The notes under the pieces: model-generated
Databases searched by the model: none
The model's input: only the letters and a program-made list of their open reading frames with translations
Told to the model about the DNA's origin: nothing
Source of the DNA: a virus
DNA length: 33,611 bases
Reading direction: 5' to 3' (one strand)
Virus record (IMG/VR): IMGVR_UViG_3300021964_000261
Coordinates: 1-33,611 of that record
Position numbers and translations under genes: made by a program
In this document: in pieces, positions 1-33,611 of the stretch
Numbering within the stretch: position 1 is the stretch's first letter
Layout: each line of letters begins with the position of its first letter

Positions 1-681
1 TAAAGTACCTAGTCCTGTACCACCTCTTGCATATCCTAGTGTACCACTTGTTATCGAGGTTGCATCAATAGCGGCAACATTGAAAGTACCGTAAGCAATA
101 ATATCAACGGTGTCAGTGCCAGATGTGCCAATAGCAGTAGCGAATACCACAGAAGAACCAGAGGTAACAGTAACATCACTTCCATTAACCATCTTAATAC
201 CATTGAGATATACGTCAATATAACCTGCATCATAGAGTAAAGTGTTTCCATTATCATCTGTTCCAGTAATTGTTGTTGTTGAAGAACTTACAGAGTATTG
301 GAATCGTGCAGATGTACCATTAACTGATGAACCAGCATTTTGCCATCCAGAACTACCATACACTTTCATTATGTCATTAGTTGTATCGTAGTATAAATCA
401 CCAATATCTAGGGAAGTTGTTGGGTCTGTAGCGGCAATCCTATATCTATTAGCAAATGTATTTACATCTGTAATGTTTGTAGCGACAGTATTAATGTTTG
501 TAGTATTACCAGCTACTGTTGCTATGTTTGCTGTATCACCTGCAACAGTTGTAACGTTAGCACTAATACCTGCTACTGTACTTACATCTGAACTAATACC
601 AGCTACTGTTGTAACATTGGCAGAGATACCTGCAACTGTAGTAGTGTTTGCTGAGATTCCAGATACTGTAGAAACGTCAGA
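1..681. repeat. Imperfect terminal repeat, left copy
   Basis: Aligns without gaps to 32931-33611 with 25 mismatches (about 96% identity). Nineteen of the mismatches fall at the wobble position of the fibre reading frame, and only four amino acids change. This is the overlap that closes the map into a circle of about 32.93 kb. The differences look like natural strain variation rather than sequencing error. Confidence 0.95.
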
Positions 682-1560
682 ACTAATCCCTGCGACTGTT
701 GTTACGTTACCACTTATTCCAGCAACTGTAGTAATATCTGAAGTGATTGGTGCAAGTGTAGCTAATTCTGTACCAAGTGCGGCAACTGCTATTAAGTCAG
801 CAGAACTCACACCAGATAATGCAGTAATCTCTGTACTTAATCCAGCAACTGTAGTTACATTAGATGATATACCAGCTACTGTATTAACGTTAGCAATGTT
901 GGTAGCTACTGTATTTATGTTAGAGGCATTGGAAGCTACAGATGTTACGTTACTTGCTATACCTGCTACAGTAGTAACATTACTGCTGATACCTGATACT
1001 GTTGTTATATCACTGGCTATTGCGGCTAGAGCATCTATGTTTGTAGTTGTAGAACCTAACTCTAATGATGTACCATTACTATCATACTTCAATACTCTAT
1101 TAGCATTGTTTGCTACTGTTGTATCATAAGGGAAATATAATGGTCCTGACGTACCAGAACCTGTAACTGTTCTACCTGTTGAAGGTTTTAATTGTATAGA
1201 CCTATCTGTAATCTCTTTGATTTGTTGCTGTCTAATTAATGTATTATCAAACTCTGTCTCAAGAGTTGTTGGTTGGTTGACTTGTCCTACTTGGAATACT
1301 GTTGTTCTGGATAGAGGCTGGTCTCCAATAATAGTAATCAATTCACCAGATGTAGTAGCTGTAGTAAAGGTAACGCTACCTGTACCATCAGCATTCAGAG
1401 AAACTGTATAATGTGTAGTCTCTGTTTTCTCTGTGTCATTTATATACACCAACAATTCAGATGAAGCATTCACCTGGAATGTAAAGCTAAAAGGACCTGT
1501 TTGTCCTGTTGATGTATACTGGACACGCCTCGCTACATCATTGATGTCGAATGTCGCCAT
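1..1560 (-). CDS. T7 gp17-like tail fibre, N-terminal part (runs off left edge)
   Basis: The reading frame starts at an ATG at 1558-1560, behind a strong GGAGGAGG ribosome site, and stays open for 520 codons to the window edge. The first ~150 residues (beginning MATFDINDVARRVQYTSTG) resemble the N-terminal domain with which T7 gp17 fibres attach to the tail. Residues ~180-370 are about 16 imperfect decapeptide repeats of the type VTTVAGISSN. A short stretch with SSGWQNAG at ~400 follows, then a region like other marine phage fibres. The gene lies directly downstream of the gp16-like internal virion gene, as in T7. Because bases 1-681 repeat at the right edge, the remainder of the gene is the 31599-33611 frame. 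Joining the two at 1|32930 keeps the frame and gives about 963 residues. Role: adsorption and receptor recognition. Confidence 0.88.
   Translation of the reverse strand, partial: MATFDINDVARRVQYTSTGQTGPFSFTFQVNASSELLVYINDTEKTETTHYTVSLNADGTGSVTFTTATTSGELITIIGDQPLSRTTVFQVGQVNQPTTLETEFDNTLIRQQQIKEITDRSIQLKPSTGRTVTGSGTSGPLYFPYDTTVANNANRVLKYDSNGTSLELGSTTTNIDALAAIASDITTVSGISSNVTTVAGIASNVTSVASNASNINTVATNIANVNTVAGISSNVTTVAGLSTEITALSGVSSADLIAVAALGTELATLAPITSDITTVAGISGNVTTVAGISSDVSTVSGISANTTTVAGISANVTTVAGISSDVSTVAGISANVTTVAGDTANIATVAGNTTNINTVATNITDVNTFANRYRIAATDPTTSLDIGDLYYDTTNDIMKVYGSSGWQNAGSSVNGTSARFQYSVSSSTTTITGTDDNGNTLLYDAGYIDVYLNGIKMVNGSDVTVTSGSSVVFATAIGTSGTDTVDIIAYGTFNVAAIDATSITSGTLGYARGGTGLGTL
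450..1035 (-). repeat. Codon-phased 30-bp repeats encoding fibre decapeptides
   Basis: Successive 30-base units encode about 16 decapeptides of the pattern (V/I)-T-T-V-A-G-I-S-S-N, interrupted once by a degenerate stretch at about 760-850. Repeats of this kind form elongated trimeric shaft segments in phage fibres. They stay in frame and vary mostly at third codon positions, so they are selected as protein. Confidence 0.85.
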
Positions 1561-1610
1561 TGCCTCCTCCGAATATTGATTTGTATTGTATCATAATTTA
1601 CTGTAACTTT

Positions 1611-4600
1611 CTATCGTTTTTCAGCCTGTTCTAGCATCATAGCTTTATTTGCAAAGCTAGGAATTGACATAAAATATTCTTTAGTGTTGTCCATATATTG
1701 TCTTAATACCCAATCCAACTCTTTGGTTTGTGTGTAATCTCCTTCCAAAGGCAAACTACGGAACACATTAGATGTTTTAGAATCACCTATTGTAAGCTCA
1801 TCAACAGCATCCCACAGTGGCATAGCACCTTTGTCTGGGAACATAAGTTCACCATTCCTATCTCTTAACTCAATAGGTTGATTGGTAAAATACTTTTGCA
1901 CCTGGTATCTTTCGGCTTGGTTTAATTTTACTCTACCAAAATCTTCACCCAAATCTAAATACGCCATTCCTGTATCTGGTATCTCAATGCCATTTTGAGC
2001 AAGGTAATTTACAGACTCTCTATTGTTAACACTGACATGAGCTTTTTGATCTTCAAACAATCCTATTGGTAGATCTTTGTTTTTCTCATTGCCAAAGTTA
2101 TCAAGGCTAGGAACGTTTGGCTCTACTCCTGGTAAGGTGTCTATAACAAATCTCCAATCATTTTGTTTCTTTTGGATAATGTTGTTCATAATATATTTAG
2201 TGGCATCAAATCTACCTCCCTGGCTAATAGATTCTGGTGTGGTAGCTCTTGACACAGGATCAAATATATCAGACACGAATCGTGCTGTTGATGGATTAGC
2301 TCCCATATTAGTAGTCAAAGCATCCCCATATTTCAATACTCCTTCAGCAACCACAGAAGAAACTTTATCTAATAAGACATCATCTGTTGTTTCTGGATCA
2401 GAGTTGTTAAATACATTTAAGACTCTTAATACATCTTCATGCAAATCAAATATCGTATCTACTGTCATAAATTCAAATAGACCAGTAGCAGTTGCGGATA
2501 TTAAATCAGGTGTGTCCGTTAAATCTAAATCCATGTTATTAATTTTTTTAGCTACTTCAGCAAAGACATGGATAGGGTACTTAATGCCCTCTAAGGTTTC
2601 CGTTCCTATAGATTTGAACCTGTCGTTCTTGTTTTTGCGGAAATTGATGGACCATTCAGAAATTCCATTTGCCTCATAGTAACTGCTTTCTTGTTCATTA
2701 CTAGCGGCATTTGCAATACAAAACAGCTGGTCAGGATTTTCTGGATTACAATAACTGTCCATTAAAGAGTATGCTACTAGACCCCCTAATATTTGCTTAG
2801 TAATAATATCTTCGGCTAAATCCCCACCCTCCATTAACTGCTGGGTTCTCCTAGAGGACATAACAAATGCACCAGGTATGTAGTCTTTACCACCAGCCAT
2901 AGAATTAATCATAATCCTAGGTAATGGGATATGAGTTTTTAACAATAGATTATCTACATACTTATAACCAGCGGCAACAAATCGTTCTATAGCGTTCCCA
3001 TCCTTAACTATTTTATTTGTTAATGTAACATCTCTGCCAATATCTATTGCCTTGTCTAAGTACTTTGAAGGCTCTGACATAACACTTACTAATTTATTTA
3101 TGTATTGTTGGTAATCACCCGTCTCTTCAAAAACTTTTTGTGCTTCTTTATAAGCATCTGTTAACAGTTCCTTTGCTACAGTTAAGGTCTTAACGCTATC
3201 ATCTAATCCCCCTAAAGCATAAAATCCTACTTTTGGCAATTTGCTGGTTGCAAATGCTGTTTTGTTCATTCCTTTATCGGAAAGGAAATCACCAATATCT
3301 TTATAAACATCCAGGGTGTTGTACATACCTTTTTTAGTTCCAGAATCCAAACTGTCGTTTCTTTTTGCTACCGCTAAAGCATTTCTAATAGCAATAGGGA
3401 ATACTTCGTTCATAGCAACAGTACCAATCCAAGCATCCATAAATTCACTATTTTGCCATTTTTCTCCACTCAGAATGTGATGAGACCAATTCGCACCAAT
3501 GCCCATAGGGTCGTATGGACCTACACTCTCTGGTAATCCACCAGCTTTTCTAGTTAATCTACCAGTAAGATTATTAACTGCCATTACTCCTGGTTGCACT
3601 ACCTCTCTTAGCAAAGGACCAGATACTCCAGCACTAATTGGTTTCTTGATATAATACAATCCTTTTTGTCCTAACATACTTTTTGCCGCCTTATACCACG
3701 TTTTTGGGTTTGCTAGTAGAGATGCAGTGTATCCGTTTTTTAGCCATTCATTAAATGGTAACTTTCCGTCTTTGGTTCTAGTTGTCATCCATTTTTTAAA
3801 GCCTGATAAAAAAACATCTCTTCCATCATCATGTAGTCTAGTGTAATGTTTTGCAAAATCCTGTACATTATTGGCATCAAATTCAGCGTATAAATTAGAT
3901 AGCTCTGTAGCATATTTTGTCGCAATAGCATCTGCTTCAGCTATCGTTTCAGCTTCTGATTTCCTCATACCAGACAATGCCTTCACAGCATTTGCTAATC
4001 GACTAGACCTACCTTCAGACATAGACAAACCACCAAAACCTCTACCATGTGCTACACCTGGCATAAAATTTTCAGTTGCTAAAACAGTAGATGCCAGTTT
4101 TAATTCTGTTTCTTGTGGTGTTAAGCCTTTGTCAGCCTTTCCATTAACCACTAACTTAGATAATCTTTTAACTTCCTCATTAATAGAATGATATAGATAT
4201 ATACCTTTGTTTGCATAAGATGGGTTTGGAAAATTTCCTAGATCAGCTACTTTGGGATCATTGTTAGCCGCCCATTTAAATAAGTCTGTCCATCCAGATT
4301 GACTGGAAAGGCTTAGTAGTTCGTCTTGAGTGTATATAATCTCATCATCACCAGCACTAATAAATTTACCTAACGCTTCGTAAGATTGATTAACCCATTT
4401 TTGATACAATGCTGGAGTATTTACCTCCATAACATCAAATCGGAAAGGTGCAAAGGATGCGGCAACTTTTGAATCAAATCCTAAATCTGCATTATAAGCA
4501 ATATCGCCTTGTTTATTGACGGATACTGTAAAGTCAGGATCCACGCCATATTTAGGATCAGCCATGCCTTCTCTCATAGCTATAGCTTTCCTTTTTTCTC

Positions 4601-4952
4601 TAACAATAGCTTCTAAGACACCAGCTAGTTTTTCTGTTCCCTCTTCATCTAATTCAAGATTGGCAAACTTAACAAGTTTCTCCTTGCCTTTTTCTGCTAA
4701 TTCGTTAATAGCTCTATCAGTAAAGATAAATTTACCATTGGTAGGGTGAAAAATATCTTCTTCTCTAACGTTCTTGGTGCTGTTGACCATTATCTTTTTT
4801 TCTTTGGTGCTTAGTTTCTCTCCCCTAACTATCTTCTCTACCAAAGGTTTTACTTCATCAGGAGCCTTAGCCAACAAATCTTCTAAGTCTGCATCTTTGA
4901 GACGTTTAGCTCCTGTAATACCAATCTTTAATAATCTATTGAACCACTCCAT
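1611..4952 (-). CDS. Large internal virion protein (T7 gp16-like by position)
   Basis: A protein of 1113 residues, the longest in the genome, in the slot occupied by T7 gp16 (1318 residues), just before the fibre gene. In T7 that protein is ejected into the host and helps build the DNA-entry channel. I could not see the soluble lytic transglycosylase motif that T7 gp16 carries at its N-terminus, so the call rests on size, position and lysine/glutamate-rich helical character. The region around residues 755-770 is moderately hydrophobic (KQILGGLVAYSLM). The start ATG overlaps the upstream stop as TAATG, indicating translational coupling. It might combine with the 272-residue product upstream to do the job of one gp16. 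Confidence 0.7.
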   Translation of the reverse strand: MEWFNRLLKIGITGAKRLKDADLEDLLAKAPDEVKPLVEKIVRGEKLSTKEKKIMVNSTKNVREEDIFHPTNGKFIFTDRAINELAEKGKEKLVKFANLELDEEGTEKLAGVLEAIVREKRKAIAMREGMADPKYGVDPDFTVSVNKQGDIAYNADLGFDSKVAASFAPFRFDVMEVNTPALYQKWVNQSYEALGKFISAGDDEIIYTQDELLSLSSQSGWTDLFKWAANNDPKVADLGNFPNPSYANKGIYLYHSINEEVKRLSKLVVNGKADKGLTPQETELKLASTVLATENFMPGVAHGRGFGGLSMSEGRSSRLANAVKALSGMRKSEAETIAEADAIATKYATELSNLYAEFDANNVQDFAKHYTRLHDDGRDVFLSGFKKWMTTRTKDGKLPFNEWLKNGYTASLLANPKTWYKAAKSMLGQKGLYYIKKPISAGVSGPLLREVVQPGVMAVNNLTGRLTRKAGGLPESVGPYDPMGIGANWSHHILSGEKWQNSEFMDAWIGTVAMNEVFPIAIRNALAVAKRNDSLDSGTKKGMYNTLDVYKDIGDFLSDKGMNKTAFATSKLPKVGFYALGGLDDSVKTLTVAKELLTDAYKEAQKVFEETGDYQQYINKLVSVMSEPSKYLDKAIDIGRDVTLTNKIVKDGNAIERFVAAGYKYVDNLLLKTHIPLPRIMINSMAGGKDYIPGAFVMSSRRTQQLMEGGDLAEDIITKQILGGLVAYSLMDSYCNPENPDQLFCIANAASNEQESSYYEANGISEWSINFRKNKNDRFKSIGTETLEGIKYPIHVFAEVAKKINNMDLDLTDTPDLISATATGLFEFMTVDTIFDLHEDVLRVLNVFNNSDPETTDDVLLDKVSSVVAEGVLKYGDALTTNMGANPSTARFVSDIFDPVSRATTPESISQGGRFDATKYIMNNIIQKKQNDWRFVIDTLPGVEPNVPSLDNFGNEKNKDLPIGLFEDQKAHVSVNNRESVNYLAQNGIEIPDTGMAYLDLGEDFGRVKLNQAERYQVQKYFTNQPIELRDRNGELMFPDKGAMPLWDAVDELTIGDSKTSNVFRSLPLEGDYTQTKELDWVLRQYMDNTKEYFMSIPSFANKAMMLEQAEKR

Positions 4953-5770
4953 TACTGATCTCCTTTTTCCCCAAGCATTTCCATTCTTATGGTTTTTGCA
5001 TTGTTAGGATTTTTAAACAAATGTCTTAGTGTTTTGAAACCATAATAACCCAATCCCAATACACCTAAAGGAATACTGTTGCCTGTTGTATCTTTTAACA
5101 CTTGGTGCAAGAAACTTTCATCCTGGTCGCTTTTTGCCCACTCAACACCTCTTTTCACAAATGTCCTAGTCCAATTATCTTCGGCTTTAGGATCTAAGTC
5201 GTATCCTTCAGATAGTACTTCTACAATGTTATCTTCTCCTTTTTGTGTAAACACAGCGTTCTCTGAAGTAAGAGCCGCAATAGTAGAGATAAACTTACCC
5301 AAGCCTTTAGCTTTAGCAAACGAATAAACTCCAGGGTACACACTCATATTAGTTAAAAATCTAGCAAAACCACCACCAGTTCCTAGGCTATCGTCTGGTA
5401 TAAGCTCATCAAGTTTATGTAAAACAGACCTGTCTTTTGTGTAATCATCTATATACTTAAATCCTGTGTCATCATTATACATCATATCTATGGCTTGTAT
5501 AAAAGTTGTTGGTGTTTCTGTTACCTCACCTACAATTTCTTCTGCTGTTTGGGCAATGTCTATAGCTCCCTTGGCAACCCCTAGTGCCGCCTGTTTTGGA
5601 GCATCTTCCAGAATAATACGACCTGGGACAGTTCTAGCATAGCTTGTGAAGAAATCTTTAATCCCATAGTTTTTAATTTCAGGATTTAAGTTCTCTGGAG
5701 AGAATTGTTCAACTACCCTGTTTTTAATCTCGTCATAACGATAGGTGTATTTGCCTGGTGCTTTGGTCAT
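4952..5770 (-). CDS. Putative internal virion protein, 272 aa
   Basis: Lies between the gp15-like and gp16-like genes, with a 4-base ATGA overlap upstream and a 1-base TAATG overlap downstream, so it is co-translated with both. T7 has no separate gene here. The sequence has a hydrophobic, glycine-rich C-terminal stretch around residues 228-245 (SIPLGVLGLGYYGF) that could insert in or cross a membrane. The middle is alpha-helical with little repeat character. The context suggests a core or ejection protein, possibly a split-off piece of a gp16-type protein. No catalytic motif was recognised. Confidence 0.65.
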   Translation of the reverse strand: MTKAPGKYTYRYDEIKNRVVEQFSPENLNPEIKNYGIKDFFTSYARTVPGRIILEDAPKQAALGVAKGAIDIAQTAEEIVGEVTETPTTFIQAIDMMYNDDTGFKYIDDYTKDRSVLHKLDELIPDDSLGTGGGFARFLTNMSVYPGVYSFAKAKGLGKFISTIAALTSENAVFTQKGEDNIVEVLSEGYDLDPKAEDNWTRTFVKRGVEWAKSDQDESFLHQVLKDTTGNSIPLGVLGLGYYGFKTLRHLFKNPNNAKTIRMEMLGEKGDQ

Positions 5771-8010
5771 TTTCGTAGCTCTACTTTAATTGTTTCTATA
5801 TCATTTAACATACGTTGTAACTCTGGAATAACAACATCTGCTTGTCCCTCAAATTGTGATAAGTTTAGTCCTTCTATGATATCGGTTAATTGTACCCTAT
5901 TATCTGTTAATTCTAAATCTATAGCGACGGCAAACTCTGCATCTATATTACCCCAATTATCAATAGCGTTATTGATTTTGGTTTCTAGGTCATTGATTAA
6001 TTTGTATGACTGTTGTGGATCTTTAGAACTTAACAGAGCCTCCATATCATCTCTAGTTACCAACAAATCATTAAAGTTGTACGCCCTTGGTTCTATACCC
6101 ACTCCTGTATAATTAAATACTATTTGCGAACTATAATCCACATTGTTTGCTCTTTGGAAAGCAAGATTCTTTTTGTTTGCTAAGGAATATTGCGTAAATG
6201 CTGGAGTTATCTCACTATCATAAGTCTCTCCTAACACTTCTTCATAAGTATAATAAGGTAACTTCACAATATTAGTTTTCATCCATGAGACAGAATCAAA
6301 AGGTTGATCGTTTTTCCTAGCAATTTTTTGGTCGTTCAAGAACTCTGCCATCATCCTATCCATAGCATTGTGGGTAGACACTAGTCCAGAATCTTCTACC
6401 ATTTTATATATGTCTCTATTTTTAAAATCTGGGACATTGTGATTAGCAATAATAGATTGCATTTCAAAAGGTACATAAGGAAAGATCGTGTCGTAAAAAT
6501 CTGCTTTCTTCTTGTTGATACTACTTAGATTTAACTTCATGATACTGTTTAGTGTTGTGTTGCTAAAGTCAATCATAGCATTTGGCTCAAAAGCCCCCTG
6601 TCTAAATTCTATTCCTGTTTCACGTTGCAGTTTATCTACAGATATAGGCTCACCTGATTTTACCAGCTCATATAATCTTTCTTGAGCCAACTCACTATCA
6701 TCAGCATCGCTCAAGGCTAATTCCATAGTAGATAATAAATTCTTATGACTGTCTATATTCCCACTTATTCTATTGTTTATCTCAAGTTGTGTATCAACTT
6801 TTGTTTCTAAATTAAGAGGAACACCTGCCAAGATTTCATACTGTTCTGCAACTTGCTGATAGCTTTCTATATCATTAGCAAAAATATACTCCAAACCATC
6901 ACTCTCTAACTCTTTTAATTGTAGGTCGAGTTCTTCTTGTTTTAGTTTTTCAATTTTATTCTCTGTGTCATTGTCATAAATAGGTGATAACAACAGTTTG
7001 CTTAGTCTTTCTTTAGAAATAGTAGGGTTATCTCCTAAAGCATCTTCAATGATGTTGTATATCATTTGCCCTCTAGTAGCTAACTTGTTGTTCTTATCCG
7101 CATAAGCGTCATCCCCCTCTGGATTATTCCTTGCGATTATTTTATCAAACAATGGTATAAGGCTATCTAAATCTTCTGACACGATTGCTTTATTAATAGC
7201 CTCTAAGTCATCTGCGACTAAATACTGTTGTATCTCTAGCATTGAATCACGAATACTATTGACAAACTGTTTCTGAGCATTGCCCTTTAGGTTAGTAATA
7301 TCACTTCTCTCTAACTCTAACGGACCAACTTGACTATCTATATTATCAAGAACAGACTGCAAACTTTCCAAAGGGGTGCTAATAGTAAAATCACTTAGTG
7401 GTTTTTCTGGATCTAATTGTAAATATAAATCTGCTTTTTTAATAGTTCTTTGTGTTGTTAGATAATCCTCATTATACTTTGCAAATTTAGACGCTACTGT
7501 CTCGCCAGCCTTTGCATTAAATGATGTGGCAAGCCCTGCATCAAGCTCTAACAGTGAGTCAACAGTCCCATCTTTAATAGCCTTTAGAGACTTATAGAAC
7601 TCTTCAGGTGTTTCTTGGTTCCCCCTAGCGGTGTCGTATGTGTTATTAATTTGAGTATTAAATGAGCTGTTAATGTTGGATAAGATTGTACTCAATCCAA
7701 CTTCTCTTGTTTTTCTAAAATAAGCATTTCCTCTTGGACTACCGATCATTTTGTTTAGTTCGTCGGTTGTCATGCCTTGCAAGGATTCTAAATTTAAATT
7801 AGACACTTCAGGGTCAGTAATCATATTTCTCATTGCCCTGTTCTCTGCCTCAGCAGTTCCAGCTTTAATTGCAAAATCTGTAACAGTATTCAATCTCCTT
7901 TCTAAGTCAGAGAATACACCAGCCTGTGCTTTATATTGAGGAAAATCAACATTAGGTATGCCGACCATTCCTACTCTACCTGATTGATATGCGGTTCTTC
8001 TCGGTGGCAT
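5767..8010 (-). CDS. Internal virion protein (T7 gp15-like by position and size)
   Basis: At 747 residues it is the same length as T7 gp15, and it sits between the gp14-like gene and the gp16-like pair. The N-terminus (MPPRRTAYQSGRVGMVGIP) is basic; the rest is a long, mostly helical, Asn/Asp/Leu-rich chain with no membrane segment that I can see. T7 gp15 is a core protein ejected with the DNA that forms the periplasmic tube, and the same role is inferred here. It starts one base after the upstream gene ends and overlaps the next start by ATGA. I identify it by context rather than by strong sequence memory. Confidence 0.7.
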   Translation of the reverse strand: MPPRRTAYQSGRVGMVGIPNVDFPQYKAQAGVFSDLERRLNTVTDFAIKAGTAEAENRAMRNMITDPEVSNLNLESLQGMTTDELNKMIGSPRGNAYFRKTREVGLSTILSNINSSFNTQINNTYDTARGNQETPEEFYKSLKAIKDGTVDSLLELDAGLATSFNAKAGETVASKFAKYNEDYLTTQRTIKKADLYLQLDPEKPLSDFTISTPLESLQSVLDNIDSQVGPLELERSDITNLKGNAQKQFVNSIRDSMLEIQQYLVADDLEAINKAIVSEDLDSLIPLFDKIIARNNPEGDDAYADKNNKLATRGQMIYNIIEDALGDNPTISKERLSKLLLSPIYDNDTENKIEKLKQEELDLQLKELESDGLEYIFANDIESYQQVAEQYEILAGVPLNLETKVDTQLEINNRISGNIDSHKNLLSTMELALSDADDSELAQERLYELVKSGEPISVDKLQRETGIEFRQGAFEPNAMIDFSNTTLNSIMKLNLSSINKKKADFYDTIFPYVPFEMQSIIANHNVPDFKNRDIYKMVEDSGLVSTHNAMDRMMAEFLNDQKIARKNDQPFDSVSWMKTNIVKLPYYTYEEVLGETYDSEITPAFTQYSLANKKNLAFQRANNVDYSSQIVFNYTGVGIEPRAYNFNDLLVTRDDMEALLSSKDPQQSYKLINDLETKINNAIDNWGNIDAEFAVAIDLELTDNRVQLTDIIEGLNLSQFEGQADVVIPELQRMLNDIETIKVELRK

Positions 8011-8011
8011 C

Positions 8012-8506
8012 TTACCCCTCCTTCTTCGGTGGCGTTACACCGAATCCACTGTATAAACCGCCTTGATAAGCATTGGTAATGTTTGTACCAAATCCAGATA
8101 ATGCACCTATCAGACCACCTGTCATTTGTGTTTGACCTGCTTGTTGTAGGTTAGCGTACTCTAATGCTCCCATGTTTGCTAATATCTCTTCATTAAATGT
8201 AGCAAGGTTGAAATCCTCTACACCACCTCGCAATGACACAGATTGTTGTAATAATGCAGAACCTTCTGTAGCTAATATACCACCTGCCGCCGCTTGTGCT
8301 AATGCAGAACCTAAAGCTCTGTTGGTTTCTTTTAATACCCTAACACCCTGTTCTTTAGCCTCTACTCTTTTCTGTGAATATTGTAATCGTGATATGTCAG
8401 CTTGTGCATCATAATATGCTTTCATAGCCGCCGCTTGTTGGTAGCTCATAAAAGCCTGACCAATGGATGAAGCTACTGACAATACACTAAAAAATGAACT
8501 AAACAT
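8012..8506 (-). CDS. Internal virion protein (T7 gp14-like)
   Basis: A protein of 164 residues (T7 gp14 has 196). It begins with a hydrophobic segment (FFSVLSVASSIGQAFMSYQ), followed by an alanine/glutamine-rich helix with basic residues and then a glycine-rich C-terminal third (GGLIGALSGFGTNIT). This N-terminal hydrophobic plus Ala-rich helix layout is typical of gp14-type proteins, which form the outer-membrane pore on ejection. It directly follows tail tube B, with its start next to that gene's stop, as in T7-like phages. Confidence 0.75.
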   Translation of the reverse strand: MFSSFFSVLSVASSIGQAFMSYQQAAAMKAYYDAQADISRLQYSQKRVEAKEQGVRVLKETNRALGSALAQAAAGGILATEGSALLQQSVSLRGGVEDFNLATFNEEILANMGALEYANLQQAGQTQMTGGLIGALSGFGTNITNAYQGGLYSGFGVTPPKKEG

Positions 8507-10467
8507 TATTGACCTACACTCACTTTAAATTCAACTCCAATTAAATTGAAAAACAATGGTTGTGATTGTGAGAATGTCATCTGTCCTTCTCTATCATATC
8601 CCAACATTGGTTTCCTTCTCTTCTTCCCTGTAAAGAAATTTGCCGCAGTAAATGCAAAGTCTTTACCATCTAGGGTAAGATTCTGAGACAAATACAAATT
8701 AGCAGTTGCCTCAACAATTCTTTTCTTCTGTCCTACTATATTACCACTTGGTAATTTTAACTCAACTGGTAATGTTGTTATAGTAGGTGTATAGTTAATA
8801 CCTATCTCAACATACGTTGTCGGTACTGCATCTAATGTTATTGCACCACTTGATACTGTTTTATCTGATTGCATAGCATCATCTACAATAACCTTAACTG
8901 TTTCACCTTCTAAGTGATCCAATCCTGTAACTGATGTCGTACCAGGTAATGTCCCACCTGATAGTAGTATAGCACTATCTGTAGTGTTATCATCATTAAA
9001 TGTTTCTATATAGTATACGTCTGTTGAATCTATTGTTCTCTTAACTACAAAATACATAGTCTCTACATCTACAGCCGCATTAATAAACTCACCATCTGTT
9101 GAGGCTAATGATGGTGCTGTAATGTTTTGAGTCTTGAGAATAGAATAAGTGGCTAATGTGCCATTGCTATTAACTACTAATAATAAATCCCCATCTGTAG
9201 TAGATGTTGCTTTTCTTAGTGCCATATCTACTGGTGATTGTAATAGGTGTGATGATAATAATGATATGTTGTTTGATACATAGTTTAGTTCTACATCACT
9301 AAACAAAAACTCTCTAATAGCTTTACCAGCCGCTTGAATAAATATTGTACCACTCTCAACACCTAGAGGTTTAATACCTTCCTTAGCACCTCTTCTTGTT
9401 GCACCATTGATAACAATGTTACTAGGAGTGATAGGGTCTAGTGATGATTGAGGTACAAAGAACTCACCGCCCTTAGTAAAGATTTGTAAGTCTCTACCAC
9501 TAAACAATCCTATGATTGGGTTGGCTTTACCTGTATCTAATGTTGCTTCTATTGCATCATCATCTAAGGCATTTCCTGGATTGAAGTCAAAAAATCTATT
9601 GACTCGTGAACCAAACAATGTGTTCGGACGTTCCTTAGTACCACCAAAATATAATCTACCTTCGTGGAATGTAACTGTTCTTGGATACCCTCTTGTTGCT
9701 GACCAAGTATCTTCATATCCACTCTCAAGGAACCAATCACCAGCGGCTATAGCGTTTGCATCAAAGAATGGTATCTCTACTACTGCATCTACCTCACTAG
9801 AAGAAACATATTTAATAATCCTTGCTCTACCAATACCATCTGTTGCTTCAATATAATCTCCAACATTAGATGCACTAAAAGAACCACCACTGGTTGAGAA
9901 AGTAACATTACCATCAACCGCAGTCGGTGTGAGGTTATGAGCGCCAGCAGTAGTAGTAATGGTAAAAGCATAGCTAGGCACAAAATCAAAAGAGATAGCT
10001 GAGATAGTCCATGTGCTATGTGATGCACCTCTAACAACTTTGAATGGTGTCATATCTTCATGCACTAATATTAGTGTATCTACAGACTGTGCATAGTCCA
10101 TAGTCGATAATACAGCAGAACCTATTGTTGTTGTAAGATAATCATTACCACTACCATTGATGTTTGTTACCAATGCTTTGTCTTTATAGACATACATTCT
10201 ATTATCAACAAACAATAACATATAGCTTTGTGTAGTAGAAAACTCAAATGCTATAAGGCGTGAACCATTTTGCGGATTAGCGGCACTTGGTATCTCATCT
10301 ATGTATTGTAATCCTGGTCGTCTTTCTAAACCACCTTGAGGCTGGACAAGAACATTCCTTGCTTTATCTAAACCATTATAATACTGGTTAATATCAATCC
10401 TGGATTTCAACAATGGATCAACTTCACCTGTGGTAAAATTAGTTTGGATAGTAACAGCTCTGCTCAT
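8506..10467 (-). CDS. Tail tubular protein B (T7 gp12-like nozzle)
   Basis: A protein of 653 residues. Its N-terminus is characteristic of T7 gp12 family nozzle proteins: VTIQTNFTTGEVDPLL, then QYYNGLDKARNVLVQPQGG and LERRPGLQYIDE within the first ~60 residues. The rest is beta-rich, as expected for the beta-propeller nozzle. It is shorter than T7 gp12 (794). It lies just downstream of tail tube A and upstream of the gp14-like gene, the exact T7 order. Role: distal tail tube and binding site for fibres. Confidence 0.92.
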   Translation of the reverse strand: MSRAVTIQTNFTTGEVDPLLKSRIDINQYYNGLDKARNVLVQPQGGLERRPGLQYIDEIPSAANPQNGSRLIAFEFSTTQSYMLLFVDNRMYVYKDKALVTNINGSGNDYLTTTIGSAVLSTMDYAQSVDTLILVHEDMTPFKVVRGASHSTWTISAISFDFVPSYAFTITTTAGAHNLTPTAVDGNVTFSTSGGSFSASNVGDYIEATDGIGRARIIKYVSSSEVDAVVEIPFFDANAIAAGDWFLESGYEDTWSATRGYPRTVTFHEGRLYFGGTKERPNTLFGSRVNRFFDFNPGNALDDDAIEATLDTGKANPIIGLFSGRDLQIFTKGGEFFVPQSSLDPITPSNIVINGATRRGAKEGIKPLGVESGTIFIQAAGKAIREFLFSDVELNYVSNNISLLSSHLLQSPVDMALRKATSTTDGDLLLVVNSNGTLATYSILKTQNITAPSLASTDGEFINAAVDVETMYFVVKRTIDSTDVYYIETFNDDNTTDSAILLSGGTLPGTTSVTGLDHLEGETVKVIVDDAMQSDKTVSSGAITLDAVPTTYVEIGINYTPTITTLPVELKLPSGNIVGQKKRIVEATANLYLSQNLTLDGKDFAFTAANFFTGKKRRKPMLGYDREGQMTFSQSQPLFFNLIGVEFKVSVGQ

Positions 10468-10471
10468 AGCA

Positions 10472-11104
10472 TCACCTTACATCAGCTAATGGGAAGTCTA
10501 CTATTGCATAATTTGGTTTGCCTCTACCATCAATGTTCATAGCTTGACGGAGGTAGCCACCTCTACCATTCTCTGCCATACCACCTAATGATACTGTTCT
10601 CCAGTAATCTGCTTTAGTGGTTTGATCGGTAACAGGTTCTGCTAAATGCCATGCCATCATATAGACAAGTAGTTGGACAAAGTAAGAAGGCATTAACCCT
10701 TCTGATATTCCTGATGTAATATAGTCTATGTAAATGCTTGATTCATTAGTAGCTATGGTTGGACCACTAGCTGTATATAGTAATTCGTAATTTTGTATTG
10801 GCAACACACGAGTAGCACTTGAATTGTATACTTGTAATGGTGTACCACTTACCGCTGTTGAAGGTAAATCATATTGGTATGACCACTCGTTAATGGGAGT
10901 AGTTGAGGACCTTGCTAATTGTACTTTGGTTAATGCGAATGACCATGGGTACAATGATAATGTTTGCTTCTTGATTGTGTCGTAGATATTGTGGCATACT
11001 GTTGCGGCATCATTAGTTGTATCAGAAAATGAAGATATAACATCTGCACCTAATAAATTCAAGGCTTGATTACAGATTGTAACATTTGAATCACCGCTTG
11101 CCAT
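10472..11104 (-). CDS. Tail tubular protein A (T7 gp11-like adaptor)
   Basis: A protein of 210 residues (T7 gp11: 196). It opens with the family pattern ICNQALNLLGADVISSF, followed by C-x-x-I-Y-D-x-x-K and an LYPWSFALTKVQLA segment, all typical of gp11-type head-to-tail adaptors. The C-terminus carries the WRTVSLGGMAENGRGG region. It lies four bases upstream of tail tube B. A stable hairpin at 11122-11141 separates it from the capsid pair upstream, so its expression may be set lower than that of the capsid. Confidence 0.92.
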   Translation of the reverse strand: MASGDSNVTICNQALNLLGADVISSFSDTTNDAATVCHNIYDTIKKQTLSLYPWSFALTKVQLARSSTTPINEWSYQYDLPSTAVSGTPLQVYNSSATRVLPIQNYELLYTASGPTIATNESSIYIDYITSGISEGLMPSYFVQLLVYMMAWHLAEPVTDQTTKADYWRTVSLGGMAENGRGGYLRQAMNIDGRGKPNYAIVDFPLADVR

Positions 11105-11121
11105 TATGCCCTCATAAAGTT

Positions 11122-11141
11122 GAGGGGACCGAAGTCCCCTC
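11122..11141 (-). terminator. GC-rich UUCG hairpin after the capsid gene pair
   Basis: A perfect 8-base stem, GAGGGGAC / GTCCCCTC, closes a TTCG loop when read on the minus (coding) strand. This is the exceptionally stable C(UUCG)G tetraloop. Only a short ACTTT follows, so it is not a classical U-tract terminator. It lies between the capsid-adjacent gene and tail tube A, the place where T7 has its late terminator downstream of gene 10. It probably acts as a partial terminator or as a 3'-end stabiliser of capsid mRNA. Confidence 0.7.
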
Positions 11142-11150
11142 GGTTAGTAA

Positions 11151-11432
11151 TTAGTCAGCATCCGCAACTGATAGAGCTGTTCCATCAGATACGTCAACAA
11201 CTGTTCCTGTATTTGATAATACAGTTACTAGAGTTGATGTTGGTACTGAACTGTCCCAAACATGAATTAAATCGCCAACTTTTAATACGCCAGCGGCTCC
11301 ATTGAAGTAGCCTTCTGTATTAATGTCAGCAATCGCATCTGCGTCAGGTGCAGTGTAGCTCCACATTTGAGGAGCATTACCAGCTTTAGCTTGACCACCT
11401 ATCGGTTGTAAATTAGTTGAACTATAAGCCAT
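11151..11432 (-). CDS. Small capsid-adjacent protein, possible head decoration
   Basis: A protein of 93 residues immediately downstream of the major capsid gene, with its own strong AGGAGG ribosome site. The sequence is small, acidic and beta-rich (LKVGDLIHVWDSS; TVLSNTGTVVDV), without membrane segments. Small proteins in this slot of podoviruses are often head decoration or head fibre proteins, and its strong ribosome site suggests high expression together with the capsid. The family is not certain; function is inferred from position. Confidence 0.6.
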   Translation of the reverse strand: MAYSSTNLQPIGGQAKAGNAPQMWSYTAPDADAIADINTEGYFNGAAGVLKVGDLIHVWDSSVPTSTLVTVLSNTGTVVDVSDGTALSVADAD

Positions 11433-11442
11433 AATATTCCTC

Positions 11443-12297
11443 CTATGATTCTCTACAAGTGATTTCTACAATGCCTTCGCCATCAATAGATACAGCACCT
11501 GCTGAGAACATGCTATTAACCAAGAAAGAAGTTTTTTCTGGGATATAGTTGATTTCAGTTTTTTGTGCCATATTAACAGCCATACCTAGGGCTGATCTAT
11601 GGAATGCGAAAACTTTCCTGTCGCTTGAGCCATCAATTGACAAACCACCTTCGTCTCTATCTCCAATAACATGGAAGTTGAAACCTAGGAATGTATTGAT
11701 TTCTCCTGAAACAAGAGCCTTGATTGATGCGAAGTCGCCTGAGATTGCTCTTTCATCACCTAGTAGACCAGCTAAGTTGTTAGCGTGGATAACAATATGT
11801 CTGTCATCAAACGGAACGTTCTTAGCATCCATTGTTTTCTTAGCCGCAATTAGCTTACCAACATTTAAGTTAGAAGCAGCTGCTGAACCAGAAGTAACAA
11901 CAGTGTTAGCTACTGTGCCTGGTGATGCTTCCGCATCTAGTGCATCAATAATTAATTGGTCCATTCTACGTCCAATAGCTTTTGAAACTACTTGAACTAG
12001 TTCTGACCTTTCGTCGAAGTTTACCTTAGCTTGGTGGAAAATGTCTGAGTATTCCGCCGCATTGTAATCTTCCATTGTTGTTGTTACTTGTGAATAAGTA
12101 ACGTTCAATGGTGTTACATCTGTTTGTGGAATCCTAGCAGTCGCACTTCCCTTACCAAGTTTAGGAAACTTGTAAGTGTTGCCTTGTACACCTTGTCTTA
12201 GCCTAACAGCATTAAGTAGAACTGATTCTGCTTGATATGCTTGTTTAACCTCGGCATCAAACAAAGTAACGAAAGCATTAGTAATTGACTGTGCCAT
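11443..12297 (-). CDS. Major capsid protein
   Basis: A protein of 284 residues with the character of an HK97-fold phage capsid subunit. The N-terminal helix MAQSITNAFVTLFDAEVKQ is followed by a YKFPKLGKG strand segment and a TTMEDYNAAEYSDIFHQAK region. Further along come a helix with GRRMDQLIIDALDA and a C-terminal half with DRHIVIHANN, GFNFHVIGDRDEGG and FAFHRSALGMAVN. It resembles T7-like marine podovirus capsids. The ribosome site AAGGAG is strong, and the gene is preceded by the longest gap in the structural block (160 bases). It follows the scaffold gene and a 117-residue gene. Confidence 0.92.
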   Translation of the reverse strand: MAQSITNAFVTLFDAEVKQAYQAESVLLNAVRLRQGVQGNTYKFPKLGKGSATARIPQTDVTPLNVTYSQVTTTMEDYNAAEYSDIFHQAKVNFDERSELVQVVSKAIGRRMDQLIIDALDAEASPGTVANTVVTSGSAAASNLNVGKLIAAKKTMDAKNVPFDDRHIVIHANNLAGLLGDERAISGDFASIKALVSGEINTFLGFNFHVIGDRDEGGLSIDGSSDRKVFAFHRSALGMAVNMAQKTEINYIPEKTSFLVNSMFSAGAVSIDGEGIVEITCRES

Positions 12298-12457
12298 AAT
12301 TTACTCCTTGTTTAACACAAATTAATAAAAAATTTTACTTTAGTTATCGAGGATAATTCTCGGCTAAAAAATGATGTACTTCCACACCAGCCAGAGGCGA
12401 ATAGGACATTCGTTATCTCGCTAATAGGATAAGATATTTTTAGGATAAATACAAGAA
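12298..12457 (-). promoter_or_regulatory. Leader region upstream of the capsid gene
   Basis: This 160-base gap contains an inverted repeat CGAG / CTCG at 12348-12362 with a 7-base spacer and flanking TAG/CTA pairs. A second short inverted repeat, CGAAT / ATTCG, lies at about 12389-12403, and two TAGGATAA copies lie near 12425-12447. I see no convincing -35/-10 pair. All other structural genes here are nearly contiguous, so the gap probably holds a capsid-specific promoter, a processing site or a leader structure. Confidence 0.4.
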
Positions 12458-12811
12458 CTATTTCAGATCGTAGAAATCTCTAAATCTTTTGCCAATCATA
12501 AGACTTTTGTAATTCTTAGATAATGCTATGGCAGTAGCCTTATCGTCTACCATAATGTAATCTTTGCTACTAATTGCATCTTCTAGGGATTGTTTAACAT
12601 AACTATCCCCTTGGACTGTTACCTGTGGGTAAATATAGTAAGGACCATTTCCATCAACAGACATTCTATGTGTTTCCATAACACCATCTTTAGACTCTGG
12701 CTTTGGGTAGTTCTGCGGATTTAAAAACCTGTCTACCCATTTAACATTGGAGTTCCTGAGAATTAGATTCTCTAGGTTGTCCTCCATCAAACCAGTTCTT
12801 CTGTCTGCCAC
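12458..12811 (-). CDS. Hypothetical protein between scaffold and capsid, 117 aa
   Basis: Starts with GTG at 12811, chosen because AAGGA lies six bases upstream; an in-frame ATG at 12787 is the alternative. The sequence pattern (LENLILRNSNVKWVDRFLNP, then METHRM and YYIYPQV) resembles small proteins I know from marine and other tailed phages whose core reads roughly 'R-N-x-x-x-x-W-V-x-R-F-x-N-P ... T-H-R-M ... Y-P'. Their function is unknown to me. Its position between scaffold and capsid suggests a virion or head-maturation role. Confidence 0.65.
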   Translation of the reverse strand: MADRRTGLMEDNLENLILRNSNVKWVDRFLNPQNYPKPESKDGVMETHRMSVDGNGPYYIYPQVTVQGDSYVKQSLEDAISSKDYIMVDDKATAIALSKNYKSLMIGKRFRDFYDLK

Positions 12812-12820
12812 TTGCTTTCC

Positions 12821-13624
12821 TTAAATATCGCCAGTCGAGGTTGCTACACCAGGAAAAGCTCTAGCAAAATGTTGTTCTACCTGTCTCCTAAAGTTAGGAT
12901 CAGATTTGTATTTAGGATCAGAAACCATTTCATATAGCTCATCTCTGCTTGGCATACCATCCATCTCTACAGTTGCTGTTGGTATTTGTTGCTCACCATA
13001 GAATCTTCTGATTTTATTTAGAGCATTAATGCCGCTAGCTGTAGCCGCAAAGACTTTGAACTCTTCAAAATCATCTTGAGACCATACACCTTTAGAAACT
13101 AAACCTTGTCCCCATTGTCTAATACCATTAATAATCTGTGGAGCATTAGGTCCTAATTTAGAAGTTTCCTGTTCTATGTTAATAGAACTTGCTTCTTCTT
13201 GTATATCAGCCAACTCTCTAAACTTACCAACTAATTTATCAAATGCTTCTTGTGTTGGTTTGTTTTCATTTGCCCAATCAACAAACTCTTTTGCTAATGG
13301 ATCTTCGTCAACATCAATACCATCAAATGCTGATAGGTCATATTCTGCTGGAGCTTTATGTTTGCCCATAGAGAATTGCTTTTGAAGTTCTTTATAAGAG
13401 TTGTTTAGATCTTCTACCTTAACACCTTCACTAGGGTCCCAGAACTTCTCTTCTAGGTATTCTGGTTTTGTTAATACTTCTTTTTCTCCAACAGGTTCTT
13501 CTGGTTGATCTTCTACTAGATGTGGTATCTCTACTTCGTTGGGATCTACCTCTGGTTCTTCAACTATTGGTGCCGCATCTGCCATTAAGCCTTCTTGTTG
13601 TTGTAGTTCTTTTTCGTCAATCAT
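12821..13624 (-). CDS. Capsid assembly scaffolding protein (T7 gp9-like)
   Basis: A protein of 267 residues (T7 gp9: 307) that is very acidic in its first ~60 residues (EEPEVDPNEVEIPHLVEDQP), largely helical in the middle, with a more basic C-terminal third (DPNFRRQVEQHFARAFPG). Acidic N-terminus, helical rod and basic capsid-binding end is the usual scaffold layout. It lies between portal/Bbp19-like and capsid genes as in T7-like genomes. The start overlaps the upstream stop by ATGA. Confidence 0.85.
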   Translation of the reverse strand: MIDEKELQQQEGLMADAAPIVEEPEVDPNEVEIPHLVEDQPEEPVGEKEVLTKPEYLEEKFWDPSEGVKVEDLNNSYKELQKQFSMGKHKAPAEYDLSAFDGIDVDEDPLAKEFVDWANENKPTQEAFDKLVGKFRELADIQEEASSINIEQETSKLGPNAPQIINGIRQWGQGLVSKGVWSQDDFEEFKVFAATASGINALNKIRRFYGEQQIPTATVEMDGMPSRDELYEMVSDPKYKSDPNFRRQVEQHFARAFPGVATSTGDI

Positions 13625-13884
13625 GCTTTCGCCCTCTCAATTCTAGTTTGTATTTCTCTTATAATACTATTCTGTCCTTCTCTTGCAAAACCAAAGCTCG
13701 TGTCTCCACCAGGAATCCACGTTGGTTGTTGTATTGTTTTGCTAAGTAAGTATTTTAAAACCTTTTTGCCTTCTGTTGTATCAAACGTTCTAGCAAATGC
13801 TTTATCAATTTCGACAGAATCGTCTCTTAAAGGCATAGGTTTCTCGTCAAGAACCTCTATGCCATCCCACCCTGATTTGCTCAT
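13621..13884 (-). CDS. Bbp19-like small virion protein
   Basis: A protein of 87 residues with the pattern AFARTFDTTEGKKVLKYLLS at ~29-48 and REGQNSIIREIQTRIERA at the C-terminus. This matches the small phage family typified by Bordetella phage protein Bbp19, which lies between portal and scaffold in many podoviruses. The role is structural but not well defined. It overlaps the portal stop and the scaffold start by 4 bases each (ATGA), so the three are translated as a coupled set. Confidence 0.7.
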   Translation of the reverse strand: MSKSGWDGIEVLDEKPMPLRDDSVEIDKAFARTFDTTEGKKVLKYLLSKTIQQPTWIPGGDTSFGFAREGQNSIIREIQTRIERAKA

Positions 13885-15482
13885 GCACTAGCCTCATCAA
13901 CTACTGCACTAGCTGGTTCTTGCATAGGAGGCTGACCTTGTGGAGCTGGTTGCCCCTCTGGTCCCATAGCCTGACCTTGCATAGCCATCTGCATACTCTG
14001 CTGTATAATGGCTTGTTTTTCTTGTGGTGTTGTTCTGAGGTTAGATGGGATACCTAGCTTATCACCAATGTATGTAGCAATAAGGTCAGGTTTCATCTCA
14101 GCAATACCACCAGGTCCTAATGAACCTGCAATCTGTACGAACTGCATTATTTCATTTATCTCCTCTAAGTTCTGTGCCTTAGCTAACGGACTAATAGGAA
14201 CCACCTTCACTTCTAATCCATTAACTTTCAATGGTAACTGTATCAATCCTTTTCTATCCATAATAGATAAAACTCTTGTTACAATAGGAACCATTGTTTC
14301 TGTAATCAATCTACCAAATGCAGAACCCATATTCTGTGCTAGCTCTTTCATTCTCTCTACAATCTCTGTTGCAGAACGTGCTGACATATTGTCAGGTGGT
14401 AATGTATCATCCAGTAATGTTTTCTTAATATTCATTCTTAGATCGTTAATAACAATCTGAGATACATTGAAATCACCAGAACGTGGTAGCGGTGCTAATG
14501 AAGCTCCTTGTGGTCCACCATTTCTAGCTACTGGGATAATAGAACCAGGTGTGATTCTAATATTTGATGGGTTGATTACGCCATCATCTGCCGCTGTGTA
14601 TACTCCAGCACAAGCGATAGATGCGTTCTTTAGAAGTAGCTCTAATGTTTTGTTTAGTGTTTTAATATCTGGGATAGCAGTTGTTAATGGTCCTCTACCA
14701 AATACTTCACCAGCTACTTTCATATATCTTGAAACTACCCAAGGTGTTTCATTCATTCTCTTGTAGATTAACTCTTCACCTGTTTTCTCATAGACTAAGT
14801 GATAGCAGAAGTCTTTTCTTTCTGGGTCAATAATAACAGCTTCTGTTAATTCTACTTGCTCTTGTGGTTTTGTTTTCATCAAGTTCAATAGAGTTTCTGG
14901 CATCTCTGCATCAGGGAACTCTCTCTTGATAGCTTCGACTCTTAGTTTGTACTTACGATAAACGTTATCCACTGTACCACTTGGACCTTCTTCTAATGCA
15001 ATAAGGTATTGTGGTATCGAAGTAAACTGAATTGGGTTTACATCATCACCTTCTTGGATCAACATAACCGCTGTTCCTACACAGAGGTCGAGCAAAAATT
15101 CTCCAATAGCCAAGTCAAAGTTTGATTGGCGGAGGACAGTAAACATCTTGTCGAGGTAAATATCAAGTGCTTGCTGAACTTCTGCTCTTCTCTCTGGTGG
15201 AATATCATCCCCAGGTTCTAATCTGCACCACTTCTTGTAGGGAGGGAACAAGCCTGATTGGATTCGATTAGCAAACCTTTGAGTGGAATGAATAGCTGTA
15301 CTGTCAAATACCATGTTCATTTTATTCTGACCTGGTACATGACCTTCATAGTATCCGTCATATAAGTTTCTTTGAGGTAAAGCGTATCGGTAGCAGTCCT
15401 CGTATATTGTTCTCCATAGATCTTTTCTGCCAAAGGCTTTCTTAGATCTGTCCATTACTTGTCTTGCATCTAGTCTCATCAT
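13881..15482 (-). CDS. Portal protein (T7 gp8-like head-tail connector)
   Basis: A protein of 533 residues, almost exactly the size of T7 gp8 (536). Family signatures include LWRTIYEDCYRYALPQRN near residue 30, the DSTAIHSTQRFANRIQSGLFPP segment and QGASLAPLPRSGDFN. Further signatures are the DDTLPPDNMSARSATEIVERM stretch and the C-terminal PISPLAKAQN region. The C-terminal tail is rich in Gln/Pro/Met. It forms the dodecameric ring through which DNA is packaged and to which the tail attaches. It overlaps its neighbours by ATGA on both sides. Confidence 0.95.
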   Translation of the reverse strand: MMRLDARQVMDRSKKAFGRKDLWRTIYEDCYRYALPQRNLYDGYYEGHVPGQNKMNMVFDSTAIHSTQRFANRIQSGLFPPYKKWCRLEPGDDIPPERRAEVQQALDIYLDKMFTVLRQSNFDLAIGEFLLDLCVGTAVMLIQEGDDVNPIQFTSIPQYLIALEEGPSGTVDNVYRKYKLRVEAIKREFPDAEMPETLLNLMKTKPQEQVELTEAVIIDPERKDFCYHLVYEKTGEELIYKRMNETPWVVSRYMKVAGEVFGRGPLTTAIPDIKTLNKTLELLLKNASIACAGVYTAADDGVINPSNIRITPGSIIPVARNGGPQGASLAPLPRSGDFNVSQIVINDLRMNIKKTLLDDTLPPDNMSARSATEIVERMKELAQNMGSAFGRLITETMVPIVTRVLSIMDRKGLIQLPLKVNGLEVKVVPISPLAKAQNLEEINEIMQFVQIAGSLGPGGIAEMKPDLIATYIGDKLGIPSNLRTTPQEKQAIIQQSMQMAMQGQAMGPEGQPAPQGQPPMQEPASAVVDEASA

Positions 15483-15751
15483 GATTTTTTATTCCTTTGT
15501 GCAAAGTTTCTAGCCGCTTCTTTTGAACCAAATCCCCAAGCCTTGAGAGCTAATGCAAGTCTTGTTGGTCTACCCTTACTATCCTTCATAGGTCCATCCA
15601 TACCAGCAAATCGTGCCGCAAAGCTAACACGTCTACCATCTGTTCCAGATTTCTGTGGTGCTTTAAGGTTAGATCCTTCTTTCTTGTTGAAGTATTTTCT
15701 ACCTGCTTCGTTTAGTCCACCTGATGGATTCTGATATTTTTTAGCGACCAC
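15479..15751 (-). CDS. Small basic phage protein (DUF6321-like)
   Basis: A protein of 90 residues. I choose the GTG at 15751 because GAGG lies seven bases upstream. The conserved pattern reads GGLNEAGRKYFNKKEGSNLK, then RRVSFAARFAGM, GPMKDSKGRPTRLALALKAWG and SKEAA, which I recognise from a small basic family common in tailed phages and annotated as DUF6321. The function is not known; the strong basic charge and its place before the portal suggest a DNA- or virion-associated role. It overlaps the upstream gene by 11 bases. Confidence 0.75.
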   Translation of the reverse strand: MVAKKYQNPSGGLNEAGRKYFNKKEGSNLKAPQKSGTDGRRVSFAARFAGMDGPMKDSKGRPTRLALALKAWGFGSKEAARNFAQRNKKS

Positions 15752-16331
15752 GATTGAACCTCAAATCTGTTATATTTAAATCAACTCCCAAGCCACCTAG
15801 GATACTTGGTGCTGTGGTAATGTTAATTCTATTGTCAATAGTGTTACCATCCCCTATTAACCCCAATCTTCTTTTGGTTGCTTCACGTTCTTCTGCAACT
15901 TTCCTTTTACGTTCTTGTTCTAAAGCGTAATAGTCTGGTGTAGGTTTTACTGTAGTTAGTTTTTTAGGTGTTCCTTTCCCTATATCACTAACGTCCATCA
16001 CTACATCACCTTCTTCTGTTACTCTACCACCCAAAGGTTTTGTTGCTGTAGCAATCGCTCCAGCTATCTTTCTGTCTATGGCTGGTTTGAACAACGTAGC
16101 TAAGAAGTTAGACATAGTAGGCTTTGGTCTTTCGACTGCAGGTCTGTAATCGTATACTATCCTATCTTGTCTTTTGTCATACCTTCCAACTCTTGTCCCT
16201 GCAACTACACGCCTACCTCTTTCATCTGTTTTATAAATCTTTGTTGAGGTATAAGAACTACCAGTACTTGGTCTACTGTATGCACCAGTAGGCTTATTAG
16301 CGGCAGTCATTTTAAAAAAACTAAATGGCAT
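15741..16331 (-). CDS. Hypothetical protein, 196 aa, pre-portal cluster
   Basis: The start ATG at 16331 overlaps the upstream stop as TAATG; an in-frame ATG at 16310 is less well placed. The N-terminal third is Ser/Thr/Tyr-rich (PSTGSSYTSTKIYK), the middle is basic and the region around 135-150 is a charged helix (EQERKRKVAEEREATKRR). The C-terminus is Ile/Asn/Gly-rich (ITTAPSILGGLGVDLNI). No family was recognised. Position and composition suggest a small head or core protein. Confidence 0.55.
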   Translation of the reverse strand: MPFSFFKMTAANKPTGAYSRPSTGSSYTSTKIYKTDERGRRVVAGTRVGRYDKRQDRIVYDYRPAVERPKPTMSNFLATLFKPAIDRKIAGAIATATKPLGGRVTEEGDVVMDVSDIGKGTPKKLTTVKPTPDYYALEQERKRKVAEEREATKRRLGLIGDGNTIDNRINITTAPSILGGLGVDLNITDLRFNRGR

Positions 16332-16477
16332 TAATCCATCAAACCTTTTCTTTTTCTTTTCTTAGGAAAACCTTTTTTCATATTATCGTAGGCTTCTTTG
16401 CTGATTGTAGAATTTTTCTTGGAACGAGAAGTCCCAGCTTTTTTTCTTTTGTTGATGTTATCGTAAAGTCCTGGCAT
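16331..16477 (-). CDS. Tiny basic phage protein, 48 aa
   Basis: Not an ORF of conventional length: it starts with ATG at 16477 and ends with TAA at 16331. The product opens MPGLYDNINKRKKAGTSRSK, continues with STISKEAYDNMKKGFPKK and ends in a Lys/Arg-rich tail. The pattern 'Y-x-N-I-N-K-R-K-K-A-G-T-S-R-S-K' is one I have seen repeatedly in marine phage genomes as an unannotated tiny gene. Both ends overlap neighbours by one base (TAATG), strong support that it is translated. The function is unknown; the charge suggests nucleic-acid contact. Confidence 0.7.
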   Translation of the reverse strand: MPGLYDNINKRKKAGTSRSKKNSTISKEAYDNMKKGFPKKRKRKGLMD

Positions 16478-16800
16478 TATTCCATTATCCCTTGCCTACG
16501 TTTTGGTCGTGGTGCTGGTGCTTCCATACCAGTGTATCTCATCCTTTGTTTTTGCTCTTCGTTAAGAGTAGATTCTCTTTTTGCTATAATATTTTTATTG
16601 TCGCCACCTTTACGAGAACTGTAATTAAAGTCAGGCTTTGTGTTTATACCTTTTTCAAAAAGTTTGATAACAGTTTCTAACACACCAATCATACCTGAAT
16701 TTTCTCTAACAATATCAATCAATGGTCTTTGTATTACTTTTCTGGTTGCTGGGTCAATGTCATTAACCATAGCTTGTATTTTGTCGTCTTGTTTTGCCAT
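16477..16800 (-). CDS. Hypothetical protein, 107 aa
   Basis: Starts with ATG at 16800 in a TAATG overlap with the 20-residue gene upstream, and ends in another TAATG overlap. Residues ~20-55 look helical (RPLIDIVRENSGMIGVLETV); the C-terminal half is basic and Pro/Arg-rich (MEAPAPRPKRRQGIME). No known domain was recognised. It belongs to the run of small, overlapping genes between the acetyltransferase and the portal, whose members are probably minor virion components. Confidence 0.55.
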   Translation of the reverse strand: MAKQDDKIQAMVNDIDPATRKVIQRPLIDIVRENSGMIGVLETVIKLFEKGINTKPDFNYSSRKGGDNKNIIAKRESTLNEEQKQRMRYTGMEAPAPRPKRRQGIME

Positions 16801-16862
16801 TATTTTGTCTCCACTTGTGATTCGTCTAGGTTTCTAAACTTTGGGTTGCGAATATGTGTCAT
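16800..16862 (-). CDS. Possible 20-codon coupled mini-gene
   Basis: The frame from ATG 16862 to TAA 16800 encodes MTHIRNPKFRNLDESQVETK. Its start overlaps the upstream stop as ATGA and its stop overlaps the next start as TAATG. It thereby bridges two genes that would otherwise be separated by about 60 bases in an operon with almost no gaps. It may be a genuine micro-protein or serve only to pass ribosomes along the message. Confidence 0.45.
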   Translation of the reverse strand: MTHIRNPKFRNLDESQVETK

Positions 16863-17116
16863 GATCTATCTCCACCTAATGGGTTTCTTACACCACCAAG
16901 CTGACCTCTTAGATTTACATTGCCAGCATTATCTTCATCTATTTCCATAAAGTTTAATGATAGACCCCCTCTGGTTCTGCTTCTTGGTTTTCTTAAGTTT
17001 TGTGGATCAAGAGTTTTTGCTGGAGCTGTTGCTTTGGCTACTTCTTCTCTTGCACCTTCAGGAGCTACCGCTTCCTGTCTTGGCTGTGGTTTAGCTCTTC
17101 TTGGTGAACCGCCCAT
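16859..17116 (-). CDS. Small virion-type protein, 85 aa
   Basis: Basic and Pro/Ala/Arg-rich at the N-terminus (MGGSPRRAKPQPRQEAVAPE), ending Gly/Arg/Asn-rich (NLRGQLGGVRNPLGGDRS). It follows the other 85-residue gene with a one-base TAATG overlap. Low-complexity proteins with such Gly-Arg tails occur next to the packaging genes in many podoviruses and are usually minor structural proteins. No specific function can be assigned. Confidence 0.55.
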   Translation of the reverse strand: MGGSPRRAKPQPRQEAVAPEGAREEVAKATAPAKTLDPQNLRKPRSRTRGGLSLNFMEIDEDNAGNVNLRGQLGGVRNPLGGDRS

Positions 17117-17373
17117 TATCTAAATCTCCCTGTTTGAAATGGATCTCTAATTTGTTCTGTTGGTTGTGGACCAGTATCTTGTATACCAAGCAATCCACCT
17201 GAACCAAGCAGACTTCTTGGATCTGTTCTCATCGCTCTACGTCTTGCAGCAAGTGCGGATGTTTCCTTCTTAGCGGAGGCATCTGCGGCGGCTTCTCTTT
17301 CAGCTACAAGTTTCTTGCTTTCCTCTAACTCTGGTGGAGGAGTGTATTTTGGTTTTGAGAACAACATACCCAT
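17116..17373 (-). CDS. Small virion-type protein with RSLLGSGG-like tail, 85 aa
   Basis: Begins MGMLFSKPKYTPPPELEESK, continues as an Ala/Glu/Lys helix (residues 20-48) and ends with RRRAMRTDPRSLLGSGGLLG and a polar tail. A helix followed by an 'R-R-x-L-L-x-x-G-G-x-G' segment is a pattern common to small phage proteins near the portal. Probably a minor head or core component; function not known. It lies one base downstream of the acetyltransferase. Confidence 0.55.
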   Translation of the reverse strand: MGMLFSKPKYTPPPELEESKKLVAEREAAADASAKKETSALAARRRAMRTDPRSLLGSGGLLGIQDTGPQPTEQIRDPFQTGRFR

Positions 17374-17374
17374 A

Positions 17375-17875
17375 TTAATAGTCCTTTCGTATCTTGCTAT
17401 ATATTAGCATATCTTTTTGGTCAAAGGTATATTTTTTTAATAAACCTTCTCTTTTAAAAGATATACTTTCAATCCATTTGATTGCTCGGATATTACTAGC
17501 TAAAACTGTAACATGGATTCTGTGTAAATTCAACTCTTCCATTATGAGGTCCATGAACTTTTTTGCACCTCTATGGAACTTTAGTTTGTGTTTACTGACC
17601 AAATACATATCAGGTATCATCCATAACTCGGCTACACCATACCATTGTGGTGCTACACCAAAGCATAATACAGGTTTACCACCATCTAAAACTGTATATC
17701 CATAGCCAGTTTGGGCGGCAAAGTCTAAGAACTCTGCATAATTTGGCATTTCTGTTAGGTGTTTCTTGTCGTGTTCATGGAGATCCATGATGTTTAGTAG
17801 GTATGATTTGAACGGAACCACCGATAAATTAGTACCTGCTGTATTAAATAGGTACTCTAGTGTCTGCTCATTCAT
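17375..17875 (-). CDS. GNAT-type acetyltransferase-like protein
   Basis: A protein of 166 residues. The C-terminal half has the shape of a GNAT fold: a helix (KFMDLIMEELNLHRI), a strand (HVTVLASN), then the motif NIRAIKWIESISFKREGLLK, which matches the 'N-x-x-A-x-x-x-x-x-x-x-G-F-x-x-E-G' pattern of these enzymes. The canonical pyrophosphate-binding loop is weak. Acetyltransferase-like proteins of this size lie near the terminase in several T7-like phages; target and acetyl-CoA use are unproven. It overlaps the upstream nuclease gene by 8 bases. Confidence 0.65.
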   Translation of the reverse strand: MNEQTLEYLFNTAGTNLSVVPFKSYLLNIMDLHEHDKKHLTEMPNYAEFLDFAAQTGYGYTVLDGGKPVLCFGVAPQWYGVAELWMIPDMYLVSKHKLKFHRGAKKFMDLIMEELNLHRIHVTVLASNIRAIKWIESISFKREGLLKKYTFDQKDMLIYSKIRKDY

Positions 17876-18188
17876 GTTCTTTCAGCCTCATTGCTATCTC
17901 TTTCCATAATACCCAGTCCATATACACACCTGGCTGGTCATAATCTTCTACTAGGATTAGCAAATCAGCAGAACCTTTCCACTTCTTTATGGTTGCGAAC
18001 CCTCCCCCATTCTTTCGTGCCTTAACTTCGCATACCAATCCACCGATTAGATCTACCGCTACATCATGTGGGAAGTCTTTTATTGCCCCTGATAAGGGTT
18101 GCCTTCTGGCATTGATGTCCATAGATTGAAACATCTTTACTATTTTGTTTTCTACTCTTGTACCTTTACGTTTGGCTGAACTTGTCAT
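17868..18188 (-). CDS. Hjc-like Holliday junction resolvase / PD-(D/E)xK nuclease
   Basis: A protein of 106 residues opening KRKGTRVENKIVKMF, with the basic helix and glutamate (E13) typical of archaeal Hjc-type resolvases. A conserved NARRQPLSGA segment follows, then D43 in FPHDVAVD, and CEVKARK at 53-59 supplies the E-x-K of the PD-(D/E)xK site. The KWKGSADLLIL stretch corresponds to the conserved following strand. Size fits a resolvase. Between TerL and the acetyltransferase, it probably debranches replicated or recombined DNA before packaging, the job of T7 gp3. Confidence 0.75.
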   Translation of the reverse strand: MTSSAKRKGTRVENKIVKMFQSMDINARRQPLSGAIKDFPHDVAVDLIGGLVCEVKARKNGGGFATIKKWKGSADLLILVEDYDQPGVYMDWVLWKEIAMRLKEHE

Positions 18189-19705
18189 GCAAATATATCA
18201 AAATCCGTATTCGCTACTGATTGTTTGAATTGTGGATTATGTCCCCTCGTTAGTTGTTTATGTTCACCACCCCCTAGTACCAGATACATATAAGCATCAC
18301 CAACGTGGGAATGGTCGTTCTTGTTTGGTGTGTCACGATAACGCTCTCCACCAGATACCTGAACCCTTTTGAAATGATAACCACCTGCTAACGATTTGCG
18401 TAATCTTTGACATCTTTTGTCAATAAGCAATCCAGGTTTACCTTCAATTAATCGGTTCATTGGCATAGCACCAGCTTCACGTCTCACTCGAAAGTCGTTA
18501 CTTGCTGTTGGTCGTGCTAGTAATCCTATAGACTTTAGATGGTCAAAGGATGTTACTTCATAGATTTGATCCCTTTGCATACCAGCAGGGTCTCCCCATA
18601 CCAATACTTCGTACTTCGGAAACTTAGTAGCCAGTTCGGATTTAAGCATAGTACCAAAACGTTCCAGTCCCATATCGAATGTTACCAGTTCGTGATAGAC
18701 TTGCCACCTACCATTCTTTAGTTTCTGCCCAAATATAGCGGCTGGTGTCAAACCAAAGTCAACACCGACTTGTACTGGGAGGGTTGGATCTGGCTCCAGG
18801 AAATCTTCGGACATGATGTTATCATCATATTCGTTCATGACAGGTTTGCCTTCTTGGACGTAGGTATATAATCCCTGTGCATAGCAACGTATCCAGTCTG
18901 TATTCTTTCCAAGTAGGGTTTGTTCATAGTACCCAGTGGGCAGGTTTTTTCTGTTTTCTGCGTTAGGGTTAGTTGCCCACCAGGTATTTGCTGAGAATAC
19001 AAAACCATTCGCTTCTGGATTCTCTGGCAACTCGTCAACTTTACATTCCTCTACAGCACCTGGCTGTTTAAAGAATGTCCACTTAAATTTTCCAGTCATC
19101 TTTTCTTTTTCAGATAACCGATACCACCAATGGTCATCATCCATAGGGTTGGTATCCATAATAATCCCACGCCAAGGCGTAGCTCCACCATCCGATAGAG
19201 TAGGGTATCTACCTACCCTGTGTGTTAACCCATCAATAACAGCCTTGGGTAACTCTCGTGCCTCATTGACCCATGCACCTGTCAACTCCATGGATAAAAG
19301 TTTACGGACATCTTTGGGTTGGTCCAGAGCTAGGAAGATAACTTCACAGTCTATACCTGGAGCATTGTCTCGTGATGGTAGCTTTATGTGATGGGTTAGC
19401 GGAGGAGACCAACGGAAAGATCCCCAGATATTCTCAGGAAACAACTCTTGCCATGTTTTAATGGTGGTTGTTCTTAATTCAGGATATGAGTTTCTGACAA
19501 CTACAAACCTACTATACTTGATTCCATCTCTTGGTGATGGTACTTGACTGACTGCCTTTAACATAATCTCAGCGGCACAGGCATAAGACTTACCGCTACC
19601 TACTGGTCCCATAATCCCCCTGACAAAAGATTTATCCTGCAGGAACTTCCATACAGTAGGGGAAGTGGTGAAGTCTAGGTTCAGATTTGTTATTGGACTA
19701 GTCAT
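18185..19705 (-). CDS. terL: Terminase large subunit
   Basis: A protein of 506 residues with a complete packaging motor. The Walker A motif is GPVGSGKS at 33-40, the Walker B-type segment TGAWVNEAR is at 142-150 and the coupling motif DTNP is at 184-187. The C-terminal RNase H-like nuclease has VGVDFG (D316), WGDPAG (D372) and HVGDAYMYL (D470). It cuts concatemeric DNA and pumps it into the prohead through the portal. It overlaps the methyltransferase stop by ATGA. The small subunit lies three genes upstream. Confidence 0.96.
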   Translation of the reverse strand: MTSPITNLNLDFTTSPTVWKFLQDKSFVRGIMGPVGSGKSYACAAEIMLKAVSQVPSPRDGIKYSRFVVVRNSYPELRTTTIKTWQELFPENIWGSFRWSPPLTHHIKLPSRDNAPGIDCEVIFLALDQPKDVRKLLSMELTGAWVNEARELPKAVIDGLTHRVGRYPTLSDGGATPWRGIIMDTNPMDDDHWWYRLSEKEKMTGKFKWTFFKQPGAVEECKVDELPENPEANGFVFSANTWWATNPNAENRKNLPTGYYEQTLLGKNTDWIRCYAQGLYTYVQEGKPVMNEYDDNIMSEDFLEPDPTLPVQVGVDFGLTPAAIFGQKLKNGRWQVYHELVTFDMGLERFGTMLKSELATKFPKYEVLVWGDPAGMQRDQIYEVTSFDHLKSIGLLARPTASNDFRVRREAGAMPMNRLIEGKPGLLIDKRCQRLRKSLAGGYHFKRVQVSGGERYRDTPNKNDHSHVGDAYMYLVLGGGEHKQLTRGHNPQFKQSVANTDFDIFA

Positions 19706-20859
19706 TGCATTTCATTTAGTATATGTTTTATTACCGCCACTGTCCACCCATTACCAATCATCTTATATCGTTGGGTATTAGAAACACCATCTGTGTAATT
19801 GTCAGGAAGTGTTTGTAGTCGTTCACATTCTAATGGTGTCAGCTTACGATAGTGTATGCCTTTTAGCAATTCGGTTGTCTTTTCTCTTTGGTTATCATTA
19901 AGTGTAACAATGTCGTCAATAACCACTTTAGGTATTGATGATGTTGCCGAAGTCAATGTATTAGATGGTTTGTTTGGTTTCCTAATTCTGTCTTGTTGTT
20001 GACCAGGATATGCTCCCTCTCGATTGAGTTGATAGTAGTTGTCTGTTTCGACAATAGACACTTTGGGCTGTGTGTTACCACCTTGCATAGATGTCAGTGT
20101 TGGACTCTTGCCGTCAGGACTATATACTCTTTTAATCATATCGTGTCCGTTTATATCCGATGCACTTCCGACTTGGACAGGTTTCCCAACTCGGTTACAA
20201 GCCAAGTAATCTCCTTGTTTACCATTTTTTACATATTCCATTGCCGATAAATTACTTGCTTTTTCTTGGGTTAAGTCTGTTAAGCATCTGTTATCTTTTA
20301 ATCTATTAGTAAAATTATCAGACATAATTGTGTAATTAGATGGCTCACATTCCAAAATATCAGCAAGAACAATCCCTCTCTCTTGTGGTTGTTTGATGTT
20401 TGGAATGTTTGTCCAATACAACCGCACCCTATTCTGTGCAGATACAAGTGAACTGTTAATCATAATAGGCTCAACTCCTAGCTGTTCTGTTATGACATCT
20501 TGGTATTCTTTCTTCATACGAACGTTCTCAAGCAAGAAGTATTTTGGTTTACATTCCCTCAACAAACGCACGAACTCAAAGAACAATGCCGAACGTGGGT
20601 CATTGAAGTTAAGTTGTTTTCCTGCAAAACTAAACCCTTGGCAAGGACTGCCACCCATCAACAAATCTATTTGTGGCAAATCCTCTGCTTTTAGTTTGAC
20701 CACATCCCCAACGTGTATTGTATCAGGAAAGTTTTTCTTGGCTATCTTTATAGCGTATTGGTCAATCTCACTTGCATAATAATTATCAACTGTTATGCCT
20801 AACTCTTTTAATGCTTGCTGCCCACAAGACATTCCATCAAATAAACTTAGCACATTCAT
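19702..20859 (-). CDS. DNA (cytosine-5) methyltransferase
   Basis: A protein of 385 residues with the C5-methyltransferase motifs in order. Motif I is LSLFDGMSCG (4-13), motif IV GGSPCQGFSFAG (69-80) with catalytic C73, motif VI ENVR (111-114) and motif VIII QNRVRLYWT (142-150). Motif IX is RKLTPLECERLQ (338-349) and motif X IGNGWTVAV (368-376). The variable region 240-315, which should choose the target, holds two similar blocks (KSPTLTSMQGG... and PSNTLTSATSS...). No restriction partner is nearby, so it is a solitary methylase, likely protecting phage DNA from host enzymes. It lies unusually between TerS and TerL, coupled by ATGA overlaps. Confidence 0.95.
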   Translation of the reverse strand: MNVLSLFDGMSCGQQALKELGITVDNYYASEIDQYAIKIAKKNFPDTIHVGDVVKLKAEDLPQIDLLMGGSPCQGFSFAGKQLNFNDPRSALFFEFVRLLRECKPKYFLLENVRMKKEYQDVITEQLGVEPIMINSSLVSAQNRVRLYWTNIPNIKQPQERGIVLADILECEPSNYTIMSDNFTNRLKDNRCLTDLTQEKASNLSAMEYVKNGKQGDYLACNRVGKPVQVGSASDINGHDMIKRVYSPDGKSPTLTSMQGGNTQPKVSIVETDNYYQLNREGAYPGQQQDRIRKPNKPSNTLTSATSSIPKVVIDDIVTLNDNQREKTTELLKGIHYRKLTPLECERLQTLPDNYTDGVSNTQRYKMIGNGWTVAVIKHILNEMQ

Positions 20860-21053
20860 TTATATTCACTTACATATTTTATAATACGATCTATTGTATT
20901 CTGATTTACTGTTACCTTACCAGCAAGCATCTGCTGTAGTTTGCTTATGAAGATTCCATTATTCCTAGCTACATCTTGCATACTAATCTTCTTGTTCACC
21001 ATCTCCTTCTGTACTATCTGTATCTCCGCTATCTCCATCTTCCTTTGTTTCAT
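20856..21053 (-). CDS. Small helix-turn-helix protein, 65 aa
   Basis: The ATG at 21053 has GGAG seven bases upstream. The product has an XRE-like helix-turn-helix: ISMQDVARNNGIFISKLQQM followed by LAGKVTVNQNTIDRIIKYV, i.e. 'A-x-x-x-G-I-x-x-x-x-x-x-x-L-x-G-K-x-x-V-x-x-x-T'. It overlaps the TerS 3' end by 71 bases in another frame, which is long for this genome. An internal ATG at 20981, just after the TerS stop, would give a 41-residue product lacking the first helix. Likely a small regulator or DNA-binding cofactor for packaging or methylation. Confidence 0.6.
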   Translation of the reverse strand: MKQRKMEIAEIQIVQKEMVNKKISMQDVARNNGIFISKLQQMLAGKVTVNQNTIDRIIKYVSEYK

Positions 21054-21486
21054 TTACTGGCTCCACATCTATTATTTGTTCAGGTCCGTGCATTACTATA
21101 CCAACAACAGAAGGCTTGTCCATATCTTCTTGTTTATCCATCATCCCTGTTGCTTTCGCTAATGTTCTTAACACGGATACTTTATCATGCAGTTCTACTT
21201 CCAACTGAGGACCTTCCTTAGTCGGTGTCATCTTAATCTTCTTAATTGCTTTGATTGCTTTGTTTGATATTTCATCAGGACTTTTGACACGAACATATCC
21301 AGAAGAATCCCAATCAATAATCTCATCTATACTTGATGTTGCTATATCAATTAGTTCTTGTGCCACCGCATCTTTATGATGTTCTAACACTTCAGACTTC
21401 TGGATACGTTTCTGTACTATGCGTACACCACCAAATCTATCTAAAGGTGGTTTGACTATCCTTCTCTTAGAAAGGGATTTCGTCAT
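20983..21486 (-). CDS. terS: Terminase small subunit (putative)
   Basis: A protein of 167 residues. The middle carries the segment ELIDIATSSIDEIIDWDSSG followed by VKSPDEISNKAIKAIKKIKM and DKVSVLRTLAKATGMM at ~105-125, a layout seen in Terminase_2/XtmA-type small subunits. The last 25 residues are very acidic (DGDSGDTDSTEGDGEQED). The N-terminus is basic, suitable for DNA contact. It recognises phage DNA and hands it to TerL, from which it is separated here by the HTH and methyltransferase genes. Ribosome site: GAGGGA. Confidence 0.7.
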   Translation of the reverse strand: MTKSLSKRRIVKPPLDRFGGVRIVQKRIQKSEVLEHHKDAVAQELIDIATSSIDEIIDWDSSGYVRVKSPDEISNKAIKAIKKIKMTPTKEGPQLEVELHDKVSVLRTLAKATGMMDKQEDMDKPSVVGIVMHGPEQIIDVEPVNETKEDGDSGDTDSTEGDGEQED

Positions 21487-21757
21487 CTAGTCCCTCATCT
21501 TTAGCGAACTGTGTACTTGGTGAGTTATTATTACCCCAGGCTCTAAAGAAGCCTACGATATCACCCTTGTTATATTTAGATGCGTCATCTATCTTTTGAT
21601 AAATCTTTATATCAATCGCACCATCAATAACTTCTCTTGTCTTAGTATCGTCATTCCAATTACTACCCTCCCATACTTCTATGATATAATCACCTTCCGT
21701 CATGTTAATAGGTTTCATTAGTTTATAATTACGATTACTGTGTGTTGGTCCAGCCAT
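21467..21757 (-). CDS. Small protein with SSB-like acidic C-terminal tip
   Basis: A protein of 96 residues ending KDEGLDDEIPF. The last six residues match the DDDIPF tip by which bacterial single-stranded DNA-binding proteins dock their partners. The body (GDYIIEVWEGSNWNDDTKTR; DIKIYQKIDD; KGDIVGFFRAW) is short and beta-rich, compatible with a compact OB fold, but I do not recognise a standard SSB sequence. It lies second in the leftward operon behind a good GAAAGGA ribosome site and overlaps TerS by 20 bases. It may be a diverged phage SSB that borrows the host's SSB-binding replication proteins. Confidence 0.6.
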   Translation of the reverse strand: MAGPTHSNRNYKLMKPINMTEGDYIIEVWEGSNWNDDTKTREVIDGAIDIKIYQKIDDASKYNKGDIVGFFRAWGNNNSPSTQFAKDEGLDDEIPF

Positions 21758-21770
21758 ACTCTTTCCTTTC

Positions 21771-21905
21771 TTATTTACCTTGTCCTCTATATTTCTTAAA
21801 ACTTCTACGCTTGTGTTTATTCATAGTTGACTTGATAGGATGCCGTCCTAACGAAGTACCCTTTGAGATATGAACATAGTTGTTTGTTGAAATCTTTTTA
21901 GACAT
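21771..21905 (-). CDS. Tiny basic protein with KRRSFKKYRGQGK tail, 44 aa
   Basis: Starts with ATG at 21905 behind AAGGAAA and ends with TAA at 21771. The product begins MSKKISTNNYVHISKGTSLG and ends NKHKRRSFKKYRGQGK. A 'K-R-S-x-K-K-Y-R-G-Q-G' terminus recurs in tiny unannotated proteins of many marine phages. It is the first gene after the leftward promoter, with only about a dozen bases of leader, so it should be expressed early and strongly. Highly basic; function unknown, nucleic-acid binding or ribosome contact is a guess. Confidence 0.75.
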   Translation of the reverse strand: MSKKISTNNYVHISKGTSLGRHPIKSTMNKHKRRSFKKYRGQGK

Positions 21906-21924
21906 TTTATTTCCTTATATAGGT

Positions 21925-21953
21925 AGCATATATCATTTATGAAAAAATTGCAA
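21925..21953 (-). promoter_or_regulatory. Leftward sigma70-type promoter
   Basis: On the minus strand TTGCAA (21948-21953) and TATGCT (21925-21930) are separated by exactly 17 bases. The expected start site near 21918 leaves a leader of about 12 bases carrying the AAGGAAA ribosome site of the 44-residue gene. It is the only good promoter I see for the long leftward operon, and since no phage RNA polymerase is encoded the host enzyme should read it. Confidence 0.6.
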
Positions 21954-21993
21954 AAAAATTGTGTGGGTTACCTACGTATATAGTAGAGACCCC

Positions 21994-22008
21994 CACCCCA
22001 AAGGGGTG
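21994..22008. repeat. GC-rich hairpin in the divergent control region
   Basis: CACCCC / GGGGTG form a perfect 6-base stem around an AAA loop, standing out in very AT-rich surroundings. It lies between the two divergent promoters and is not followed by a T run, so it is unlikely to be a terminator. It could be an operator, a structural landmark of the replication origin or an insulator. Confidence 0.55.
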
Positions 22009-22050
22009 CCCTTTAAATAAATAAAGTTTAGTCGGCTCTATATTAAAAAA

Positions 22051-22058
22051 GGTCGACC
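22051..22058. repeat. GGTCGACC palindrome in the control region
   Basis: A perfect 8-base GC-rich palindrome flanked by A and T runs (AAAAAA before, CTTT after), sited about 75 bases upstream of the rightward -35 box. Possible regulator or origin-protein site; no binding protein can be named. Confidence 0.35.
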
Positions 22059-22095
22059 CTTTCCTATTAAATATTATATAAGCTGCTTGTGGGGC

Positions 22096-22104
22096 TGTGG
22101 AAAA
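22096..22104. promoter_or_regulatory. DnaA-box-like site, possible origin region
   Basis: TGTGGAAAA differs at one base from TGTGGATAA, the reverse complement of the consensus DnaA box TTATCCACA. It lies in an AT-rich stretch between the divergent promoters together with a GC hairpin and a palindrome, the sort of place a replication origin occupies. A single imperfect box is weak evidence. Confidence 0.3.
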
Positions 22105-22131
22105 ATAATACACATTTTTTTATTTTAGGGG

Positions 22132-22159
22132 TTGACAATGTTATTTGTTTATATATACT
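22132..22159 (+). promoter_or_regulatory. Rightward early sigma70-type promoter
   Basis: A perfect TTGACA at 22132-22137 and TATACT at 22154-22159 (one mismatch to TATAAT) are separated by 16 bases. Transcription would begin near 22166 and give a leader of about 31 bases before the 32-residue gene at 22197. Strong host-type promoter for the first rightward block. Confidence 0.75.
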
Positions 22160-22196
22160 GAGGATATATTTAATAACTAATAAGGGAATACATACA

Positions 22197-22295
22197 ATGG
22201 AACAAGATAACACATTAGATATAATGCTTAATCTTACATATATAATAGCTGGTATATTTATATTATCACCATTATTACTTTTATTCATTCATTAA
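22197..22295 (+). CDS. Single-TM micro-protein, 32 aa
   Basis: The ATG at 22197 lies behind AAGGGA. I prefer it to the upstream in-frame non-ATG start at 22089, which lies before the promoter. The product is MEQDNTLDIMLNLTYIIAGI plus a hydrophobic run to residue 30, i.e. one membrane helix preceded by an acidic N-terminus. First gene of the rightward early transcript. Tiny early membrane proteins of phages often act on host membrane or channel proteins or exclude rival phages; no specific role can be read here. Confidence 0.6.
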   Translation: MEQDNTLDIMLNLTYIIAGIFILSPLLLLFIH

Positions 22296-22360
22296 AAACA
22301 ATTAATCAATTATAAACTAATTACACTATAATAATATATATATGTTAATTAATATTGTTA

Positions 22361-22405
22361 TAGGTAAGCTGGGGCTAAACAATTAGGTTAGCTGGAGCTA
22401 AACAA
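22361..22405 (+). repeat. Tandem 22-bp direct repeat before the 157-aa gene
   Basis: Two 22-base units (22361-22382 and 22384-22405), both of the form TAGG(T)(A/T)AGCTGG(G/A)GCTAAACAA, differ at two positions and are separated by one base. Each contains AGCTGGNGCT, a near palindrome. They end about 16 bases before the ATG at 22422, between the first gene and the second, and could be a regulator site or a leader RNA structure. Confidence 0.7.
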
Positions 22406-22421
22406 AGAAAGGAAATAACTA

Positions 22422-22895
22422 ATGTTAACAACATCAATTATAAAAGTAATATATGGACAAACTAATATAACTTTGTACAGGCATTATGACGGATACCTTG
22501 CAGAAGGTGGCTACGAGTTAGCTTGTATTCTTAAACACAATTTTGGAGCAAAAACTTTCATTAGACAATTACTAAAACAGAAAAATAGGGTGACTGAATC
22601 AGATGATGATTCTCCATTGTACGAAATTGTAGACTCTGACAACGAGGGGCAAGTATTTACATATACATTTGAATTTACTCAAAATGAATTTTCTTTTTAT
22701 CATAATCTTGACATGAAAGTTGAAAAACTTTTCTGTTGTCATAATATATTAGACGGCTATGCAACTGTATTTGAGGGGCAAGGAGATGTTCTAGAAGTAG
22801 CAAAAGAATTCTTAAGAATCTGTAAAGAAGATCGTTTCGCAGTAGGAGAAAGAGTAAGAACTGAAATAGAACAAGGGGATATGGTCAGCTTATAG
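22422..22895 (+). CDS. Conserved phage protein with YRHYDGY motif, 157 aa
   Basis: The ATG has GAAAGGAAAT upstream. Residues ~16-32 read TLYRHYDGYLAEGGYELA, matching the 'Y-x-H-x-D-G-Y-x-x-x-x-G-x-x-L' pattern of a small family seen in phages and bacteria whose function I do not know. The rest alternates beta strands and acidic turns (ESDDDSPLYEIVDSDNEG). The C-terminal part ends GERVRTEIEQGDMVSL. No membrane segment. It is the largest gene of the first early block, so probably a host-takeover or regulatory protein. Confidence 0.7.
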   Translation: MLTTSIIKVIYGQTNITLYRHYDGYLAEGGYELACILKHNFGAKTFIRQLLKQKNRVTESDDDSPLYEIVDSDNEGQVFTYTFEFTQNEFSFYHNLDMKVEKLFCCHNILDGYATVFEGQGDVLEVAKEFLRICKEDRFAVGERVRTEIEQGDMVSL

Positions 22896-22924
22896 TGACC
22901 ATTAAATTTTAGAAAGGAATAACT

Positions 22925-23041
22925 ATGTTTAATAAAGTACAAGACTTAACAAGCAAGATAGCCATAGGCGTATCCATATTCTTTGTGGTGGCTTGGGTAA
23001 TATGTGCCTATCAATTAGTAATGTTTATGAAGTGGTGGTAA
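22925..23041 (+). CDS. Single-TM micro-protein, 38 aa
   Basis: ATG at 22925 behind AGAAAGGAAT; TAA ends at 23041. The product starts MFNKVQDLTSKIAIGVSIFF and continues with a hydrophobic helix (VVAWVICAYQLVM) to a KWW end, i.e. one membrane helix with a basic terminus. It is followed after two bases by the next gene, so both are on one message. Function unknown; second tiny membrane protein of the early block. Confidence 0.65.
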   Translation: MFNKVQDLTSKIAIGVSIFFVVAWVICAYQLVMFMKWW

Positions 23042-23043
23042 CT

Positions 23044-23304
23044 ATGAATATGTATGACTTAAGAGATATAGAAAGCGAGGTAGACAAGATAAAGGATTGG
23101 CTTACCTGGTCAAAGATAGGTGATAAGTTTATCTATTATCGTGGCTTTCTTGCTGGTGATATGAAAGAAGAAGATCCTAAAGTAGTAAGACTAGCTATAA
23201 GAATACAAGAAGTAGTTAATGAACTATATGAAAATAAAACAGTTACACTTACACAAAGAAAGGTAGATGAAGAGAGCTATGAATACATAGCAATTAGAAC
23301 TTAA
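23044..23304 (+). CDS. Conserved small phage protein, 86 aa
   Basis: I place the start at ATG 23044 just after the preceding stop. A longer in-frame version from 22993 would overlap the 38-residue gene. The product has a helix (LRDIESEVDKIKDWL), a YYRGFLAGD segment, then a helix and a terminal hairpin (VTLTQRKVDEESYEYIAIR). The order 'Y-x-R-G-x-L-A-x-D ... L-x-Q-R-K ... Y-x-Y-I-A-x-R' is shared by small phage proteins of unknown function and looks like a winged-helix fold. Its stop lies inside the 3' end of the opposite-strand gene (11-base overlap). Confidence 0.65.
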   Translation: MNMYDLRDIESEVDKIKDWLTWSKIGDKFIYYRGFLAGDMKEEDPKVVRLAIRIQEVVNELYENKTVTLTQRKVDEESYEYIAIRT

Positions 23305-24040
23305 CCTTGTGAGTGTTCACAAACTTACTCATCAAACCCTCTAGTTCTTTCTTTGGATTGGAGGGTTTTTTGCTGCCCTTAACAAAGACATTCTTAAAAT
23401 AAACAACAGACTTGATGCTGTCCTTGTTGTTCTTCATGCGATATCTAATGGTATCTTCCATCCTCTTCAGTATCTCTTCTTTAGTAAAGTCTTGTAGCCA
23501 CATAGTAACTAGCTCTTCATGTGCTGTGGTGTGTAAGGCTTGATGCCCATAGTATTTGCGAACAATATCTTTGAATAATAATAGTATTGTTCTTGCCTCT
23601 TTGGTTGGTTTAATCTTCTCATACATTCTTGCACCTTGTTCTATCTTTGGTGGTACTACTTCGGCTATCTCTGATACAGTTTCAGATGTCTGCACACTCA
23701 ATGCCTCTTCTTCATCTACCATATCATCAAATACCATATAATATTTGTTACCTTTTAATCCTTTGTGCCTAGTCTTAGCGTGTCTGATGTAATCCCATTC
23801 AATTAACTTCTTAATGTGTTGTGATACAGCACTACGACTGACACCTAAATGCCTTGCAATAGTTTCTTGGTTTGGAAAACAAGTACCTGCTCTGTTCGTA
23901 AACATAGCCAAGCAACAGAACACAAGAAAGGTTGTTGGGTATTTCTTTGACCTCTCATCTACTACCCTCTTACTTGGAATGACACTCCAAATGCTAGGTA
24001 CTTTAGGATTCCCATTTGAATATTTGTTTTTACTGTCCAT
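23294..24040 (-). CDS. Winged-helix replication-organiser-like protein
   Basis: A protein of 248 residues. An N-terminal helix-turn-helix (FPNQETIARHLGVSRSAVSQ at 55-74, HIKKLIEWDYI following) with a basic wing (KTRHKGLKGNKYYMVF) matches the HTH_36-type domains of phage replication initiators. The C-terminal helical region (residues ~145-235, ending SVVYFKNVFVKGSK) resembles the DnaD/replisome-organiser-like half of such proteins. With no phage polymerase or helicase present, it is the best candidate to open the origin and load host replication proteins. A transcription regulator is the alternative. The start overlaps the DUF3310 gene by 11 bases. Confidence 0.65.
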   Translation of the reverse strand: MDSKNKYSNGNPKVPSIWSVIPSKRVVDERSKKYPTTFLVFCCLAMFTNRAGTCFPNQETIARHLGVSRSAVSQHIKKLIEWDYIRHAKTRHKGLKGNKYYMVFDDMVDEEEALSVQTSETVSEIAEVVPPKIEQGARMYEKIKPTKEARTILLLFKDIVRKYYGHQALHTTAHEELVTMWLQDFTKEEILKRMEDTIRYRMKNNKDSIKSVVYFKNVFVKGSKKPSNPKKELEGLMSKFVNTHKVKF

Positions 24041-24296
24041 ATCCCTTGATTAATAAGTCCTCTGTAAATGACAGTACATCTTTGGGTGTCATGCCATATT
24101 CTCTTATGAGTATAGCAATGACTAGCCACAAAGCCTTCTTAACATCATCTGATTTACCTTTGTCCTTGTGTCTAACGATATACTTAATCGCAGAACCCTC
24201 TCCAAAGGGTAAGTCTTTTACAAAATCGTATGTCTGTAATGTATTACCACAAGTACACTTACCTTTTTGATAGTAACTAGGATTAATCTTGTCCAT
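24030..24296 (-). CDS. DUF3310-type small phage protein
   Basis: I take ATG 24296, nine bases after AAGG, rather than a TTG at 24302. The 88-residue product has INPSYYQKGK at its start and AIKYIVRHKDKGKSDDVKKA at ~50-69, the hallmark of the DUF3310 family ('I-x-P-x-H-Y ... K-Y-x-x-R-x-x-x-K-x-x-x-D-x-x-K-A'). A short CTCG segment is inserted after the N-terminal motif. The family is common in phage early regions and is sometimes called nucleotide-kinase-like, but no activity is established to my knowledge. It overlaps both neighbours, so all three genes form one small operon. Confidence 0.75.
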   Translation of the reverse strand: MDKINPSYYQKGKCTCGNTLQTYDFVKDLPFGEGSAIKYIVRHKDKGKSDDVKKALWLVIAILIREYGMTPKDVLSFTEDLLIKGYGQ

Positions 24297-24495
24297 TTGC
24301 AAACACCTTACTGCTATCTATTAGTTGCTTGATTCTTTTCTCATTGACTTTTGATCGTGCATTGACACCTGTTGTTAGTATGTCAGTACATAATCCTACC
24401 AATGATGTTCTTTCATTCCTTGCAACCACAGTAAGTGCTGTTTTTAGTTCGCTTGGTATCTTGATATAAAGGGGCGTGATATTTGTTTCTTCCAT
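24283..24495 (-). CDS. Ribbon-helix-helix (Arc/CopG-type) repressor
   Basis: A protein of 70 residues with a beta strand PLYIKIP followed by helix SELKTALTVVARNERTS and second helix LVGLCTDILTTGV, the ribbon-helix-helix layout of dimeric repressors. The ribosome site GGAGGAT is strong. It is the first gene of the minus-strand trio and faces a divergent promoter that contains a 7+7 inverted repeat, its most likely operator. It would then repress its own operon and the ERF operon opposite. Confidence 0.75.
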   Translation of the reverse strand: MEETNITPLYIKIPSELKTALTVVARNERTSLVGLCTDILTTGVNARSKVNEKRIKQLIDSSKVFANGQD

Positions 24496-24520
24496 TTTAT
24501 CCTCCGTTAATTTAAAAAAT

Positions 24521-24550
24521 ATATAACAAATTGTTTGACACTATATTCAA
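24521..24550 (-). promoter_or_regulatory. Weak leftward promoter of the repressor trio
   Basis: On the minus strand TTGAAT (24545-24550) and TTATAT (24521-24526) are separated by 18 bases; the -35 box sits inside the inverted repeat 24538-24558. It would serve the RHH, DUF3310 and replication-organiser-like genes. Confidence 0.35.
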
Positions 24551-24563
24551 GATAGTGTTTAAA
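24535..24563 (+). promoter_or_regulatory. Rightward promoter of the ERF operon
   Basis: Perfect TTGACA at 24535-24540, a 17-base spacer, then TTTAAA at 24558-24563 (or TTAAAT one base on). The spacer is filled by the inverted repeat at 24538-24558, so a bound repressor would block polymerase directly. Serves the genes from 24599 to 26036. Confidence 0.55.
24538..24558. promoter_or_regulatory. Candidate operator, 7+7 inverted repeat
   Basis: ACACTAT and ATAGTGT are perfect inverted copies with a 7-base spacer. The site overlaps the -35 and spacer of the rightward promoter and the -35 of the leftward one, between divergent genes, one of which encodes a ribbon-helix-helix protein. This arrangement is typical of autoregulated RHH repressors. 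Confidence 0.6.
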
Positions 24564-24598
24564 TATAGTCATGTCAACGATTAAGGAGAAGAAATATA

Positions 24599-24769
24599 AT
24601 GACAGTTAATAAACTACCACTTAAAGTTGTGGTCGATAACATAGAAAAGACTAACACAAGCATACACGAATTGGAAGAACAATTCTGGGCAAAGCTCAAG
24701 GAGTTTAATACAGCTTGTGAGAAACTTAATGAAACAATTAGACAAATAAAGGAGGATAACAATGGGTAG
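24599..24769 (+). CDS. Small coiled-coil protein, 56 aa
   Basis: ATG at 24599 behind AAGGAGAAG, TAG at 24767-24769. The product begins MTVNKLPLKVVVDNIEKTNT and continues as a charged helix (ELEEQFWAKLKEF, then EKLNETIRQIKED) with heptad-like spacing, so it probably forms a coiled coil. First gene of the ERF operon; the next gene starts within its last codons. Function unknown; possibly a small adaptor or host-interaction protein. Confidence 0.65.
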   Translation: MTVNKLPLKVVVDNIEKTNTSIHELEEQFWAKLKEFNTACEKLNETIRQIKEDNNG

Positions 24770-25004
24770 ATATAAACATTACCTTATGGACCAGGAAGAT
24801 AAGTTCTGGAATGAAATGTTAAAAGAAGTAGGTGAATGTGAATCACTTGCTGAGTTCCAAGACGCTATGAAACAACACCGAGATCTAGTTACATTCATAG
24901 AGGATGATGTATTAGACATTATGATTGAAGATTATTTCAGAGAGTTCTGGGCAGAATATGCACAAAGTAAACTAGCACATGAGGTATGCCATGATAACCA
25001 TTAA
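24762..25004 (+). CDS. Hypothetical protein, 80 aa
   Basis: The start overlaps the preceding stop by 8 bases, with AAAGGAGG upstream as ribosome site. Acidic, aromatic-rich helical protein (FWNEMLKEVGECESLAEFQD; MIEDYFREFWAEYAQ). No family recognised. Part of the early ERF operon, so probably involved in recombination, replication or host takeover. Confidence 0.6.
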   Translation: MGRYKHYLMDQEDKFWNEMLKEVGECESLAEFQDAMKQHRDLVTFIEDDVLDIMIEDYFREFWAEYAQSKLAHEVCHDNH

Positions 25005-25290
25005 TGATATGCAGGAAGTAAAACGCCTAGCTAATAGAATGACTTACAATCAACAGGGGGAAATTAAGAAACAGGTAGAAACATTTACTTTTCTCGGAGA
25101 GTTAATAGAGTTCTTTAAGACTATTAATATAGATAACATGGATTGCATTGACCCATCTACCCATGATGGTTTGCACCAGTTACAACAGTATTGTAAGTTT
25201 TTAATACCTGCTATTGACAGAGAGGTAAGACACCAACAGTCAAGATTAACAAGAGAATTTAATTCAGAAGAAGGAATACAAAAATGGTAG
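24991..25290 (+). CDS. Hypothetical protein, 99 aa
   Basis: I choose ATG 24991, with GAGGT five bases upstream, over the in-frame ATG at 24979. The product (MITINDMQEVKRLANRMTYN...) is mainly helical with a KKQVETFTFLGELIEFFKT segment and a C-terminal basic helix (AIDREVRHQQSRLTREF). It overlaps the upstream gene by 14 bases and the ERF gene by 7 bases. The tight coupling to ERF suggests a recombination accessory role; no domain was recognised. Confidence 0.6.
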   Translation: MITINDMQEVKRLANRMTYNQQGEIKKQVETFTFLGELIEFFKTINIDNMDCIDPSTHDGLHQLQQYCKFLIPAIDREVRHQQSRLTREFNSEEGIQKW

Positions 25291-26036
25291 AGAATACTAA
25301 TAAACTATTTGAAGCATTGTCTAAGTTCCAAGAGGACAATGTAACAGCAAAAAAGAATGCTAAAAATCCATTCTTTAAAAGTGACTATGCAAACTTAGAT
25401 GAGGTAATACAAGCAGTCAATCAGGGTGCTAAGTATGGATTATCATTCAGTCAATCGGTGGAGTTTGAAACCCATGTGTTAGCAGATAAAGTAGTAACAA
25501 CACAATTTGTTAGGACAAATGTATACCACAAAGAATCAGATCAATGCTTAACATCTCGTTGTATTATATCTGTTAAAGGTAATAAGTTTGATGATAGTCA
25601 TGCAGTTGGTAGTGCCATTACCTATGCAAAAAGATATAGTCTTTGTGCAATATATGGACTAGCCACTGAAGATGATGATGGTAATAAAGCAACCATGGGT
25701 TCAGATAAGAGTGGCAAAGTTAAAGAGAATAATTCTGCTAGGGGATATACAGATCCTATTACTGGTGAAGCCGCTGATGTTGCTGATGATTACCCTAACA
25801 TATCTAAAGAGGATATTGAGGCTATCAATAAATGGATAGGAAAGTTTGAGGAACTAACCGAGACTAGCACCTACGAAGATATTACTACATTAACTAAAGA
25901 CGAAGAGTTCAAAAGACTGGCTGCTCTCATAAAAGAAACCAAGCAAGAGAATATAGGGCAGTATCAGAAGCTCAAAGATCTTGCTAATTCATGGGGTACA
26001 ATAGCTGGTACTCTTAGAAAGTTTCAGCAGTATTAA
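25284..26036 (+). CDS. erf: ERF-family single-strand annealing recombinase
   Basis: A protein of 250 residues. The N-terminal ~140 residues match the ERF family: LFEALSKFQED, AKKNAKNPFFKSDYANLDEV, a GLSFSQSVEF segment and AVGSAITYAKRYSLCAIYGL, the last being the family's most conserved part. The C-terminal third is a lysine/glutamate-rich helical tail. ERF proteins anneal complementary single strands and help circularise or concatenate phage DNA, which fits a genome with permuted or redundant ends. An SSB-like tail protein and Hjc-like nuclease elsewhere would complete the recombination set. Confidence 0.88.
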   Translation: MVENTNKLFEALSKFQEDNVTAKKNAKNPFFKSDYANLDEVIQAVNQGAKYGLSFSQSVEFETHVLADKVVTTQFVRTNVYHKESDQCLTSRCIISVKGNKFDDSHAVGSAITYAKRYSLCAIYGLATEDDDGNKATMGSDKSGKVKENNSARGYTDPITGEAADVADDYPNISKEDIEAINKWIGKFEELTETSTYEDITTLTKDEEFKRLAALIKETKQENIGQYQKLKDLANSWGTIAGTLRKFQQY

Positions 26037-26734
26037 ACTACCTTACCAATCCAATCCCCCTTGTTGTTCAATACCATGGGCAACAAGCGTGGGATACCAT
26101 CAATAATAATTCCACAACCTAATATAAATCTAGTCGAGAAGTTCTTGGCGTACTCAAATGCTAAGGACTTCTGGTCTATGAGACAACCCACCTGCATACC
26201 AAAAAATAGATTATCACTGTTTGCCCAGTAGGAAATTAGGAACTTCGTATGGTAATGTCCAGATACTGTACTCATTGCTTGTGTCTGACTAACCTTTAAT
26301 ATGTCTGCACCTCTACCATGAGTGAAGAAACATCTTTGTCCATTGCTGAGTGTTAAAGTAAGATCATCTACCCACTTCCACTTCTTTGTTCCCAAGAAAT
26401 CTGCATAAGGTCTTATTAGCTCCTTTGGCATACCATATTTCAAGGCTCTTCTATACACTAATGAGCTATGATTACTATGAACTTCTGTTACTTCTGGGAA
26501 TACAGACTCCAACTCTTTTATGTATTCTCTAGCCATTGTTAATTCATGACCAGCACTTGGTAAGTCAGGACATGAATCATGAAAGGATAACGCATGACTA
26601 TCAATGCTATCGCCTATGTTTACTACATTATCAGGTTTAAATACTTTCTTTACTTCTTTGAGAAAAGCAAAGCTATCTTTATGGTTGTAAGGGATATGTA
26701 AATCACTTATTACTAGTACACATTTATTTTTCAT
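26033..26734 (-). CDS. Calcineurin-like metallophosphoesterase
   Basis: A protein of 233 residues with the metallophosphoesterase motifs in order: DLH (D11, H13), GDSID (G41-D42), SNH in place of the usual GNH (N88, H89), a THGRG (H139) and GHYH (H160, H162). Such phage enzymes may hydrolyse phosphodiesters or nucleotides; the substrate is not evident. Ribosome site AGGAGGATG is strong. The 3' end overlaps the ERF stop on the other strand by 4 bases (TTAA). Its own promoter is likely at 26760-26788. Confidence 0.88.
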   Translation of the reverse strand: MKNKCVLVISDLHIPYNHKDSFAFLKEVKKVFKPDNVVNIGDSIDSHALSFHDSCPDLPSAGHELTMAREYIKELESVFPEVTEVHSNHSSLVYRRALKYGMPKELIRPYADFLGTKKWKWVDDLTLTLSNGQRCFFTHGRGADILKVSQTQAMSTVSGHYHTKFLISYWANSDNLFFGMQVGCLIDQKSLAFEYAKNFSTRFILGCGIIIDGIPRLLPMVLNNKGDWIGKVV

Positions 26735-26759
26735 AACATCCTCCTATGTTATTAACAAT

Positions 26760-26788
26760 ATACTAGCATGATAAAAAATATATTACAA
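26760..26788 (-). promoter_or_regulatory. Leftward promoter of the metallophosphoesterase gene
   Basis: On the minus strand TTGTAA (26783-26788) and TAGTAT (26760-26765) with a 17-base spacer; a TG two bases upstream of the -10 makes it an extended -10. It lies back to back with the promoter at 26795-26824. Confidence 0.4.
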
Positions 26789-26794
26789 ATAGAT

Positions 26795-26824
26795 TTGACA
26801 AGGGGGAATTGTTAGTGGTATAAC
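26795..26824 (+). promoter_or_regulatory. Strong rightward promoter of a candidate small RNA
   Basis: Perfect TTGACA at 26795-26800, an 18-base spacer and TATAAC at 26819-26824, with TGG just before it giving an extended -10. An 11-base palindrome CTTGAGTCAAG at 26824-26834 covers the expected start site near 26831 and might be an operator. Confidence 0.65.
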
Positions 26825-26830
26825 TTGAGT

Positions 26831-26911
26831 CAAGATGTTTTATTAAATTAAAATATTTTTGTATGGTGATGAGAAGAGTCAGGTTATTCCCTTCCTGGCT
26901 CTTTTCTTTTT
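26831..26911 (+). ncRNA. Candidate small RNA of about 80 nt
   Basis: A good sigma70-type promoter ends at 26824 and an intrinsic terminator ends at 26911, with no plausible gene between them. The transcript would be about 80 bases: an AU-rich 5' part, then a 10-base-pair hairpin and U tract. It lies in the only real gap between the end of the leftward late operon (26910) and the metallophosphoesterase gene, antisense to any read-through from that operon. The only frame inside is 16 codons long (26863-26913), lacks a ribosome site and runs through the terminator. Likely a regulatory RNA or decoy; unproven. Confidence 0.5.
26874..26911 (+). terminator. Rho-independent terminator, rightward
   Basis: AAGAGTCAGG (26874-26883) pairs with CCTGGCTCTT (26894-26903) with one G-U pair and a 10-base loop, followed by TTTCTTTTT. 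On the other strand the hairpin is not followed by T residues, so it acts only on rightward transcripts. Confidence 0.8.
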
Positions 26912-27086
26912 AATGCAGTTCGTAACTGATTATCTTCTCATCATTGACCATTTGATCCCAGAGTTCGATAAAAGCAACAGCATCTTCATAGCTTGGGAAT
27001 CCTCGGCATAATATATTGCAGCTAAACGTACCATCTTCTGACTCTAACACAGTAAACATATAGGGAAGTTTGGTTTCATCTCCCAT
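26910..27086 (-). CDS. Hypothetical small protein, 58 aa (last gene of the leftward operon)
   Basis: ATG at 27086, TAA at 26910-26912. The product starts MGDETKLPYMFTVLESEDGT and ends FIELWDQMVNDEKIISYELH. It looks like a compact alpha/beta protein with strand-like FTVLESEDGTFSCNILC and an acidic helix. It follows the membrane protein upstream after four bases. Its stop codon touches the T tract of the opposite-strand terminator. No family recognised. Confidence 0.6.
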   Translation of the reverse strand: MGDETKLPYMFTVLESEDGTFSCNILCRGFPSYEDAVAFIELWDQMVNDEKIISYELH

Positions 27087-27090
27087 AAAT

Positions 27091-27234
27091 CTACCTTAAA
27101 ATTAGAAATAGCCCTAGAACGAGCAGAGAAGCCCATAGAAAAGGTTTCTTGATTTTATAATAACCACATCCACAAGTGTCTATAACTCTGCTCAGTGGCA
27201 ATTTATGTGCGATTTTTTTTAGTTGTTCTAGCAT
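27091..27234 (-). CDS. Small C-terminal-TM protein, 47 aa
   Basis: ATG at 27234 behind GGAGACA; TAG at 27091-27093. Begins MLEQLKKIAHKLPLSRVIDT, contains a CGCG cysteine pair, and ends in a hydrophobic helix (FLWASLLVLGLFLIL) followed by Arg. A tail-anchored micro-protein next to lysis-type genes; it may assist membrane disruption. Function unknown. Confidence 0.6.
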   Translation of the reverse strand: MLEQLKKIAHKLPLSRVIDTCGCGYYKIKKPFLWASLLVLGLFLILR

Positions 27235-27243
27235 GATTGTCTC

Positions 27244-27597
27244 CTATCTAGCTAATGGGTTCTTGTTATCTTTCTTAATACCTTCTATCTGTTTATCAAT
27301 CAAATCTAATCTTGTTTTTATTATCTCTAAATTGTTTTTGTTATCAGATAATGATTGTTTAATATCACTGATACGATCAAGTGTAGATTCATAGTTAACA
27401 TTTATCTTATTGTTTGTTTCTGTCAGGTCTACTGTTTCATTAATGACATACTGCCTGGCATTTAATTCATTAATTGTTTCTTGCATAACATCTATTGTTG
27501 TGGTGAGTTCACCATACTTAACGAACCCAGCACCGATAGCTGAGACAGTACCTAATAAGGCTACGATAGAGCCTAGGTTATTCTTTAGTTTCTCCAT
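27244..27597 (-). CDS. Membrane-anchored coiled-coil protein, 117 aa (spanin-like?)
   Basis: An N-terminal hydrophobic segment (residues ~8-27, LGSIVALLGTVSAIGAGFV) is followed by a long polar helix with heptad spacing (ETINELNARQYVIN, LDRISDIKQSL, NNLEIIKTRLDLIDKQI). One membrane anchor plus a periplasmic coiled coil is the layout of an inner-membrane spanin, and the gene lies downstream of the holin. A virion or superinfection role is possible too. It overlaps the exported acidic protein by 13 bases. Confidence 0.55.
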   Translation of the reverse strand: MEKLKNNLGSIVALLGTVSAIGAGFVKYGELTTTIDVMQETINELNARQYVINETVDLTETNNKINVNYESTLDRISDIKQSLSDNKNNLEIIKTRLDLIDKQIEGIKKDNKNPLAR

Positions 27598-28733
27598 GTC
27601 ATGCTCTTTAGTTTAGTCTTTAGTTCTTTTTGTTGCTCCTGATTCCCTTCTTTAAAATTTAAATATGTGGTTAGTGGATCATTGGCAACATAAGTAATGT
27701 TACCATAGATTTGCCTGTTATCAAAGATTGTTATTTGGTCTGCATAAATATTTATTGGTTCATAGAAAGCGACGTCTTGCATCAATGGCTGGTCCTTTAA
27801 CATCACACTTATCTTTACCTGGTCATCAGTCATAACCTCACTTAACATTATCTTGACTGCCCCAGTCTGTGGTTCATCTGTATTAATATCTTCTTTAGGC
27901 TCTTCCATAAACATCTCTTCACTAATCTCCTCTGGGATTTCTTCTTCGATAAATTCCTCAATGAACTCCTCCACATCATCTGTTGCTATATCTTCTGTTG
28001 GTGTATCTACAACTTCTTCTTCTGGTGTCATGTATAAATACATATCATTCTCAAATAAATAATAATCATTAGGCATGGTAAATTCTTCAGTGAAGGTATC
28101 ACTGAAAGAAAACTCTGTATCATCAAACTCATCTAAGTATTCCATCTCAAAGCTATCTACCCACAAGTCAATGTCTGATGTAGATTCTACATCCACTTTA
28201 AATGGTTCAAAATATAATATAAGCGAGGGATTTCTGAGGTCTGCTCCATAATGGTAATTAGGCTGAGAAGGTATAGAGAAACTAAACTTAGAAACAATAT
28301 CATAATCACTTGCCACATCTGTTATAAGTATACTGTTTGTTGGTGCTGTAAAATAACTACAGTTAGTAGCACAACTACCAGACACTACAGTATTGTTGCT
28401 GTACTCCTTACCATTACTATCAGTGATAGTTTGACTAATAGTAACTGACTGACTCTCATCATTCCAGAACCAAACATCAGCAGTAAGATCTGATTGGTAT
28501 ACGTTCTCTATATCCATAGAGTTCATATGTTCTGATAATGTTATCTTGTTCTCTACATACTGACCATCAACACCAGCTATTGTATCGCTTCCATGATAGC
28601 TTTGTATATTCGTTGACCAATTATTGCTAGTAAAATCACTGTCTAATAAATTACTTGTTGATTCTGCATTTGTCTTTGCACTTGCAAGTATTACCACAAA
28701 CAAGATAAGGAATAAGTGTACCCAACATCTCAT
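27585..28733 (-). CDS. Sec-exported acidic protein, 382 aa
   Basis: A textbook signal peptide covers residues 1-23 (MRCWVHLFLILFVVILASAK, cleavage likely after TNA). The exported part opens NLLDSDFTSNNW, like the start of carbohydrate-binding beta-sandwich modules, and continues beta-rich with a cysteine pair (C121, C125). Residues ~237-287 are extremely acidic (for example EEFIEEFIEEEIPEEISEE). The last 90 residues are again beta-rich (AVKIMLSEVMTDDQVKISVM). Start overlaps the preceding stop by ATGA. A phage product sent to the periplasm beside the holin may act in lysis or superinfection exclusion, or coat the cell surface; function is not known. Confidence 0.65.
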   Translation of the reverse strand: MRCWVHLFLILFVVILASAKTNAESTSNLLDSDFTSNNWSTNIQSYHGSDTIAGVDGQYVENKITLSEHMNSMDIENVYQSDLTADVWFWNDESQSVTISQTITDSNGKEYSNNTVVSGSCATNCSYFTAPTNSILITDVASDYDIVSKFSFSIPSQPNYHYGADLRNPSLILYFEPFKVDVESTSDIDLWVDSFEMEYLDEFDDTEFSFSDTFTEEFTMPNDYYLFENDMYLYMTPEEEVVDTPTEDIATDDVEEFIEEFIEEEIPEEISEEMFMEEPKEDINTDEPQTGAVKIMLSEVMTDDQVKISVMLKDQPLMQDVAFYEPINIYADQITIFDNRQIYGNITYVANDPLTTYLNFKEGNQEQQKELKTKLKSMTWRN

Positions 28734-29350
28734 TTGCCTTTAAAGTACATAACTTGTTCGGCTTGTACCTTCTCTTTTAGTTTCTTGTTCTTGATATACT
28801 CATCATAGTCTGGTCTAAGAATATCATACTTCTGCCACAATCTTTCTGCTTCATCTCCTATGTTTCCCTCGAATGGGCAAGGAGTACCAGCCATTTCCAT
28901 AGCTGTAAATACTCTTGGATCTTGACATAAAACGGCAATCCCTGCCACACGCATATTGTGTACCTGTGCCAACTCCCTAGATAGCTTAATCCGTTCACAC
29001 GTCAAATCTGGTTGATTGGTTGAGGAACTTAATCCTATGATAGATGATTGCATACCAAATGATGTTCCTATGTTGCAGACATCAAATCCTGATTGTGCAG
29101 GGGGCGCACTGGATGTTGGGGGAAAGCTTTTGATGTTAGATGTATTGTTGGTAGTACTACTACTAGTAGTGTTACTGCTTGAACCAGATTGATAAGTAGT
29201 TGTAGAGTTAGTTGTATAACCACCAGATATTAATGTGTTATCACCAGATACATTTGTATTAGTGTTAGCATAGACAAGGATTGTACCAAGTAAAACAATT
29301 AGTATTGTTGAAACAAATAGCTTCAACATTCCTTCCATCATATGCAACAT
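28730..29350 (-). CDS. Sec-exported Ser/Thr/Asn-rich protein with four cysteines, 206 aa
   Basis: I choose ATG 29350 (TAATG overlap with the holin stop) rather than a GTG at 29362. Residues 1-28 form a signal peptide (LKLFVSTILIVLLGTILVYA). A low-complexity Ser/Thr/Asn linker (~30-75) and a Pro-rich piece follow. A compact domain with C92, C118, C142 and C158 (FDVCNIGTSFGM; VLCQDPRVFTAMEM) then leads to a charged helix at the end. Two disulfides in the periplasm are plausible. It lies between the holin and the other exported protein, so a role in lysis or envelope change is inferred; no lysozyme motif was found. Confidence 0.65.
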   Translation of the reverse strand: MLHMMEGMLKLFVSTILIVLLGTILVYANTNTNVSGDNTLISGGYTTNSTTTYQSGSSSNTTSSSTTNNTSNIKSFPPTSSAPPAQSGFDVCNIGTSFGMQSSIIGLSSSTNQPDLTCERIKLSRELAQVHNMRVAGIAVLCQDPRVFTAMEMAGTPCPFEGNIGDEAERLWQKYDILRPDYDEYIKNKKLKEKVQAEQVMYFKGK

Positions 29351-29760
29351 TATTTTTTCCACTTAGTAAGGGTTGATACACCAAATGAACCAGCAACAAT
29401 GGTAAGTATAATATACCAGAACTCTGTAGGTGCAGAGCCTAGTAACTCCCATCCCCTGGTCATGTGTACTTGTGTTTGTGGTACGAAGTGTGCTACCAGT
29501 ATGCAAGTAAATACTACAGTTAAGTACTCATCCTTCCAAGACTTCTGACTAGCCTTGACTTGTTCTTTTAGTACAGCTTGTTGTGCCTTAGCAATAGCTT
29601 CTTCTTTCTTTATCTTAGCAAAGTCTGTCTGCTTGATAGCTTCCACCTCTGCTTCTCTTATCATAGCTTTCTTTTCTAGTGCATGTTTAGCACCACCAAT
29701 AACCTTGTCAGCTACTAGCTTAGTAATTGGATTGGATAATAAACTTAGAAAAGGTATCAT
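29350..29760 (-). CDS. Holin of the three-TM GTA type
   Basis: A protein of 136 residues. An N-terminal helix (FLSLLSNPITKLVADKVIGG) leads into a long charged helix (AEVEAIKQTDFAKIKKEEAI). SWKDEYLTVVFTCILVAHFV follows at ~74-93 and PTEFWYIILTIVAGSFGVST at 111-130, with a basic TKWKK end. The SWKDE ... W-Y ... S-F-G-x-x-x-L-T-K-W order is that of the holin_3TM family first described in gene transfer agents. It should form the lesion that triggers lysis. It overlaps its neighbours by 4 bases upstream (ATGA) and 1 base downstream (TAATG). Confidence 0.85.
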   Translation of the reverse strand: MIPFLSLLSNPITKLVADKVIGGAKHALEKKAMIREAEVEAIKQTDFAKIKKEEAIAKAQQAVLKEQVKASQKSWKDEYLTVVFTCILVAHFVPQTQVHMTRGWELLGSAPTEFWYIILTIVAGSFGVSTLTKWKK

Positions 29761-29954
29761 GACATTAACATTCTTATGCCAGTATAGACAGCACTAACAA
29801 TAGCACCAAGTACAAAGATAACCTTGACAGCACCTCTGCCCATGTTGACTTGTTCTTTAAGATCATCAATCTGCTTTTGATTCTCGCAGACTTTCTCTGT
29901 AAGATTATCTATCTTGTTGCTTATCACTGCTAATGTTATCTCTGTATCTGGCAT
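29757..29954 (-). CDS. XhlA-like small membrane protein, 65 aa
   Basis: An N-terminal coiled coil (ISNKIDNLTEKVCENQKQID, DLKEQVNMGRG) is followed by a C-terminal membrane helix (VIFVLGAIVSAVYTGIRML). This resembles XhlA-type haemolysin/holin partner proteins found next to holins in many phages. It starts in a one-base TAATG overlap and overlaps the holin start by ATGA. Probably assists or regulates the holin. Confidence 0.7.
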   Translation of the reverse strand: MPDTEITLAVISNKIDNLTEKVCENQKQIDDLKEQVNMGRGAVKVIFVLGAIVSAVYTGIRMLMS

Positions 29955-30049
29955 TATTTTATCTTTGGAAATATATCAAATGGGTGGAAATCTTCCCACA
30001 CTGCATATTTAAATCCTTCTATTTCTTCTTCTTTAATTATGTTGAACAT
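29954..30049 (-). CDS. Micro-protein, 31 aa
   Basis: ATG at 30049 behind GGAGTAACA, TAA at 29954-29956 in a TAATG overlap with the XhlA-like gene. The product begins MFNIIKEEEIEGFKYAVWED and ends HPFDIFPKIK. Acidic and aromatic, with no membrane segment. The ribosome site and exact coupling support translation; function unknown. Confidence 0.6.
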   Translation of the reverse strand: MFNIIKEEEIEGFKYAVWEDFHPFDIFPKIK

Positions 30050-30060
30050 TGTTACTCCTA

Positions 30061-31365
30061 TTAGTTATCATCATATTTTGTTGAACCCACTTTCCAAACA
30101 TTTGTCCCACCATCAGTAGTAACAAATTCAAATAGATATCTATCTCCGCTAGAGGAAAGTGAGTTTTGTGGTGTATTTGGATAGTAGTCTGAATTTTGCA
30201 CAGAAGCTGGTAGTGTTACACTGTAAGGTTTAAATTCATATATATCGTACTCTGCTATTGTATTAGCGGCAGAAATAGTATAAAGCCTTGTCATATTCTC
30301 TGTTGATGTTAGACCTGCAATATTAGTTACACCTGAAATAGAACCATCTTCTGTTGCTGTACTCCAATCATGTGCTGTAGATAATGTATAATAATATAAT
30401 GTATTACTACTACTATCCACTATAGCTCCTTTTGTTCCACTGGTGTTCATAGCAATACCTTTAGGACTAGTAGGGGTAAGTGTTGAGCTAGTTAAAGAAG
30501 AATTAACACCACCATGATAATTCCAAGAACCAGACATAACTTGGACAGTTCTATTGCTAAGTAAATTATAAGTGTAAACACCATCTGGACTAGTAGCAAT
30601 ATCAACTATGCCAGTTGGTAGACCACCCCAAGCACCACCAGACACACTAAGTGAACTAACAGCATAAGGAGTTCCAAAGCTTAGATTACCAGCAATTTGA
30701 TTACTACCACTATATATAGCAAACATTCTTAAAAGCGAACCATCTTCTTTAACAGATAAACCTGTTGGCTGCCCATTGTAATTAACAAAAGTACCTAATC
30801 CCCCACTACCAAAGATTTGTAGACTGCCAGTATATCCTGCAGTTGATATATCATAAGGAGTACTCAAGGTGTATTGTGCTATAGTGCCATTGTTTACTGC
30901 ACCATTAGGAGAATACAAGATATACAAATATTGTCCAGCACCAGCAAAATCTATTGCAAGGTTATAAGAGTAATTTATCGCAGGACTTGCAGTAGGCAAA
31001 GTAAATGTTTGCTCTAAAGTTGCTACGCTATATAGATTAGAAGGGGTTGTCCCACCTACTACAAAGTCATAAGCAAACCTTTTACTTGTTGGTACATTAG
31101 AAAAAGACACAGTGGTATTACCAGTTAGTGTACCTTGAGAAAAGAAATTGTAAGAACCTACATTTAAGCTAGGAGTAGTACCACTTACTGTTGTAGGTGT
31201 GAATGGGTCAGCAGTATCTACCCAAGTAAATGAACCATCACCATCTGATTGCAACACTTGCCCAGCAGTACCAGTGCCACTAACGTTCAGCTTATTAGCA
31301 CTAATAGCACCATCAGCTATATCGGCTGTATCTACACCATCTGCTATATCTCTTGCTTTAGTCAT
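30061..31365 (-). CDS. Second tail fibre / receptor-binding protein with propeller-like repeats
   Basis: A protein of 434 residues. The first ~110 residues (ADGAISANKLNVSGTGTAGQ, VLQSDGDGSFTWVD, TTVSGTTPSLNVGSYNFFSQ) are paralogous to the module in the C-terminal half of fibre 1. A run of ~50-residue beta repeats containing signatures such as IAQYTLSTPYDIST and LYYYTLSTAHDWST follows, as in a beta propeller. The end (VTLPASVQN ... GDRYLFEFVTTDGGTNVW) matches the fibre 1 terminus. It lacks the gp17-like tail-attachment domain, so it probably assembles on fibre 1 or is a detachable tip. Ribosome site AGGAG. Confidence 0.8.
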   Translation of the reverse strand: MTKARDIADGVDTADIADGAISANKLNVSGTGTAGQVLQSDGDGSFTWVDTADPFTPTTVSGTTPSLNVGSYNFFSQGTLTGNTTVSFSNVPTSKRFAYDFVVGGTTPSNLYSVATLEQTFTLPTASPAINYSYNLAIDFAGAGQYLYILYSPNGAVNNGTIAQYTLSTPYDISTAGYTGSLQIFGSGGLGTFVNYNGQPTGLSVKEDGSLLRMFAIYSGSNQIAGNLSFGTPYAVSSLSVSGGAWGGLPTGIVDIATSPDGVYTYNLLSNRTVQVMSGSWNYHGGVNSSLTSSTLTPTSPKGIAMNTSGTKGAIVDSSSNTLYYYTLSTAHDWSTATEDGSISGVTNIAGLTSTENMTRLYTISAANTIAEYDIYEFKPYSVTLPASVQNSDYYPNTPQNSLSSSGDRYLFEFVTTDGGTNVWKVGSTKYDDN

Positions 31366-31374
31366 GTGTTGCTC

Positions 31375-31596
31375 CTATTCTGGTTTATTCGGTATGGTGA
31401 ATCTATTAGGGAAGTCTGATTGCTGTGGTATATCTCTTAATGCTTGACGATATGTTCTCATAGCATCAGACATAGTTACATCACTGCCTGCCGCCCAATC
31501 AGTTTCAGCTAGTAGTTGATTCCTATATTGTCTTGGAACAATGGTATTGTTAGAAGTGTACTCTGTGCCTTCATCTAATATATTTAATATCATCAT
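31375..31596 (-). CDS. Tail-assembly-chaperone-like protein, 73 aa
   Basis: The segment YRNQLLAETDWAAGSDVTMS followed by AMRTYRQALRDIPQQSDFP matches the Phage_tail_APC-type pattern ('R-x-x-L-L-x-x-x-D-W ... Y-R-Q-x-L-R-D-I-x-x-Q'), small proteins encoded beside fibre genes and thought to help fibre assembly. It starts two bases after fibre 1 ends and is followed by fibre 2, so it probably serves both. Confidence 0.75.
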   Translation of the reverse strand: MMILNILDEGTEYTSNNTIVPRQYRNQLLAETDWAAGSDVTMSDAMRTYRQALRDIPQQSDFPNRFTIPNKPE

Positions 31597-31598
31597 AA

Positions 31599-33611
31599 TT
31601 AACCTGCTTTATTTTCATTTGAAATGTAAATGTTTGTTCCCCCATCACCTGTATAAAACTCGTAAGTAAAACGACTACCAGCATCTATTGCTTGTGTAGT
31701 AGTGTTTTGAACAGATGATGGTAGAGTTATTGTTGGGAAAGTACCAATTGTATATTCGTATGCGTTAGTAGCACTTGAACCTATAAAACCAGCAAGTATA
31801 TACAATTTCGTGCCATCTCCAGCAACACCAAAGCTCTGTGAAGATGCAGGCATTGAAAGCGATTGAGCCGTAGCTGACTGTGTGCTAATATTAAAAGGAG
31901 TAGAAAGAGTAGCTTCATATATAGTTGCAGACCCAGAACTACCAGAAGTATAAAGAAAATTTGTTCCATCACTACTCAAGTGTATATCAAATACATCAGC
32001 ATTAGCTAAAGTAGTAGATATACTCGCATAAGAAGCTGTGCTTATATCATAAGCTGTACTTAAACTGTATTGATATATAATTCCCGGGCTATAACTTGTA
32101 ACATAAAGTTTTGTGCCACTATCACCAAAACAAAAACCTCTTGCAAGAGTGCCAGTTTGAGTTGATGTAGAAAATGATTTAGACGCATAAGAAGAAGTGC
32201 TAATGTCCCATGGTGTAGTCATATCATGCTGATAAATAACATTAGAATTAGCATCCATAGCATAAAAATGATTACCATCATCAGAAAAAGTAATACCACC
32301 ATAGTTGTAAATTGGATTACCACCATAACTTTTTGTATTAACATGAGTTGCTGTCCCCAAAACATAAGGAGTAGTCATATCAAACTGATGAACAACACAA
32401 TTAGCGGGTGTAGCCCCACCATATTCATTTATATAAAAAGAAGTACCATCATCTTTTACAAAAATATCATATAAACTACCAGTATTAACAGCTTTCCAAG
32501 TAGTGCCTAAATCTGTCGTACTACCAGTAACACCAGAAATATCATAACTGGTAAGAACAGAACCTTGGAAACTATAATTCCATTTTGCTTCAGTTGGGAC
32601 ATTAGTAAAAGAAACTGTTGTATTACCTGACAACGCACCTTGATGAAAGAAATTATAAGTACCTACATCTAATGATGGTGTTGTGCCACTAACTGTAGTG
32701 TAAGCAAATGGTGATGCAGAATCTGCCCAACTAAATGTTCCATCTCCATCACTAGCTAATACCTGTCCACTTGTACCATTGCCTGATACATTTAACTCTG
32801 CCGCACCTACATTATTGTCAGCAATCTTTGCAGAAGTTACAGCATCATCAGCTATGTTAGCTGTATCTACCTTGCCATACTCTAGTGCAGTACCACCAGC
32901 ATTCATTTGTAATACTTCATCAGCACTACCTAAAGTACCTAGTCCTGTACCACCTCTTGCATATCCTAGTGTACCACTTGTTATCGAGGTTGCATCAATA
33001 GCGGCAACATTGAAAGTACCGTAAGCAATAATATCAACAGTGTCAGTGCCAGATGTACCGATAGCAGTAGCGAATACCACAGAAGAACCAGAGGTAACAG
33101 TAACATCACTTCCATTAACCATCTTAATACCATTGAGGTATACATCAACATAACCTGCATCATATAATAAAGTGTTTCCATTGTCGTCTGTTCCAGTAAT
33201 AGTTGTTGTTGAAGAACTTACAGAGTATTGGAATCTTGCAGATGTACCATTAACTGATGAACCAGCATTTTGCCACCCAGAACTACCATATACTTTCATA
33301 ATGTCATTAGTAGTATCGTAGTATAAATCACCAATATCTAGGGAAGTTGTTGGGTCAGTAGCAGAAATCCTATATTTATTAGCAAATGTATTTACATCTG
33401 TAATGTTTGTAGCGACAGTATTAATGTTAGTTGTATTACCAGCTACTGTTGCTATGTTTGTTGTATCACCTGCAACAGTTGTAACATTAGCACTAATACC
33501 TGCTACTGTACTTACATCTGAACTAATACCAGCTACTGTTGTAACATTGGCAGAGATACCTGCAACTGTAGTAGTGTTTGCTGAGATTCCAGATACTGTA
33601 GAAACATCAGA
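31599..33611 (-). CDS. T7 gp17-like tail fibre 1, C-terminal part (runs off right edge)
   Basis: The frame is open from the right edge to TAA at 31599-31601 (670 codons in view). It enters through the same decapeptide repeats and SSGWQNAG region seen at 1-681. It then continues through the LNVSGNGTSGQVLASDGDGT module and about five beta repeats of ~53 residues (for example IYQYSLSTAYDISTASY; VIYQHDMTTPWDISTSSY). The end is VQNTTTQAIDAG ... YEFYTGDGGTNIY. Repeats of that pattern suggest a beta-propeller receptor-binding head. It is the missing C-terminus of the gene at 1-1560. Confidence 0.88.
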   Translation of the reverse strand, partial: SDVSTVSGISANTTTVAGISANVTTVAGISSDVSTVAGISANVTTVAGDTTNIATVAGNTTNINTVATNITDVNTFANKYRISATDPTTSLDIGDLYYDTTNDIMKVYGSSGWQNAGSSVNGTSARFQYSVSSSTTTITGTDDNGNTLLYDAGYVDVYLNGIKMVNGSDVTVTSGSSVVFATAIGTSGTDTVDIIAYGTFNVAAIDATSITSGTLGYARGGTGLGTLGSADEVLQMNAGGTALEYGKVDTANIADDAVTSAKIADNNVGAAELNVSGNGTSGQVLASDGDGTFSWADSASPFAYTTVSGTTPSLDVGTYNFFHQGALSGNTTVSFTNVPTEAKWNYSFQGSVLTSYDISGVTGSTTDLGTTWKAVNTGSLYDIFVKDDGTSFYINEYGGATPANCVVHQFDMTTPYVLGTATHVNTKSYGGNPIYNYGGITFSDDGNHFYAMDANSNVIYQHDMTTPWDISTSSYASKSFSTSTQTGTLARGFCFGDSGTKLYVTSYSPGIIYQYSLSTAYDISTASYASISTTLANADVFDIHLSSDGTNFLYTSGSSGSATIYEATLSTPFNISTQSATAQSLSMPASSQSFGVAGDGTKLYILAGFIGSSATNAYEYTIGTFPTITLPSSVQNTTTQAIDAGSRFTYEFYTGDGGTNIYISNENKAG
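32931..33611. repeat. Imperfect terminal repeat, right copy
   Basis: Right-hand partner of bases 1-681, same orientation, no gaps. Relative to the left copy the encoded fibre has V for I, S for A, K for R and T for A at four codons; the remaining differences are silent. Confidence 0.95.

Follow-up and report, generated by a model that had tools for sequence, protein, structure and literature searches.

A conserved promoter-terminator unit of a marine podovirus lineage is a candidate small RNA gene with complementarity to early ribosome-binding sites

A rightward unit between leftward genes

Why would a phage carry a rightward promoter and an intrinsic terminator, with no evident gene between them, in the gap separating two leftward genes? 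The unit in question (26795-26911) lies between a metallophosphoesterase gene and a 58-amino-acid gene in an IMG/VR virus record of 33.6 kb and 37% GC, the whole of which was analysed here and is called the window. The window encodes a podovirus-like head-tail connector together with a tail and capsid set. Its capsid protein is 65% identical to that of the OM43 phage MEP301, and its phosphoesterase is up to 78% identical to those of pelagiphages; capsid relatives sought in bacterial genomes as a guide to the host were found in mixed metagenome bins only. To our knowledge, little has been described of small RNAs in lytic marine phages, and a literature search turned up no study of them in pelagiphages. 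The features of the locus are as follows.

26033-26734, minus strand: metallophosphoesterase gene, left flank (phrog_221, E 7e-59)
26795-26824, plus strand: sigma-70-type promoter (TTGACA 26795-26800, 18-bp spacer, extended TG 26816-26817, -10 element TATAAC 26819-26824); hexamers unchanged in L002, L003 and L008-L011
26824-26834, no strand: 11-bp palindrome CTTGAGTCAAG spanning the predicted start site; retained among window-type units
26830-26911, plus strand: predicted small RNA of about 82 nt, fold z about -5; relatives have 0 to 2 changes, all 1-nt indels
26832-26859, plus strand: AU-rich 5' hairpin, present too in the L091, L144 and L015 RNAs
26860-26870, plus strand: predicted single-stranded linker TGTATGGTGAT
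26871-26906, plus strand: terminator hairpin of 13 pairs including G-U; stem replaced in relatives, pairing kept
26884-26893, plus strand: terminator loop TTATTCCCTT (UCCC, anti-Shine-Dalgarno-like), presumed pairing site
26903-26911, plus strand: T tract, sharing bases with the stop codon (26910-26912) of the 58-amino-acid leftward gene
26910-27086, minus strand: 58-amino-acid gene, right flank, leftward

An earlier sequence-only reading had described a promoter and terminator about 80 nt apart, and this layout was confirmed: TTGACA, an 18-bp spacer and TG-n-TATAAC precede a predicted RNA of about 82 nt that ends in a hairpin and a T tract. The hairpin and T tract stand as described; the stated stem length of 10 bp does not, 13 pairs being counted when G-U is included. 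The promoter hexamers carry 11 of 12 consensus bases in addition to the extended TG, and a stock promoter scanner that requires a final T in the -10 element misses TATAAC at 26819. The locus thus has the form of a stand-alone small RNA gene: a short noncoding stretch bounded by a dedicated promoter and intrinsic terminator. This is the only exact-TTGACA promoter-terminator unit in the window (mean of 0.017 in 300 dinucleotide-Markov resamples), and each contig scanned held at most one. The sole other strong intrinsic terminator in the window lies at 23335-23367 on the plus strand, directly 3' of the early rightward gene cluster.

Two further suggestions of that reading fared less well. Regulation of the RNA through the palindrome at its start site was not supported, as 48 palindromes of the CTTGAGTCAAG kind occur across the window and most related units lack one at this position; the palindrome is weak evidence. 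The L091 unit has a different 11-bp palindrome, ACAATAATTGT, at the same position over its start site. The proposal that the leftward operon ends at 26910 is probably wrong: in relatives of the L005 type the rightward -35 element lies only about 18 nt away from the phosphoesterase start codon, a gap that leaves no room for a leftward promoter, and the phosphoesterase is therefore probably read from the same leftward transcript. The phosphoesterase ribosome-binding site (26735-26752, minus strand) forms the loop of a palindrome, AACAT-AGGAGG-ATGTT, that some 20 contigs keep; in other phosphoesterase lineages the palindrome at this place is a different one.

Conservation of a noncoding RNA

In six close relatives (L002, L003 and L008-L011) the unit is almost unchanged, and the loss of promoter or terminator that would have spoken against a small RNA did not occur. 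L010 and L011 each show 0 of 117 changes across promoter and RNA, against about 17% in flanking coding DNA (Fisher 2e-9 for L010) and 31% at four-fold sites. The only changes to the RNA body in the other close relatives are single-base deletions in a T run and in the loop. A short recombined patch may account for the identity in one relative; several lineages show the same pattern, and the comparison supports purifying selection on the unit.

The sole small open reading frame, 16 codons running from ATG 26863 through the hairpin, raises the question of whether the unit is the mRNA of a very short peptide, and the recurrence of TATG in the linker would fit such a use. Single-base loop deletions in L003 and L008 shift this frame, which argues against a peptide gene. 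In L138 the frame stops after three codons, and neither a Shine-Dalgarno sequence nor a conserved peptide accompanies it. The peptide reading is already disfavoured and has a negligible probability, and the earlier statement that the gap holds no plausible gene stands.

Folded alone, the predicted RNA gave z = -4.8 to -5.0, with none of 200 shuffles as stable, and z was below -3 for all unit types except L021. Together, the single-base indels in the only open reading frame and the replacement of stems with pairing kept indicate conservation as RNA rather than as protein.

The unit in distant relatives

Searching IMG/VR with the phosphoesterase leader motif gave 23 contigs; one (L148) is unrelated at the slot, leaving 22, among which L004 is cut off there. 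Of the 22, 17 have a complete promoter-terminator unit in the same slot. The T tract is interrupted in L015 and absent from L021, L023 and L024, which do have a promoter and hairpin. Overall, the unit occurs in at least 18 related phage contigs besides the window in the same gene neighbourhood. In L091 and L102 it sits elsewhere in the operon, after a 47-amino-acid gene, with linker and loop kept. The units fall into types named here for the window, L091, L138, L144, L015, L012 (with L014, L016 and L017), L005 (with L006, L007, L018 and L020) and L021. More distant relatives keep a promoter-terminator unit in the same place with largely new sequence, which supports the small RNA reading.

What varies and what is kept follow a consistent pattern. 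Terminator stems are swapped wholesale between types, so that MAFFT misaligned them, while pairing is kept and the loop remains rich in C and U and anti-Shine-Dalgarno-like. Between L012 and L014, and between L005 and L007, the RNA body stays the same although the promoter spacer differs. A linker motif, UAUGKUGAU, is common to the window, L144 and L015, with variants in L091 and L138. As in small RNAs of the UCCC type, a C-rich motif lies in the unpaired loop: CCC, CTCC or ACCT occurs in six of six distinct loops of units with a T tract and in 1 of 28 other terminators from 1.73 Mb of related DNA (Fisher 5e-6), the motif having been defined after the loops had been seen. The one non-unit hairpin caught by the motif filter, GTGGGGGGCACGAACCCCCC in L203 (plus strand of G010), has a G-rich stem and a ATTATTTT tail. 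Noncoding indels, the conserved linker and the conserved loop motif support a function at the RNA level.

These observations bear on two readings in which the RNA itself would be incidental. The first holds that the DNA element matters, its transcription interfering with the leftward operon or priming replication and the hairpin merely stopping it. A strong promoter opposing the operon with a terminator immediately after it would suit this role, for which the lambda pO promoter offers a precedent; conservation of linker and loop, and not just of promoter and T tract, makes it very unlikely, and no GC-skew turning point lies at the unit, so the idea of a replication origin was set aside. The second reading takes the unit for the left-over promoter and terminator of a rightward accessory gene. 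L006, L007, L014, L016 and L017 do have a rightward gene with its own promoter inserted beside the phosphoesterase, but in these phages a complete unit with a TTGACA of its own comes after that gene, and one would not expect a remnant to be better conserved than flanking genes. This reading, already disfavoured, is more improbable still. The accessory genes themselves encode 62 and 137 amino acids, have no Pfam match and are each preceded by a TTGACA promoter, which in L006 and L007 includes the palindrome-like TATATATCAATATGATATATA.

Scans of the cultured relatives MEP301 and HTVC026P found no unit, and a DNA search of phage records gave no match to it. A pattern search with the AU-rich 5' part and linker returned, besides members already known, nothing but the chance hits L158 and L159. 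Rfam searches in gathering and E-value modes matched the unit to no family, and no covariance model reached its gathering score. We regard the unit as a putative phage small RNA gene outside any named family.

Complementarity to early ribosome-binding sites

The AU-rich 5' part had been proposed as the segment with which to search for targets. That search was not productive; the matches came from the terminator loop and linker, and in the window they point to the start of the early region.

22132-22159, plus strand: early rightward promoter, TTGACA-16-TATACT
22182-22198, plus strand: candidate target, AAGGGAATA (9 nt, loop-complementary) then CATACAA (7 nt, linker-complementary), covering the ribosome-binding site and start of the first early open reading frame
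22197-22295, plus strand: first early open reading frame, 32 amino acids (MEQDNTLDIML...), candidate repressed gene

The 32-amino-acid open reading frame at 22197 is the first gene after the early promoter (TTGACA at 22132), and its ribosome-binding site is the only one in the window with nine contiguous Watson-Crick matches to the loop. Directly after the loop match, CAUACAA can pair with UUGUAUG of the linker in collinear order.

Across the types, Watson-Crick complementarity of loop or linker to early ribosome-binding sites spans 9-13 nt, usually at the first gene after the early promoter. The first early gene of G009 (window type) has AAGGGAATA, a 9-nt match, and G004 (L091 type) has AAGGGAATAA, a 10-nt match. 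In G001 and G010, of the L005 type with loop UUUAUUACCUUUC, GAAAGGTAA gives 9 nt at the first early gene and GAAAGGTAATAAA gives 13 nt at the second. G007 (L138) and G012 (L144) match over 11 and 10 nt at AACATACGAA(A), paired by the linker. The linker also provides the better match in G002 and G003 (L012 type), 8 nt at GAAAGGTT, the loop match of this type being only general (GGAGGA). Matches of 9-10 nt at ribosome-binding sites were found in L002, L008, L009 and G008, which were checked afterwards; no target was found for L021 and L015. The phosphoesterase ribosome-binding site was rejected as a target, the match to it being inconsistent and lacking in the window.

Loop and target differ together between phage types. 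This observation weighs against the reading that the RNA acts in trans on host mRNAs or the host small RNA network instead of phage early genes. An anti-Shine-Dalgarno-like loop would suit many targets and known phage small RNAs such as PreS act on host genes, but changes in loop or linker go along with changes in the early ribosome-binding sites of the phage itself, and we regard host targets as unlikely.

The early leaders of two contigs hold a further RNA element. L201 (G007; 8593-8650) and L144 (6394-6451) have type III hammerhead ribozyme cores on the minus strand, immediately upstream of the first early gene's ribosome-binding site; matches to Rfam RF00008 (E 4.5e-6 and 2.2e-5) fall below the gathering score, with the core sequence present. 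The linker of the L201/L144 RNA is complementary to the hammerhead's last strand and the bases before the Shine-Dalgarno sequence. Upstream of the hammerhead the two leaders have in common a long, structured-looking noncoding stretch (GGCGATGGTTCGACTAG ... TTTTCCATCTAACC; L201 about 8650-8870, L144 about 6450-6680, minus strand) that matched no Rfam family at the thresholds used.

Strength of the target match

In a focused test, the summed match over five types was 49, and the best of 5000 shuffles reached 39; the test is partly circular because the target genes and the segments to be paired had been picked with the data in view, before it was run. When RNAs were exchanged between types, the true pairing had the top or tied-top sum, with ties only within two pairs of types that share an element. 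Genome-wide shuffles that allowed any ribosome-binding site gave P values of 0.042 (window), 0.049, 0.015, 0.011 and 0.004, combined 1.2e-5; the window value includes linker matches, and its longest match (10 nt) falls on a gene other than the proposed target. For the window loop alone the genome-wide P was 0.136. Matches to the window loop were enriched in its own type (7 of 482) over other types (3 of 969; P 0.019), and the corresponding enrichment for the L005 loop was not significant (P 0.31).

Complementarity of the whole RNA was borderline or null in the window; these scores, which mainly reflected A/T runs and the strand opposite the RNA itself, were dropped in favour of unpaired segments. 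Nested co-folding, which is unable to represent loop pairing, did not favour the window target. With statistics that are moderate and partly post hoc, the early ribosome-binding site is a good candidate target, not a proven one.

Comparison with known RNAs

Lambda OOP and P22 sar are, like the RNA predicted here, small phage RNAs that have a promoter and terminator to themselves and run out of an intercistronic gap against an operon. The target of OOP is the cII message that it overlaps, and an RNA of this cis-antisense kind, complementary to the opposite transcript by position, could pair fully with the leftward transcript between the 58-amino-acid and phosphoesterase genes and cause cleavage or uncoupling, or the late leftward transcript could serve as its sponge. 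The predicted RNA is perfectly complementary to that intercistronic region, overlaps the stop codon of the 58-amino-acid gene and resembles OOP in size, orientation and layout. It leaves the phosphoesterase ribosome-binding site uncovered, however, and in L091 and L102 the unit lies between other genes with linker and loop motifs kept; antisense action alone would not explain a loop conserved while the stem is replaced. Unlike OOP, the unit occupies two genomic locations among relatives, and the parts conserved in it are the linker and a C-rich loop in the terminator, with complementarity to early genes far away. Cis-antisense action is improbable, if somewhat less so than host targets.

The loop recalls a different group of RNAs. 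Listeria LhrC binds Shine-Dalgarno regions through UCCC loops, and Staphylococcus RNAIII, RsaE and SprD are likewise G-poor RNAs with UCCC in a terminator loop that bind G-rich Shine-Dalgarno sequences (PMC4132741). Those RNAs are chromosomal and belong to Firmicutes, LhrC having three UCCC sites, whereas the present unit is phage-borne, has mostly one loop motif and matches particular early genes over 9-13 nt.

Anti-Shine-Dalgarno motifs in hairpin loops are also found in the alphaproteobacterial cuckoo/CcsR RNAs, a likeness that we treat as a lead only. Chromosomal copies of these RNAs are co-transcribed with a DUF1127 gene (PMC10253847), and no such gene was found among the window proteins scanned. 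Phage-encoded trans-acting small RNAs include lambda PreS and vibriophage VP882 VpdS (review PMC12197685), which are Hfq-dependent, come from temperate phages of Gammaproteobacteria and have host targets.

A possible early-gene switch

We favour, with a probability of roughly 55%, the reading that the unit is the gene of a trans-acting small RNA of a marine podovirus lineage that represses translation of phage early genes through its loop and linker. Host RNA polymerase is the presumed transcriber because MEP301, the closest cultured relative by capsid, has no RNA polymerase of its own. A sigma-70-type enzyme would make an RNA about 60-95 nt long (some 82 nt in the window), consisting of a 5' hairpin, a single-stranded linker and the terminator hairpin. 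Assisted in some types by the linker, or giving way to it, the terminator loop, which is poor in G and rich in C and U (UUAUUCCCUU in the window), would pair with ribosome-binding sites at the first early genes; its partner in the window would be AAGGGAAUA-CAUACAA, ahead of the 32-amino-acid open reading frame at 22197. Such pairing would block translation and turn the early genes down as the RNA accumulates. The layout of the unit, its conservation and noncoding nature, the loop motif and the complementarity are established from sequence; we infer transcription, pairing in the cell, repression as the direction of the effect and its timing.

A bolder proposal, which we put forward tentatively and hold at somewhat under even odds, is an RNA-only early-gene switch in which loop or linker and the first early ribosome-binding sites co-evolve as lock and key, giving each phage type a private code. 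The match between loop and target makes a directly testable prediction, for which the natural variants are ready-made exchange pairs. If the reading is true, an RNA that shuts down early translation would be one answer to how the change from early to late expression comes about in such phages.
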